From assembly GCA_963281255.1 (NCBI GenBank), contig OY725498.1, forward strand, positions 4,750,452 through 4,814,451: a stretch of 64,000 nucleotides of DNA. Reading direction: 5' to 3'. A program made the translations under genes and the position numbers. The number at the start of each line of letters is the position of its first letter. Positions within the stretch are counted from its first letter, which is position 1. The notes beneath the pieces were generated by a model. It did no database searches. It was not told the origin of the DNA and saw only the letters and a list, made by a program, of their open reading frames with translations. Positions 1-64,000 of the stretch are shown here, piece after piece. The stretch is from Aphrocallistes beatrix (Eukaryota; Porifera; Hexactinellida; Sceptrulophora; Aphrocallistidae).

Positions 1-1039
1 GAACTGAATCAGACCTGTGTCTCGGATGCCTGCGTCTCTTGATCCTTCCAGCACTTGCTCCATTCCCCGCCAGAACTCTCTGAGCCTATGTCCTATAAAT
101 AGTGTACTATAATGTATTACGTATACCTATGAGAGTAGTTGTATTCCTACCTATCTTGTTCCTTTTCTCACTCTCTCCTTCCACTTCCCCTTCACTCCCC
201 GGTACCCCCAGTGCACCCTGTACCCTCACCACACAGCTAGGGGACACTCCCACTCGTCCCATCTCAGCTAGCACCTCAGGCATTTGCACTCCGCTCAACA
301 ACACATAGGCTTCTGGACCATGGACGGGCTCGTCATCTACAAACACAGTCTCGCCCACATCCTCGCCTCTCTTCTTCATCGTGCTCTCGGGTTTGGACGG
401 CATCGGAACCCCCTCTTCCGATGGCTTTCCTGCTTTCCCTGCCGGCTTGCCCTTGCCTGTGGGAGTGGCCTTCTCTCCCTTCTTGTCTTTCTTGCCGGGA
501 CTACCAGCTCCGGACCTGGGTCTACTCCCTCCGTCTTTTGCACCTTCCTGCTGCCTCCGAGCCATGTCCTCCTGTCTCAGGGAGAGGAGACTCATCTTTA
601 TCGCTCGAGCGACCGTGTCAGGGCTAGGTCCCTCTTCTGATTGGTTCTGACTCTTCACCAGCTCAGCTAGCATCTCTGCTCCGGGGAGCTTACCTGCCAC
701 GCCTCCAGGAGACGGCGCCCCCTTCGCCTTTCCCTTGCTGGCTTGGCTCTTGCTCACCTGACCTATCCCGCCTCCCTCGAGGGCCTTCTTCAACACCTCC
801 TGGAGGGACAGAGAGTAGAAACGCCGCCTCTGCCTGGACTCAGCTGTTGGAGCTGAGATGTGTCGAGCTAGACATGAGACCATCTCCTCTGACGAGAAGT
901 CCTCTCCCGCAACAGCTGCCACACACACGCGCCAGTTCTCCGTATCCAGCTGCTCTAGAATCAGCGCTTCGTCCCATTTCTGTCCTCCCGTACCTCCCGC
1001 CCCCTTGGCACCCTCCTTCCCTTTCTTCCCTTTAGACAT
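1..1039 (-). CDS. SPAG17: SPAG17/PF6 central-pair protein, N-terminal part
   Basis: This is the 5' end of the gene for sperm-associated antigen 17 (Chlamydomonas PF6), a central-pair scaffold of motile cilia. Exon 1 is 151-1039 and starts at the ATG complementary to 1037-1039. A 58-bp GT-AG intron (93-150) leads to exon 2, which runs from 92 off the window edge. The join in phase 1 gives a continuous frame (…RNKIG-HRLREFW…). Family marks seen: a Lys/Gly-rich start, an early segment WDEALILEQLDTENWRVCVA, a Lys/Pro-rich low-complexity linker, then MKKRGED…VDDEP followed by a conserved globular stretch at about residues 215-260. Exon 2 continues as in animal SPAG17 (LREFWRGMEQVLEG). Known SPAG17 proteins exceed 2,000 aa, so most of this gene lies to the left. 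Confidence 0.85.
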
Positions 1040-1197
1040 TCACTAATCTATAAATAAACAAATGAACACACAGCACTAGTGCTTCCAAAGACTGAACTCG
1101 TTCGCATGCATTCCTCTGTTTAATAATATCGCTTATCATTATCGAGTGCGCAGCAGTCAGAACTGCTACACCATACAATCCTATACAAACACGGGTG

Positions 1198-2094
1198 CTA
1201 GATCATTCTCCTGAGGATGGAGTTCATCTGAGAGCTCGCATTATATCCGAACAAGTCGGTGAGGTGGGTGTCCACTGCGTAGAAGTCCCTGTTGGGTGCG
1301 AAGTAGTCTCGAACCTGCTCCAACTTCCACTTCCCCTTCTCGCTGTAGGTGGTCGGCACCACCGACGTGTTCCGGTAGAGGCGGGGGTTCTTCTCCCCCA
1401 CGTAGAAGTTGGCGTTCAGCATCGGGTTCGTCTTCTCGAAAATGAAGTAGTCTCCTATTTTCATGTAGGCGTGGAAGTACTTGACGAGTTCGTATATATT
1501 CGCATCTGCGTCCTCTATCACCAGGAGGGGGCGGGGCAGGTCCAGGAGGAAGGAGCGCGGGAATAGGTCCTCGAACTCATTAGAGTCCCCCTGTACGAAT
1601 GTGACCTTATTCGACACCAGTCCGTCCACCTTCTCATCACGTAAGGAGACGTCCGTGTCCATCGAGTAGATGCTGCAGTCGATGCCGAGCATGCGCAGAG
1701 TGTCATCCATCCACAGGGCTGATGCGCCCGTGTAGGTTCCAATCTCGATGATATACTTGGGCTGCACTAACTGGAACAGTTCCATGTAGACGGAGAGGTC
1801 TAGCGGGGTCTTCAGCATGGATAGTTCCTTGTACCGACTCAAACACATGCCTTTAGCCAGCCCCTTCAGGTGCTGCACCTGGAAGTCTGAGATCTCTCTT
1901 CGCAGGTCGATGGGTTCGTATCTCTCCGCCTTGGTGATCAACCTCTCCCTGTGCCAGTCCAACTCCCCCGGTCCGTTCTTGTAATCAACCTGGACGCTCT
2001 TGTTCTCGTACGACGGAATGGAAGTAGTGTGCCTCACAGGCTGCACGAGTCCGAGGCTTAGCGGCCTTAGCCTTAGGAAATTCTTCAGCATCAT
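1198..2094 (-). CDS. CmcI/cephalosporin-hydroxylase-family SAM methyltransferase
   Basis: A single-exon 298-aa protein of the CmcI/rhamnosyl O-methyltransferase-like family (class I SAM-dependent methyltransferase fold). The SAM-binding glycine loop is visible as IEIGTYTGASALWMDD (residues 116-131). It is followed by an acidic strand end (YSMDTDVS), a VIEDADAN motif near 192 and the aromatic IGDYFIFEKTNP segment typical of the family. The first about 25 residues are rich in Arg/Leu and poor in acids (MMLKNFLRLRPLSLGLVQPV), which suggests a mitochondrial presequence; that is inference. The family is mainly bacterial, where members modify antibiotics or lipid-linked sugars; eukaryotic substrates are not established. 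The start at 2094 is an ATG with two Met codons in a row. It lies head to head with the sugar-acid dehydratase fragment at 2161. Confidence 0.75.
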   Translation of the reverse strand: MMLKNFLRLRPLSLGLVQPVRHTTSIPSYENKSVQVDYKNGPGELDWHRERLITKAERYEPIDLRREISDFQVQHLKGLAKGMCLSRYKELSMLKTPLDLSVYMELFQLVQPKYIIEIGTYTGASALWMDDTLRMLGIDCSIYSMDTDVSLRDEKVDGLVSNKVTFVQGDSNEFEDLFPRSFLLDLPRPLLVIEDADANIYELVKYFHAYMKIGDYFIFEKTNPMLNANFYVGEKNPRLYRNTSVVPTTYSEKGKWKLEQVRDYFAPNRDFYAVDTHLTDLFGYNASSQMNSILRRMI

Positions 2095-2160
2095 ACTTGC
2101 ACTAATACGTATTTACTAATTACTGGTGCGAGATGGTATTACATGAATGTGTGTGTGTAG

Positions 2161-2659
2161 GCCCCTGGGAGTGCTGGTCACGACGGGCGAGCACGAGTAC
2201 ACTCGCTACGGCTTCAGACAGCTGCTAGAGGCGCCAGGCGCCTGTGACGTCCTACAGCCAGACCTGACATGGATGGGAGGGATTACAGAGGCGAGGAGGG
2301 TCATAGCAATTGCCGCTTCTCACGACATTCCAGTGGTACCTCATGGTAGCTCGGTTTACTCGTACCACTTACAGACAGCCTTCACGAACTGTCCCATGGC
2401 TGAGTTCTTAAACCTGAGTAAGGATGGGGACCAATTGGTGCCGTACTTCGGGGGACTCTTCCCGGACGAACCGCTGCCAGACCGGGGGCGTATCGTACTG
2501 GACGCAGAGAAGGCGGGCTTCGGAGTGACTCTGAAGAAGGAGGGTCTGTTCAGACCGGTCCCCAGGTCAGAGGGAGAGGTGGAGAAGCAGTTCAAGAGGA
2601 ACGCCGAGTATTTCGAGGGAGTCACTGATCGAGAAATTCGACCTCTCTATCCCTTCTAA
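2161..2659 (+). pseudogene. L-rhamnonate dehydratase-like gene, 3' terminal exon only
   Basis: This encodes about 165 aa matching the C-terminal 40% of enolase-superfamily L-rhamnonate dehydratases, which dehydrate L-rhamnonate to 2-keto-3-deoxy-L-rhamnonate. Seen: the metal-ligand segment TTGEHEYTRYGF at the very start, then DVLQPDLTWMGGITEARR and the catalytic-His segment VVPHGSSVYSYH, ending at a TAA at 2657-2659. The left edge looks like a splice acceptor: TACTAAT branch-like sequence near 2113, then TGTGTGTGTAG before 2161. An in-frame ATG at 2147 could start a short protein, but that would lack the first two metal ligands and the capping domain. No upstream exon is visible on this strand; the space is filled by minus-strand genes. 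AATAAA at 2887 could serve as its poly(A) signal. Broken gene, very long intron and misassembly are all possible. Confidence 0.6.
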
Positions 2660-2922
2660 CGTTCTTATCGCCTATTACAGTAGTTAGTTGGCCTAGTTCT
2701 CTTTCCCGAAAATTTTATTTACATATTTATTTATACTTTTTAACTCCTACTTGAGTAGACCAAACGATCTTGTTCAATAATGTACTTTTCAATAATGTCT
2801 ACATAACTGGGAGGTGTTGTCTCTATAGCAAGGTGATTTTGAACTAATTTTAACACCTGTGTGAGTAGCTATCAAAAGCAGAACTCAATAAACCGAATTG
2901 AATAGGACAAAAAAATAAAATT

Positions 2923-3648
2923 TCAGTGCTTTTTCTTATAAACCATGACGTTCTCTCTTCCTCCGCTCTTCCTGGCTCTGTTCTCCCGCCTGAGTCTGGC
3001 CTCCATGTCGCTGTCCTTGCTCAGCTCCACACTCACCACCTGAGCGACACAGCCGGAAGCTGGACACTGCGCACTCGCCTTCTTCGCTCGGATATGCTGG
3101 AGGATGGCCTGTCTGGAGTAAACGTGTCCGCATCTGGGGTTCTTCACCGGACTCTTCAGCTGCTGCTGAGTGAGCGGGCAAGTCGTGGACACGTGCACGT
3201 CGGCGAGCAGTAGGTCCACTTCCATCCCCTGCGCCCCGTTCTCAGCAGCAGGAGCGGGCGTGGTGTACGGCCGGAAACTCTCCACAAACCGGTGGAGACT
3301 GGTGGCGGGAAGGTTGTTCAGCTCCTCCAGTTTGTTCTGGTACGCGCGCACCAAATCAACGCCCTTTCCGCCCTCCTCCGCACCAGGGATGGTGCTAGTC
3401 ATTATGAAGTCCAGCGCTTGCTTCATCATGTCCACTTCCATGTCTACCTCCGCCAGATAGGCGGTGGTCGCGGTCAGCTGGTTCAGATGCTGCTGCTTTC
3501 TAAGCGTGCCCTCGACCTCACTGGCAAGTTCCAGACAGACCTGAGCTCCCAAATCCAACTTCTCCTGCAGGCCCGACAGGGAGTCATCCAAACATGCGAG
3601 GTTATCCAGCTGCGTCCGCACAGACGCTGTTCCTGACTGAGAGTGCAT
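2923..3648 (-). CDS. NSMCE2: SMC5/6-complex SUMO E3 ligase NSE2
   Basis: A 241-aa protein, close to the about 247 aa of vertebrate NSMCE2 (Mms21). The N-terminal half is helical and suited to packing on the SMC5 arm. The C-terminal half holds an SP-RING (MIZ/SIAZ-type) zinc finger: C157-P-L-T, then C173-G-H175-V-Y, then C195-P-x-x-G-C200, with spacing as in Mms21/PIAS ligases. Such proteins attach SUMO to SMC5/6 and other substrates during recombination repair in the nucleus. The protein ends in a basic tail (MVYKKKH). The start is the first in-frame ATG (complement of 3646-3648); no intron is needed. Identification rests mainly on the SP-RING plus length and coiled-coil layout. Confidence 0.85.
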   Translation of the reverse strand: MHSQSGTASVRTQLDNLACLDDSLSGLQEKLDLGAQVCLELASEVEGTLRKQQHLNQLTATTAYLAEVDMEVDMMKQALDFIMTSTIPGAEEGGKGVDLVRAYQNKLEELNNLPATSLHRFVESFRPYTTPAPAAENGAQGMEVDLLLADVHVSTTCPLTQQQLKSPVKNPRCGHVYSRQAILQHIRAKKASAQCPASGCVAQVVSVELSKDSDMEARLRRENRARKSGGRENVMVYKKKH

Positions 3649-3946
3649 GTCTCTACGCAGATACGTAGCTGGTTTGTAGTATAATGGTAAAGAGCGGCCT
3701 CAGACAACACATGACATCATAGGTCAGAAGACCGTCGTGTTTGTCTCCTCATAGGCAAGATAGCCAGTGGAGGACAGTTTGTACTGGTTACCTACACTCG
3801 GGTTAGGTGATGGTTTGGTAAAAAGGACAGAAATAGCACACAAAATAATGTAATACGTAGATAAAAGCAAACAAAAATAACGACAACTAAAGCCTAGTAG
3901 TATTAATGCATGTACAGAGCAGTCCAATGCTGACACGAACCACATT

Positions 3947-6256
3947 TCACACCTTTTTGGTGAAGCTGCGGCCGACGTTGTTGAACCCGCCTTTGGTCTT
4001 CTGGACCAGATTCTTGAATCGGGACGGGAAGACGAGGAAGTAGATGACGATGAGCGACGCTATGATCAGCAGAATCAGCAGAATCACGCCCACAATAGCC
4101 CCGGCGATGATCGGCGCTTGCAGGAGGTAGACCGCGTACACGCCGTCCGTCGTCGACTGCACCATGGCAGTGTTGCCCTCGATGCTGGCGTCTATTCGCC
4201 GGAATGAAAAACCGGTGTCGGCATTGGCGATGTACACGCCCGCGGAGTCGGAGGTGGAGGCGCGGTCGAGCGTGAGAGTGAGTGTGACGTTGTCGCTGTC
4301 AGCAGTGCTCGCCGCAGCCACTCCTTGCAGCTGCACGAATGAGCTGATGACGGGAGCATTGGGCGTGCCAAACATCGCGTTAGCTAGGTCTGTCGGCCAG
4401 ATGGTGAGCGAGACTTGACTGGAGTCTGCAAACACGTTATCTCCCACGATAAGCCCGGCGTCTGTCACCTGAAGGCTCCCCCCATCTGGCCCAACGACCC
4501 CGGTATTGATGACCTGGTTGGTCACGTAGATGACTCCCTTCTGACTCCTGTTCGTGAAGTTGTTGTTTCGCGTGCACATGTAGTAGTAGGTGCCAGGCAG
4601 CGTCGCCTTGTACAGTCCCAGGTTGTAGTAGGTCCCCGCGTCGTCCAGCTCAGACATCTCGCCTCGCAGCTGAATATTGGACAGAGTGGCCAGGTAGTCT
4701 GCCATCTGCATGCTCATGTTCAGGAATCGGGCGTTCATGATGGATCTGGGGTAGCTAGTCGACCACACCCCAAAGTTCTCCCCATAACCCAAGGGGGCGG
4801 TAGACCTCTCCAGTCCAGGGAACCCCTCCTCTAGCAGAACGATGTTACTCCTGTCCGTTCCTCTCAGGCCCTGTCCATCGTTGTTGTTCGGGTTGGTGTT
4901 GGAGCCGGTCCACTGAATGTGGATGCAGCTCCCCACTGGGATGGTGAGTCTGTTCGGGACGAAGTCGTACTCCACGGCTGGGTACACCTGTACGATGTTC
5001 CCGCGTTTCCCGCGCACGTTCAAGTTCGCTATTCTCCCGTTGCACTCGGGCGTGGAGGGAAGGGGTCTGATGCTGAACACGTGACTACGGTCCTGGAATG
5101 TCCGTCCGAACTGGGCCGTGTTGATAGCCAGTCTCAGGTTGAAATCATTCCCGCCAGTGCCCCCCTGGAATTCATCAAATATTTCCACTTCCGGGTTGTT
5201 CTCGAACAGGTACCCGCGTTCTTCCGCTTGCTCTGACGTCAGACCGAACCTGGACCAGACGTCCAGAGCCAGTTCGTTTCTCCTGGTGTTGTTGTCCGCG
5301 TTGACGCCGTCCCAATCCTGGTAGTCCGCTGTGCTGATGTTGTAGCGCATGCGCAGCACGCAGTGCTCGTGCACATGGTTCGGGATGGTCCAGTTGTAGT
5401 AGTTGGGGAAGCCGGGGTAGAGTACGCCGTTGCCCAGATGGTTGTCCCGGGACCTGGGGGCCAGGATGCAGTCAGGAGGATCACTCGACAGAGCGGGGGC
5501 CATGGCCCAGGTGGCGTTTATGTCCAGCGCGAGACACTCCTCCTCTGTGATGGGGATTCGTCCGGTGTTTCCAAGGTTACTCCTGATATAGTCCGAACCG
5601 ACGTTGCAGAAGTAGCGAGGCAGCACATTGTACGAGTTAGCTCGGTAGTAGTCGCATCGCTCAGTCCGTGACGTCATCACCGCGATGTCAATCCAAGGGG
5701 AGGGCGCCCAGTAGGGGTAGTAGTCTCGCTCTTCTTGGCACTCGTAGCCGTAGCGCTGTCCGTTGCGGTTCTGTCGGGTGCGAGTAGCCGTGTTCCCTAC
5801 GTTCTGGTCAGCAGTGAACAGTCCCTGGTTCCTCTCTCGCAGCCGACACAGGATGTAGTAGTCGAAATTCTCGTGCATGCCGAACCTCAGATCCCGGTTG
5901 CAGGACTGGTCCTGGCACTGTAGCAGAGTGGACGGGATGGTGCTGGTGGTCGCCCCGTCTCTGACGTCATCCTCACACATGTACTGCAGGATGAGATCAC
6001 AGTTGTTGTTAGGGTCGCTACAGCTGTGCTGGTTGGTCCACTCGACGGACAGGGTAGACCCCACGTAGTAGAACATGCCCCCTACGTTGTAGCCGCCACG
6101 GTCGTTGTTCTGAGAGTTGAAGATTCGGCGCGCGTTGTTTCTGTTTCGGTTAGCTTCATCCAGGCGGTTGTTAGAGCCGCGGGGATTGTGCAGGTAGATG
6201 TCACACAGACACACCTGCAGCACCAGCAGGAGGGCGAGGGCGAGGAGAGATCTCAT
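3947..6256 (-). CDS. DD3-3 family secreted/membrane glycoprotein
   Basis: A 769-aa single-exon protein. A signal peptide (residues 1-18, Leu-rich, ending VCLC) precedes DIYLHNPRGSNNRLDE, the hallmark start of the Dictyostelium DD3-3 family, which is also found in many invertebrates. The extracellular part is rich in Asn and Cys and has cupredoxin-like stretches (for example SCIHIQWTGSN, and GTYYYMCTRNNNF near residue 555). One transmembrane helix lies at about 717-743 (AGAIVGVILLILLIIASLIV), with a short basic cytoplasmic tail. The molecular function of the family is unknown; DD3-3 was first noted as a developmentally expressed slime-mould protein. The ATG at 6256 is directly followed by the signal peptide, so the start is well supported. 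Confidence 0.85.
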   Translation of the reverse strand: MRSLLALALLLVLQVCLCDIYLHNPRGSNNRLDEANRNRNNARRIFNSQNNDRGGYNVGGMFYYVGSTLSVEWTNQHSCSDPNNNCDLILQYMCEDDVRDGATTSTIPSTLLQCQDQSCNRDLRFGMHENFDYYILCRLRERNQGLFTADQNVGNTATRTRQNRNGQRYGYECQEERDYYPYWAPSPWIDIAVMTSRTERCDYYRANSYNVLPRYFCNVGSDYIRSNLGNTGRIPITEEECLALDINATWAMAPALSSDPPDCILAPRSRDNHLGNGVLYPGFPNYYNWTIPNHVHEHCVLRMRYNISTADYQDWDGVNADNNTRRNELALDVWSRFGLTSEQAEERGYLFENNPEVEIFDEFQGGTGGNDFNLRLAINTAQFGRTFQDRSHVFSIRPLPSTPECNGRIANLNVRGKRGNIVQVYPAVEYDFVPNRLTIPVGSCIHIQWTGSNTNPNNNDGQGLRGTDRSNIVLLEEGFPGLERSTAPLGYGENFGVWSTSYPRSIMNARFLNMSMQMADYLATLSNIQLRGEMSELDDAGTYYNLGLYKATLPGTYYYMCTRNNNFTNRSQKGVIYVTNQVINTGVVGPDGGSLQVTDAGLIVGDNVFADSSQVSLTIWPTDLANAMFGTPNAPVISSFVQLQGVAAASTADSDNVTLTLTLDRASTSDSAGVYIANADTGFSFRRIDASIEGNTAMVQSTTDGVYAVYLLQAPIIAGAIVGVILLILLIIASLIVIYFLVFPSRFKNLVQKTKGGFNNVGRSFTKKV

Positions 6257-6840
6257 CCGATCAACCTAATCGAGCTAAACACAAACAAAACTTGTTAGTA
6301 TTGTACTAGATACGTCGTATATGATGTGATAATTCAGGACTTGAACATTCTCTGCTAGAAATCTCAAGTTATCGCTGCTTATATTTTCTTCTGCAAATCT
6401 TTAAATACAGCTCAGCCTAATCTTGTAGATAAAGGACGTCAAAGATATAATTTCAGTCTCCTTAAACGGCAACATTAAACTAGCCATTCTGAGAATATCA
6501 CATATCTATCATGGCACGAGTTAACCCCAGTATTTATCCGTGCAGCTAATGCAAGGAATTTGAAACAAATAATATGAATGACTGAAAATAAATTTGAACT
6601 TATACACAAAGTTAAATTTTCTAGTAAACAGTGACGTTTGCCCTCTTCTAATCACTTAGCAGCAACCTGTCGATCCGAGGATATCAATGCTATAATTCCT
6701 GATACATTTATTATAAGCACACTGATGTTACACTGAGCAAACCATACAAACATGTTTCATAATATAAAATAACTCTGATAGATATACGTGCGATATTGCA
6801 TTTGAGTAACGGGAGTGCAGTACTGCTGTGTTGGGGGGTG
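6257..6840. other. Intergenic, no gene seen
   Basis: AT-rich spacer between the start of the DD3-3 gene and the stop of NIPSNAP, both on the minus strand. I see no coding stretch, RNA gene or repeat. The left part should hold the DD3-3 promoter and the right part the NIPSNAP 3' UTR. Confidence 0.5.
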
Positions 6841-7617
6841 TCACTTGATGGGGGAGAAGGAGGCGGGAGTGAGAATGGCAGTGTCCATGGAGCGTATCAG
6901 AGGCACCGTATTCATTACACAGTCGTCCCAGCCAGGAGTCATCCAGGCCAACTGTCTGGTCTCCCTCCGCTGGACCAGGTCTGGGTAGGTCCAGAGGTGG
7001 TACACCGCGTGCATGTGTCCGATCTGAGCGAACCAACCGTGCACAGCCTCGCAATTCGCACCTCTGTGCTTGATGCCCTGTCGCCAGGCCTGCCCCCACT
7101 CGATGAGAGACCCGGACCTGAGAATATAAGTGCGCAGTTCGAATATCCACCCGCGATTCATAGGCACAATCTCCGGCCAGAACGTGAACTCGAACAGGAG
7201 ACTGCTGCTGCGCTTGTTCACCAGATTCCCGCTCTCCCGCTGGAACGACTGCCACTCGGGGTCTCTGTTTAGAGAGTTGAGCACACTCATCTTCCCGTGG
7301 TACCCGTCCTTGTAGATGAGAATGTGGTGCGCCTGGTCTGTGTTCTCCCCGATCAGGGTGCTCCAGCTGCCGACCAGCGAGACTGGGAGCTGCTCCGACT
7401 CGGACACTCGCGTCAGCTGCTTCTCCGCCAGGGGCCAGTACTCCGACACAGAGCCAGGCTTCAGGTCGTGCGTGACGAGTTCGTACAGAGCACTATTCTC
7501 TGCCAACACTTTAGAATGGGAAATGCCCGTCTTACGCACCAGCGCACTCGAGCTGATGTGGCGGACTGACGGAAAGACCCTGCTAGCACGGAGACAAGCT
7601 ATTCCCAGAACAGACAT
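6841..7617 (-). CDS. NIPSNAP: NIPSNAP family mitochondrial protein
   Basis: A 258-aa protein with the tandem dimeric alpha/beta-barrel layout of NIPSNAP proteins. The second half carries the conserved run IFELRTYILRSGSLIEWGQ, then GWFAQIGHMHAVYHLWTYPDL, then ETRQLAWMTPGWDDCV, ending in a TVPLIRSMD helix. All of these match NIPSNAP1/2/3 signature positions. The N-terminus is rich in Arg/Ser and lacks acids (MSVLGIACLRASRVFPSVRHISSS), as expected for mitochondrial import. Vertebrate NIPSNAP1/2 are mitochondrial proteins that act as mitophagy 'eat-me' signals; the role here is inferred. The ATG is at 7615-7617. It lies only 130 bp downstream of the mS31 gene on the same strand. Confidence 0.85.
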   Translation of the reverse strand: MSVLGIACLRASRVFPSVRHISSSALVRKTGISHSKVLAENSALYELVTHDLKPGSVSEYWPLAEKQLTRVSESEQLPVSLVGSWSTLIGENTDQAHHILIYKDGYHGKMSVLNSLNRDPEWQSFQRESGNLVNKRSSSLLFEFTFWPEIVPMNRGWIFELRTYILRSGSLIEWGQAWRQGIKHRGANCEAVHGWFAQIGHMHAVYHLWTYPDLVQRRETRQLAWMTPGWDDCVMNTVPLIRSMDTAILTPASFSPIK

Positions 7618-7746
7618 CGCTAATTCTGTCAGAAAGAACGAATAATTCCTAGTTTCAACTCAGACTGAATGCATGTAGATAGTCGTTACGATTGGATTCT
7701 CGACAATTAATTAATCAAGTGAATTATAAGAATTTAACAAATAAAT

Positions 7747-8568
7747 TTAGTATTTATTTAATCGCTGTTGTCTTCTTTCTTTCGATCTCTTCGCCCTCGC
7801 GTGTTTCAGCTGTTCGTAGTACATATCCATCTTATTCAGTTCGTCAGGAGACAAGGAGTTAATCTCCTTCTTGAACCAAGCCACGTGCTCTCTCTTCTCT
7901 TCGGGGGTGAGGTACGGGTTCTGCGACAGACCGGTGATCACCAGTTCAATGAAGTTGCGGATAGGCCCGGCCTTAGGGAAGTCCTTGTACAAATCATCCA
8001 GCAAGACGTGCTCTGCAAACCCGATTCCTTTCTCTGCTACTTGTCCGTCCTGGTTATCGACCGGGTAGCTCAGGTCGTAGGGATCTCGCTTCATCTCTTC
8101 GAACGGGTTCTTGCGCAGAAGACTGTTCATGAAATCGACGGCGAACTCATAGTGCTCCTCATAGAGGGATTTCTTGCTGACAAGTTGCTGAGAAGGCTCA
8201 GGCGATTTCACGAAGAGGCTAGAAGGAGTTGTGTCATCCGTTACAGTTTTCCGATTCATTGACCTCGGAACATGAGAATGGATATCTAAATCGTTTAGAA
8301 ATCCCTCCGAATTCGACTTATTTCTGCTAGAATGATCGTCCTCATCGAAAAATTCAGAGTCGGCTAACTTTCTGCCTTCATCAGCTATCCGCCCGATATA
8401 TTTATTTCGAGCTCTTGAAGATTTAGATGTTCTATTTTGCCACGTATCCTTCCTTGTAACCTTGGAAAGGGTGCGCACCTGGAATTGGAGAGGCAGTGGT
8501 GTGACCCTGGCCATCATGAGGGGATTCAAGGGAGGGGTTAACCTATGGGTCATTCTGGCTAGGAGCAT
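7747..8568 (-). CDS. MRPS31: Mitochondrial small-subunit ribosomal protein mS31
   Basis: A 273-aa protein. The C-terminal about 90 residues match mS31: GIGFAEHVLLDDLYKDFP, KAGPIRNFIELVITGLSQNP and EKREHVAWFKKEI correspond to the conserved 'EH-F-LE-…-DFP-GPIRHFMELV-GLS-NPY-…-H-WF' block. The start is Arg-rich and fits a mitochondrial presequence. The middle is divergent and acidic/Ser-rich, as usual for this poorly conserved protein. It is a component of the mitoribosome small-subunit head. The ATG is at 8566-8568. The protein is shorter than human mS31 (395 aa) because of the variable N-terminal region. Confidence 0.8.
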   Translation of the reverse strand: MLLARMTHRLTPPLNPLMMARVTPLPLQFQVRTLSKVTRKDTWQNRTSKSSRARNKYIGRIADEGRKLADSEFFDEDDHSSRNKSNSEGFLNDLDIHSHVPRSMNRKTVTDDTTPSSLFVKSPEPSQQLVSKKSLYEEHYEFAVDFMNSLLRKNPFEEMKRDPYDLSYPVDNQDGQVAEKGIGFAEHVLLDDLYKDFPKAGPIRNFIELVITGLSQNPYLTPEEKREHVAWFKKEINSLSPDELNKMDMYYEQLKHARAKRSKERRQQRLNKY

Positions 8569-9290
8569 TACCTAACTGAAATAGCATGGACAGTTTTAGG
8601 TATATTTTGGAAGTTTAGGTTTTATTATTGCATTCGCCAAAGCAATAATAAAAATAGCTTTGGAAGTTCCAATCTTCCATGGAAAGTACCGTTTAGATAA
8701 GTGGAAGTACTCTGAACTGATTGCATTGCAAAATTCGCTTAAAAGTTGTCACAAAATTTACAGTTCATTGATCTGGAATCACACATGATATTACTATATG
8801 TTATACTCAGCATTTATATATAAGAATCACACAGTAGAAAATGGATAGCATGTTATGTTGGTAGATAAGTATACTGTTGCACAAGGCTTCTAGTTGTAAT
8901 ATTATATATATATAAATACTATTTATACGTATATATTTTCATTTTATTTCAGTGTCTACACAATGAAACTAGAGAGACATCTGCATCAAGCACTTAGGTA
9001 CTCAACAGATGCAGAGTTCCCCACAAATAATACCTGACGTTAGGGTTAATGAAGACCCAGGTAACCAATGTCCCCCAACATTGACGCAATCCCTTCAAAG
9101 TGAACCCCGTAGGTAATGGAGAAGCACCTTCAAAGCAATACTACTACCTTGCAAGCTAAGATTATTGCATTCGCGAGGTCCAACGCAAATATGCCACATT
9201 TCTTATTGAAACTAAACTAAACTATCAGAAGATTGCAAGGTTTTTATAATTCTATCCCTCGAAACATCAAATGCACCCCTCCCCCTACCA
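8569..9290. other. Intergenic, AT-rich, with a perfect stem-loop
   Basis: No gene seen. An 11-bp perfect inverted repeat (8621-8631 with 8642-8652) could form a hairpin next to the mS31 start. A 14-base string (ATTATTGCATTCGC, 8624-8637) recurs at 9161-9174. A short (TA)n run lies near 8905. Confidence 0.5.
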
Positions 9291-9490
9291 CAGTGGTTCC
9301 CAACGTTCGCCGCCAGAAGGCCCCGCCCCCATTTGGACCTGTAGCGATATTGATGGACCCAAAAAGTGATTTTCAATTTTATATGATGAATATGTATTAT
9401 TGCAGATAAATTCCTAAGTGATCAAATGGCCCCATACATGGAGTCCAGCGGCCCCACATGGGGCCGCGGAACACCAGTTGGGAACCACTG
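9291..9490. mobile_element. hAT-type MITE, 200 bp
   Basis: A non-autonomous DNA transposon of exactly 200 bp. The ends are perfect 14-bp terminal inverted repeats, CAGTGGTTCCCAAC…GTTGGGAACCACTG, a typical hAT family terminus. It is flanked on both sides by the identical 8-bp target duplication CCCTACCA (9283-9290 and 9491-9498), the length hAT transposases make. The interior is not coding. Intact ends and perfect duplications suggest a fairly recent insertion. No hAT transposase gene is present in the window. Confidence 0.92.
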
Positions 9491-9498
9491 CCCTACCA

Positions 9499-9758
9499 AG
9501 ACTAGACTTATACCGATTGGACATTAATCCTATTGAAATTGTCCCCTACATGCCACCCTCCTCCCTCTATCTCCCCTCCCTAATTAATTCAATGAACTGA
9601 GTCCTGAACATGCACTCTTCATAACAAATTGAGCAAAAAGATACACATTAATAGATGGGAAGTGATACATTATTCTAATACAAATTTCTCTATATTATAA
9701 AACATTAAGTGATGAACAAACAGATAAGGGGGGCTAATAGATAGATAGATAGATAGAA
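9499..9758. repeat. Intergenic with (GATA)n microsatellite
   Basis: Non-coding spacer after the MITE. A short GATA/TAGA microsatellite (five units) lies at about 9740-9759, just past the stop of the bZIP-like gene. Confidence 0.55.
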
Positions 9759-10262
9759 TTAACTACTCTCACTAGCCCTCATCCGTTCTTGGAAAAATTG
9801 GATCTGCTGCGTGAGGTCATCCTTCTCTTCTAATAGGGTTCGCTTTTCCTCCGATAAGCTATACACATCGACACTGAGCTGTCGCACGAGGGAATCTTGT
9901 TTGTTTCTGTATGTTTTGGTATAGATTCGCCTCCTTTCACGTTTCTGCATACCGATCAGTTGTGTTGCTTCTGATTGGTCCAGATTGAGCTTGATAGACG
10001 CTGTTTTAAGAGCTGACTTCTTAAAGGCAGGTAGCACCCCACGATTCAGGGTTTTGTCTGTGAGTGGGGAATTTGAAGAATGTTTTTCTTTGAGGAACAG
10101 ACTTCGGCCCCAAAAGGACAACTCCCCGTCCTCTAAGTCTCTGGTAGGTCTCGAGAGAGGATAGCTTGTTTCTGTTTGCAGGAATGAATTGACAGACGTT
10201 GAGTGCCTTAGAAGACATTGATCAGGCTCTATCTCGAAAATATCAAGGTTATTATTCGCCAT
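9759..10262 (-). CDS. Small bZIP-like protein
   Basis: A 167-aa single-exon protein starting at the ATG complementary to 10260-10262. Residues about 105-160 form a basic stretch (KRERRRIYTKTYRNKQ) followed by a long heptad-like helix with regularly spaced Leu/Val (LVRQLSVDVYSLSEEKRTLL). This resembles a bZIP DNA-binding region plus zipper. The classical N-x-x-A-A-x-x-C/S-R signature is degenerate: Tyr and Thr take the Ala/Cys positions. The N-terminal two thirds are Ser/Thr/Leu-rich and likely disordered, as in activation domains. I do not recognise an orthologue. It could be a divergent bZIP transcription factor or simply a basic coiled-coil protein. Confidence 0.5.
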   Translation of the reverse strand: MANNNLDIFEIEPDQCLLRHSTSVNSFLQTETSYPLSRPTRDLEDGELSFWGRSLFLKEKHSSNSPLTDKTLNRGVLPAFKKSALKTASIKLNLDQSEATQLIGMQKRERRRIYTKTYRNKQDSLVRQLSVDVYSLSEEKRTLLEEKDDLTQQIQFFQERMRASESS

Positions 10263-10766
10263 TGTTTTAATTGGTATTTGTATGTAGTTATTTATTATTT
10301 TTTGTATCTTACTACTCTATTTATATATGATACTATATTTATACTGGTGTACCTGTGAATTTTATGCTGAGTATAAAATCTGAAATCAAGAGATCAGGTA
10401 TAGTGGAAGTACTGGAAATTACTAAAATGTTGAAATTTTTAGTTTTTATTGCACGACAATCTGGAATATACGGTCATTCTATATGGAATTAGATTTCGAT
10501 TTATAAATAGAACTCGAAACTAATAAAAAACGCGGAAATCACTAAAGTAAATAAATTGGACAGCATAAGCACTAGTCTAATAGTTTCAATGTGGCTCAAA
10601 TAGGGAAAATTATTGCAATGCAAACTGCATATCCATTAGAATAAAGTATTAGATGGCAATTAATATGCTGGGTTATACAGCTGGCGTATGTAGTCACTCG
10701 TAAAATATAGATTACAAAGAAATAATATGGGAACCAAAATAAAGAAAGTTCAAGTTGCTATATAGG
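10263..10766. other. Intergenic, no gene seen
   Basis: AT-rich spacer between two minus-strand genes. No coding stretch, repeat or RNA gene is visible. It should contain the promoter of the bZIP-like gene and the 3' UTR of the cadherin gene. Confidence 0.5.
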
Positions 10767-13700
10767 CTAGTTAGCGGTGTCAAGGGAATCTAAGTGCTCA
10801 GGTTGCTGAGAGTGCGCGAACACCTTTTGAGAGAAGGAAGGGGTGGAAGAGGAAGGCAGGGGGACGAGTTTGCTTTTCGGTCGCGTGGATGTTTCTCTTT
10901 TCACGGCGGCCGGGATTCGCGGCCTATGGTGCGAGACTGAAGATAGGTAGGATGAGGATGCGGAGGAGTGGGGGGAGTGCGAACCCCTCAGGTACCTGTT
11001 GTCCGGGTTCGCGTATATGATGTCAATGGGCGGAGCACTGGATGAGTTCTTGTCCGCGTTTGGGACGCTGACCTGACTGGCCTCGTCGTCGTAGAAGAGG
11101 AGCAGGTCGTTGTCCGTTAGCGTCGGGGGTGCCGGGGAAGATTCGTTGTAGTCCTGAAGCTGAGGCGTGGCTGACAGCTTCGCCACCAGATCCCGATTCG
11201 AGTCGATGATGTGTCGAATCTCTGCGTCAGTCATGGGCGGCACGTAGGGAGGGGAAGAAGCGATGGAGTTGCCGAGTCCAGAGGATTTGGAGGACTCAGG
11301 GGTAGGGGTAGTGGGTGCGGGTGCGTGAGAGACATTCTCTTTGGACGAGGTCTGTGGATTCTCCAGTACATCCCAGTCATGAGATGTCTTGGGAGAGGAC
11401 ATTTCGAAGGTTGCAGTGTACCAATACCTGGATCTGCACACTGCAAACAACCCGATTCCCACCACAGCCATTGCAACGGTGGCGAGCACACACAGAGCTG
11501 GCATTATGAGGAGAAGCAGGTAGGTAGTGGGCTGTAGTGCTCTGTTTAGCATGAATCCGACGTTCAGGAAGACACAGAATGAGTGTGAGGTGTTGAGAGG
11601 TGGGGATCCATTGTCCAAAGCTGTAATATTAGCAGTGTATGAGTTGTTGGAACTAAGAGGCTGATCTACATTGATCCCTAAACTCAGCAGGAGGTCTCTT
11701 GCCATGGAGGAGAGAGAAACGGAACCTGTGAATTTGTTAACGACTAGGAAGCCCTGTTCAAACGCAAGTACGTATGTGAGGTTTCCGTCACTCCCTACGT
11801 CTGCATCGGTAGCTGTGAACTGCGCTAAATGCTGGTTCGGGGAGAGAGAGGAGTCGAGAGTAATGCTGAGCAGCGGGTTCATGAATTCGGGGGCGTTGTC
11901 GTTCACTGGATCGACGGTAATACTGACAGAAGCGTTAGCAGTAAGATTCCCTGCTTCTGCCTGGACAGTGAATGCGTAGAGAGCTGTGGAGTTAGGAGCG
12001 TCTATGTCTAGCTCAGCACTGACCCTGAGAGAACCGGATCGCGAGAGGTTTAGAGAGAACGGGAGGGAGTAGTCGTGAAAAGAGACTTTGCTTAGCTCTG
12101 CGTAGCAGACGTGATTGGAGAAGTCTATGAGGAGCGAATCGGCAGGAATGCCTTCGTTAATCCTAAAATGGAAAGAAGAGTCGCTGAACTGGAGGGGGCA
12201 GTTGGAGGGAGCAGTGAGCAGCAGCACGTTAAGCAGAGAGGATGAAGAGTTCGTGTCACAGGGGTTGTTTAGGGAAATGCTGCAAGAGAAGTCAGCACAC
12301 GCTTCTCGCAGCTGCTCTAGAGACACGTTAGAGAATATGCCGCTACCTGAAGCATAGAGGACAGGAGGACTGAATTCTAGCTTCAAGGCGAGATCCGGGG
12401 ATATGTCGAGGGAGAAGAGAGAGTTGTTTTGGCCTACCTCTTCCCCCATAGGGAGACATTTGCTGTACCTAGGGCGTATAAGAGGGGAGCTAGGGACAAT
12501 ATGAACTGAAATGTTTGTGTGGGATTGCTCGCAGCTATAAGTGTCAGTCTGAGAACAGTTGGTTGCGTAGACCTGTAAGAGTGTGTTGTTCATTTCTGGA
12601 GTAGCACAGGCGTTCAGGTGCAATCTTCCAGTCGTGGCGTTGAGGGAGAAGTGAGAATCAGGGCTGTCGATGTAATAGAAGAGAGAGAGAGATGGTTTGT
12701 CCTTGTCAGAGGCGTGCACGGTGATGAGAGGAGAGGACAGAGGTGTGCCAAGGGATAGGTCAAAGGAGTAGTCAAACCGATCGAAGATTATTCGATTGTC
12801 ATCCAGGTTCCTCACACACACCGTCAAAGCGAAATCAGTACTTAGAGGTGTGGTTCCGCCATCTTGAACGTTCAAGTCAATGGTGATGTTTTCCACTTTT
12901 TCATAATCTAGTGCACTGTCAATTCGGACAGCACCTGTGGTCTCATTCACAGAGAAATACATAGCCGCCTCTCCCGAGCGGATTAGAAAGTAAGAGAGCT
13001 CAGCATTGCTTCCGATGTCCTTGTCACTGGCATTTATCTGATAGATCTCGCCCACTGCTCCCTCGTCCACAAGTATGCACGCCATGGGATAATTCAAGAT
13101 GAACGGGGGGTTGTCATTCTCATCTATCACTACGATTAGCAGTCTCATCATAAGAGAGATGCTGGTGAGTCCTGAGCAAGCAGGATTGCAGTCGACAAAC
13201 AGCATCAAGGTCAGATCGTAGCTGGACACTTCCTCCCTATCGAGAGTCCCATTCAGCAACAGATTCCACGAGTCTATCAAGCTCACTCGGTAGAAGAGAG
13301 TTGCGGGAGAGTTGTCAGGGTAAGTCAACAGGGAGAGGCTCTTATTCCCATTGATGGATGGCGTTATGTAGATATTGGCGAGCTCAGTATTTCTGGAAAT
13401 CGGATTCTCAGGAATCTCGATTCGGATCTCTCCTCCTGTCGTTTTCACGAAAACTCCCACCAATTTGAAACGATAGATCGTATCACTCACGTCCACCACC
13501 GAGATAGAGATCGCAAGAAAGGCGGATAGGGACGGCTGTCCGGCGTCTTTCGCTTGGATAACTACATTCACCAAGTCAAACACCTCGAAGTCCAGAGCCC
13601 CGCTCAGACACAGCTCTGCGGAGGAGGAGTTGATACGGAAGAGAGAGCTTCCGTCCTTCGCCACGGCATTGCCGTTCTTAGAGAAGGTCACCCGGAAGGT

Positions 13701-14432
13701 GCTGTAGGTAATCTCAGCGTTCAGGCCGACATCAGAGTCCTCAGCAGTGAACGTGCGCACGCATCTGGAAGTCTCGTTCTCAGACAAGGAGTAGGAAGCA
13801 GGATTGGGAAGGAAGCGAGGAGGATTGTCATTCCTATCCTCCACTTCTATCACCATGGAGGCGTTTGTAGAAATATTTGAGTCCTGATCAGTAGCAGTCA
13901 GAATGAGATTGAACTGATCCACAACCTCTCTGTCCAAACTCGCTTTGCTCGTTAGCTCGGGAGGATCTGCCAGGAAGGTGAAGTAGTCCAGATTGTCCCC
14001 GGATAGGGAGTAGAGGATGATGTTGTAAGGATCTAAGTCAGGATCTGATGCTGTAGGAAAAAAGACACTTCTTATCACGTTCTCAGCAAAAGTGAACTTG
14101 TACTCGCGTTGGTTGAAGATTGGGATGTGATCGTTTGTGTCATTTACATAGATTTCTATCGTGAAAGAAGTGGCGCCGTTAATCAATGTTGTGCAGATGA
14201 ATCTGAAAGTGTCGAGTTCATTGAAATCATAAACACTTTTGAAACTGAAGATAGGTTCAGAATACTGGAAGTAAGAACAGTCCTCTAGTAACGGATTAAA
14301 GATATCTAGCCCGGTGATACTCAGTAGTCCAGCTGTTCCTATCGTGTCAGGGACAAACCTTACTGCATTTTCTTGGCCAGAAGATGCGGAGATAAGAGAG
14401 AGTAGAAGGAAGAGGAGAGCATTGGATATCAT
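10767..14432 (-). CDS. Cadherin-repeat transmembrane receptor (protocadherin-like)
   Basis: A 1,221-aa type I membrane protein in one exon. A signal peptide (about residues 1-19) is followed by about eight cadherin repeats. The Ca-binding linkers appear as DTNDHIPIF, EDRNDNPPRF, DVSDTIYRF, DENDNPPFI, NLDDNRIIF and DPVNDNAPEF, with DxD/LDRE/LDYE motifs between them. Several linkers are degenerate (DVSDTIYRF, NLDDNRIIF), so calcium binding is probably uneven along the stalk. There are many N-glycosylation sites. A transmembrane helix at about 1005-1030 (LLLLIMPALCVLATVAMAVVG) leads into a Ser/Pro-rich cytoplasmic tail of about 190 aa with no recognisable beta-catenin site. No EGF or LamG domains are seen. 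It is probably an adhesion or signalling receptor. The single exon recalls clustered protocadherins, but the genome is intron-poor anyway. Confidence 0.85.
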   Translation of the reverse strand: MISNALLFLLLSLISASSGQENAVRFVPDTIGTAGLLSITGLDIFNPLLEDCSYFQYSEPIFSFKSVYDFNELDTFRFICTTLINGATSFTIEIYVNDTNDHIPIFNQREYKFTFAENVIRSVFFPTASDPDLDPYNIILYSLSGDNLDYFTFLADPPELTSKASLDREVVDQFNLILTATDQDSNISTNASMVIEVEDRNDNPPRFLPNPASYSLSENETSRCVRTFTAEDSDVGLNAEITYSTFRVTFSKNGNAVAKDGSSLFRINSSSAELCLSGALDFEVFDLVNVVIQAKDAGQPSLSAFLAISISVVDVSDTIYRFKLVGVFVKTTGGEIRIEIPENPISRNTELANIYITPSINGNKSLSLLTYPDNSPATLFYRVSLIDSWNLLLNGTLDREEVSSYDLTLMLFVDCNPACSGLTSISLMMRLLIVVIDENDNPPFILNYPMACILVDEGAVGEIYQINASDKDIGSNAELSYFLIRSGEAAMYFSVNETTGAVRIDSALDYEKVENITIDLNVQDGGTTPLSTDFALTVCVRNLDDNRIIFDRFDYSFDLSLGTPLSSPLITVHASDKDKPSLSLFYYIDSPDSHFSLNATTGRLHLNACATPEMNNTLLQVYATNCSQTDTYSCEQSHTNISVHIVPSSPLIRPRYSKCLPMGEEVGQNNSLFSLDISPDLALKLEFSPPVLYASGSGIFSNVSLEQLREACADFSCSISLNNPCDTNSSSSLLNVLLLTAPSNCPLQFSDSSFHFRINEGIPADSLLIDFSNHVCYAELSKVSFHDYSLPFSLNLSRSGSLRVSAELDIDAPNSTALYAFTVQAEAGNLTANASVSITVDPVNDNAPEFMNPLLSITLDSSLSPNQHLAQFTATDADVGSDGNLTYVLAFEQGFLVVNKFTGSVSLSSMARDLLLSLGINVDQPLSSNNSYTANITALDNGSPPLNTSHSFCVFLNVGFMLNRALQPTTYLLLLIMPALCVLATVAMAVVGIGLFAVCRSRYWYTATFEMSSPKTSHDWDVLENPQTSSKENVSHAPAPTTPTPESSKSSGLGNSIASSPPYVPPMTDAEIRHIIDSNRDLVAKLSATPQLQDYNESSPAPPTLTDNDLLLFYDDEASQVSVPNADKNSSSAPPIDIIYANPDNRYLRGSHSPHSSASSSYLSSVSHHRPRIPAAVKRETSTRPKSKLVPLPSSSTPSFSQKVFAHSQQPEHLDSLDTAN

Positions 14433-14568
14433 CTGAGATAGGGTTGTGGGTAGCTAAAGATTGAATTTTAAAGTTTAATTGTGGTTTAAAGCAATGGTAG
14501 AGCTATATTACGAGTATAAATAATTACACAGTGGTATCGGTATTATCACGAGAGGGAAGGGCATAGTG

Positions 14569-16545
14569 TCATTGTTTGTTGGCGAATTTCTTCCTGAGTT
14601 TAGGGTCCGTAGACTGCTGGTACCGCTGCAGCTTCTTGCTGGTGAGGCTAGCCTTGAAACTCTTCTCGATCCTGTCACTGATGCTTCCGTTCATCGGGTG
14701 CTGCGTCTTCTCCAAACTCAGCGAGGCTAGACTCTGCACGCAGCGCGAAACCCTCACACTGCGCACGTACTCCGTCTCTCGCTGCTGGTCGATGTTGTTC
14801 TTGCGGGAGCGGAGTGGGTTCCAGGGAGGGGCGTGTCCTCGTGGCTCCTCGGAGCAGAGGCTGTGTTGGCTGGAGAGAGAGCGCGACTTGGAGATTGCGG
14901 ACAAACCGGATCTGCTGTCAGCTTCACTCCTCTCTTCGTCCTCGCCTGTCCCGATTTCGTTCTCTCCGCTAACGCTCCCCGCGAATGGACGCAGCTTCTG
15001 GCTTTTGTAGTGGCTGCTGTCTCTAGAACGGACGCGGTGCAGTGGTCTCTGTCTGTGCGGATCGGAGGGTGCGAGTGAGTCCTCCTTCAGACGGTAGAAC
15101 TGGTTCAGGCTGAGAGAGCCGGGCATGGAGGGGTGTGAGAACAGCTGCAGTTCCGCGAGACTCGTGGCTTGAGAGGTGTCATGGTTATTTTGTGATTTAC
15201 TAATGCTTGAAAACAAATGTTTGAACTGAGACAGCATTTGGTGAACAGAGATATCAAACACTGCTCTACTCCACACACTCAACTCCGCTGTCTCCGCTCC
15301 CTTACATGACATCTCGTCAATCCTCAGCTTTAACTTCTCCTCGAATTCTGCTACAGACTCCTTTTCCTGCCCCGGGAAATGTGCCCGAGGGGTGGATGAG
15401 GGGAGAGAGGGGAGGAGCATTAAGTTGCTAGACTGAGAGCTCATCATCCCATTAGACAGGTGGAGACAGCTGTCCAGGTCACAGGCAACGAACACGTACT
15501 TACACACGGAGCAGAAGAGAAGGTGCGAGTAGCCCCACCCTCTCCAGAAACGGTCTCTCTCACTCACGACCCGCTTTGAGAGGCCCTCCAGATCACCTCG
15601 GGCCGACCAGCCGGCGTCCCTCCGGTGCATGTAGTAGAGACTCCCGTGCGGAGAGATCCGTACCTGAGTGGAGTTGTTGGCACACAGGAACATCGGCTCC
15701 AGACCAGGGATAACAATGCGGTGGCAATCGGCGCATTTGTAAACGGAATCGAGTGTGAATGGACCAGCTTCTTCACAGTTGACAGGGTCGACGAGAGCCC
15801 GGAGCTTGGAGGCGTACAGTTTGTCCTGTAGTAAGTTGTTCGGATCCTCCATCGTCTCTATCTGGCCAGGAGACAGGAGACAGGCCAGCTTGTCTATAGC
15901 TGACTGGTTCAGACAGTCAGCGGAGGAGTGCACTGCTAACACGGCGCTGACGTTGGCCGCGATGAAGTGGATGCAGGCGTCCACCAGCCGAGGCATGCCC
16001 AGGTACTCGGAGGACACCAATACGCTGAACACCCGCTTTGCGTCTAGCTTGGGGGGTGGCTTGGAGGAAGAGGGGGAGGGGTCGCTCAGGATATAGTCCA
16101 TGAGCCAGGAGAACACTTGGAGGTCGCAATGTACTGAAATGTCGATGTCCTGCCAGTTGTCCTGGTAGGAGGACAGGTTCTCTTGGAAGTACGTCATCGA
16201 GCTGAGCAGGAGAGAGGCGGGGCAGAGGAAGTTCTTGGTAACTCCGTGAGGATCATCTATTACGCGTATCGTGATGTGGTCAGGTGGCACAGCCTGGACA
16301 GGCCTGGGTTCGAAGGAGGATGGAAGTAGAGCTGTGGTCTTGTTGCTGAGGTGTGAAGTGGTTCGAGGGTCCTCTGTAGGGGATTTGAGGGAGGGAAGGC
16401 TCTGAGAAGATTTGAGGGTAATAGGAGATATGTGACCGTCCTTCGTGCGAGGTTTGGGATGAGGTGTGAACCTGTACACAAGCCCGGAGTTGAATGGGTC
16501 AGCATTTGGGGGTATGTGCTTGTTCCTGTGATGGAGGGAGTTCAT
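14569..16545 (-). CDS. SANBR: SANBR/KIAA1841-like BTB protein
   Basis: A 658-aa protein. Residues about 90-200 hold the divergent BTB-like region of SANBR (KIAA1841): ITIRVIDDPHGVTKNFLCPASLL, the run DIDISVHCDLQVFSWLMDY, and VLVSSEYLGMPRLVDACI. Next comes the conserved cysteine-containing block (YKCADCHRIV, then SLYYMHRRDAGW, then FWRGWGYSHLLFCSVCKYVF, then DSCLHL), which aligns in order with the vertebrate protein. Mammalian SANBR binds DNA/chromatin and restrains class-switch recombination; the ancestral role is unknown. The N-terminal SANT domain of the vertebrate protein is not visible here: the first 85 residues are Pro/Ser-rich linker. The C-terminus is long, basic and probably disordered. 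The start is ATG at 16545. Confidence 0.78.
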   Translation of the reverse strand: MNSLHHRNKHIPPNADPFNSGLVYRFTPHPKPRTKDGHISPITLKSSQSLPSLKSPTEDPRTTSHLSNKTTALLPSSFEPRPVQAVPPDHITIRVIDDPHGVTKNFLCPASLLLSSMTYFQENLSSYQDNWQDIDISVHCDLQVFSWLMDYILSDPSPSSSKPPPKLDAKRVFSVLVSSEYLGMPRLVDACIHFIAANVSAVLAVHSSADCLNQSAIDKLACLLSPGQIETMEDPNNLLQDKLYASKLRALVDPVNCEEAGPFTLDSVYKCADCHRIVIPGLEPMFLCANNSTQVRISPHGSLYYMHRRDAGWSARGDLEGLSKRVVSERDRFWRGWGYSHLLFCSVCKYVFVACDLDSCLHLSNGMMSSQSSNLMLLPSLPSSTPRAHFPGQEKESVAEFEEKLKLRIDEMSCKGAETAELSVWSRAVFDISVHQMLSQFKHLFSSISKSQNNHDTSQATSLAELQLFSHPSMPGSLSLNQFYRLKEDSLAPSDPHRQRPLHRVRSRDSSHYKSQKLRPFAGSVSGENEIGTGEDEERSEADSRSGLSAISKSRSLSSQHSLCSEEPRGHAPPWNPLRSRKNNIDQQRETEYVRSVRVSRCVQSLASLSLEKTQHPMNGSISDRIEKSFKASLTSKKLQRYQQSTDPKLRKKFANKQ

Positions 16546-16885
16546 TGAAGTGGTAGGGTTGCTCAGTAACTGTGAGATAGAGCGACAGAATGTGTATCTT
16601 AGCTACAAATACGCATTTTGACAAGTCGCGAGTAAAGATAGAGTAAGGGTTCTAAATTTGGAGTGCTTCCTAGTTGTTTCTAGTTATCATCCAATGAGCA
16701 AAGTCCCTACAAGGGTGGATTCCCGTGGAATTATCAGCAGGTCTTCGCATTATATTTACAATTATGTAATCAATTCAATGGATATATAGGCCAAGGTCTT
16801 ATCTACCTCTCAGAATGCACATAAGCTCCTATAAACCTTAACTTTCAATTAATTGCTCGCTAATTAGGGATCAATAGAGACGGCG
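16546..16885. other. Divergent intergenic region
   Basis: A 340-bp spacer between the SANBR-like gene (minus) and the secreted-protein gene (plus), so promoters for both strands should lie here. No repeat or RNA gene seen. Confidence 0.5.
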
Positions 16886-17518
16886 ATGGCATTGTTGATG
16901 CTAATGACTGTCTGCAGTATTATCTCGCAGTGTCAAAGCGTATCAAGTGGGAACGATATGTTTTCTTTTGACGCCCCTTTGAAGCCCAACATTTCAGAAG
17001 ATTTCAGAGCTTATATTTTCGCAAATCTATCTACAGGCGACATCAATGTGCTGAACACTTTCACACTAGTTAGGAAGTTCTCAGAAGGGAAAGAGCGTTC
17101 AGTGGGGTGCCAAATCTGGAAAGGAAGACCTCAGAAGACGTGTACGTATTCCCTCCTCCTAGAACCGTTGAAGGTGGAATACGAAGGAGAAGTAGAGAAT
17201 GGTACGATTGAGACCTGTACGAAGTCCGAGGTGAGTGGGAACGAACTAATAAAGCTTTGGGATTGGGTGAGCAACGCTACATACTATAAGAGGGACGATG
17301 GGATGGATCTGTGGCGGGTGATCTCACAAGATGGGGACACGTATCTTGAGAACTTACTGGGAGTCAGTGCTTCAGATCCAAACAAGCCAATGGTTCTCAA
17401 GCAAACTTATCGGTCTGATGAGAACTCAGATGACTATGAGTTCCAGTACAAAGATTTCGACACTGACGTTAACGAGGAAGCGTTTGATGTACCTGCGATT
17501 TGTCAAAACAATGTTTAA
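16886..17518 (+). CDS. Small secreted protein, possibly ependymin/LolA-like
   Basis: A 210-aa protein with a clear signal peptide (MALLMLMTVCSIISQCQS). The mature part has few cysteines (near residues 93, 104, 130 and 207), several N-glycosylation sites (NLS, NGT, NAT) and a repeated beta-strand character. The final FDVPAIC resembles the end of ependymin-related (EPDR/MERP) and LolA-like metazoan secreted proteins, which form a half-barrel that can bind lipids. That assignment is tentative because overall similarity cannot be judged by eye. It is one of only two plus-strand coding loci left of 49 kb. The ATG at 16886 (CGGCGATGG context) fits the signal peptide. Confidence 0.55.
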   Translation: MALLMLMTVCSIISQCQSVSSGNDMFSFDAPLKPNISEDFRAYIFANLSTGDINVLNTFTLVRKFSEGKERSVGCQIWKGRPQKTCTYSLLLEPLKVEYEGEVENGTIETCTKSEVSGNELIKLWDWVSNATYYKRDDGMDLWRVISQDGDTYLENLLGVSASDPNKPMVLKQTYRSDENSDDYEFQYKDFDTDVNEEAFDVPAICQNNV

Positions 17519-18020
17519 CTTGATCTATTAATAACTTGCATTAATGCTGAGATGTGTACGTATTGCTACTTTGTATAATTATATTCTTAGGGTGAGAAAT
17601 TGTGAATTAGTTTGTCGATAATGACATGTGGGACATGTTAGTAATCGTATCACGAAATTCTGATTGATTCAAATAAGCAAACAATCCATCTTTCTTTGAA
17701 AGAAAGATCGATAACCCAGCTTGTCTGGACTATAAGGATCCTATGAGTACGTACTAGCTATCAATGATGTGCCAACAATATCTGTACATGAAGAGGGGAT
17801 ATGGTAGTCGTATAAAATCTTCGTTACTTCTAGTTATTGATATAAGGATGATTTTAGCCTGCATTCATAAAGAATTGAAACACCAAAGGAAGATTACCTT
17901 TCCATTTGCATAGGACCTGCTGTTTAATTTCAAGCACAATGGACCATGGATGATGCTGTACATGTTTCGCTCAATGCAGATATTTAATTTTGTTTAATAG
18001 GAGATGGTCACACAGTGTAA
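17519..18020. other. Intergenic, convergent 3' ends
   Basis: About 500 bp between two convergent genes. A perfect 10-bp palindrome with a single-base centre (17688-17708) is present. No coding sequence or RNA gene seen. Confidence 0.5.
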
Positions 18021-21000
18021 TCACGTGTCCTTGACTAACTTCAGTCTCGGGACAATATTCATGGAGATGATCTCCTGAAACAGGAGTTTGCAAGCGTACG
18101 GAATGTTGACGCTGGAGATAGTGCTCGAGGACTGACAGTAGTGGCACCACTTAGAGTACGCGAACAGTCCACACGTGTTACACACCTCCACACGGTAGGT
18201 GTCACTGGAGAGCATCAATCGCTCCATCACCAGCATGCTAGCCCCGTACCCGATCAGGCAGTCCCTCTCCATCTCCCCCAGGCGCAGCCCGCCCTCTCTG
18301 GACCGCCCCTCGGTCGGCTGCCTCGTGAGCAGAGACCTGGGCCCGCGGGACCGGGCGTGCATCTTGTCTATCACCATGTGCTTCAGTTTCTGGTAGTATA
18401 CGGGACCCATGAAGATGTAGGCCTCCAGCAGCTCTCCGGTTATGCCAGACGTTAGTATGTCCTTCCCGTAGTAATTGTACCCGTGTCCCACCAGCTGCTG
18501 ACACACCTCCTCGATACGGCAGTCTTTGAACGCAGTTCCGTAAGAGAACTGACCAGCTAGCACCCCTGTCTTCCCTGTTATAAGCTCCAGCAGCTTGCCT
18601 ACGGTCATCCGGCTCGGGAACCCATGGGGGTTCATGATGATGTCGGGGCAGATGCCGGACTCGGAGAACGGCATGTCTTCCTGGTTGGCGATAAGTCCGC
18701 ACACCCCCTTTTGTCCGTGTCGACTGGAGAACTTGTCCCCCACCTCTGGAATGCGGGTCTCCCTCAGCAACGCCTTCACGAGCATGACGTCTTCGCCAGT
18801 TGAGGTGAGCATCACCTTGTCGACGTACATGTCCTCATGGAGACTTTTGTAGGTGAGGGGGGATTCCTTGTGAGCGATAGCAGAAATAGAGGATACAGGA
18901 GCACCAGTAATCTGCTCGGGGACCAGTCTATTTACCAGCACCTGTCGATTCTTGACCCTCGTTCCTGGCATCGCAATGCCGTCCTGGTCGAGGATGTGAT
19001 GCTGATAGATCGTCTTCTTCGAAATTTCATCCGCCAAGGTAGGACCATTGATGATATCCATGGTTCGGTTTGGGTACCTTTTGATCGAGGTTGGAAACTT
19101 TTTGTACACGATGCACCTAGCATAGCCTCTGTCGACTGAAGCCTTGTTCAGAACGATAGCGTCCTCGATGTCGTACCCGGAGTAGGACATGACTGCCACT
19201 ATGGCGTTCTGTCCGGCGGGCAGCTTATCGAAGTTGATGATGTCCATGGTGTGAGTCTTAACGAGCGGGGCCTGAGGGTAGACCAGCATGTAGAGGAGGG
19301 TGTCTATCCGGTTGAGGTAGTTGTAAGCGATCAGTCCCATGCTCTGCTTGCCCATGGCGCACTGGTACGTGTTCCTAGGCGATTGGTTGTGATGTGGGAA
19401 TGGAATCAGACCGGCGCACACTCCGAGAATTGTGAATGGCTCGATTTCCAGGTGCGTGGTCTCTGGGTTTAAGTTCCGCTCGTACATAGCGATGAGGCAG
19501 TCGTTCTCCTCGTTCACGTCCAGATACTCCACCAGGCCGCCCTGCACGAAGTCCTGGAAGTTCATCAGCCCCTCTTTCAGGGACTGCAGGTGCTGCGGCG
19601 TGACGAGGGGCCGGCCTCCCTCCACGATGATGTACGGCCGGCACAGCCTCCCTCCGTCCGAGGACACATGCACGGACTTCTGCTTCTCCACCACGGACAC
19701 GCTCACGAAGTGGTCCAGCAGGCCGGACCGTCTGGTCAGCCGCAGCGCCCTGACCAGCCTCCTGTAGTCCCTCGTCACGCCCAGCAGCTGTCCGTTGTGG
19801 AAGACGGAGAACACGAACGGGTAGCTGAGCTCGGCCCCTGACAGGTAGAGCACGTCCTCCACGCCCAAGTTGTACAGGAACCCGTCCAGTGAGGACTGCT
19901 CGCAGGGACTGGTGATGTGCGTCATGAGGGAGAGGTTCTTGATGAGTCCGCACGACTCGCCCTCAGGGGTGTCAGAGGGACACAGCATTCCCCATTGGGA
20001 GGGGTGCAGCGCGCGGGGACCACTCACCTTGCGCGTCTTCTCAAAGAGGGAGTTGATGCGCGTCATGATCCCGAGGGCGGAGATGTAGGAGAGGCGGGAG
20101 AGGACCTGCGTCACACCACTCCGGTTCATCTTGAACCGCTTCAGGGACCAGTTTCCGGTGCTGATGGCGTAGTTGGTGCCGTTCGTGATGATGGATGGGT
20201 TCATGACTGAGAGCACATCGAATGTGTCGGCGCCTTTCTTGTTGAGAGCCCTGTCTGTGGACTTCTTCAGGTCGTAGTTGAAGGTCTTGATGAGGTCTTC
20301 GAACAGCAGCCCCACCAGATCTCCGGCTAGCTCCACTCGCTTGTTCCCGTAGTAGTCCTTGTCGTCGTACTGGTCTTTCTTGGCCAGCAGCAGGCGTCGC
20401 ACCATGATAGCCAGGTAGATCGCTTTTCTCTTGAAGTCCATGCTGGTGGCAGGCACGTGAGTGAGGATGATGTCCCTCAGGAGTTCCTTGGCCTCGTCGG
20501 CTCGGGACTTACCGGACCATCCCGCGAGAGAAATCCGGGACAGCTTGGACCGGTTGCCGATGAATTCGTATGCCTCTGTACGAGTGAATACCTTCCGCTC
20601 TTGCGCCTCCTGGACGGAGGGCAGGAAGCCAGTGATCACCTCTTCCGACGTCCCCACCATCTGCATGATCTCCTGGTCGCTAGAGATGCCCATCGCCTTG
20701 AGGATGATCACCACGGGGATGTCCTCGGTGAGAGAGTTGTGCTTCAGGTACACTTTACGGTTGTGCAGCCAGACTGAGGTTCGGGTCTTCCTCTCGTGGG
20801 TGGAGCTCGTGACGGCGCACTCCACCCCCTTACTGCTCTCATCCACTATCATCCTATTCATACAGATCTGCTCCTGAATGAGGATCACTTTCTCCACGCC
20901 CTTCACGATGAAGTAACCGCCAGGGTCGTACAGGCACTCCTTCACTCGCGCCAGTTCCTCCGGACTCCGGTCCCTGAGGACGCAGCGGGAGCACTTGAGC

Positions 21001-21422
21001 ATGATCGGGATACGTCCGAAGGGGCAGTCCTTCCTCACCACCACCTGTCTCCCTCGTGTGTACTGCACGTCCACTGTGATAGGGGCGGAGTAGGTCAGGT
21101 CTCGCAGGCGGCACTCGTGCGGGGTCACCTCTCTAGCGGCGGTGTAGCCCTCCTCCACGTCTGGAGGCCCCACACGGATGTCCAGGTACCGGAGGTACCA
21201 GTTGGTGTCCGAATCAGAGATCACTTTGTCGTTAGCGCGGAGGATCCTCTTGATTCCCGCGTTCAGGAAGTAGTCGTAGCTGTCTATGTGCTGTCGCACC
21301 AGCCCCTTCAGCTGCAGGAAGGCGGGAAGGAGCAAACCCTTGTCCTCTAGAGGTTTGATCGGTTTCCCTTCTCCTTCGCTCGCGGACATTCTAGCAACCA
21401 CACTACTGCGGGAGAATGTCAT
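18021..21422 (-). CDS. POLR3B: RNA polymerase III second-largest subunit RPC2
   Basis: An 1,133-aa intronless gene, the same length as human POLR3B. All Rpb2-type domains follow in order: protrusion ([20 protein letters not shown]), lobe ([19 protein letters not shown]), fork ([17 protein letters not shown]), external domains ([12 protein letters not shown]), hybrid-binding domain ([37 protein letters not shown]), and anchor/clamp ([19 protein letters not shown]). A C-terminal zinc finger follows ([16 protein letters not shown]). The pol III character shows in the short N-terminus, the SSTHEKK-like motif and the PRLKL end. The enzyme makes tRNA, 5S and U6 RNA. The first ATG is at 21422; a second at residue 12 (MSASEGEG) is an alternative start. 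Confidence 0.97.
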
Positions 21423-21565
21423 ACGTACGTGCTTACTTTAGCACAACGCGATGCAATACTCGGAAATACGTAAATAAAAATGCGTTTATATAGAAAAAGT
21501 TAAAACTGTCATAAAAATTAAAAACAGTTACACCCACGGGCATAGAGAAGTATACACAGTCATGC

Positions 21566-22687
21566 CTAGGTCTGGATGAGGGAGGTCTCCAGCTGTAGTG
21601 ATTCGCTTTTCATTGTGGTGTAGTGGATGTGCGGAGTCCTGCTCTGCTTGCATTCATAGTAGATCGTGTATCCGATGTAGAGCAGGTAGATGAGGCAGAG
21701 GACGAAGTTCATTATTAGCGTCGTGACGAACTGCGAGTAGATGCTGATCAGCTTAAAAGGCTGAAACACGGCGGCGTTGTAAGGAAAAGAAAAGTAGGTT
21801 CCGAACACAACTCCGAACCAGCAGGAGTTCTCAAGCAGCGACCCGATGAGAGTGACGACGAAGATCTCCAGCCACTGCCCTGACAGGTAGATGACCAGGA
21901 CGATGAGGAACGCGACAGAGAAGTATTTATAGGAGATGAGTATGACGTGATGCTGCTTTATGATTTCATCGCCCATCCTCTGAGATACGACCTCTCGCTT
22001 GCGCTGCCTCAGCACCAGGTAGAGTCTGCGCGTGTAGAGACACAGCAGCACGAAGTGGGTGAGCACTATTTTGGCGTAGAGCAGGTTGCCCGGGATTAGT
22101 GTGTACTGGATGGGCGTGAGGATGAGTGTGAGCGCGGCGAAGAGAATGGACGTTATGATGTAGATGTAGAGAGAGCGCCATCGCGGGTGCTCTGAATAGG
22201 ACTTGATGAGGAAGAGAGTGAGGGAGTTGAGTAGCACCAGCAGGAAGATGTCAAAGGTGTTTATAAGCGCGAACAGGAAGTAGTACCCCGGGCCTCTGTG
22301 GTAATAGAACCCGAGAGAGCTGACCGGGTTAATGGTGCAGGTGTCGGTGAGGTTTGGGTTAATCGCGTAAGGACTGTCTCTTACCTGTAGCAAGATGTAG
22401 TCGATTATATTCAAACTCTTCTGTCCCGCCTCGTCCAGAGAAATGAGAAAGAGGAAAACGTCTCGCACATACACAGTCCTCAGGTTGTAGATCTCTTGCC
22501 TCGTCTCGTAGGAGTAGTGCTTCTTCTTCTCAGCACTGAGCCGTGTGTAGGTTTCACGAGCGTGTTTGAACACGACCCAGCACGCGGGGACTGAGAAGAG
22601 AACGAGCAATACATCCAGGATGAGATTCGTGTTGTAGAGCGTCTCCTCAAAAACTATCAATGCATCAGTGCCCGCTTCGGAGCCCAT
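21566..22687 (-). CDS. Orphan polytopic membrane protein
   Basis: A 373-aa protein with about eight predicted transmembrane helices: one near residues 18-40, a pair at about 150-185, and further helices through about 355. The spaces between them are Tyr/Arg-rich. A cytosolic-looking helix (TRLSAEKKKHYSYETRQEIYNLR) follows the first helix. A hydrophilic loop (RQRKREVVSQRMGDEIIKQHHV) separates two helix groups. The C-terminus is Ser/Thr-rich. I do not recognise the family. The first helix, large loop and seven-helix bundle recall GOST/Wntless- or TMEM181-like architectures, but no signature motif supports that. The start is ATG at 22685-22687. The gene lies 165 bp downstream of the PGLS gene on the same strand. 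Confidence 0.75.
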   Translation of the reverse strand: MGSEAGTDALIVFEETLYNTNLILDVLLVLFSVPACWVVFKHARETYTRLSAEKKKHYSYETRQEIYNLRTVYVRDVFLFLISLDEAGQKSLNIIDYILLQVRDSPYAINPNLTDTCTINPVSSLGFYYHRGPGYYFLFALINTFDIFLLVLLNSLTLFLIKSYSEHPRWRSLYIYIITSILFAALTLILTPIQYTLIPGNLLYAKIVLTHFVLLCLYTRRLYLVLRQRKREVVSQRMGDEIIKQHHVILISYKYFSVAFLIVLVIYLSGQWLEIFVVTLIGSLLENSCWFGVVFGTYFSFPYNAAVFQPFKLISIYSQFVTTLIMNFVLCLIYLLYIGYTIYYECKQSRTPHIHYTTMKSESLQLETSLIQT

Positions 22688-22851
22688 ATCGCTACCTACA
22701 AACCTGTACAGACATGGGGCTAAGCGTTATTGGGAAATGGATTTATGGAGAATCGACTCGAGAGAAATAAAATAATTCTATTATAAAATCACGCAATATC
22801 TAAAACCAATTTCCACACTTAAAGTTAAAAGCAGGAACAGTTCCGTCCCCG

Positions 22852-23656
22852 CTACTTCGTATTGGCATAAGCCGCCTCGTCAACGATCCAGGTGACGCGC
22901 TTAGCCTTGACGAGACCGGAAGGAAGTACGTCTTCTGGTTTGTCAGGTTTCAAGCACCTCTTAAGAGACTCAGCCTTGCTAGCCCCCATTGTGACGAACA
23001 TGACATGCCTGGCGTTGTTGAGAACGGGGTAGGTCATGGTGATCCTGTTAGGAGGCGGCTTGGGGGAGTTCGTAATGGGAATTATCCATTCCTTATCCTC
23101 CGTCAGACCTAACACAGTCTAGAGATTAGTCTGTGCTAATGGAATGTCGGAGATAAAGACCATGTGACGTACCTTGGTGGTTGGGGAAGAGAGAGCAGGT
23201 GTGTCCGTCAGGACCCATCCCCAGGAGCAACAAGTCGAACTGAGGCAGGTCCTTCCCACACACACTCTCTATCTTGGCCCGGTAGTCCTTAGCGGCGGCA
23301 GCGAGCTCAGCGCCCGGGTCGATCCTGTAGATGTTCTTCTCAGGGAGGGGGACATGTTCGAAGAGCGCCTTTTTGTACTCCCCGTAAGTGCTCTGATCGC
23401 TGTCAAACGGAACGTGGCGTTCATCACAGAAAAAAACGCGCCATTGCTCCCACTTTACATCAGCTGATCGGGACTTTAACACCTCTGACAACACCTTGAT
23501 CAAGCTTCCTCCTGAGAGGCCGATTGTGAATATCCCGCGAGCTGACACGGACTCATCAGCTGACTGGAGCACGAGCTTCTCCAGCTGGGAACGAAGCTCT
23601 TCCTGCAGCTTCTCCTGTGGCAACACGATGACGTCATTCCCGTCGGCCTCAGCCAT
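22852..23656 (-). CDS. PGLS: 6-phosphogluconolactonase
   Basis: A two-exon gene: exon 1 is 23173-23656, the intron is 23109-23172 (64 bp, GTACGT…GTTAG, with an ACTAATC branch-like site) and exon 2 is 22852-23108. The spliced product is 246 aa and in frame: …SLFPNHQ-GLTEDKEW. It hydrolyses 6-phosphogluconolactone in the oxidative pentose-phosphate pathway in the cytosol. Motifs: GLSGGSLIKVLSE (phosphate binding), WRVFFCDERHVPFDSDQSTYGEYKK, FDLLLLGMGPDGHTCSLFP (catalytic His), and SPKPPPNRITMTYPVLNNA. Length and order match animal PGLS. The phase-1 acceptor (TTAG at 23109-23112) was chosen over the nearer CTAG because only the former keeps the frame. Confidence 0.93.
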
Positions 23657-24223
23657 GCGTACTGAACCAAAACTCTAATTGTAAGGCGTGCATATACATT
23701 AAAAGCAGGAACAGTGGCGCACAGCTCATTGCATTGTCCACCTTTATCCTATGGTCGTGAAACCCTGGCGAAAATAAATCTACAGTACATGTGTAGAGGC
23801 ATTCTGTTCGTAAATTGAAATGCCATCACAGACGTGATAGGAATGAGAGTTTATATTTTCAGAATCTCTCTCAATTTCAAACTTGCTGGGGGCCCTGGGG
23901 ATCTCAATGGAACGGAAGTTGACTGTGGTCACTAATATGGAATTTAATCATAGACACAATATAATTTACTTAGTACAGATGACACTCATGCAACTGCTTA
24001 AAATAATTGTAATTCCATACAGAATACAAATTCATTAGTGTAGAGCAGGATATGTGTATAAATTCAAAGAGTATAGTACAAGGCCAGAGAGGCGACAATG
24101 ATGTTAAAATCCACAGAGTTTGTAAGGTGTGTGTAGTACTAGATAACTCATAGCAAAGTAGATCTAGGAAATATGTACAATCAACAACTCTGTCATGATT
24201 AAATGCTAAAAACTAAACACTAT
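23657..24223. other. Intergenic, no gene seen
   Basis: AT-rich spacer between the PGLS start and the stop of the giant HECT gene. The part near 24200 is the 3' UTR of the latter. No repeat or RNA gene visible. Confidence 0.5.
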
Positions 24224-27200
24224 CTAATTCTCATCCCACAACGGGTCCCTCCTCGCGTTGATGGCGTAGAGCAAGTGATCGCGCATCACTTCCAGGGTGG
24301 AATACTGTGGGAGTTTGATCTGGAAGATGCAGGTCTCTGCGCGGATGAATCGTTCATCTAGGTTGGAGTTCCCTTTAGCATCTGGCGCTGCGATGATCAT
24401 AGGGAATGGAGGGGTGTGTCTTATCTCTTCTCCGCCCTGACTACAGGGACACTCTGATGGAATCCGTTCCAAGTTGCAAGCAAATTTGATGAAGCGGCGG
24501 AGTTCCTCTTGGGAGAAGCTCTTGAGGACTTGCCAGAAGAACTGCATGTGCTTATCTGACTCGAGAAGGCCAACTGAATATTTGGTGTGCTGTTTTAGGA
24601 ACCCGATGTCTATGTGAGGACTACCGCATATCTTGAATTCTAGGCCTTCCGGGGAGAATATGTTGAGGATGTGAATCGGGAGAGTAGAAGCGATTCCACA
24701 CAGAACGGCGCAAGTCTTCTTCTCACAAGAATATTCCTTCAGCTTAGCTTTCCTCATCAGAGACACATACTCTGCCCTCTGAGAGAAGAGGAGGCTTTTC
24801 GGGAGAGAGTCTCCACAACACTCTCTCATCTGTTTCAACAGCTCAGACGCTTTCTTCGGTTTCTCCTTCAATTCAGGATTCTCGTCCGCTTGAGAGGATC
24901 CATCCTCCTCATCCAAAGGCTCGTACAACAGTGCTTCGAATCCTTCTTCCGTCTCGACGTCGATCAGCTGCTGAGTGCTATTGTAGATGATTCTGTCGAC
25001 GTCATACAAGTCCGTGTCGTCCGGTGACTCTGCTAATAACTGCTTCCAGAAGAGAGACATCAAGTCCAGAGGCAGCGGGATGTTGGCGCGCAGGGAGACT
25101 CCAATGAACATTCCTAGATAGATCAGCAGACGCTCTTCTAAGTAGGTCATTGGTGCGGGGTTTAGGATGTACTTGTCTTTGTGGAAGCCAACCCCCGCAC
25201 TGGGACAGGGCATGAAGAGGGGAAGATTTGCAGACTTTATCTCCACAATGATCCTCCAGATGAAGTGTCGGAAGGAGCCAGCGTTGCCGTGCACTCCTGG
25301 CATCCTCACGTCGAAGGCGTACGTGGGCTCTCCCCCTATCTGTCTCAGGTCGACGCAGAGCTGGGGAGAGGGAGTCCTACTCAGCTGCTGGACGCCTTGG
25401 TAGAACTCTGTAGTCCAGGGAGAGGTCTGGGTTCCATCCACGCTGTGGAGTCCGTCTATCTCTATGACAGGCGGGTCTTTACCTGCTCGTCTGGCTGTGC
25501 TCTTGATCAGGTACTCCAGCAGCTTCGTCTGATTGTCGTAGAATATCAGGTGCTTCTTGGCGAGGAGAGCATTACCGAGGTTTAGAGAGTTTGGTGTTGC
25601 GCTCCTGAAGTCTGTGAACGGAATAAGATCTTCAATCAATGCGTTAAGTTTCGAGAGGATGACGTATCTTGCCCTTATGAGGGAGACACGCACACCTTGC
25701 AGAGGCTGAGCATAGTGATGAGAGAGAAGAGCGACGGATGGCCAGATTTCATTGGGCTTCAGGACCGAAGGAGTCAGTGACAAGTTCCTGCAGGTTAAGT
25801 TGACAAAGAACACCAGCGCTCGGTCCATCTGTGGTGTCCAATCGATATAGGCCTCCTCCGTTATGATTTCGCCCAGCAACTCCCCGGAAAGGCTGTAACC
25901 GCAGGAGGCCAGTCCTCTGGCGAGAGAGCGGATATCCTTCCTGGTAGCATCAGTGCAGAGATTTCTGAATGCGGCCAGGTTGATGGTTCCTTCCTTGGTC
26001 ACGTCCCAACGTCGGAATATTCTGTTCAGGTACTCAGCCATTGTAGGTTTCCCTCTCATCGCGTCAAAGAATCGATAAAGCAAGTTATCCAGCCTTTCAT
26101 TGTTGAGGATGTTGTGCTTACTCACCCTCTCTTTCGTTCCTTTCTCGCTGATACAGCTGGAGCGAGATTCTATAGGGATGCCGGACATGAATATCTTGGT
26201 GATGGCTTGTTTTACTTGTGGCTTCACTTCTCTCTTGTCTTCAGAGAACACTCTGGATTTGCAGTACTTTTCAAGAGCCTCATTCAGCTTCTGGTCTTCT
26301 CCCATACTGAATGTGGAAGTGGCCAGAGATACGGAGAGATTGGACTGGAGCTTGTCGTCTTGATCGGAGACGTGTTTAGGAATTTCTCTCAGTAGTTCCT
26401 CCCTCACCTGCGTCGCTTTGGAGGCGTAATTCAGTTCCAGGACAGCTATCCCCAACAGCTCCAGCACCTCTCTCTTTGGGCTAGCAGAGGTGGAGAGAGA
26501 AGAGGAGGGAGAGCTCTGCGAGGAGCAAGGAGGTGTGCTCGCCTCCTGTTTCTTATCTTCAGGCTTAGGCGTGGATTGAGGTGATGGCGGTGGAGAGGGC
26601 TCTACAGGCTGAGCACCCGTCTTTTCTTCAGTCTTTGGCTGAGTTTTCTTTTTGGTATCATCTAATTTGAAGAAATCAAGAGGCATAGGAGGAGGAGGGG
26701 CAGGAATGTTGTCCGATGGCTTGGTTTGAGAAGGCTCTGGTTTGAATATCTTGCGATTTGGCAAGTACAGATCGTCATGGACGAGACCCCCGTGCATCAC
26801 TGCGACCGCTCTTATAGCAGTACTAACTTCATCCGGGTCGAGGTGTGGGTGCAGGCCTGTGATGACGAGCAGCCGTTTGCTGGTGCTGAGGCTGAGAGTA
26901 TCGCGAGAAGATTCAAAAGCTAGCTTGTGTAGTGACTCAGTTTCTCTTTGAGAATACAAATCCCCCAAGAGAGAGAAGTTGGAAGTGAGGGTGCTCAGCC
27001 AGGAGTCTGATACTTTGCTCTTCGCTTTCTCCACCGGCTTCTTCTCGTGGGTAGCCGGTCTCTTCGTCCGCCTTTCCTTCTTTCTCCCGGATGGAACTCC
27101 TCGCTCTCCGGTCTCCTTAGCACTGCTCTCTGTCTTGTGGATGGAGAGAGCTGGATGTTGCTCGGAGAAAGGTGTCATTTTCTGCACTTCCTCGTGTGCC

Positions 27201-30200
27201 ATGATCAGATTCAGAAGAGCCTGGAAGTACGAGGAGAACTTCCCATTCCCACCCCGGCTAACCGAGGAAGGAAGGTGCAGGCTCTTGATCTCTTCCGGAT
27301 TAGCTCCCCCTTTCCCCGGAAAGGATGCAAGTTCCTTCTCAAACAGTTCCACAATCTCCTCTTGTAAGTAGTTGATCTTCCGGAAGGAGTCGAGCAGAGA
27401 GGGAGAGCAGGAGGGGCTGATGCTGACCGCTGTGTGCATAAGGTCGGCTAGCAAGGAGAAAAGCACCTCTCTGAGGAATGGGTGGGAGTTTGTCGAATGG
27501 ATGAACTCTGTTACCCACTCAATGCACTGCTTGAGTAAGGGAATGTAGTCAGTGATTAACAACTCTGTCGGTTTCTCGGTCACTTCTTCAGACTTGAGAG
27601 AAGCATCTCTCTGCTCCGTCACTTCGTCCTCCAGGAATCCCGGCACCTCCCCGCAAGTGAGGGCTTCCAACAGGTCCTGTTGTTCGTCCTTTGTCAGGTG
27701 TTCCGGTCGCCCAGGGAGGCCGGTACGGCTTCTAGGTTTCGTAGACTTGTCTTCCTCGAAGAGACTCTCGTTGTTGTTGCTCCCATCTTTAGGAGGGAGA
27801 GGGGAAAGGGAGGCGTTCTTTTCTTTGAGGAAGTTGGAGAACTCTTGTAAGAAGGCTAGACCCAAGGGGAGGTCAGGGTGTATCCCAAACACTTCCACGT
27901 TAGCACCGGGATCCTCCATACAGGTCATCTGTAGATGGATCCTGTTCTCAGGGAGCAGGAGCACCGGAAACCTGGCACCGCAGTACGGCTGTATGGCGAT
28001 GTCCTTAGTCAGGAGGTTGGGGTACCTCACGATCTCGAAAAAGTTGACTGAATTCTTGGGAGGTTTGTGAGACGAGGGGTGGCCCTTGTACACAAATATC
28101 CTGACCCAGGGTCCCTCTACCGCTGAGATGACCACGCCAGAGGACTCGACTCGGCAGGCACTGGCTGTGGAGGGTTTTGGAGGGGGTTTGGCGGAGGTAC
28201 ACATGCGGCAGGCGTTGTCACCTATTGGGTTGCTGAAGGTGCAAGTCTCACATAACCACTCTGTCTGCTTTTCTTCCTCTTTCTTGATGGTTCCGTTCGA
28301 AACGTGCTTGCAGGAGACGAGGATGCAAGCAGCAGTGGGGATCTCTATGTCCAGGCTCTCTTTAGTAGTCGTGATGGGACAGCTAACGTTAGTGACTGCA
28401 ATGCTGCTCTGTTGAAAGATGGAGCAGATCTCGGTGGCGATAGTCTCGAGGGTATGTGCGTCTCCGGACTCCGCAATGAGGGAAGAGAGTGTGGAGCTGA
28501 TAACGCCAGGACGGTTGTAGAAGAGGGTGGGGATCTTAATGTTCAGGGCGTCGATGCAGTCGGAAGGCTGCAGCGAGGAGAGGCCAGACCATGGAATCTG
28601 AGTGGAGTCGGGGAGTGCCATGGCTAGACTGACGTATGAGAACTGCTTCAGGTGGGAGATGCGGGTGATGAGCAGCTCCTGACTGATGCAGAGGGGCTCG
28701 CGAGGGAGGGAGCAGGAGGGAGGAGCTGGGAGAGGAAGGCTCAGTTCTGTGTGTTTGAGGAGATTGACCAGAGCTCCCTGGCAGTACTTCATGGCCAGTG
28801 AGTTCTCGTACTTAATGAGAGCGCGGTGCATGTACACGTTGATGGACTGAGAGCGGAGGATGGGGATGTTACTCTTGCGGGCGCCTTTGGGTGGTTTCTC
28901 AAGCATATCCAGCGGGTACCAGTAACGCACCAGCACGCCTTCGTTCTCCAGGTACGTCTCCACCTGCACTAGGTTGGTACTCTCCTCCTTGGCTAGGACG
29001 ATTCCGGTGAGACCGAATGTCTTGCTCATCTCCTTCGTGTTGAATTTCAGGTTCCCTCCAGTCTCAGGGGGGGACTTGCGGATAACGAGGATGTTATTCT
29101 TTCGCACACTTTTAATATTCAACTTCTCAGCCTCCACTTTCATGTCTTCCAGGTTGGGGTACTTCAGATTCTGAGGACGCGTGTGCGGTTCGTGCTCGTA
29201 CAGACTCTCAGCTATCATAACAGCGAAATCGCAAAGTCCTTGCTGCAGAGCCCCGACTATGTTCTCTCTGCCTAGTCGTCTCTCGTTGTCGTTCCGGAAC
29301 CTCCTGTCCAGGGCGGGGAAGACGCGATCTTCCCATGTCTTGATGAGAAGTTTGATCAGTTTGTCTCGTTCTGCTTCCGTCTGGACGTCGTCCACGGCTT
29401 CCTTGTCGATATCTTCTCCGAGCCCCACTCTGCCCCCCGGACCTACCCACACCATGTCGTTCAGAGAGCGGCAGAGTTCGTAGTGGTAGAACAGCTTCGT
29501 GTTGTATCCGATGTGTGTGCCCGTGTCTGGGAAGATTGTCTTGACACCTTCTGCCTCCTTCTCGATGGGTTTAGGTTCTTTGGTGTCTTTGCTCTGAGTG
29601 TCGATGGCTGGCGTCGTGTCCTCTGAGTCGGACTCACTGTCGCTGTTGGGAGGGAAGGGCAGGGCAGCGAACAGCCTCGCTATCTCCTCCGCGGAGGCAG
29701 CGGAGGGGAGGTTGAGAGCTGCGTCTCTGTGATGGTGTCCCAAATTGTAGGAGAAGTTTCTGGTTCCAAAGTTAGCCCATACCTTAGTCTTCTTGAGAAA
29801 GCAAAGACAGGGAAACATTCCTTCACACACCCCTCTCACTTCCTGTTCCACTCTCTCTCCATTCACCGTGATGTAGGCTCTCCCCACTGGAGACTTGTTC
29901 TTCTCTCGGATCCATCCCATCCCCACGATGTCCCGCCCCATGATAGGCTTGTTCAGCTTGAAGACGATGTTATTCATCGGGTCGTCCCCTACACAGTGCA
30001 GCACTTCTCCGTTAGAGGAGAGGAGACACGCACCCTGGGGAACTTTCCAGGGATCGTTCTCGTCGGCTTTGGGGAGCTCTTGAGGAGCATAACCGAGGTA
30101 GAAGATCGGTTCCTGCCCCAGGTCCTGAGTGTGATGGAACAGTTCCAGCTCCCAGTAGAAGGAGGGGGTCAGGGGAGGCAGGGGGTCAGTGGAGTAGAGC

Positions 30201-33200
30201 CTCACACCGAACTCTTTCACGTCGTACACAGGGTCAGTGACCACATCCACGCGAGTCATCCCGTTACTCATGATAACGCCGTACACACGAGGGTACGGAC
30301 GCTCTATGTCCCACACGAGGTTCTTCCGCTCGATTGTCTTCTTGATGGTGATAGGAGGTGCGGGGGGACGCGCACAGTCTCGGTACATCATCCTGAGACT
30401 GTTCACCTGTCGCTCTAGAACGTTTTCCCTGTCTGCGGGGTTGCACTGTCTGGCTACTTCGAGGAACTGGTCGAGAGAGGCCGGGTGACGGGTTAGGATT
30501 ATCTTGGCCATCTCGTAGTTGTCGGAGAGTCTAGCCAGCAGAAGGACAGCTCGCGTCCTGATCTCTGTGTACAGGCGACACAGGGCGTACTCCGGTCCGC
30601 TGGCGTCGACGGTTGGAGATACTGAGCCAAGGTCGAGTTGCGGCTGTGAGATGATGAGTAGGAGGGAGCTGATCATCTCCTCGGATAGGTTCAGTTTGTC
30701 CAGTGCGATCATTGGGAGAGAATCAGGGACGAGTCTGGCTTGTGGGATCTCGAACGGTTCTTTGGGGACGCGGTGCTTGCCCGTCTCTATTCCAATGTGT
30801 AAGTTGACGAGAGCCAACGACTGCTGCTCCAGGACTTCCTTCACAGCCCCCGTGTCCTTGGTGCAGTCCGTGTGCAAAACTCGGATCTGAGCGCCCTTGT
30901 GAATGGTCTCTTTGAACCCGCCTAAAATTGCGAGGACAGCCACCAGGGGCTTCCCTTCTGCAAAGTACCTTAGTGGGGCGTGTGGGGGCATCTGGTGGCA
31001 CTCGGTGGCTTTGTGTATGCTGCTGCAGAGAGTGAATATTGGGGCGAGAGTGCTGCTCACTTGGCTGAGGCTGTCCGAGATAACTTCCCGGATGGCTGAT
31101 ACCCAGGCGGCTGCACCGCTGGTGCTGAGGCTGTGGAGCATCGTGATGATCTCAAAGGCCATCGACACGGCGACCTGACCGCTGATGAAGGGGCGGAGAG
31201 GGTCCTTTCTGAGCACCTCGTTCTTGCGCTTACACTCGTCGTAGGACAGCTGTCTCTTCAGATCGAATCCTCCCAGAGAGGACGATTTCCCAGAGGAAGG
31301 CTTGCCTACGCTGACCAGGAACTGCTTGCCGGCCAGTCGCTGAGCGGTCCTGAGCGCTTGAGAGCGAGAGGTGGAGCAGTACTCTGCGCGGGTGTTGTCC
31401 TTGAGAGCTGTCACGAGGTTGAGGAGTCGGGCGGGGTTGAAAGGCAGTCCCGACACGTGACAGTCGAAGTTCTCGGGCTGGAAGATGGGCAGGGGCAGTG
31501 CGTGCTTCGGCTCTTCACCTCTCCTCCGGTGCACGTACACAGTCAGTCTGCTGTCGTCCTCTGCTGCCTCTTCGGGGTTTGTGATGACAATTTCCTCTGA
31601 GACGTTCTCTTCCTGTTCCTCCCCCGCGTAAGAGGTAGTGTCAGGGACTAGAAAGTCTCCTAGCTTCAGCAGGAATAGCTTTATGATGTTGGAAGCATTG
31701 GATTCCGCGGTTTTTCTCACGAGGCTAGCATCTAAACTCTCCAGGTCTGACATACTGTCGTCCACGGCGGAGAAAGAAGAGGCTTGGAAGCTGACAGAGA
31801 GGGAGTAGTCGGGCAGTAAGATGTCGGCGCAGTCCTTCTCTGAGAGCAGCGGGAGCACCACTCGACACAACTGCAAGGTGAGGTAGACCAGACTGGGAGA
31901 GGGTCTGTGGTCCAACAGGAGACGCAGGAGCTTACTCACGAAGGAGGACTGACTAATCAGTTCTTTGCCGAGTTTGCTCTTGGACAGTTTGAGTAGGAGA
32001 GAGAGGAGTGAGTGCAGCATGCTGGTAGCTAGCACCTCGGAGGTAGCCATGAGGTTCATTGTCCTGTCCAGGTGATTCTCCAGCAGGAACGCGATCTGCT
32101 TAGAGAGGGTGAGTAGGGTACCTGAGATCTCAGAGGTCTTCTTCTTATCTTGCTTGTAGATGTACTGCAGAGCTAGGTACTGTAAAGCCCCCCAAGCCAG
32201 ACTGATGGTCTTGTTGATGTTCTTCTCCGAGATTTCCTCAGTCCCGATCTGGTAGTGCTCCTCGGAGAAGCCAGACCCCGCGAAGTTCTGGCTGGACTGG
32301 CAGGAGAGCAAGGAATCGATTACTTTGATCAGTTTGCTCTGAGTCATCACGTCATCGTCGAATAGGTACAGGTCATTGGGAGACGTGATGCAGAGGTAGA
32401 TAGAGTTCTTGGAGTAGGTGAAGGGTTTGGAAATACAGAAGTTGACTGCGTTGAAGAAAGCCTTCTTGAAGCTGACCCTCACCTCGCTGACACAGCCGGA
32501 GCCGTACAGCTCATCGAGCATGGCTCCTTCCCCCAGGCACTTGATTATGAAGGAGAGGGGGAGAGCTCCCCACTTCATGGAGCTGGATAGCTGCAGCAGC
32601 TGCTGAATGTAGCCGATGGCTTTTAAGCGGGACTTTGCTCGTTTCTTGCAGTGCTTGCTAGCCTTCACGATGGCATTGGCAGTCACGTTCTTGCTCAAAC
32701 TGATGCTCAGGTATGAGAAGAAGTGGTCGATGTCCGACTTGCTGCACTTGGGTTTATTTTCTTCAGCTTGTCTCTCTCGGTACAATTCTCCTTGGATCCT
32801 GGGAACGGAGACAGTGCGGAAGTAAGTGGGCGGGGATAGCGAGTCAGAAGTGGACATGGGGTCCTTGGAACGAGACCTGTTGAAGCGATTGCCAAAGCAC
32901 TCTGCGGAGTCTATCTGGAAGAGAAGGTTGAGTTTGTCGAACAGAGTTTCGACCATCAAGTTAAGCTTAGAGAATGGGACTGATGGCTCAGGCAGGGGTT
33001 TGGGAGATAGTTTCGGCTTCTCTGGCTCCATCTCAACTTCTGGCTTGGATGTACTATCTTGTTCGGTTTCAACAGTTAAAGTCGTTTCTTGTGTAAATTC
33101 GCCGACCTCAGATTTGGGAGTAGAGGCTGGATCTCCTTCTTTACCTGCCGCAGTGTCTGGAGTAGACTGAGGTTCTTGCGAAGTAGTTTCTTGTTGAGAA

Positions 33201-36200
33201 GATTGGTCTTGTTCTATAACTTCATTTTCCTCAGGTTTATTACACGATGTATCTTCAGGCTTGACTTTTTCTTCATCTTTTATGGAAGTCTCGTCTTCCT
33301 TTGACTTTACTTCTTCCGTAGCTTTGTTGATATCCGCTTGGCCTCCTGCTTGGATTTCTGAATCTTCTTTCCCTGACTCATCGCTTTCCTTCGGTTTGAC
33401 TTCAGTTTCTTTCTCCTCAACTTTTACATCTTTCCCAGACTTCTCCTTTTCTCTCTCCAGCTCCTCTTCTTCCCACGAGAACTCCCCCTTACGAATTTTG
33501 ACTTCAGTTTTGAGTGACTTTTGCATCTTTCCGACAGCCGCTAGGATATTCTGAGACTCAAGGGAAGGGAGCGAGATATCTAGAATTTGGCAGAGCAGCT
33601 CAAAGTCAGATTGAGAAGCCTCCACTTCGCTTAAGCCAACAAAGAAAGGAGATTCTGCTTCATCTACGAAACCTTCGACATTGTCTTGCACACACATCTC
33701 CCACTGATTCTCGAGATTCCCGATTGCTTGGAGTTTCCGCAGTAGTCCGTACGCTTTGGTGAATATATACGAGAACAGCTCCACTTCTTCCTCGGACCGG
33801 CTCTCCGGATGGAGAATGCTCACGATGGCGAAGTTCAGGTGCTTCTCAATGGCAGACAGAATCATCTCCAGCATCAGCATGGGCTTGATGAGGACGGAGA
33901 GCTTGCGCTGGAAAATGGGGAGCGGTTTGCTTAGAGCCCGCATCAACTTTTGAATGGTCTCTTCAGGGATCTTAGCTGATATTTGAGACATGTGTGCCCG
34001 ATCTACCCATTTGAATTCCTCAACGGTGAGATCGCATTCTTGTAGGAATTTGAGACGCAGAACAGGAGCAGCATCCAATTCTTCTTCGCTCTCGTCTGCT
34101 CCAAAATACACCTCTTCTAGGAAATCAGAAATGACACTGAGACTGCCGAGAAAGTGGTCCATGAACAGAGGAAGGCACGACTCTACGATAGACTCGTGGC
34201 CGTACACATGCACGACGAACCCCCAGACCACCTTGTCAGGAATGTTCCCCTCTCTCCGGCTGCGCTGTTCATACTGAATCATAACGGTGTCCCCTTCCAC
34301 CCGTATGATCTCCTTCGGCCACATCAGTCCGTAGATGGGTCGAGATCCGTACCCGTGCACGTTGCCCCCGTACTCTGCCACTTTCTTCGGATTGTTGCTG
34401 CGGCCGGAGTAGACGGTGAGGATGTCCGAGTCTGCCAGCTGAGTGGAGCAGCGAGGGTCGAACCTTAGAAAGAGATACTTGGCGCCGGGAATTGAAACGG
34501 ATTCTTTGAACTTATAATCGTCTCTGAGCGGGTGTATGGACTCCAGTACCTTCTCCCCGGGCTTGGACAGGTCGGGGATCTTGGGGTCTGCTAGTGTATG
34601 CTTTGGAGAATGGAAGAAATCGTTGAGAGATTTGTACTGTGGGATCTGCTTTCCGTCTTGAGTAGTGTTGATATAAGCATAGTATATGGTGGAGACTTTA
34701 GACGTGATGGTGATGAATTGGATAACTTTGGAGATGATCTCTTCCTTGTTCGTGTTAGCGGTGCTGGACAGGTAGAAGCAGGCAATGGAAGGAATGTAGA
34801 AGGAGAGGAGGGTGCCGAGAATGGTTCCGTGTGTGAGGCGAGTAAGTCCAGTCAGTCGCTCGGGGCCGGGCTGAGAGGGGTGTGTCCGTGTGAAGAGGAC
34901 AGAGAGAACACTGTAGACCTCCTGGTACACCTCCAGTGCGCACTCTAGCACGGAGGAGATTTCGGCTGTGATCTCGCTCACTTGCTTCTTGGGAGTGCTG
35001 GGAAGGTCGATGGTCGTGTTCAGCTCCTCGCTGCCCTGCGGGTTCTCCGCCATCTCTGACATGACGAGAGGGTCGATGATGAGGAGCTTGAGCTGGTAGA
35101 TGAAGTAGCACTGCACGTAGTCGAGGATGGGGCTGATGTGTGGGTGTGTGCTCAGTAGGCGGGAGAACTCGTCGTCTGAGTCAGTGGCGCACCTTTTAAT
35201 GATCTCGATGGACTCGCGCGTAGCGAGCTTGAGAAGTTGGTTAGCGAGCTCTCGCGGGAGCACACAGGCAGTGGTCTGGTCCAGGAGCTGGATGCTCTCC
35301 AAGTCTCGACTGAGCGAGCGTAGCAACTCATCGCACAAGAACTTGGGCGCCGGCATATGGTACAACTCCAAGTAGTTGCTGACCTCAATGGAGACCTCCT
35401 CCTCTCTGTAGAGAACAGAACTGTGATGGAAAAGGATGTACCGCGCTTCTCTGCAGATGGGGTCCACCACCCATCCTAGGTCCTCCCTGTTGGGAGGGGG
35501 ATTGCTCAGGAGAGTGCAGATAGACCTGAGTTTGTCCAGCTCTATCCTACCCTCTTCCGCTTTATCGAAGTTGAGCATGTGAGAGCGCACGAAAGCGCGA
35601 ATGATGTAGAGCATACAGAGCGTGAGAAAGCAGTCTTGCTCCGAAACAACCCAGTCCAGCAGGTGCACACTCTTCTGCATCACCGGCAGCAGCAGCACCA
35701 CGTAGCGGTCCGGGGGTGGTTTGTTGTACAAGTTGTTGCAGGCCAAAAGTCCGGCGTAGTAGAGCATGCTCCTGATCACGTCAGAGGAGGGGATCGGACT
35801 CAGGGCCGTGTCCACCTCATCCCCTTCCTTCTTCTTCGCCTCGTCCTCCTTCGCTCCCCGAGTGGGGATGTGAGAAACTGTTCGCACGCAGGATTCGCAG
35901 CGCAACGCCTGGGGAGGCGGGTCATGCACGACGTCAGGTGCTAAGCCAAAGTGAATGTCAGTCATTCCTCGGCTGAAATTAACCCCGAGCATCCACTGGT
36001 CGGTCCAAGTCTGCGTGCAGGACCAGAGCGAGTTGTTGAAAGGATCATAGCAGGTGGAGAGGCTGGAGGAGATGGAGCGAGCCATGGAGGCGGAGGCTAC
36101 GTAATGGAGATCCCAGATCCCTTTGTACTCTGCGAACTCCCCGCCAAGTCGGTAGCACAGCGCAGTGAGCAGCGTCTTCTTGAAGGCGTGTCCCGACAGG

Positions 36201-39168
36201 AACAGGAAGAGGATGAATGAACCGTTGGAGAAGCAGGCGCAATGGTAGAGTTGGCGGATCGTGATGCCAGAGGTGGAGTGCAGTGACTTGGATGCGTCGT
36301 AAGAGGGGGAGTAGAGACGCTTGAGGAAAGGGCTCAGGCCAGGAGTGGTATAGTGCGGAGAGTCGAAGAACCATGAGGGTGGCTTAGCTACATCTTTAAC
36401 TGACTGGTCTCTGAGGAGAAGGACGTTGCTTATAAGCGATACCAACAAAACGCCGTCTTTTGATACCTACAAGATAATGGACTATCAACCGCTAACTCAG
36501 CAGCAGGAATGTCGCAAGTTACAAGAATTACCTCGAGATCAAATGTCTCTACTCTTGCTTCGAACTCTTCCGACTTCTTGTCTTTCTTGCTGGAGCTGGG
36601 CACCTGAAATACACGATACAAACGTATTCCGTCTCCGATCAGGTGCGAAGTGGTCTCTCTGTGGTGACAGGTGGTGGCGATGGGATGGAAGATTGAGCAG
36701 ACAGGTTTCAAGTTCTCTCTGTCCAAGACGTAGCAAAGGAGTGAAGGTTCTGCAGGTGAAGGAGACCTGAGCTTTTCTTCTTCCATTACGATTTTTTCCA
36801 CTTCAGGTGCCTTTGCGGCTTTAACTTCTCCGCCTTCCGCCGAAGATTTCTCATCCTTTTCCCCTTCTTGAGGCTTGGAATCACTCGGCTCTCCATCTTT
36901 AGGCGTAGAATCTCCTTCTTTGGGTTTAGATTCTTCTTCCTTGGGTTTGGACTCTCCTTCTTTAGGTTTGGACTCTCCTTCTTTAGGTTTGGACTCTTCT
37001 TCTTTAGGTTTGGAGTCTTCTTCTTTAGGTTTGGACTCTTCTTCTTTGGGTTTGGAGTCTCCTTCTTTGGGTTTGGACTCTTCTTCTTTAGGTTTGGACT
37101 CTTCTTCTTTGGGTTTGGAGTCTCCTTCTTTGGGTTTGGACTTTTCTTCTTTAGGTTTGGAGTCTTCTTCTTTGGGTTTGGAGTCTCCTTCTTTGGGTTT
37201 GGACTTTTCTTCCTTAGGTTTGGAGTCTCCTTCTTTGGGTTTGGACTCTCCTTCTTTGGGTTTGGAGTCTCCTTCTTTAGGTTTGGAATCTCCATCTTTG
37301 GGTTTTGACTCTCCTTCTTTAGGTTTGGGCTCTCCTTTAGGTTTGGAGCTCTCGTCTTTGGGTTTGGAGTCTCCTTCTTTGGGTTTGGAGTCTCCTTCTT
37401 TAGGTTTGGAGCCTCCTTCTTTGGGTTTGGAATCTCCTTCTTTAGGTTTGGAGTCTCCTTCTTTGGGTTTGGAGTCTCCTTCTTTAGGTTTGGAGTCTCC
37501 TTCTTTGGGTTTGGAGTCTCTTTCTTTAGGTTTGGGCTCTCCTTCTTTCAGTTCAGGTTCTACCTCTATAAGTATTGGCTCAATTTGATCAAGTGGCTCA
37601 CTGGCGCTCTCTAACTCCCACTCTCCCGCTATATTATCTGCAAAATCTATAACTTCGCCCATTTTTCCAATAATATCGTCGTTGCTAACACTCTTGAGGA
37701 GATCTTCAAACAGAACTCGATCAATGTGTTTATCGCTGTCGAAGAGAACGTCCGATTTCAATTCTTTCGGTACAATTATTATCTCCCTCTTTTTATCCTT
37801 ATTCGAAACTTCCTTTTTATTCTTTGCTTCCTTCGCATCTTCAGGAATAGCAGGTGTGTCTGGGACCTTTTCCTGCTCTATCTCGATATCCTGATCTTTT
37901 TCCTCGATACTCATCGGTCTGAATAGTAGCTGACCGCTGGTGTAGGCAAGCCAGCCAGGTTCGCAGTCAGTGTGTGCGTAGATGAGACCTCGGCACGTGC
38001 CGTGTAAACCTGTCCCGACCTTGATAAGACGTCCGTTCTGCTTGTTGATGTAGAGGTAGTGTCCGTCTGAGGCGCAGCTCGGGTAGACTTCGCTGGCGGC
38101 GGACTCTGTTTCATTCTAGATAAAAACATATCAGAGATAATGTGTGGCTACTTTCGCAACTGAAAGATTGATTACTTGTAAGGATAGGCCTTCAGGAAGG
38201 TTGGTGTCGTCGTATGACCAAGTGACTACGTGAAAAACCGAAAAACTCTGCCATCCGACTTCGTAGCTCTGTCTCAGCTTCTTCATGATTCCAGAAACTT
38301 TCAAGCTGGCTGGCATCCGCTCGCCCAGTCTCTGAATAGTGTGCACTGCGCTTATAATGCTCTTCAGAGTTCCCCGTGCCTGTGCAAGGGCGATGAGACA
38401 GGCGACTATCTGAAGAGTAGATCCAAATAACACTAATAGACAGTAATCGGGAATACGAATAGGCTTGTACCTGCTCTATGGGCTCCTCAGGAGGTGCAGA
38501 CAACTGAGTGAGGTTGGTGAGCCAGCAGGAGAGGAGGCTTTCAAGGTTCGTGATGCTCTCCCTCTTCTCTGTAATCAGCTGCATCGGCTCGAAGTGTCTG
38601 AGAGTATGAAACACGACCAGGGACAGGGACAGAATAAGTTCCACGTCCGCGAGCTGCGTCTCGGAGAGGAATGGTTTGGTAGTCAGCACCATGAACGCCA
38701 GCTTCATTTGGAAGGGAAGTTTGTCGCATTTCTCTATTCCCGGGCACTGTTGCTCGAACGGATCTCCTTTCCTTCTCTCCTACAGCAGAGCAAGTATGAG
38801 AATAACTCTATTATAATAATTTAAGTTGGAGAATGGGGTAATGGCCTACTTACTTTCTGCTTCGATTCCTCCAGCTGTGCCTGCTGTACATACCAGTAGT
38901 AAGCCAGTGCTTTGAATCGGTACTCTGTAAACTGGCAATACGCGTTCTGCTCAGCGAGACAGCGAGGACACAGGCGAAGTTTCTGCATCAGCTGATTGCT
39001 AGAACAGGTGTCGACCAACAAGAGGTCGTCCTCTAGGGAGGAGTTCTGGGAAGCTGAGGTCTCAGATCGCTCAATCGGATCGTTTACCCGGAATAGACCG
39101 TCTCCCAGCAAAATGAGCTGCTCGTTGAGAGCTAGCCACTGCAGGTGTTCGTCCTTTAGGGATGTCAT
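24224..39168 (-). CDS. HECTD4: Giant HECTD4-like HECT ubiquitin ligase
   Basis: I join five exons: 38854-39168, 38471-38779, 38176-38409, 36532-38115 and 24224-36466. The four introns are 74, 61, 60 and 65 bp, all GT-AG and phase 0. The product is 4,894 aa. The last exon has no usable ATG at its left edge, which confirms the splice. Near residues 300-345 is a folded segment (GHYLYINKQNGRLIKVGTG, GWLAYTSGQLLFRP) that I associate with HECTD4. Residues 472-694 are a heptad repeat. A SPRY domain lies at about 2916-3053, and a RanBP2-type zinc finger (WLCETCTF…CRMC) at about 3548-3570. The C-terminal HECT domain (about 4500-4894) keeps the catalytic Cys4860 in RAETCIFQIKLPQY. The human protein is about 4,000 aa. 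HERC-type relatives are the alternative; ligase activity is well supported. Confidence 0.82.
36905..37550 (-). repeat. Coding 21-bp tandem repeat (KPKEGDS heptads)
   Basis: About 31 copies of a 21-bp unit inside exon 4 of the HECT ligase gene. It encodes K-P-K-E-(G/E)-(D/E)-S heptads, with a few variant units (KPKDESS, a six-residue KPKGEP, TPKDGEP). The frame stays open throughout. The product would be a highly charged, extended, Ser-phosphorylatable linker. Because the unit is a multiple of three, an antisense frame also stays open as Leu/Ser/Pro-rich repeats. Confidence 0.93.
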
Positions 39169-39472
39169 TCACTCATCCGTGGGCATTAGCTATTGCAAGG
39201 AATGGAAGATGATACGCATACCAGGTCAATAGAACAATAAATACTAACTCGAAGTAGTAGCAAATAATATATACAAATTACACTAGACAGTACAGCAGCA
39301 GGTCCTACTACACAGAGAGTATGTAGGGTCTGCAAAAGTTAGGTAACAGTAAACAGTTTGGATATCAAATTTCTGTGCACACTGCATCTTATATACTCGA
39401 GAAGAGCTGTTGAGATGATTTGAGCTATATTTAGCGTGGATCGTAACCGAAATAGAAATTAGATAGCTAGTT
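39169..39472. other. Intergenic spacer
   Basis: About 300 bp between the start of the HECT ligase gene and the stop of PIGF on the same strand. It should hold the ligase promoter. No other feature seen. Confidence 0.45.
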
Positions 39473-40114
39473 TCAAGTGAGGACAGAGAATGAACGAGGC
39501 TTAAATTTACGCGAAATGCCCACAGTGTGAAGGACGAGAGAGCCAATCTGACTAACACAAAATCCGAGCCACGCTCCAATCAAACTAGGGATCGGCCACT
39601 TCTGCCAGGGCCTGTTCCAGTCCAGCAAGATCGGAAAAGCACTCAACCACACACACAGCGAGACGGCGTACACTTGAAGGACCAGGTAGAGCTCTTGGAT
39701 GGAGTAGAGCTCCAGTAGGATCAGCTTGGAGATCCAGTAGCGAAATGTGGGACGGAAGGCTAGCGCACAGGGAAAGACGGTCAGTATTGAGACGGAGAGG
39801 GAGAGAACGAGTGTTTCTCGTACGCTTTCGAACAGCGGCGCTCCAAACGCGATAAATAGGAAGTATATGGGAATGGCGGAAAGTAGTGTGGTAATGAGAG
39901 AGCCAATACACTTCACCAATGGCTGTAGACACGATTCAAGCGGATTATGAGTAACTCGATACACTTTGTAATGGTACCCCAGCACCTTCACGGTGAGGTA
40001 TGCAAGTGAGAGGAGAAAAGTGCACACAAGAGGATCAGAGACAATGCTCGTGAATAAAACTAGAAATGCTGATATTACAAGCAAAGCAACAGCCTCATAA
40101 GTCGTGACATCCAT
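39473..40114 (-). CDS. PIGF: GPI-anchor biosynthesis protein PIG-F
   Basis: A 213-aa, about six-helix membrane protein, close to the 219 aa of human PIGF (yeast Gpi11). The decisive C-terminal motif is ILLDWNRPWQKWPIPSLIGA, followed by a last helix (WLGFCVSQIGSLVL). It matches the conserved LDWDRPWQ-WP-P-C-GA block of the family. PIG-F is a shared ER-membrane partner of PIG-O and PIG-G and is needed to add ethanolamine phosphate to GPI mannose residues. The start is ATG at 40112-40114. It sits between the HECT ligase and the asparaginase-family gene with about 300-bp spacers, all on the same strand. Confidence 0.88.
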   Translation of the reverse strand: MDVTTYEAVALLVISAFLVLFTSIVSDPLVCTFLLSLAYLTVKVLGYHYKVYRVTHNPLESCLQPLVKCIGSLITTLLSAIPIYFLFIAFGAPLFESVRETLVLSLSVSILTVFPCALAFRPTFRYWISKLILLELYSIQELYLVLQVYAVSLCVWLSAFPILLDWNRPWQKWPIPSLIGAWLGFCVSQIGSLVLHTVGISRKFKPRSFSVLT

Positions 40115-40408
40115 GACCCAATCGCTATAATAGAGGTAAGGGATAAATCTAATGTGTATTCAGGGAATATTAAGTTGCAGGTGTTTCTAATTAATACTAT
40201 TGCGTATAAACTCCTAGAATGTCTGCCTCAATCGTAGGAAGTAAGAGGGATTCATGGTGAGTAGAGACAATTGGTTCATCTACTAATAGCACCCAGACTA
40301 GGACAAGTAAGAGTTTAAGTATGCAGAATAAATACTAATAGTAAAAGTGATGTTTTCTAAGTTAGTAGTTCATAAAAAAATAAACAAGAATTCTTTTCAG
40401 GAACAGGC

Positions 40409-41338
40409 TTAGCTTTCGCGAGTATTTTTCACAATGCTTGGAAAAGTTTCTATTCTCAATTTCTTACTTTGAATGTCCCATAGAGCAGCCGGAAACCCAT
40501 CAAATGCGGCACTATTTCCTCTCTGATGGGATTCTATCGTCCCACTTGCCCCCATGTTCCCCTCTCGGTCCATAGCGATCAGGGCTACCATGAAAATTCC
40601 ATGGTTGCGGTTGACCATATCCTTCACGACCTCCTCGCACGCCTGCTGCGGACTAAGCTTCTGGTAGCGCATCAGTGCTACGACATGGAAGCAAGGGCAG
40701 AACTGCATGATGGTGTCCCCATTCCCTGTAGCGCACGCAGCTCCGTACAGGTTGTCTACGTAATATCCGCACCCAGGGAGAGGAGAGTCTCCTACCCGAC
40801 CCACCTCCTTGTGCAGCAGACCACTCGTGGACACGCCGCAGGCCAGGTTACACTGCTTGTCCCTTACGATCATCGCCACCGTGTCATGACCGATGGGTTT
40901 GCTGGGGAGCGAGGGGAACGATGGGAAGTCCGCGACGGGCTCAATCTTGTCAACTGTTTTCAACAAGTCTTCGTGTGCTTCCATCGGGAATCCCTGAGAC
41001 TCCGCGAAACTGGTCGCACCAGTCCCAGCGATAAAGCTGTGTCTCGACTTCTCCAGCACTCGACAGGCTACACTGAATGGGTTAGGGCAGTGCTCGAGAG
41101 CGGCTACTGCTCCCACCTTACAGTCACTGCCTCGCATTACAGCGCCGTCGTACTGAGGGAAACCGGCGGCATTGGGGAAGTTGCCGCGGCCGACATTTCT
41201 GGGTCCCAAACTACTATCATCCTCCACAACTCTAATCCCAGCCTCCAGCGCTTGGATGCAGGACTCGCCCTTCTCTATCACCTTCAGCGCCGCGGAGACT
41301 GCTTCTATCCCGAAGCTCCAGGTTGCGATACACGCCAT
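40409..41338 (-). CDS. Glycosylasparaginase-family Ntn hydrolase
   Basis: A 309-aa protein of the N4-(beta-N-acetylglucosaminyl)-L-asparaginase family. These Ntn hydrolases self-cleave before a catalytic Thr: GHDTVAMIV places it at T153. Other conserved marks are VGRGNFPNAAGFPQYDGAVM, GTGATSFAESQGF, GRVGDSPLPGCGYYVDN and the ATGNGDTIMQF substrate loop. I start at the ATG complementary to 41336-41338. The frame is open for 43 more codons upstream, including a hydrophobic stretch, but without an ATG. Lysosomal AGA has a signal peptide; none is visible here with this start, so either a short upstream exon exists or the enzyme is cytosolic. It could alternatively be a paralogue with a different amide substrate. 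Confidence 0.82.
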   Translation of the reverse strand: MACIATWSFGIEAVSAALKVIEKGESCIQALEAGIRVVEDDSSLGPRNVGRGNFPNAAGFPQYDGAVMRGSDCKVGAVAALEHCPNPFSVACRVLEKSRHSFIAGTGATSFAESQGFPMEAHEDLLKTVDKIEPVADFPSFPSLPSKPIGHDTVAMIVRDKQCNLACGVSTSGLLHKEVGRVGDSPLPGCGYYVDNLYGAACATGNGDTIMQFCPCFHVVALMRYQKLSPQQACEEVVKDMVNRNHGIFMVALIAMDREGNMGASGTIESHQRGNSAAFDGFPAALWDIQSKKLRIETFPSIVKNTRES

Positions 41339-41518
41339 CCTTGTTATTGATATCAGAAATAGAGTGATTGAAAATAGAAATACTATAATCGCACAGGAAA
41401 TCAATACTAATAAATAATCTGCACACTGAGTTTCCTCTAGGTTGGATATACATGCTAAAATATACAAATAAATTTCAGCTAAAATCTAAATACAATCGCA
41501 CGCAGCGGGGTACGCTGA

Positions 41519-44500
41519 CTAACAGGTGTAATCATAGTACTGCCTCTGGAGCTCTATGTCCGTGTTGGTGCGCTGGTTCACCAGGTCCATCTTGCCCTGT
41601 GCAGAGAGCAGCTTCCCGAGAGAGATGTTCTTCTTGGCGAGCAGGAGCTTCACTCCCGCGTCTCCGCGCTTTCCCTTCCGCTTCAGCTCCGGCTCCAGCT
41701 CCTTCACCTCCTGGAGGAAGATGTAGTGCTCCTCTTTCTGCTGCGCAGTCTTGGTGGAGCGACGCATCAGGGCCTCAGTCTTCTGAAGATGTTCTAGCGC
41801 CTCTCCGTTCCGCCCCTCTTCCCCAAGCACCGCAGCCATCTGAATCGCCCCCAGCGCGAGCACGGCGATATTCACACTTCCCTCGTCGGCAGACTTGTCA
41901 GAGGTTATTTCCTGGAACTTAGAGATCACTCGTACACACTTCGATCCGTCTTTCAGCTGGTAATGAATTTGCACCTGGAACGGAACCTGGCTGAGTTTGA
42001 GGCTGGCAGCGCTGGCGTCCACTCGATACTTGAGACTGATGTCGCTACTCCTGGTCACGTTTCCTATCGGTTTAACCTGGACGCGAGAGTCCGAGGCTAC
42101 GTCCGTATCGAAGCACAGGCCGCGCGGCAGAAAGAAGGAGACCTGCACGTTAGAGGCGATGGTGGGGTTCTGGCTGATGACGCGGAGCTGTCGCATCAGT
42201 TCCATTGGGTGCAGGATGTTGACTGTCCCGTTGGTCTTGTCCGCGCACTGAGACAAGTATTCCATCGCGCATTCCTGTCCCTCTATCCCTATCACGGAGA
42301 TGCTGCTCTCGCTGATGAGAGCTTCTTGACCGATGTCCTGATAGAACTTGATGTCGCCGCTGCTGCCAGAGTTGAGGGAGCCTACGCCGTTGTTAGGCTC
42401 TCCATCCGTACATATCACAACCTCCGCTCCCGGAAACTTCTTAGATATCCCGATAGAGGTAGCTAATCCGGGCCCCAGGGCGGTCCCGCCCCCTTCCGCC
42501 ATGCCACTAATCACCTTCTTCAGCGCCTCATAGCTCTGCTCAATCGGAAGAAAGCCGGACTTTTCCGCAATCTGCTGGCCGTCAGCCAGGAGGGCCTTCA
42601 TATCGGAAATGTTGGCAGAGGAGGAGATAGGGTTTGAAGACCCGTCTCCGAGCACCCTCACTGAACTGCTGAACACCACCACACACACCCTCTGCTTCGG
42701 AAATTCGATCACCATCCTCTCCAGCTGCCGCAGAATGGCCTGCTTGATGCACTCCAGCCGAGAAATATATTCCTTGAAACTCTCCCCCTCGCGCAGTCTC
42801 TTCCATTCGCTCTGGAGCTGAGGCAGCTGCATGGTCACGCCCATGGAGCCGGAGACGTCAATGCAGTAGATCACCAGCTTGTTACTGTTAGACACGCGGC
42901 TAGCCTCTCCTTCCTCTGCTCGCTCCCCCGCTTGCAGCACGTAGTCCTCTAGCACCACATGAGGGGGCTCGTTTAGCCCGTGTCCAGGTTCCAAGCTGTT
43001 CTCTGTTTCACAGAACTCACACGTCCATACTTCCTCGCCTTCACTGCCTTCAGCTACGGCTGCCCGCGGAGATACGAGAGAGGTGGAACTGAAAGCTGAC
43101 TGGCAGGAAGAGCAGTATCTGGGCTTGCCAGGTCGTGTGTTTTGGTCGTCCAGAGTTCCTAGCTTAATGGCAACCAGATTAACGTCTGCTTTCTTACGTT
43201 TAAGAACTCCTTTCTTCTCCTTCTTCAGCTTCTCTTGCTGTTCCTTGTACGCCTGCGTTGCGGACTTGGGAGCGACAGGCTCGGAGCTCTCCTCTTCCTT
43301 CTCTTCCGACTCCACGAGGTAACTGACCGAGTTACTGTCAGCCGAATAAGCGGCTACGATGTTGAGCGAGACGCAGAACAGGTCAACTAGGTTGGACTTC
43401 TCTTCTCCTGCCTCGAGACCGGAGACGGATTTACAGAAGAGAGTCTTTCCCACTTTCTCAGATCCAAGCACCAGGATCTTACAGCTCTCCTGCTGGCTGA
43501 GGGAAAGGTGAGAGGTTAAGATGCTTTCAATGGGTTGGAGAAAGTTCTTTTTGGCTAAGATAGAAATCTCCACGGGAGCACAGCCAATCTCTGAGGCCAG
43601 GTCTCCTGCCAGAGAGGAGTCTACCTTCCTCTCGGCCCCATCTTCACACTTGTTCCCTACGATCAAGAACTGCTTCTTGCCAGATCTCGTCAGCACCACC
43701 TCCAGCCGAACCAACTCTTGCAGAGCTGTGAAGGTGCTTAGGTCCGTCACGTCATACATCAGGAGAATATTAGGCGCCAGATCCAGCAACTGTGCCAGGG
43801 TGTCCTGGTCCATATCGGCTAGCACCTCCGACTTTGCGTCGTACAGCTCCACTGGACATATCAAGCTCTGCTCGGGATCAACAGCCGGTGAAACCAGGTC
43901 TTCGGAGATTTGCGATTTGCGTTTGAAGAGAGATGAAAGAGAGGAAGAGAAAGACTTCCGGTTTCCAGTAGCCGCACTCGCTCTTGCTTCACCCTTCTTA
44001 TCACTGCTCGAACTTACACCAAACGCACCACGGTTAGCCCGTTTCTCCTTCTTTTGTTGATTGGGAAGTTTGGATCCTATCACGCTGGTCGGGATGTCGA
44101 TCATCTTGCGGTAGGTGTCCTCGATAGTGGGGTCGTAGTCGCACACAAACATGCCCTGCACGTAGCGGATGATGATGGAAGACTTCCCCACACCCCCAGA
44201 TCCAAGGATAGCCATCTTGTATTCATTCCCTGATCGGGGAGTCACTCGCAAGAGCTCCCAAAACGCTTCCTCGATATTGTATGCGGATTTAGCGGAAACT
44301 TCAATATAATGAATGTCCAGCCTCTTGGCCATGTCGGCACCTTCAGCTCTGGTCACTTGTCTATCATTTTCTAAATCTATTTTATTCCCAACGAGCACTG
44401 CTGGCACTTTTGTTGAGTCCTTGACGCGGAGGATGAGTCTGTGTATCTTCTCTGCTTCAAGGAAGGAAGTTCGATCAGTGACGGAGAATATGATAAGGAA

Positions 44501-44749
44501 GCACTTGGCGTAAACCATATACTGCTCCCTCATGGAAGAGAACTCCTCCTGTCCAGCTGTGTCTAGGATGTCCAGCATCACGCTCTCGCCTCCCTGGTTC
44601 CTCCGAGACCTGGAGGGCTGTGGCTGCTGCTGCAACTTTTCATTCTCCTGCTGCAGCCGCTCGGTGATAGTCAGTTTGGCCTCTTCCTCCAATGCATACT
44701 CGAATTCGTCCTCTGTCGCTATGCGCAGCTTGTTACTCGCGAAATTCAT
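41519..44749 (-). CDS. Circularly permuted Ras-like GTPase-VWA protein (cpRAS)
   Basis: A 1,076-aa single-exon protein. GTPase motifs run in permuted order: G3 DTAGQ (63-67), G4 NKID (122-125), G5 SAK (152-154), then G1 GSGGVGKS (183-190) and G2 YDPTIEDTY (206-213). After a Ser/Lys-rich linker a second, degenerate set follows in the same order: G3-like ELYDAKS (301), G4 NKCE (366-369), a G5-like strand, then G1 GSEKVGKT (429-436). Next come a Lys/Glu-rich helix, a four-Cys zinc site (C546, C549, C577, C580) and a VWA domain with MIDAS motifs DVSGS (631-635), a Gly-Gly-Thr loop (755-757) and TDG (781-783). Its C-terminal part resembles Sec23/24-type beta and helical regions. cpRAS proteins are known from Dictyostelium and scattered eukaryotes; their role is unknown. 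ATG at 44749. Confidence 0.9.
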   Translation of the reverse strand: MNFASNKLRIATEDEFEYALEEEAKLTITERLQQENEKLQQQPQPSRSRRNQGGESVMLDILDTAGQEEFSSMREQYMVYAKCFLIIFSVTDRTSFLEAEKIHRLILRVKDSTKVPAVLVGNKIDLENDRQVTRAEGADMAKRLDIHYIEVSAKSAYNIEEAFWELLRVTPRSGNEYKMAILGSGGVGKSSIIIRYVQGMFVCDYDPTIEDTYRKMIDIPTSVIGSKLPNQQKKEKRANRGAFGVSSSSDKKGEARASAATGNRKSFSSSLSSLFKRKSQISEDLVSPAVDPEQSLICPVELYDAKSEVLADMDQDTLAQLLDLAPNILLMYDVTDLSTFTALQELVRLEVVLTRSGKKQFLIVGNKCEDGAERKVDSSLAGDLASEIGCAPVEISILAKKNFLQPIESILTSHLSLSQQESCKILVLGSEKVGKTLFCKSVSGLEAGEEKSNLVDLFCVSLNIVAAYSADSNSVSYLVESEEKEEESSEPVAPKSATQAYKEQQEKLKKEKKGVLKRKKADVNLVAIKLGTLDDQNTRPGKPRYCSSCQSAFSSTSLVSPRAAVAEGSEGEEVWTCEFCETENSLEPGHGLNEPPHVVLEDYVLQAGERAEEGEASRVSNSNKLVIYCIDVSGSMGVTMQLPQLQSEWKRLREGESFKEYISRLECIKQAILRQLERMVIEFPKQRVCVVVFSSSVRVLGDGSSNPISSSANISDMKALLADGQQIAEKSGFLPIEQSYEALKKVISGMAEGGGTALGPGLATSIGISKKFPGAEVVICTDGEPNNGVGSLNSGSSGDIKFYQDIGQEALISESSISVIGIEGQECAMEYLSQCADKTNGTVNILHPMELMRQLRVISQNPTIASNVQVSFFLPRGLCFDTDVASDSRVQVKPIGNVTRSSDISLKYRVDASAASLKLSQVPFQVQIHYQLKDGSKCVRVISKFQEITSDKSADEGSVNIAVLALGAIQMAAVLGEEGRNGEALEHLQKTEALMRRSTKTAQQKEEHYIFLQEVKELEPELKRKGKRGDAGVKLLLAKKNISLGKLLSAQGKMDLVNQRTNTDIELQRQYYDYTC

Positions 44750-45048
44750 TCTCCTTGAACAAGTGCTATATAGAACAAATCAAATTATATAGTATTTACA
44801 AAAAGCTTTATATATACGTATATGTACTACGTACATGAGTCAAGTGACTCAATATAGTATCACAGAACATAATCTGTGTGGTTTGCCACTACGTGCTAAG
44901 CTTATTATAATTGCCATTAACAGTGATTATCGATTATCTGAATTAAGTAATTCGATCGAATAAGGAAGTGATTATAAATTCGGGTATTACGCAGGCTAAA
45001 TATTTAACTGAGAAAAGAGACAAAAAGTGAGAGAGAGAGAAGAGATGG

Positions 45049-46530
45049 TCAGTCGCCCGGGTCGAGATATTGAGGTCGGGACGACAACTCGTTCACGAGG
45101 AACTTCTCGACGCACTCGAACACGGCGTGGGGATCTTGCTCGGCATTCACATGCTCGCACGCATCCTCATACATCTCCGCTAGCTCAGATCTGTAGCTCT
45201 GGAACTCATCGAAACGGCGTTCCACAGTCTCGGGCGCGTCTCTGGGGTGCGTGAGACAGCGACCGCTGGCGGAAGAGCTGGGGGCGGGGTTGTAGAGGGA
45301 GTGGTAGCTCTTGCCAGATACGGGATCGACCTGTCTCAACGTGAGCCGTTCTAGCACCACTTCCCTACTCGCATCCAGGAAGAGAACTCTGTTCGGGATC
45401 ACTCCAGCGGAACTCAGCGACTCGGCCTCTGCTCCGGTATTGGGGAAGGAGTGCAGCACCCAGCCCCGCCTAGCGCAGGCCAAGTTGCTGAGGCTTGCCA
45501 GCAGCGCTTTGATGAGCAGCTCAGTGGGGAGAGGCAAGTTGCGGTTGAGGAATGGCTTCATACTCTCCGCCAGAGAGCCCCCCTTTCTGAGGACTTGCTT
45601 TAGGACCAGGTCGAAGTCAATGTTCACTAGGTTGTACTTCTCTGCCAGCATTTGAGCTTGTGTATTCCTCCCCGCTCCAGGAGGTCCTAGTAGCAACACG
45701 CGAGGCGTGATAGGCGCCAAACTTCTGGAAGTAGGGCGAGATAAGAACTCTTTCACTTCTCCTAGAAGATCTGGAAGGGGTTGATCCACATTGAAACTCT
45801 GCCATACATTGTGTAATGGACGCTCCCTGGAGTTATAACAGTTTTTAAGTTGGTCATAATGTCTATAGAATTGCTCCCATTGCTTATGGAACAAAGCACT
45901 GGCATTAGGAACCTCTCTCAGTCGGGAAGTAACCTCGGGATTGTCAGGCATGTTGAGAGGAAAGTGGTAGATGTCTCCAGTCAACGAGTCAACGCGTTTT
46001 CCCTCGGATCTCCCCTGCAGCACGGATCGACTGCCCTCGAGGAAGATGACGTGCTGAGTCAGGACTCCCTGCGACTGGAGGAGACTAGCTTCCGTGGGTG
46101 TTTCGGGGTATCCGGACATGACCCATCCTTTCTCTAGCAGGTCCTTTCTTCTGAGGCGATTTGAAACGATCTTGCTCGTCAGATGGGGAGCGGGTTCTAA
46201 TCCTTGTTGGACCAATTCTTGTAACTTCAACCCTTCCTCACCACGGTCGTCCACTAAAAGGATATTGGAATCGATGTGCTTGCATTTCAGGTTACGCGCT
46301 AACAGTTTGCTAAGCGTCTTCTTGCCAGAAGAAGGAGGTCCTAAGACCAGGACTCTGGGGGTGTCCTCCACTTTTCTCTTACAAATCTCGATTATTCGCT
46401 GCAATGGATCTTTCGGTTTATCCACACCCAACTCTTGCAAAATATTACCAAAGAATTCAAATAACGCGTGTTTCTCCGCATAGACAGCATACTCCGGCGG
46501 GATGGAGAGAGGTTTTTGTGTGGCATCCAT
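45049..46530 (-). CDS. AK8: Adenylate kinase 8
   Basis: A 493-aa protein with two tandem adenylate-kinase domains and the AK8-specific N-terminal helix (PPEYAVYAEKHALFEFFGNIL); human AK8 is 479 aa. Domain 1 has the P-loop LVLGPPSSGKKTLSK, the GWVMSGYPETPTEA motif and the lid-like RVDSLTGDIYHFP. Domain 2 has LLLGPPGAGRNTQAQ, GWVLHSFPNTGAEA and QVDPVSGKSYH. The P-loop Lys of domain 2 is replaced by Arg, so that site may bind or catalyse poorly; this is read directly from the codon. AK8 is a nucleotide-balancing enzyme of motile cilia. The start is ATG at 46528-46530, directly before the conserved N-terminal helix. Confidence 0.92.
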   Translation of the reverse strand: MDATQKPLSIPPEYAVYAEKHALFEFFGNILQELGVDKPKDPLQRIIEICKRKVEDTPRVLVLGPPSSGKKTLSKLLARNLKCKHIDSNILLVDDRGEEGLKLQELVQQGLEPAPHLTSKIVSNRLRRKDLLEKGWVMSGYPETPTEASLLQSQGVLTQHVIFLEGSRSVLQGRSEGKRVDSLTGDIYHFPLNMPDNPEVTSRLREVPNASALFHKQWEQFYRHYDQLKNCYNSRERPLHNVWQSFNVDQPLPDLLGEVKEFLSRPTSRSLAPITPRVLLLGPPGAGRNTQAQMLAEKYNLVNIDFDLVLKQVLRKGGSLAESMKPFLNRNLPLPTELLIKALLASLSNLACARRGWVLHSFPNTGAEAESLSSAGVIPNRVLFLDASREVVLERLTLRQVDPVSGKSYHSLYNPAPSSSASGRCLTHPRDAPETVERRFDEFQSYRSELAEMYEDACEHVNAEQDPHAVFECVEKFLVNELSSRPQYLDPGD

Positions 46531-46691
46531 CGTTCTATCGCTCTCTTCCCTTGCAAAGCTGATTATAATATGTAAACGGGCACAGTCAGCTTAAATAAAG
46601 CAAAGGTTTTCAGAGCATAATAACATGCCAGATATGTACTAATGGATGTAAAGCAGAAAATAGACAACTCAATTGTAATTAAGCAAGTAAC

Positions 46692-47177
46692 TCATTTCTT
46701 CTCTTTCTTGGTCCTCTCTTTGTAGCTGTTATGTCGCACTGCGTTATACAACGCGTGTCTAGCGAACTGCTTGTCAACGCGAGGCACGCAGGTCCGACGC
46801 CAACCCATGGCCCCCATCGTCTCTGCGCGGTGCTTGGCTATCTGTGTCTCTGAGAGGATGAGTCGGATGGCTTCTGCTTCCAGCTCTCTCTCTTCCTCAG
46901 CACTCGAATCCTGTGAAATGGTGGGACCTGAATTGGATGGTTTGCACGTTCTGACCTGAGATTCGGAAGCATTGTCAAGTATTTCGGGTGGAGTAGACGT
47001 TCTCTTTGAGTGAAGAGACTTTACAACGATTCTAGTGTGGTTAGTGGAGAGTTTGTAGTTCAGATCTTTGCAACTTTTTGATTTCAATGAAAGATCTCTT
47101 AAATTTTTGACTCTCGCTTTTTTATTTTTTCGGATATTCTTTATGGATCTGTTGGCAGGCTTTATCCAGTTTGACAT
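46692..47177 (-). CDS. Small basic orphan protein
   Basis: A 161-aa protein starting at the ATG complementary to 47175-47177. The N-terminal 65 residues are strongly basic (Lys/Arg/Asn-rich, SIKNIRKNKKARVKNLRDL), which suggests nucleic-acid or nucleolar targeting. Residues about 90-120 form an acidic helix (AEEERELEAEAIRLILSE). The end is a conserved-looking WRRTCVPRVDKQFARHALYN segment with a basic tail. I do not recognise a family. It lies 162 bp from the AK8 start on the same strand. The even amino-acid composition and clean frame support a real gene, with moderate confidence. Confidence 0.6.
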   Translation of the reverse strand: MSNWIKPANRSIKNIRKNKKARVKNLRDLSLKSKSCKDLNYKLSTNHTRIVVKSLHSKRTSTPPEILDNASESQVRTCKPSNSGPTISQDSSAEEERELEAEAIRLILSETQIAKHRAETMGAMGWRRTCVPRVDKQFARHALYNAVRHNSYKERTKKEKK

Positions 47178-47346
47178 CTAAAATAAAATGAATTAAAATG
47201 TGTTAGTTATCACAATAGAAGCAAACTGCTAATGTTCTATAAAATACACGAGAATGCTATAATGTCTAAATCGATCAATAATTCTAACCACATGTACATT
47301 GTACGTATATCAGCGGAAATAAAACGCATATAAGAAATGTATCGTT

Positions 47347-48783
47347 TTAATCTTCCTTTTGCCTCTGCTTCATGCTCCTGTCAAATGCCAGTTGGATGAG
47401 GCCAATCAGAATCCAGAACCCAGCGATGATATGTCCGATGTAGTAGACGCTGCTCCAGGCACGCAGGATCTTGTCAGGAGTGAGAAGCAGGAACGCGAAG
47501 CCGCTAAACTCGTATGCGCGCCAAGCGGAAACAAAATCCACAACTGTCCATAGTTTCTCAGTTCCTTTCACTCTGAGTGGCCGTGTGACTCTGATAAAAC
47601 TGTACTGTGCCGTGATGAAGAGCATGAACATAAAGAACGCAATGTAGTAGCCGAGGTGCAACCCGTGCCAGTAGGCAGAGAGTCCAAATGTGGCCAGACG
47701 TCCCAGCATGCGGTTGCCGATTTTCCTGTAGACATAATAGTAGAAGTACGACTGCACAGTCATGTTCCAGTGCTGAAGAGGCCCGTCGATAGTGGTACTT
47801 GTCTCGATTGGCCACACCTCTATGTTCTCGACCGTCCTATAGTCAATGTCTCCCTCATCAGTGGGCAGCTTGGTAGGTCCTATCCCGGGTCTGGAACAAG
47901 CGGACTTGGGGTAAGCACCTAATCCTGCGAGAATGCAGGAAGCAACTGAAATGCACCAAGCACAATAAAACCGCCATCGAAATGCAACACAGTATGGAAC
48001 AAAGTAGGCCAGCCTGAATAGAACACCCCACTCATGTGCATAATATGCCTCAGTCCCTACAAAATTGAAAGGAAACAGTTTGGTCAGAAGCAGGTATACG
48101 CCAGTATAGAGGGGCAGGTACCATAGGACTTTGATAACCGCGGATCTAAAGGGTATTCTCGACGGATTTGGCTGGTAGACCATGTCGTTGTAAGTCTTGG
48201 CTCTGAAGAAGGGGCCAGTAAAGAGGCCAAGGAAACAATATGAATAACTAAAGTACTGGAAAAGACGATGGAACCAAGATGCGTACTGGTAATTGAGGAA
48301 GTAGGAATAATTACCCGAGTATAACTTAACCTTGTCCTCAGGACCTAATTCAAGCTCGGTTGTGTCAGCTGCGAGAGAAGATACACGCAGTGTGAGCAGC
48401 AACTGGACAGCATTAGCGAGATTAGAAAAGTTTGAGAAACCTAGCAAATAAGAAGCTCGAAAAAACGCGAGATACCCAAAGCTCCAGCAGAAAGTAACTA
48501 GATAGAGGTGTTTGTATCCACGTAATAAATTGTGCAGCAAAAATGATACGAAGATAGTGACGACAGAGTGAAAGATTTGCGTGCCAGACATGAGATAGGT
48601 AATAGTGAACCCGGTCATACCGAGGTAGAATTGTTTGGGCCCCGGTCCGGAGATGAACCGATTGATCCAGCCGAGAGGCAGACAGAGAACTAGGAATATG
48701 AGGTAGAGGTTGTCATCTTTATACCCAAATGCTTCACCCAAGCCCTGACCAGACCAGAGGAACTTGAAGAGAGTAACAAGCAT
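47347..48783 (-). CDS. MBOAT7: MBOAT7-like lysophosphatidylinositol acyltransferase
   Basis: A 478-aa polytopic MBOAT enzyme, close to the 472 aa of human MBOAT7 (LPIAT1). Such enzymes load arachidonoyl or similar chains onto lysophosphatidylinositol in ER-type membranes. Key stretches: FSYSYCFLGLFTGPFFRAKTY, then the FRWRFYCAWCISVASCILAG segment. The family Asn sits in LQHWNMTVQSYFYYYVYRK and the catalytic His in GLSAYWHGLHLGYYIAFF. These match MBOAT7 better than the phosphatidylcholine or phosphatidylserine enzymes (MBOAT1/2/5). The C-terminus is charged (MKQRQKED). The ATG at 48783 is followed at once by a hydrophobic helix. The divergent neighbour starts 470 bp away on the plus strand. 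Confidence 0.9.
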   Translation of the reverse strand: MLVTLFKFLWSGQGLGEAFGYKDDNLYLIFLVLCLPLGWINRFISGPGPKQFYLGMTGFTITYLMSGTQIFHSVVTIFVSFLLHNLLRGYKHLYLVTFCWSFGYLAFFRASYLLGFSNFSNLANAVQLLLTLRVSSLAADTTELELGPEDKVKLYSGNYSYFLNYQYASWFHRLFQYFSYSYCFLGLFTGPFFRAKTYNDMVYQPNPSRIPFRSAVIKVLWYLPLYTGVYLLLTKLFPFNFVGTEAYYAHEWGVLFRLAYFVPYCVAFRWRFYCAWCISVASCILAGLGAYPKSACSRPGIGPTKLPTDEGDIDYRTVENIEVWPIETSTTIDGPLQHWNMTVQSYFYYYVYRKIGNRMLGRLATFGLSAYWHGLHLGYYIAFFMFMLFITAQYSFIRVTRPLRVKGTEKLWTVVDFVSAWRAYEFSGFAFLLLTPDKILRAWSSVYYIGHIIAGFWILIGLIQLAFDRSMKQRQKED

Positions 48784-49254
48784 CAGTTCTAGGAGAGTTG
48801 CGTCCTATAATAAACAACACAAGTAAGAAAATTTCCTTGTACTTTCGTCTGTCTTACTTATCAACCAATTTAGGGATGAAATTTTCTTGTGTATTCTAAA
48901 TGTGCATATGATGCTATTTTCGCGTAATTGAGATCATAATATTCATTTTCATGCAATATCATTTGAAAATGTATTTAGATAAATTTATGTGTAAAAGTGT
49001 CGAAATAAGGACTACAATATTAAAATATACGTACGTATATTATATAACTTTATTATTCTGAATTGTATGGATTTATTAGCTAAAATAATCTTATAATATC
49101 TGTTTATGAAGACCATGAACATTGACTAATACGTGCTATACTACGTATATGTATTCTTTGTCCCCATGCACACCCCTCTAAAATGATGATTGAGTACTTG
49201 GTGTATCACAACACTCTTGTTTTATTTTATAGCTAATCATTTATAGGTACTGAG
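48784..49254. promoter_or_regulatory. Divergent intergenic region, likely two promoters
   Basis: A very AT-rich 470-bp spacer between the head-to-head MBOAT7-like and WD-repeat genes; both promoters must lie here or overlap. TTTATTTTATAG and TTTATAG at 49224-49247 could be splice acceptors of a 5' UTR intron just before the ATG at 49255. No coding sequence seen. The promoter role is inferred from position only. Confidence 0.4.
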
Positions 49255-52200
49255 ATGTGTGAGAGTAACCACACGTTCGTTGATTCCACAGATTTCTCAC
49301 TCTCGCAATTTCAGAGTAACTCTTTTACTAATATATCTAAATCTTCCCACTCTGCGAATGATGTTTTAGAATTATCCCACCCTCCTTTATCTCAATTCGA
49401 TGATGACTTCAGCCCAATCAATTCTTTGAATGAAGTGACATCTTTTGATGAAGAGAATTATGAGGAGGATATTTCTGATCTCCCAACTCACTCATCTGAA
49501 TTGAGTCTCGAGACAAGCCCAAGTCTCCGCTCTGTCCATCTGCCTACTAACCACAAAGTCTCCTCTCTCAACTATGGCATGCAACTTATACACAGCCTTT
49601 CCTTATCACCAAAGAAACCAATCACCTCTTCCGTATACTCGGAGAGAGCTCAGAAGTTTGTAATATTAGACCATGCGGGCATAATAGCATGGTACCCTGA
49701 GAGCAATCAGTCTGAACGAGTTTATTTCTATCCTCCTTACAAGCACAATCTCTTCTTGGAGGTGTCATTCTCCATCAAATATAATGTCTACTTTGTTCTT
49801 ACAAAAGCAAGACATATAATCACATTCAATTCTCATTTTGTGCAAGTGAATTCGACTCGGTGTTTTGAGAACTCGCTTCTCCATCTATTATTTCTAGAGA
49901 CGAAAAGCACTCTGATTGGTGCAGGCGTAAACGGAGTATCTTTTTGGACTTATAGGAGAATTAATTTGAAAAATATTGGGCAGAAAATTCGATCTTTGAA
50001 GCCAACTGAAGATTATGTTCTCTGCCCATCTGGATTAACAAAAATACCAGAAAATAAACTAATCCGGAAAACCACAATCTCGCATGAAAAGAAGTGGATT
50101 TTCGCTCTCTCCTTTTATGACGTTTATGTCATCTCATTCGAAGGTAAGCTAATTAAAAGCTTCCTCGATCTGCACAAGCAGACAATCACCGATTGCATAT
50201 ACAACTGTCATTACAGCTTCTTGCTGACAGTTTCAACCGACTCTACACTCACACTCTGGTCGGACAGTGGATTCCCTCTTCACGTGTTTAATTCTGCGAT
50301 GAAATCGAATACGGCGGTGATACAACATCCTCTCTCTCCACATCTTGTGATAGTGTCGACAGTGAAAGGTTTTATAAAATGCTACAACCTCTTCACGCTC
50401 GAAGAGGAGTTCACGCAATGCATCATGGACCATCCTATTTTGAAGATTGATTGTTTTGAAATGTCAAAGCGAAACATATTCTATGCAATTGGAACAGAAG
50501 GCATTTCTCTCTTTGACTTGAACTATTTCTGCGAATTTTGGAGTCCGCTTCGCAATTCTCTCACCTCAGTTTGCTTTTATCGAGACGGTCAGAAGTCGGA
50601 GCGTTTTCACGCCCTGTGTCGAGACGGCACAATCCGAATATACTCGATTGCATCCAGCAGGCCACTGTCTGTCATTCTCCCGCCCCCTGATATCGCATTC
50701 CCTAATTCAGCTGGGTCAGTTGCTTATGATAGAAACTCAAATCTTTTATACATTCTTCTAGCTCCACAGGAAATATGGGTTTATACTGCAAAGACGAATC
50801 CTGCCTGTCGACTTGAAGTCTACTCGAGCGATGTATTGTCGAGTATACTCAGTCCTCGAGATCAAGAGACTGGAAATTTTGTTGCTACTGGGATAAGCTC
50901 TCACAATTCAATTCCACATTGCACCTGTCTCAACGTTCTTCCAAGCGCTGTTCGTTTTACTAGACAAGATGGCTCTCAGTGCAGCAATGGTAGTAACTTG
51001 CTAATGATTGGGTTGAAGGATGGTCGCATACTGTTTGTGACAACAAATCAGACTTTCTCTAAACTATTTGAGATGCAAGCTTCAATTGGTGAAGTTACAA
51101 GTTTACAGGTCTTAGAATCGAAGCAGATCCTCTCTCAGTCCGTGTCTGTCGCGGGGTTCATCATCAAAATTTGGTCTCTCCCGGACCTTAAGTTGGAACA
51201 TAGTCTCGAGCTGCACAACTCTCTTGTCATGTACTGGAAAGTTCAAGATATTCTGCTTGTTGGATTTAGCGATGGAACATTGTCTCTCTCCCCCCTCAGA
51301 GGGATGGGGTCATCGTTTGGAGACGGATCTGATGTGGAGGAGAGAGACGAAACTGACGAGATTGTCAGTATCCATGGTATTGATCGCTTCAATCTCTTTT
51401 GCACTGCACAGAGATCAGGCGCTGTCAAGATTTGGGACCATCACAAGAATCTGGTTAAAGTTATCTCTCTGAATGCACCACTCAATGGAGCATATTTTCT
51501 CAACAACAACGGGGATTTGCTTGTCTCATTCAATCAGCACTTTTATTTGATCAAGCAGGAGTACGTGATCTCGTCCGTCTCTCTCATACAAGCCGCAGAC
51601 CCTGACCATGTTAACGGCTCTCTTCTTAATGACTCTGCTATTTTTGAAGATCCGAACTGTAAGAACGGTCAACTTGTAGCTTCGAAAGAAGGCTTTTATT
51701 ATGTGGACACGATGGAGTCGTACTTAAAACCGTACGATATCGATCTCCATGGCCCTAATGGATTAGCAATACTCGATCAATTGATTGAAGACAATCTTCA
51801 AAACTCCGCTGTCTCTTCGCTCAGTGGAAGTTCTACGGACAATCTTGTTGCACTTACATCTCAAGTGTACCTGTCTGATACTCAGACTCCACTCGTACTC
51901 TCTTTTGAACACTTTCCGCTACCGATATTCTCAACTCCTACAGCTAGTCCCAGAGCAAGTCCTCCCCCATCAGAAATAGATGAGAAGGAAATGGTAAGGG
52001 ACCAAATAAAATCTCTAACGCAAAACAAAATAATAGATCTTCCAACCACCACTCAAACTGCACATGTTATTGAGAAAAGAGAAATAGAACAAACTGCTTC
52101 CTCATCAAATAACAACGTAATTAATATATCTGAGGTCGAAGAACCAGCTCCGCTCCTAAAAGTTGTTGTGCCAAAGTTTGATACTAAAATGACTGTACAG

Positions 52201-53217
52201 AGGTTGCGCAAACTTGATACACCCAAGAAATCGAACATAACAGATTTACCAGACTTACCGAAACATGAAACTAAGCCCGAATCATCCTTATCCTCAGTGG
52301 AAATCCCAACCAACAGAATAGTGAAGACAAGGGTGTTGGGAAAGAGAAGAGCGGAAAGGGATACCAGCAGTGAGAACTCAGAAATTATCGCAACTATGGC
52401 CGGAGTGAATTTCATCCCTCCAGAGGCAGAGACACCAGATGAAACTGTTTGTCATATTTCTCCCATCGGAGAATCTAATCAAGGTATGGTCATTAAGGAA
52501 GTGAATTTGAGAGGTGTGCCTAGAAGAAGAATTTCCTCGCTTGGAAGCACGGATAAGCAAGTTCCACATTGCGACTCAGACGAAACGAAGGAGATATGCA
52601 ATAAAATAGTAGAGAACTCCCTGCAAGAGATTGTACACTCTGTCCGTTCTGGTACTCCTAGTACTCCTTCTAAGGAGAATCAGAAGGTTGCTGAATCTAA
52701 GAATTCTACCAACAAAGTATTCGCTCTGAATAAGTGCGTTGATTTCAGTGCTGGATGGCACGAGCGGGAGTATGTCAGACGTCTAGGCTACAGAGCGAAG
52801 CAGTATGAGAGATTTGCCAAGGCGTGGACTCATCAAGCTAACCTCCAAGCAAAACTTCGGATTAATAAGGCTAAGTTTGAGGATAAGTCAGAAGTGAATT
52901 TGCACCAGTACCCCATCCTCACATTCAGTGAGTGCAATAACCTGATGAAAGACAGAGAAGGACCTTTGCAGAATCAATCTCGATGTTCCACTCCATTCTT
53001 ATCTTCACCCATCCACCCTCCAAGCACTCCAATTTCAGCCACTGGATGCGCCCACTCCTCTTCCTCTTTTTATGCATACAAGTTAAACCTCGATGCCCAA
53101 ACAAACTTCCGACTGGGTAGTAAACGCGTTTTAGAAATTGGTGTTCGTGTTCCACCCAATTCTAGATGTACTTCTGCTCCCCTAATCACTACTCCACAGC
53201 ACAGAGATTACTTCTAA
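49255..53217 (+). CDS. Large WD-repeat protein, WDR97/WDR87-like
   Basis: A 1,320-aa single-exon protein. Residues 1-100 are Ser/Asn-rich and disordered. About 120-850 contain at least ten beta-propeller-like blades with WD-like ends (STLTLWSDSG, KGFIKCYNLF, GTIRIYSIA, FIIKIWSLPDLKLEHSLELH, GAVKIWDHHKNLVKV), enough for two propellers. The last about 450 residues are Ser/Thr/Pro-rich, with a conserved-looking basic helix (YVRRLGYRAKQYERFAKAWT). The order of long degenerate propellers plus a C-terminal tail resembles the WDR97/WDR87 group linked to cilia and sperm. That is inference from layout, not from a diagnostic motif. The codon usage is more AT-rich than in the minus-strand genes. The start is ATG at 49255. 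Confidence 0.65.
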   Translation: MCESNHTFVDSTDFSLSQFQSNSFTNISKSSHSANDVLELSHPPLSQFDDDFSPINSLNEVTSFDEENYEEDISDLPTHSSELSLETSPSLRSVHLPTNHKVSSLNYGMQLIHSLSLSPKKPITSSVYSERAQKFVILDHAGIIAWYPESNQSERVYFYPPYKHNLFLEVSFSIKYNVYFVLTKARHIITFNSHFVQVNSTRCFENSLLHLLFLETKSTLIGAGVNGVSFWTYRRINLKNIGQKIRSLKPTEDYVLCPSGLTKIPENKLIRKTTISHEKKWIFALSFYDVYVISFEGKLIKSFLDLHKQTITDCIYNCHYSFLLTVSTDSTLTLWSDSGFPLHVFNSAMKSNTAVIQHPLSPHLVIVSTVKGFIKCYNLFTLEEEFTQCIMDHPILKIDCFEMSKRNIFYAIGTEGISLFDLNYFCEFWSPLRNSLTSVCFYRDGQKSERFHALCRDGTIRIYSIASSRPLSVILPPPDIAFPNSAGSVAYDRNSNLLYILLAPQEIWVYTAKTNPACRLEVYSSDVLSSILSPRDQETGNFVATGISSHNSIPHCTCLNVLPSAVRFTRQDGSQCSNGSNLLMIGLKDGRILFVTTNQTFSKLFEMQASIGEVTSLQVLESKQILSQSVSVAGFIIKIWSLPDLKLEHSLELHNSLVMYWKVQDILLVGFSDGTLSLSPLRGMGSSFGDGSDVEERDETDEIVSIHGIDRFNLFCTAQRSGAVKIWDHHKNLVKVISLNAPLNGAYFLNNNGDLLVSFNQHFYLIKQEYVISSVSLIQAADPDHVNGSLLNDSAIFEDPNCKNGQLVASKEGFYYVDTMESYLKPYDIDLHGPNGLAILDQLIEDNLQNSAVSSLSGSSTDNLVALTSQVYLSDTQTPLVLSFEHFPLPIFSTPTASPRASPPPSEIDEKEMVRDQIKSLTQNKIIDLPTTTQTAHVIEKREIEQTASSSNNNVINISEVEEPAPLLKVVVPKFDTKMTVQRLRKLDTPKKSNITDLPDLPKHETKPESSLSSVEIPTNRIVKTRVLGKRRAERDTSSENSEIIATMAGVNFIPPEAETPDETVCHISPIGESNQGMVIKEVNLRGVPRRRISSLGSTDKQVPHCDSDETKEICNKIVENSLQEIVHSVRSGTPSTPSKENQKVAESKNSTNKVFALNKCVDFSAGWHEREYVRRLGYRAKQYERFAKAWTHQANLQAKLRINKAKFEDKSEVNLHQYPILTFSECNNLMKDREGPLQNQSRCSTPFLSSPIHPPSTPISATGCAHSSSSFYAYKLNLDAQTNFRLGSKRVLEIGVRVPPNSRCTSAPLITTPQHRDYF

Positions 53218-53566
53218 GATAGCTTAGCAATGTATCATATTTAATATATTTTTGTAGTTTCCTTTTTTAATTTTTAGCTAAATATTAGCATGCTATTTTA
53301 TATGCTTTCTCGAGTCCATCCACAAGGAACTTGTACCATAATATAGACCCATAGGAATTCCTCGGATATGTAACTTGTTATTCAAACCTTTTGCCGAACT
53401 ATTCAAGGAGATGATGATTATTTGTCAGTGATTTGTTGACCATGTTGTTATAACATTTCAACTTCAGATGATCACTTGTCATAGATGCTGATCCTTGAGG
53501 CAACAAACAGATATACGGTAAATAATTATTATTCGCTGTTTATTGGTACATAGATTACTTTCTAGA
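53218..53566. other. Intergenic spacer
   Basis: About 350 bp of AT-rich DNA between two plus-strand genes. It holds the 3' UTR of the WD-repeat gene and the GPN2 promoter. No repeat seen. Confidence 0.45.
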
Positions 53567-54346
53567 ATGCTATTTGGTCAAATTGTGATTGGTCTACCAG
53601 GGTGTGGTAAAACTACGTACTGTAAAGTGATGCAGGACAGTCTTAGAGAGGCCGGGAGGTCTGTACAAGTGGTGAATCTAGATCCTGCTAATAGCAACAC
53701 ACCGTATGATTGTAGTATTGATGTGGGAGAGCTGATTACTTTACAAGATGCAATGCAACATTTGAACATCGGTCCAAATGGAAGTTTCATCTACTGCATT
53801 GAGTTCCTCGAAGCAAACATGGAATGGCTGCAAGCCAAAATTAAACAAAATGTCAATAGCTACTTTATTTTTGACTGTCCCGGCCAGATAGAATTGTACA
53901 CTCACCACGCCTCAATGAGGAATATTTGCAAGCTTCTTGTAGAATCGGGACTTAAATTGACTGCGGTTCAGCTATTGGATTCCCATTTTTGCGGAGATGC
54001 AGCCAAGTTTATCAGTGGCACTATGACAAGTCTATCCACGATGCTGCAGTTGGAACTTCCCCATGTCAACATTCTTTCCAAGTGTGATATGACAAATCAT
54101 TTGGATTCCTTTCCATTTAGATTTGACATGTATACCGAGGTCCTAGATCTTAATTATGTACTCGATTCCTTACAAAATAACCCATTAACTCAAAAATATG
54201 GAAAGTTGAACGAATGTCTTGCAGAATTAATTCACAATTTTAGCCTTGTATCATACAAACCTTTCAACATCAAGAACAAAGATAGCATAGCGAGGGTGAT
54301 CGAAGTAGTGGATAAAGCCAATGGATTTATATTTTTAGTAAAGTGA
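53567..54346 (+). CDS. GPN2: GPN-loop GTPase 2
   Basis: A 259-aa protein with the P-loop GLPGCGKTTYC (residues 9-19), the VVNLDPANSNTPYDCSIDV switch, the diagnostic Gly-Pro-Asn loop (LNIGPNGSFIYCIEFLEAN), FIFDCPGQIELYTHH, and LTAVQLLDSHFCGDAAKFISG. This is closest to GPN2 among the three GPN paralogues, which help assemble and import RNA polymerase II/III. I start at the ATG 53567 (MLFGQIVIG), the normal N-terminus for the family; the eight codons before it lack an ATG. The frame stops right after the conserved DKANGFIFLVK, about 50 aa earlier than in human GPN2. The stop is preceded by GTAAAG, so a further small exon is possible. Confidence 0.9.
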   Translation: MLFGQIVIGLPGCGKTTYCKVMQDSLREAGRSVQVVNLDPANSNTPYDCSIDVGELITLQDAMQHLNIGPNGSFIYCIEFLEANMEWLQAKIKQNVNSYFIFDCPGQIELYTHHASMRNICKLLVESGLKLTAVQLLDSHFCGDAAKFISGTMTSLSTMLQLELPHVNILSKCDMTNHLDSFPFRFDMYTEVLDLNYVLDSLQNNPLTQKYGKLNECLAELIHNFSLVSYKPFNIKNKDSIARVIEVVDKANGFIFLVK

Positions 54347-54446
54347 TCACAACGATCACTTAGTTTTGGCTGTTGTGAATACATGAATATCAATGAATAT
54401 AATGACTCTAAAATCTATACTCGATCATAGTTTATATTATTAATTG
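54347..54446. other. GPN2 3' flank
   Basis: AT-rich, non-coding; marks the right edge of the gene-dense part of the window. Confidence 0.4.
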
Positions 54447-54590
54447 AAATGCAACATTATAGTGGGCAAACATGCAATATATAGCAACGGATCGAAATGC
54501 AACACGATAGAGGGTTAACATGCAGTATCTACTAGATAGCAATGAATCAAAATGCAACACTATAGAGGGTCAACATTCAGTACATTTAGA
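54447..54590. repeat. Short tandem repeat, about 3 copies
   Basis: Three diverged copies of a unit of about 50-57 bp, each beginning (G/A)AAATGCAACAY-ATAG-GGG and containing TAACATGCAGTAT-like and TAGCAAYGRATC-like parts. The third copy is truncated. No coding potential. Confidence 0.75.
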
Positions 54591-55499
54591 TTGAGTCCCG
54601 AGAGCACACATTGAGATCGTTTCCTCAAGAAAAAACTTATTAATATCCTCATCAACTTTACGTCATGAAGGATGGCAGATGGAGTGCTTATGTTGCCAGG
54701 TACGTGAAATAGAATATGTGCGTTACGTGTATTATGAAAATGATGAAATAGTTATGACGAATTGATATGGATTCCGCAATTTAAGAATTAAGAGAGATGA
54801 AACGGAAGCTGATGAGGTAGGGCTTCTTATGTTGCTATATTAGACTAGTTAAAATATGCATATCATTATAATTAAATGCTTTCTGATCCCGGAACCTCGA
54901 TTGTAATTCTTTGATTATTTACCCAGCATTTCAATATGAAATTAGACTAAATTTGTAGCTAATTTAATAGTCAATTTATGTTCAAAAACAGAATGGATAA
55001 GATGTATACATCCTTACTATTAAAACTCGATTATTGTTTGTTTGTGTATATATCTATATATCTATATATCTATCTGTATCTGTAACGAATTGATTGAAGA
55101 AACTGCCGGGCGTAGAAAGCTAATTTTTGGCATGTGGGAGTCTTTTGGCTATGGCTCCAGTAAGTTCTGAGCTCAGAGAAAAATGTCGACTCATCATGGA
55201 ATTATGACGTCATTGTCACATTTTTAAAAGTTAAGCAACACAGTTATTCGGGCATAACTCAGCCATTATAGGAGATAGAAGGCTGAAATTTTAATAGAAT
55301 CTGTATACTAACACGTCTCACATATGATGCAACTAGCATCAAAAAATGATGACACATCACTTTGTTATGACGTCATCATTACTCATCAAAATTTTAAAAA
55401 TTGACAAATTTGGTGATTTTTCGAGGATATCGATTTTAAAACTAAGATGGACATATTTAGAGATGATATCTCCCTTATAATTAACCAGTCTCACCTCCA
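54591..55499. other. AT-rich spacer with ATCT microsatellite, possible TE remnant
   Basis: No gene seen. A TATCTATA microsatellite lies at about 55050-55080. The block from there to 55500 (several TGACGTCA sites near 55207 and 55369) ends exactly where the GC-rich hairpin module begins. Together they may be a non-autonomous transposable element; this is inference. Confidence 0.4.
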
Positions 55500-55574
55500 G
55501 GCGACCGAAGGGAGCCTCCTGCGGACACTTCGTGTCCGCCAGCCGTGCAGCGCAAGCAAGCGAAGCGCGCTTGT
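55500..55574 (+). repeat. GC-rich hairpin module, copy 1
   Basis: A 75-bp GC-rich block starting GGCGACCGAAGGGAGCCTCC and ending GCGCGCTTGT. It contains GGACACTTCGTGTCC (a 6-bp stem with a TTC loop) and an AAGC-GAAGC-GCGCTT stem. Closely related copies lie at 59421-59494 (same orientation) and 58931-58967 (reverse, partial). Confidence 0.85.
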
Positions 55575-56640
55575 GACAAGAATAATATGATGACATTAAA
55601 CAGCTCCTTCATCAATGTGGTTCCTCCATCAGCATAGTAACGCGGTCCGTGTAGCTCCTCCATCAGTGTAGCGACGCGGTCCGTGTTAATCCGCCCCGGC
55701 TCCACCCCCATCCTTTCCTCTCCGGTCGCCGAACTGTGGACCCCCTGCTGTGTATGCCCCTTCTATGTTTCCCTCCCGCCCGTTCCTATAGTTAATTACT
55801 CAGGTTGACCCCTCAGGGTTCCAGCAGCCGTTTTGTGGCTAACTGTGAATGCACTTGGGACGCATTCATGTACCTTTCCCCAACCTGAGCTAGAATTGGA
55901 GGGTGTCAAGGCCGGAGCCCCTCCGAATTGAGAGACCCCTCATTATGTAACCTAACTGTATACTTACTATACCTATACTTATACCTTGACACCATTTAAG
56001 GACCTCCCAATACCCTTAGGATGCAACAATGAGTACGATTGAATTTTGGATGTAAAATTATGACTAAATCGGACATTAATTTAAACTTAACTTAACTGAA
56101 CTTTAAACGATACGAGGGTATTCGAACTTACACCTACACTGAACTTAATTTTGAACGATATTCGAATTCGACCTTATAACCTAACTTTACACGTGAACGA
56201 AAACGAAGAGGTACTCTCTTATTCGACCTTAAGCTGAACCTTAACCTATCTTAACGAATGTATTGAGACCACATGGACAGACAACTTTGAAGCTCATAAT
56301 TAACAACCCTCCCCCTCCCCCCAAATATTCTAAAATTTCAAAACCTAATAGAATCAACAATTTTTAGCTATACCCCTCTAAGGGGTATGCACGATAACGA
56401 TAAACTGAACCTAGACGGGAGGTATAATTTGGAATACCTCATAAAGCGCACTGAAAGTTTATTAACCTAGTCTACTGACCTAACTGAAAAATAATGTACC
56501 CTACTACCCAGGAAATGATGAAGTTAGCGATGATGAGGAATGAGGCTAGAGACATCTCACACCTAGAAAGAAGGAGGGAGTTGATTAGTTTGAAAATGGG
56601 AAAGAAGTGAGTGATGGCGTTAAGATTTGACACATACCTT
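55575..56640. other. Non-coding, structured and low-complexity DNA
   Basis: No gene seen. Two copies of a roughly 40-bp unit (CTCCATCAG…ACGCGGTCCGTGT) lie at about 55620-55695. Inverted repeats are CTCAGGTTG/CAACCTGAG (55799-55807 and 55881-55889) and GGTGTCAAGG/CCTTGACACC (55902-55911 and 55984-55993). The stretch 56080-56250 is low-complexity, rich in AACTT/CTAACT strings. Confidence 0.6.
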
Positions 56641-56649
56641 AGCTCGACA

Positions 56650-56735
56650 GTCTGGCAGTTTGGAAGTCCCTCAGTCAGAAGATCTGATAGTCCCTCAGTC
56701 AGAAGATCTGATAGTCCTTCAGCCTGAATCTGGCG
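56650..56735. repeat. Short tandem repeat (about 25 bp x 2.5)
   Basis: Direct repeats of AAG-(TCTGATAG)-TCCCTCAGTCAGAAGATC type, with the last copy diverged (AGTCCTTCAGCCTG). Non-coding. Confidence 0.75.
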
Positions 56736-56959
56736 GTGAGAATTCTAAAAGAGAAAAGATCAGGTCGGTCTATTTGTAAAGTCTATTTGTCAAGTGTAAG
56801 AGCAGGATAATACTGACCTGCTGGAGAGTTGGCTGTGCAGCGATGCCCCCGGGGGTGATGAGGTGAAGCGTTGAAGAAGGTAGCGAATATTGCCGGCAAT
56901 ATATTTTCTGCAGCTTCTTCACCAGTATATATACTATCTCCGGTCCCACACAGCAGTAG

Positions 56960-57145
56960 GCATCTGTCAGTAGGCACCTGCCAATCATTATCTGGAGTAG
57001 ACACCTGCAAGACTAAACACCTGTCGACTAGACAAGAGTGTGGACACCTTTGAAGCAGGTGTTGCCTCTGACAAGTGTTTACTACTGAGTTAATTCTAAT
57101 TATAACTGCAATAGACAGGAGGTTGCGACAGGTGTCTGCTCCTGC
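56960..57145. promoter_or_regulatory. Cluster of five CACCTG/CAGGTG E-box motifs
   Basis: Hexamers CACCTG at 56975, 57002 and 57018 and CAGGTG at 57056 and 57129 occur within 160 bp, many extended as GACACCTG-like or CAGGTGT. A TATATATA string follows at 57162. The motif is the preferred site of Snail/ZEB- and some bHLH-type factors, but regulatory function is only inferred from density. Confidence 0.35.
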
Positions 57146-57730
57146 ATGGAACGGTGTAGAGTATATATACAAGTGATGAACACAGTTTCGAACAATTTCA
57201 ACAGATCCTTTTCGCTCTCCATCACTCTTCCAAACTTCTCATCTGATGGGCTTCTCTCTCCAACTCAACACCTACGCCACATCTACAGCACAACCACATC
57301 ATATATCCGCGAAAGCTACGTTACAGCTACATCATATCTCCGGGAAAGCTACGTTACAGCTACAGGATATCTCTGGGAAAGCTACGTTACAGCTACAGCA
57401 TATCTCTGGGAAAGCTACGTTACAGCTACAGCATATCTCTGGGAAAGCTACGTTACAGCTACAGCATATCTCTGGGAAAGCTACGTTACAACCACGTTAC
57501 AGCTACAGCATATATATCTCCGCGAAAGCTATGTTACAGCTACAGGATATCTCTGGGAAAGCTACGTTACAGCTACAGCATATCTCTGGGAAAGCTACGT
57601 TACAGCCACGTTACAGCTACAGCATATATATCTCCGCGAAAGCTACGTTACAGCTACAGCATATCTTCGGGAAAGCTACGTTACAGCTACATCATATCTC
57701 CGCGAAAGCTACGCTACAGCTCCAGGTTAA
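57146..57730 (+). CDS. Uncertain repeat-encoded ORF
   Basis: An ATG-initiated frame of 194 aa. The first about 50 residues are unremarkable. The rest is read from the 33-bp minisatellite and gives repeats of the 11-mer AYLWESYVTAT and its variants (TSYLRESYVTA, and longer LQLQHIYLRESYV units). No signal peptide or known domain. The frame may be open only because the repeat unit is a multiple of three; a second frame of the same DNA is open for 177 codons. I would not call it a gene without transcript support. Confidence 0.25.
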   Translation: MERCRVYIQVMNTVSNNFNRSFSLSITLPNFSSDGLLSPTQHLRHIYSTTTSYIRESYVTATSYLRESYVTATGYLWESYVTATAYLWESYVTATAYLWESYVTATAYLWESYVTTTLQLQHIYLRESYVTATGYLWESYVTATAYLWESYVTATLQLQHIYLRESYVTATAYLRESYVTATSYLRESYATAPG

Positions 57731-57750
57731 CCTCGGAAAAGCTACGCCGC
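57300..57750. repeat. 33-bp minisatellite, about 13 copies
   Basis: The unit is of the form TATCTCTGGGAAAGCTACGT-TACAGCTACAGCA (33 bp). GAAAGCTA or its variant GAAAAGCTA appears 13 times between 57310 and 57740. Two longer units carry an extra segment (TTACARCCACGTTACAGCTA…ATATATATCTCCGCG), so there is a higher-order pattern. Edges degrade gradually on both sides. Confidence 0.92.
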
Positions 57751-58010
57751 AATCTACAAGAGTGAACATTAATGTTTGATGTCATAATTAATTCCAATGT
57801 ATGCTATTGTAACTTGTACTTATAGAAATAACAATTAAATTAGTCATATGGGGTAGAAACAAATCAGAAATGAAAGGGTGAATAAGTAGTATATATTTAG
57901 TGATGGTTAAACCCTCCTATCCCAAAGCTATGGTGTAAATATATCTTGTGAAAGTAGGCAACTATGAGTCTTGATTCAAAGGAATAAAGCAAGAAAATAA
58001 ATATATAAAT
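57751..58010. other. AT-rich spacer
   Basis: No gene or clear repeat seen. Confidence 0.4.
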
Positions 58011-58510
58011 TTCGATACATATTTGTGGACATCTAACCTGGCAACATAAGCAATAACAAATAGCATTTGCAATCGTCTTAAATGTAGAACAGCGAGCATG
58101 AAAGTAAATTTTCGGGAAAATAAATCAACAAACCTCCCTAAATGAATTCAAAAACAACACGTTACTTTTGTTTCAGAGTAGAAGGGGAGAGTAAATCTAT
58201 TTCCACTTCATTAATCTAATAATTGAGAAAAATAAAGAAAACAACGAAGAATTAATTGGAATAAGAGCAAAGTAAACCTAGCAACATAAGTGAAATAGTT
58301 GTATTTTAAAGAATTTTGATTAAATAATCTGCGCCGAATGGTCTTAACGAGATAGTGAGTTATGTCGTCATTGACTTACCTGACAGACCTGACAGTTGTC
58401 GAGTAGCATGTATTGTGCGGTATGTTGCGGGCTTGCGGAACAGCCGGCCCCGAATGCAACTCTTATGGCAGTGAAGCCAGTGGTACTTCGCACACCACTC
58501 AGTTCTAAAC
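58011..58510. repeat. Duplicated block, copy A
   Basis: Starts TTTCGATACATATTTGTGGA and ends near CGCACACCACTCAGTTCTAA. It shares order and sequence with 59054-59420 but has an extra internal stretch (about 58100-58210) absent from copy B. It contains ACCTGGCAACATAAGCAATA, CAACGAAGAATTA and TGTATTGTGCGG landmarks found in both. Probably an old mobile-element or segmental duplicate; no protein recognised. Confidence 0.8.
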
Positions 58511-58930
58511 GAACGTTTCTCTCCCTTGGATCCAAACATACGCACAAGAAACGCGTAGCTCCTGGATATATGGAACTTCGCAGGAATCTTAAAAGACTGT
58601 CCTTGAGTCTCACCAGCACATTCAGCTGCAGAATCCATCTCGATTAACCAAATCATTCTTGAACCATGGATAACAACATATAACTTCAGAGAATATTGTT
58701 AATTTTTATCGTCTGTGATTGGACCATGGATAAATGATCTAAATTAATTTCTAGCATTTGTATGAAATCAATTGATTCATCATAAATATAAATGTGATGA
58801 AGGTTAAGTTCCAAGCTTATAGCAAACTTCTTTACCACCCATTTTCTAAACTTTTGCGACGAAAAAAATCCAGCATTAGAAAAGAAAAGCAGCGTTAAAA
58901 CTGCTAAATGAGTTGAGTGATATAATTCTA

Positions 58931-58967
58931 ACAAGTGCGCTTCGCTTGCTTGCGCTGCGCGGCTGGC
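58931..58967 (-). repeat. GC-rich hairpin module, partial copy
   Basis: In reverse orientation, only the AGCC…GCGCAGCGCAAGCAAGCGAAGCGCACTTGT end of the module is present. It matches copy 1 at 55500-55574 almost base for base in this part. Confidence 0.8.
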
Positions 58968-59053
58968 CCCACATTAATGAATTATAAGATAGATAACAAC
59001 TCTAAATACTTCTGTCTTACTGTCATAATCGATATCACGTAAATTTTACAAAA

Positions 59054-59420
59054 TTTCGATACATATTTGAGGAGATCTAACCTGGCAACATAAGCAATAC
59101 TAAATGGCATTTGCAATCGTCTTAAATGTAGAGAAAAATAAATAAAACAACGAAGAATTAGTTAGAAAAAATATCAAAGTAAACCAAGAAACATAAGTGA
59201 AACACGGGTTCAGTTGTATTTTAAAGGATTTTGATTTAAATTATCTGCGCCCGGATGGTCAAGACGAGATGGTGAGTTATGTCATCTTTGATTTACCTGA
59301 CAGTAGTTGAGTAGTATGTATTGTGCGGGATTGTTGCGGGCTTGCGAGCCAGCCCGCCCCGCGTGCAACTCTGATGGTAGTGAAGAGCCAGTGGTATTTC
59401 GCACACCACTCATTTCTAAA
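59054..59420. repeat. Duplicated block, copy B
   Basis: A diverged direct copy of 58011-58510, beginning TTTCGATACATATTTGAGGA and ending CGCACACCACTCATTTCTAAA. Single-base differences and indels are spread along its length. It abuts the hairpin module copy at 59421. Confidence 0.8.
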
Positions 59421-59494
59421 GGCGACCGAAGGGAGCCTCCGGGGGACACAAAGTGTCCGCAAGCCGCGTTGCGCAATGAGCAAAGCTCGCTTGT
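59421..59494 (+). repeat. GC-rich hairpin module, copy 2
   Basis: Begins GGCGACCGAAGGGAGCCTCC like copy 1. The central stem is GGACACAAAGTGTCC (loop changed, stem kept). The final part is CAATGAGCAAAGCTCGCTTGT, where the GAGC-AAA-GCTC stem replaces copy 1's AAGC…GCTT stem: compensatory-looking change. Confidence 0.85.
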
Positions 59495-59518
59495 ATTTAT
59501 AATTCAATAAAGAATGTG

Positions 59519-62500
59519 TCCAAATGGGAGCGAAACCAGGCATTTTATGACGGAAACGTAATACAAACAAAGTGAAAGTAAGCATTTTTAGTTTGGATCA
59601 AATTGAAATTGAAAGTGAAAGTAAGCATTTTGAGTGGGATCAAACTGAAATTGAAAGTGATCTGAGGCATTTTCTGGTCCCTGTGAGGGTGTCCAGTGAC
59701 ATTTTGGGGTTGGAACGTGGCCAAATGGGAGCGAAACCAGGCATTTTATGACGGAAACGTAATACAAACAAAGTGAAAGTAAGCATTTTTAGTTTGGATC
59801 AAATTGAAATTGAAAGTGAAAGTAAGCATTTTGAGTTGGATCAAACTGAAATTGAAAGTGATCTGAGGCATTTTCTGGTCCCTGTGAGGGTGTCCAGTGA
59901 CATTTTGGGGTTGGAACGTGGCCAAATGGGAGCGAAACCAGGCATTTTATGACGGAAACGTAATACAAACAAAGTGAAAGTAAGCATTTTTAGTTTGGAT
60001 CAAATTGAAATTGAAAGTGAAAGTAAGCATTTTGAGTGGGATCAAACTGAAATTGAAAGTGATCTGAGGCATTTTCTGGTCCCTGTGAGGGTGTCCAGTG
60101 ACATTTTGGGGTTGGAACGTGGCCAAATGGGAGCGAAACCAGGCATTTTATGACGGAAACGTAATACAAACAAAGTGAAAGTAAGCATTTTTAGTTTGGA
60201 TCAAATTGAAATTGAAAGTGAAAGTAAGCATTTTGAGTGGGATCAAACTGAAATTGAAAGTGATCTGAGGCATTTTCTGGTCCCTGTGAGGGTGTCCAGT
60301 GACATTTTGGGGTTGGAACGTGGCCAAATGGGAGCGAAACCAGGCATTTTATGACGGAAACGTAATACAAACAAAGTGAAAGTAAGCATTTTTAGTTTGG
60401 ATCAAATTGAAATTGAAAGTGAAAGTAAGCATTTTGAGTTGGATCAAACAGAAATTGAAAGTGATCTGAGGCATTTTCTGGTCCCTGTGAGGGTGTCCAG
60501 TGACATTTTGGGGTTGGAACGTGGCCAAATGGGAGCGAAACCAGGCATTTTATGGCGGAAACCTTGTTATAAGAGCAAAGTGAAAGGCATTTTTAGTTTG
60601 GATCAAATTGAAATTGAAAGTGAAAGTAAGCATTTTGAGTGGGATCAAACTGAAATTGAAAGTGATCTGAGGCATTTTCTGGTCCCTGTGAGGGTGTCCA
60701 GTGACATTTTGGGGTTGGAACGTGGCCAAATGGGAGCGAAACCAGGCATTTTATGACGGAAACGTAATACAAACAAAGTGAAAGTAAGCATTTTTAGTTT
60801 GGATCAAATTGAAATTGAAAGTGAAAGTAAGCATTTTGAGTGGGATCAAACTGAAATTGAAAGTGATCTGAGGCATTTTCTGGTCCCTGTGAGGGTGTCC
60901 AGTGACATTTTGGGGTTGGAACGTGGCCAAATGGGAGCGAAACCAGGCATTTTATGACGGAAACGTAATACAAACAAAGTGAAAGTAAGCATTTTTAGTT
61001 TGGATCAAATTGAAATTGAAAGTGAAAGTAAGCATTTTGAGTGGGATCAAACTGAAATTGAAAGTGATCTGAGGCATTTTCTGGTCCCTGTGAGGGTGTC
61101 CAGTGACATTTTGGGGTTGGAACGTGGCCAAATGGGAGCGAAACCAGGCATTTTATGACGGAAACGTAATACAAACAAAGTGAAAGTAAGCATTTTTAGT
61201 TTGGATCAAATTGAAATTGAAAGTGAAAGTAAGCATTTTGAGTGGGATCAAACTGAAATTGAAAGTGATCTGAGGCATTTTCTGGTCCCTGTGAGGGTGT
61301 CCAGTGACATTTTGGGGTTGGAACGTGGCCAAATGGGAGCGAAACCAGGCATTTTATGACGGAAACGTAATACAAACAAAGTGAAAGTAAGCATTTTTAG
61401 TTTGGATCAAATTGAAATTGAAAGTGAAAGTAAGCATTTTGAGTTGGATCAAACTGAAATTGAAAGTGATCTGAGGCATTTTCTGGTCCCTGTGAGGGTG
61501 TCCAGTGACATTTTGGGGTTGGAACGTGGCCAAATGGGAGCGAAACCAGGCATTTTATGACGGAAACGTAATACAAACAAAGTGAAAGTAAGCATTTTTA
61601 GTTTGGATCAAATTGAAATTGAAAGTGAAAGTAAGCATTTTGAGTGGGATCAAACTGAAATTGAAAGTGATCTGAGGCATTTTCTGGTCCCTGTGAGGGT
61701 GTCCAGTGACATTTTGGGGTTGGAACGTGGCCAAATGGGAGCGAAACCAGGCATTTTATGACGGAAACGTAATACAAACAAAGTGAAAGTAAGCATTTTT
61801 AGTTTGGATCAAATTGAAATTGAAAGTGAAAGTAAGCATTTTGAGTGGGATCAAACTGAAATTGAAAGTGATCTGAGGCATTTTCTGGTCCCTGTGAGGG
61901 TGTCCAGTGACATTTTGGGGTTGGAACGTGGCCAAATGGGAGCGAAACCAGGCATTTTATGACGGAAACGTAATACAAACAAAGTGAAAGTAAGCATTTT
62001 TAGTTTGGATCAAATTGAAATTGAAAGTGAAAGTAAGCATTTTGAGTGGGATCAAACTGAAATTGAAAGTGATCTGAGGCATTTTCTGGTCCCTGTGAGG
62101 GTGTCCAGTGACATTTTGGGGTTGGAACGTGGCCAAATGGGAGCGAAACCAGGCATTTTATGACGGAAACGTAATACAAACAAAGTGAAAGTAAGCATTT
62201 TTAGTTTGGATCAAATTGAAATTGAAAGTGAAAGTAAGCATTTTGAGTGGGATCAAACTGAAATTGAAAGTGATCTGAGGCATTTTCTGGTCCCTGTGAG
62301 GGTGTCCAGTGACATTTTGGGGTTGGAACGTGGCCAAATGGGAGCGAAACCAGGCATTTTATGACGGAAACGTAATACAAACAAAGTGAAAGTAAGCATT
62401 TTTAGTTTGGATCAAATTGAAATTGAAAGTGAAAGTAAGCATTTTGAGTGGGATCAAACTGAAATTGAAAGTGATCTGAGGCATTTTCTGGTCCCTGTGA

Positions 62501-64000
62501 GGGTGTCCAGTGACATTTTGGGGTTGGAACGTGGCCAAATGGGAGCGAAACCAGGCATTTTATGACGGAAACGTAATACAAACAAAGTGAAAGTAAGCAT
62601 TTTTAGTTTGGATCAAATTGAAATTGAAAGTGAAAGTAAGCATTTTGAGTGGGATCAAACTGAAATTGAAAGTGATCTGAGGCATTTTCTGGTCCCTGTG
62701 AGGGTGTCCAGTGACATTTTGGGGTTGGAACGTGGCCAAATGGGAGCGAAACCAGGCATTTTATGACGGAAACGTAATACAAACAAAGTGAAAGTAAGCA
62801 TTTTTAGTTTGGATCAAATTGAAATTGAAAGTGAAAGTAAGCATTTTGAGTGGGATCAAACTGAAATTGAAAGTGATCTGAGGCATTTTCTGGTCCCTGT
62901 GAGGGTGTCCAGTGACATTTTGGGGTTGGAACGTGGCCAAATGGGAGCGAAACCAGGCATTTTATGACGGAAACGTAATACAAACAAAGTGAAAGTAAGC
63001 ATTTTTAGTTTGGATCAAATTGAAATTGAAAGTGAAAGTAAGCATTTTGAGTGGGATCAAACTGAAATTGAAAGTGATCTGAGGCATTTTCTGGTCCCTG
63101 TGAGGGTGTCCAGTGACATTTTGGGGTTGGAACGTGGCCAAATGGGAGCGAAACCAGGCATTTTATGACGGAAACGTAATACAAACAAAGTGAAAGTAAG
63201 CATTTTTAGTTTGGATCAAATTGAAATTGAAAGTGAAAGTAAGCATTTTGAGTGGGATCAAACTGAAATTGAAAGTGATCTGAGGCATTTTCTGGTCCCT
63301 GTGAGGGTGTCCAGTGACATTTTGGGGTTGGAACGTGGCCAAATGGGAGCGAAACCAGGCATTTTATGACGGAAACGTAATACAAACAAAGTGAAAGTAA
63401 GCATTTTTAGTTTGGATCAAATTGAAATTGAAAGTGAAAGTAAGCATTTTGAGTGGGATCAAACTGAAATTGAAAGTGATCTGAGGCATTTTCTGGTCCC
63501 TGTGAGGGTGTCCAGTGACATTTTGGGGTTGGAACGTGGCCAAATGGGAGCGAAACCAGGCATTTTATGACGGAAACGTAATACAAACAAAGTGAAAGTA
63601 AGCATTTTTAGTTTGGATCAAATTGAAATTGAAAGTGAAAGTAAGCATTTTGAGTGGGATCAAACTGAAATTGAAAGTGATCTGAGGCATTTTCTGGTCC
63701 CTGTGAGGGTGTCCAGTGACATTTTGGGGTTGGAACGTGGCCAAATGGGAGCGAAACCAGGCATTTTATGACGGAAACGTAATACAAACAAAGTGAAAGT
63801 AAGCATTTTTAGTTTGGATCAAATTGAAATTGAAAGTGAAAGTAAGCATTTTGAGTGGGATCAAACTGAAATTGAAAGTGATCTGAGGCATTTTCTGGTC
63901 CCTGTGAGGGTGTCCAGTGACATTTTGGGGTTGGAACGTGGCCAAATGGGAGCGAAACCAGGCATTTTATGACGGAAACGTAATACAAACAAAGTGAAAG
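59519..64000. repeat. 201-bp satellite array, about 22 copies, runs off the end
   Basis: GGCATTTTATGACGG recurs at 59539, 59740, 59941, 60142 and 60343, an exact period of 201 bp that continues to base 64000. Copies are almost identical. One recurring variant is GAGTTGGATC versus GAGTGGGATC. One unit near 60552-60590 differs more (TATGGCGGAAACCTTGTTAT). Each unit contains two related halves of about 57 bp: TAAGCATTTTTAGTTTGGAT…GAAATTGAAAGTGA and TAAGCATTTTGAGTGGGATC…GAAATTGAAAGTGA. The array starts abruptly 24 bp after the hairpin module. Such homogenised arrays are typical of centromeric or other heterochromatic satellites. Confidence 0.97.

Follow-up and report, generated by a model that had tools for sequence, protein, structure and literature searches.

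A predicted tandem of circularly permuted Ras domains joined to a Sec23-like zinc site and VWA domain in the glass sponge Aphrocallistes beatrix

If a single protein carries two sets of Ras motifs, and both are read along the chain in an order other than that of ordinary Ras, the question is whether it contains two circularly permuted domains in tandem or one ordinary domain flanked by two halves. This question is raised by positions 41519-44749 (minus strand) of the window, a 64,000-nucleotide stretch of contig OY725498.1 of Aphrocallistes beatrix, where a single open frame of 1076 amino acids runs from ATG to stop with no internal stop. The first-pass annotation described here two sets of Ras motifs, which lie at the residues it gave, and four cysteines and a MIDAS-type VWA domain, which are likewise present. 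It proposed a tandem of permuted domains of which the second lacks a good G3, and profile, internal-repeat and structure-model evidence favours this reading. The motif order, the internal repeat and the predicted fold of the second domain by itself are shown here. We think it probable that the protein combines a Ras switch that is permuted and active, a pseudoGTPase that is permuted as well, and a zinc-ribbon/VWA module resembling Sec23.

The first permuted domain

The N-terminal region (residues 1-54; 44588..44749, minus strand, as are all features of the gene given below) is mostly polar and has no P-loop. It is followed by the G3-G4-G5 half of the first domain (residues 55-173; 44231..44587), with intact DTAGQE (63-68), NKID (122-125) and VSAK (151-154), and then by its G1-G2 half (residues 174-222; 44084..44230), with intact GSGGVGKS (183-190) and YDPTIED (205-211). 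Every G motif looked for is thus kept within residues of about 55-220. The order G3-G4-G5-G1-G2 is established by the Pfam Ras profile, positions 42-158 of which align with residues 51-168 and positions 1-43 with the segment 171-222 (41.1 bits). The closest solved relatives in the PDB are R-Ras2 and M-Ras, and the R-Ras2 alignments examined pair in two pieces of swapped order. The catalytic glutamine is present as Q67, and the effector loop, YDPTIEDTY, presumably differs from that of HRAS at a single position (S39T). Judging from its motifs, domain 1 is expected to be a working GTPase that binds and hydrolyses GTP, and it could interact with effectors of the Ras type.

It had been pointed out that an upstream exon supplying a P-loop to domain 1 would speak against permutation. 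Reading 44750-45048 by eye in all three frames of the minus strand reveals no GxxxxGK[ST] pattern. The next open reading frame upstream, 45049-46530 on this strand, terminates at a stop codon of its own and gives a match to adenylate kinase.

A second, degenerate domain and the parsing of the chain

Beyond a Ser/Lys-rich polar linker (residues 223-293; 43871..44083; composition measured on 222-290) lies a second Ras-like region of about residues 294-482. Its degenerate G3-G4-G5 half (residues 294-420; 43490..43870) has DAKSE (304-308) in place of DTAGQ, NKCE (366-369) in place of NKxD and EISI (394-397) at the SAK region, and its P-loop and beta-2 half (residues 421-482; 43304..43489) has GSEKVGKT (429-436), which keeps the P-loop lysine and threonine, with no recognisable G2 threonine. 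We take the glutamate of this P-loop to sit at the position of Ras G12. The order G4-G5-G1 is clear; G3 and G2 are unrecognisable as motifs, and the matching strands are placed by the structure model. Pfam Ras (PF00071) scores 38.5 bits on residues 290-419 (cut-off 21.6), but over profile positions 72-158 only, so that G3 goes unrecognised, and residues 417-480, the G1 half, match no Pfam family above its cut-off. Among the best 60 of 240 PDB matches to residues 290-480 at E<=10, EhRabX3 ranks first (E 1.2e-11) and Rab3A next (E 1.1e-6).

Because a P-loop pattern arises readily by chance (GxxxxGK[ST] appears somewhere in 978 of 20000 shuffles of residues 223-1076), by itself it is weak evidence for a second domain. 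Its position, however, falls at most 2 residues from that predicted from domain 1. Compared with residues 290-480, domain 1 (46-222) gives a local score of 104, aligning 75-219 with 319-464, a score that was reached by none of 1000 shuffles (mean 30.1, maximum 55); the alignment crosses the G5-G1 junction. When residues 286-484 were modelled alone, they formed a G domain with its strands in permuted order (pLDDT 87.8), and among the best structural matches of this model were members of the YRG family (YlqF/RbgA, YqeH, Nog2), known permuted GTPases with a role in ribosome assembly. The input to the model consisted of domain 1 together with halves taken from ordinary Ras-like proteins, 23 of the G3-G5 kind and 23 of the G1-G2 kind; since these rows were hand-chosen and trimmed, the model indicates that residues 294-482 can form the fold, without excluding a pairing with 171-222. 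A single-sequence AlphaFold2 run on residues 1-520 reached a pLDDT of 36.2, from which the packing of the two domains is not readable. Foldseek against viral models returned four matches at E<=0.001, three of them named as Ras GTPases and one uncharacterised.

With G2, G3, G5 and the G4 aspartate all unrecognisable, domain 2 is probably a pseudoGTPase; it combines a G-domain fold, as predicted, with degraded G motifs, the usual mark of that class.

As to where domain 2 came from, a search of the sponge's own genome at E<=1 found 31 places, including domain 2 itself, and the best of the other 30 was domain 1 (27.9 bits); next came, on contig C7, a Ras gene with its motifs in ordinary order (26.8 bits). 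From this margin of 1.1 bits and from the repeat alignment, duplication of an already permuted domain appears the most likely origin, if a weakly supported one. A less likely, though by no means remote, possibility is that domain 2 arose independently of domain 1, either out of another domain of the Ras family or as what is left of an ordinary tandem like EhRabX3. This alternative leaves the anatomy unchanged and concerns origin alone; it overlaps our preferred explanation, and the likelihoods we attach to the two do not sum to one. The slimness of the lead that domain 1 holds over other Ras genes speaks for it, as does the fact that the EhRabX3 match, the best in the PDB, spans the G5-G1 junction of a tandem Rab. 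A separate origin sits less easily with the internal repeat, the gaps of which amount to just 2 residues at the G5-G1 junction and 1 residue at the P-loop, and with the finding that the G3-G5 half of domain 2 and the G1-G2 half of domain 1 have the same top four among 20 own-genome domains (L108, L092, L102 and L115, which carry no subfamily classification).

The parse itself was examined with two profiles built from 71 Ras-family domains, one in ordinary and one in permuted order. With the ordinary-order profile the protein falls apart into four matches, of 109.0, 29.0, 28.9 and 6.7 bits (177.1 in all), whereas the permuted-order profile yields two matches, at 55-216 (150.1 bits) and 326-442 (49.1 bits), for a total of 201.7. 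The search with Ras and permuted profiles that the first-pass annotation had proposed as a check favours reading the protein as two domains in permuted order. Applied to domain 2 (289-484), the permuted profile scores 53.9 bits; of 1000 shuffles, hmmsearch reported 827, and none of these exceeded 6.2 bits.

We consider it improbable that the protein instead holds one ordinary Ras domain (171-222 plus 294-420) with an insert of about 70 residues in the beta2-beta3 loop and a half domain on either side, the whole being a relic of permutation by tandem duplication. The chain does run G1-G2-linker-G3'-G4'-G5', which is the ordinary order, and residues 171-222 and 294-420 each score about 32 bits with the ordinary-order profile. 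But this parse leaves the best-conserved half, 55-173 (the 109.0-bit fragment), without a P-loop, and the strongly Ras-like halves both lie in domain 1, the degenerate ones both in domain 2. A lone permuted domain is, in addition, already on record in DdiCPRas2 (residues 2844-3013; PMC2430557). Residues 171-420 fall into two pieces with either profile and form one match with neither, which is due in part to the length of the linker, a burden for a profile of either kind. One ordinary Ras fold over residues 180-410 is disfavoured by the tight G5-G1 junctions of both copies, which are 2 residues apart, by the polar linkers at the permutation boundaries and by the permuted strands in the model of 286-484.

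Spearman correlations between the similarity profiles of the halves (A and B, the G3-G5 and G1-G2 halves of domain 1; C and D, their counterparts in domain 2) did not separate the parses, nor did they support a common ancestry for the halves that make up domain 2. Within the sponge genome (n=20), A-B reached 0.71, C-B 0.53 and C-D 0.31, where true pairs averaged 0.58 (sd 0.16) and mismatched ones 0.15 (sd 0.55). Over all domains (n=72), the values were 0.30, 0.33 and -0.30, against 0.55 (sd 0.23) for true and 0.42 (sd 0.26) for mismatched pairs; here segment 171-222 correlates with the second G3-G5 half as well as the permuted pair A-B does (0.33 vs 0.30), as the ordinary parse would have it.

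Least likely of all is that the region of domain 2 is a decayed, functionless linker with a residual look of Ras, which would account for the degradation of most of its G motifs but not for a retained P-loop and open frame, nor for a complete fold modelled with confidence, albeit from chosen rows.

The C-terminal module and the genomic setting

A charged linker (residues 483-541; 43127..43303; composition measured on 480-542) separates domain 2 from a zinc-ribbon-like, Sec23-like site (residues 542-590; 42980..43126) whose four cysteines form two CxxC pairs, at 546-549 and 577-580. The VWA domain that follows (residues about 623-860; 42170..42883) has an intact MIDAS, composed of DVSGS (631-635), T756 (in GGGTALG, 753-759) and D782 (in TDGEPN, 781-786), and matches VWA_2 at 27.7 bits when the C-terminal fragment is searched (cut-off 27) and at 25.1 bits, below the cut-off, with the whole protein. 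A possible Sec23-type beta-sandwich (residues about 865-952; 41894..42157) is suggested weakly by Sec23_BS (E 0.024; 15.7 bits, cut-off 33.5); this match is collinear with another below its cut-off, zf-Sec23_Sec24 (E 0.094). Sec23_trunk is absent from the Pfam matches of the C-terminal fragment. A match to TPR_Sec16 was regarded as due to chance. The C-terminal tail (residues about 955-1076; 41522..41887) ends in YYDYTC and has no CAAX box.

Aligned with the Sec23 frame of the same genome (L016), the protein gives a local score of 83, reached by none of 500 shuffles, over a stretch that runs from the zinc finger through the linker behind it into the first strand of the VWA domain; hhalign, run as single sequence against single sequence, returns a probability of 61% (E 8.1e-5, 77 columns). 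The likeness of the zinc region to a Sec24 fragment is weaker (score 42, reached by 4 of 500 shuffles). With the C-terminal half, the PDB yields one match, a chloride-channel-type VWA domain (E 0.017), and no Sec23 or Sec24 chains at E<=10. At the level of sequence, then, the zinc site and the start of the VWA domain resemble Sec23, a vesicle-coat protein; they differ in that the sponge Sec23 reads FCIDLCLEES where the present protein has its intact DVSGS.

A protein search of the sponge genome at E<=0.001 gave 44 matches, namely the gene itself and 43 others lying within query residues 48-227. No second copy, and no match in domain 2 or the C-terminal half, was found among the scored candidates (43 of the 123 from the first look), and the gene is single-copy as far as that search reaches. 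In viral contigs, the whole-protein query matched a pattern in 11 stretches, none of them a relative, and a query made from the Ras alignment found two loci out of 95 stretches. Ras-like GTPases also occur on contigs L058-L068, which were assigned to bacterial bins (among them Oscillospiraceae and Eubacteriales); there they may be real or may be contamination from eukaryotes.

The neighbours of the gene, which include matches to Asparaginase_2, PIG-F and MBOAT, have no common theme that we could see. Immediately upstream and in the same orientation, the adenylate kinase gene (45049-46530) contains two ADK stretches and, we presume, resembles AK8. Elsewhere in the window, an open reading frame at 36430-37914 encodes near-identical repeats of the KPKEGDS type in a long array, and another at 24224-36448 (4074 aa, no stop) ends, by eye, in a region like a HECT ubiquitin ligase; because the 3' end of the former overlaps the start of the latter on the same strand in another frame, the two may be one gene. 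The genome also contains six Ets domain matches and no Wnt match, in a Wnt search that was likewise silent in every control genome; Ets without Wnt would fit an early animal lineage lacking Wnt, if that search is sensitive enough.

Proposed working and comparison with known systems

What goes beyond the anatomy is inferred, namely that domain 1 is active as a GTPase and domain 2 behaves as a pseudoGTPase, that the parts are coupled and bind a partner, and what the protein does in the cell. Domain 1 would bind and hydrolyse GTP as a switch. Domain 2, having no recognisable DxxGQ, G2 threonine or SAK and NKCE in place of NKxD, would not cycle; its most likely role would be that of a fixed partner linking the C-terminal module to whichever nucleotide state domain 1 is in; the MIDAS of that module may bind cargo or a partner. 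More tentatively, the permuted domain may have been duplicated as a unit early in the family, with the pair driving the Sec23-like module, and the poorly conserved linkers of other CPRas proteins may in some species be the same domain, overlooked or eroded. A permuted pseudoGTPase beside an active permuted GTPase would, if true, be a new arrangement, and would illustrate the duplication of a permuted domain and its subsequent decay. It also suggests a definite idea, that a Ras switch governs a Sec23-like module, for a family whose function was left open in PMC2430557.

The occurrence of cpRAS GTPases with VWA domains in Dictyostelium, mentioned in the first-pass annotation, is indeed published: Elias and Novotny (2008) described the cpRAS-VWA family from CPRas1 of Dictyostelium and its relatives (PMC2430557, on which, as seen in part, the following comparisons rest). 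All the testable features of the CPRas1 type are present in the sponge protein, which shares with that family the G3-G4-G5-G1-G2 Ras domain with a TIE-type G2 and, in the C-terminal half, four cysteines followed by a VWA/Sec23-trunk-like domain. The N-terminal region is of similar size (54 residues, against 40-66), whereas the protein is longer (1076 aa, against about 840-970 aa). What sets it apart from the family as published is another permuted domain, a degenerate one, which lies between domain 1 and the zinc site, where the stretch after the cpRAS domain was described as a poorly conserved putative linker. The first domain, the cysteines and the VWA domain are already published, as are the name of Sec23/Sec24 trunk for the VWA domain and the possible zinc finger; what is new is the second domain. 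Our search of the literature covered permuted Ras, tandem and pseudo GTPases, and Sec23 in combination with VWA and Ras, a combination for which it yielded no paper. No member of the family with two permuted domains is reported in the titles and abstracts it listed or in the portions consulted of PMC2430557, PMC8296547, PMC5125639, PMC11764893, PMC5593906, PMC8514894, PMC3505798, PMC5560681 and PMC4082629.

Other systems share individual traits. EhRabX3 (PDB 5c1s/5c1t) likewise has tandem G domains in one chain, one of them without several G motifs (PMC5593906, in part), but its motifs, judging from the aligned stretches, are in ordinary order, and it is a Rab rather than a Ras. The pseudoGTPase domains of p190RhoGAP similarly lie in a region that was thought unstructured, but in another protein, and permutation is unmentioned in the consulted part of PMC5593906. 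Two kinds of circularly permuted GTPase domain were recognised in 2008 (PMC2430557). The domain of the YRG family is also permuted but runs G4-G5-G1-G2-G3 (PMC2430557), and DdiCPRas2 also has a permuted Ras-family domain, but a single one, set between COG2373/macroglobulin-like blocks.
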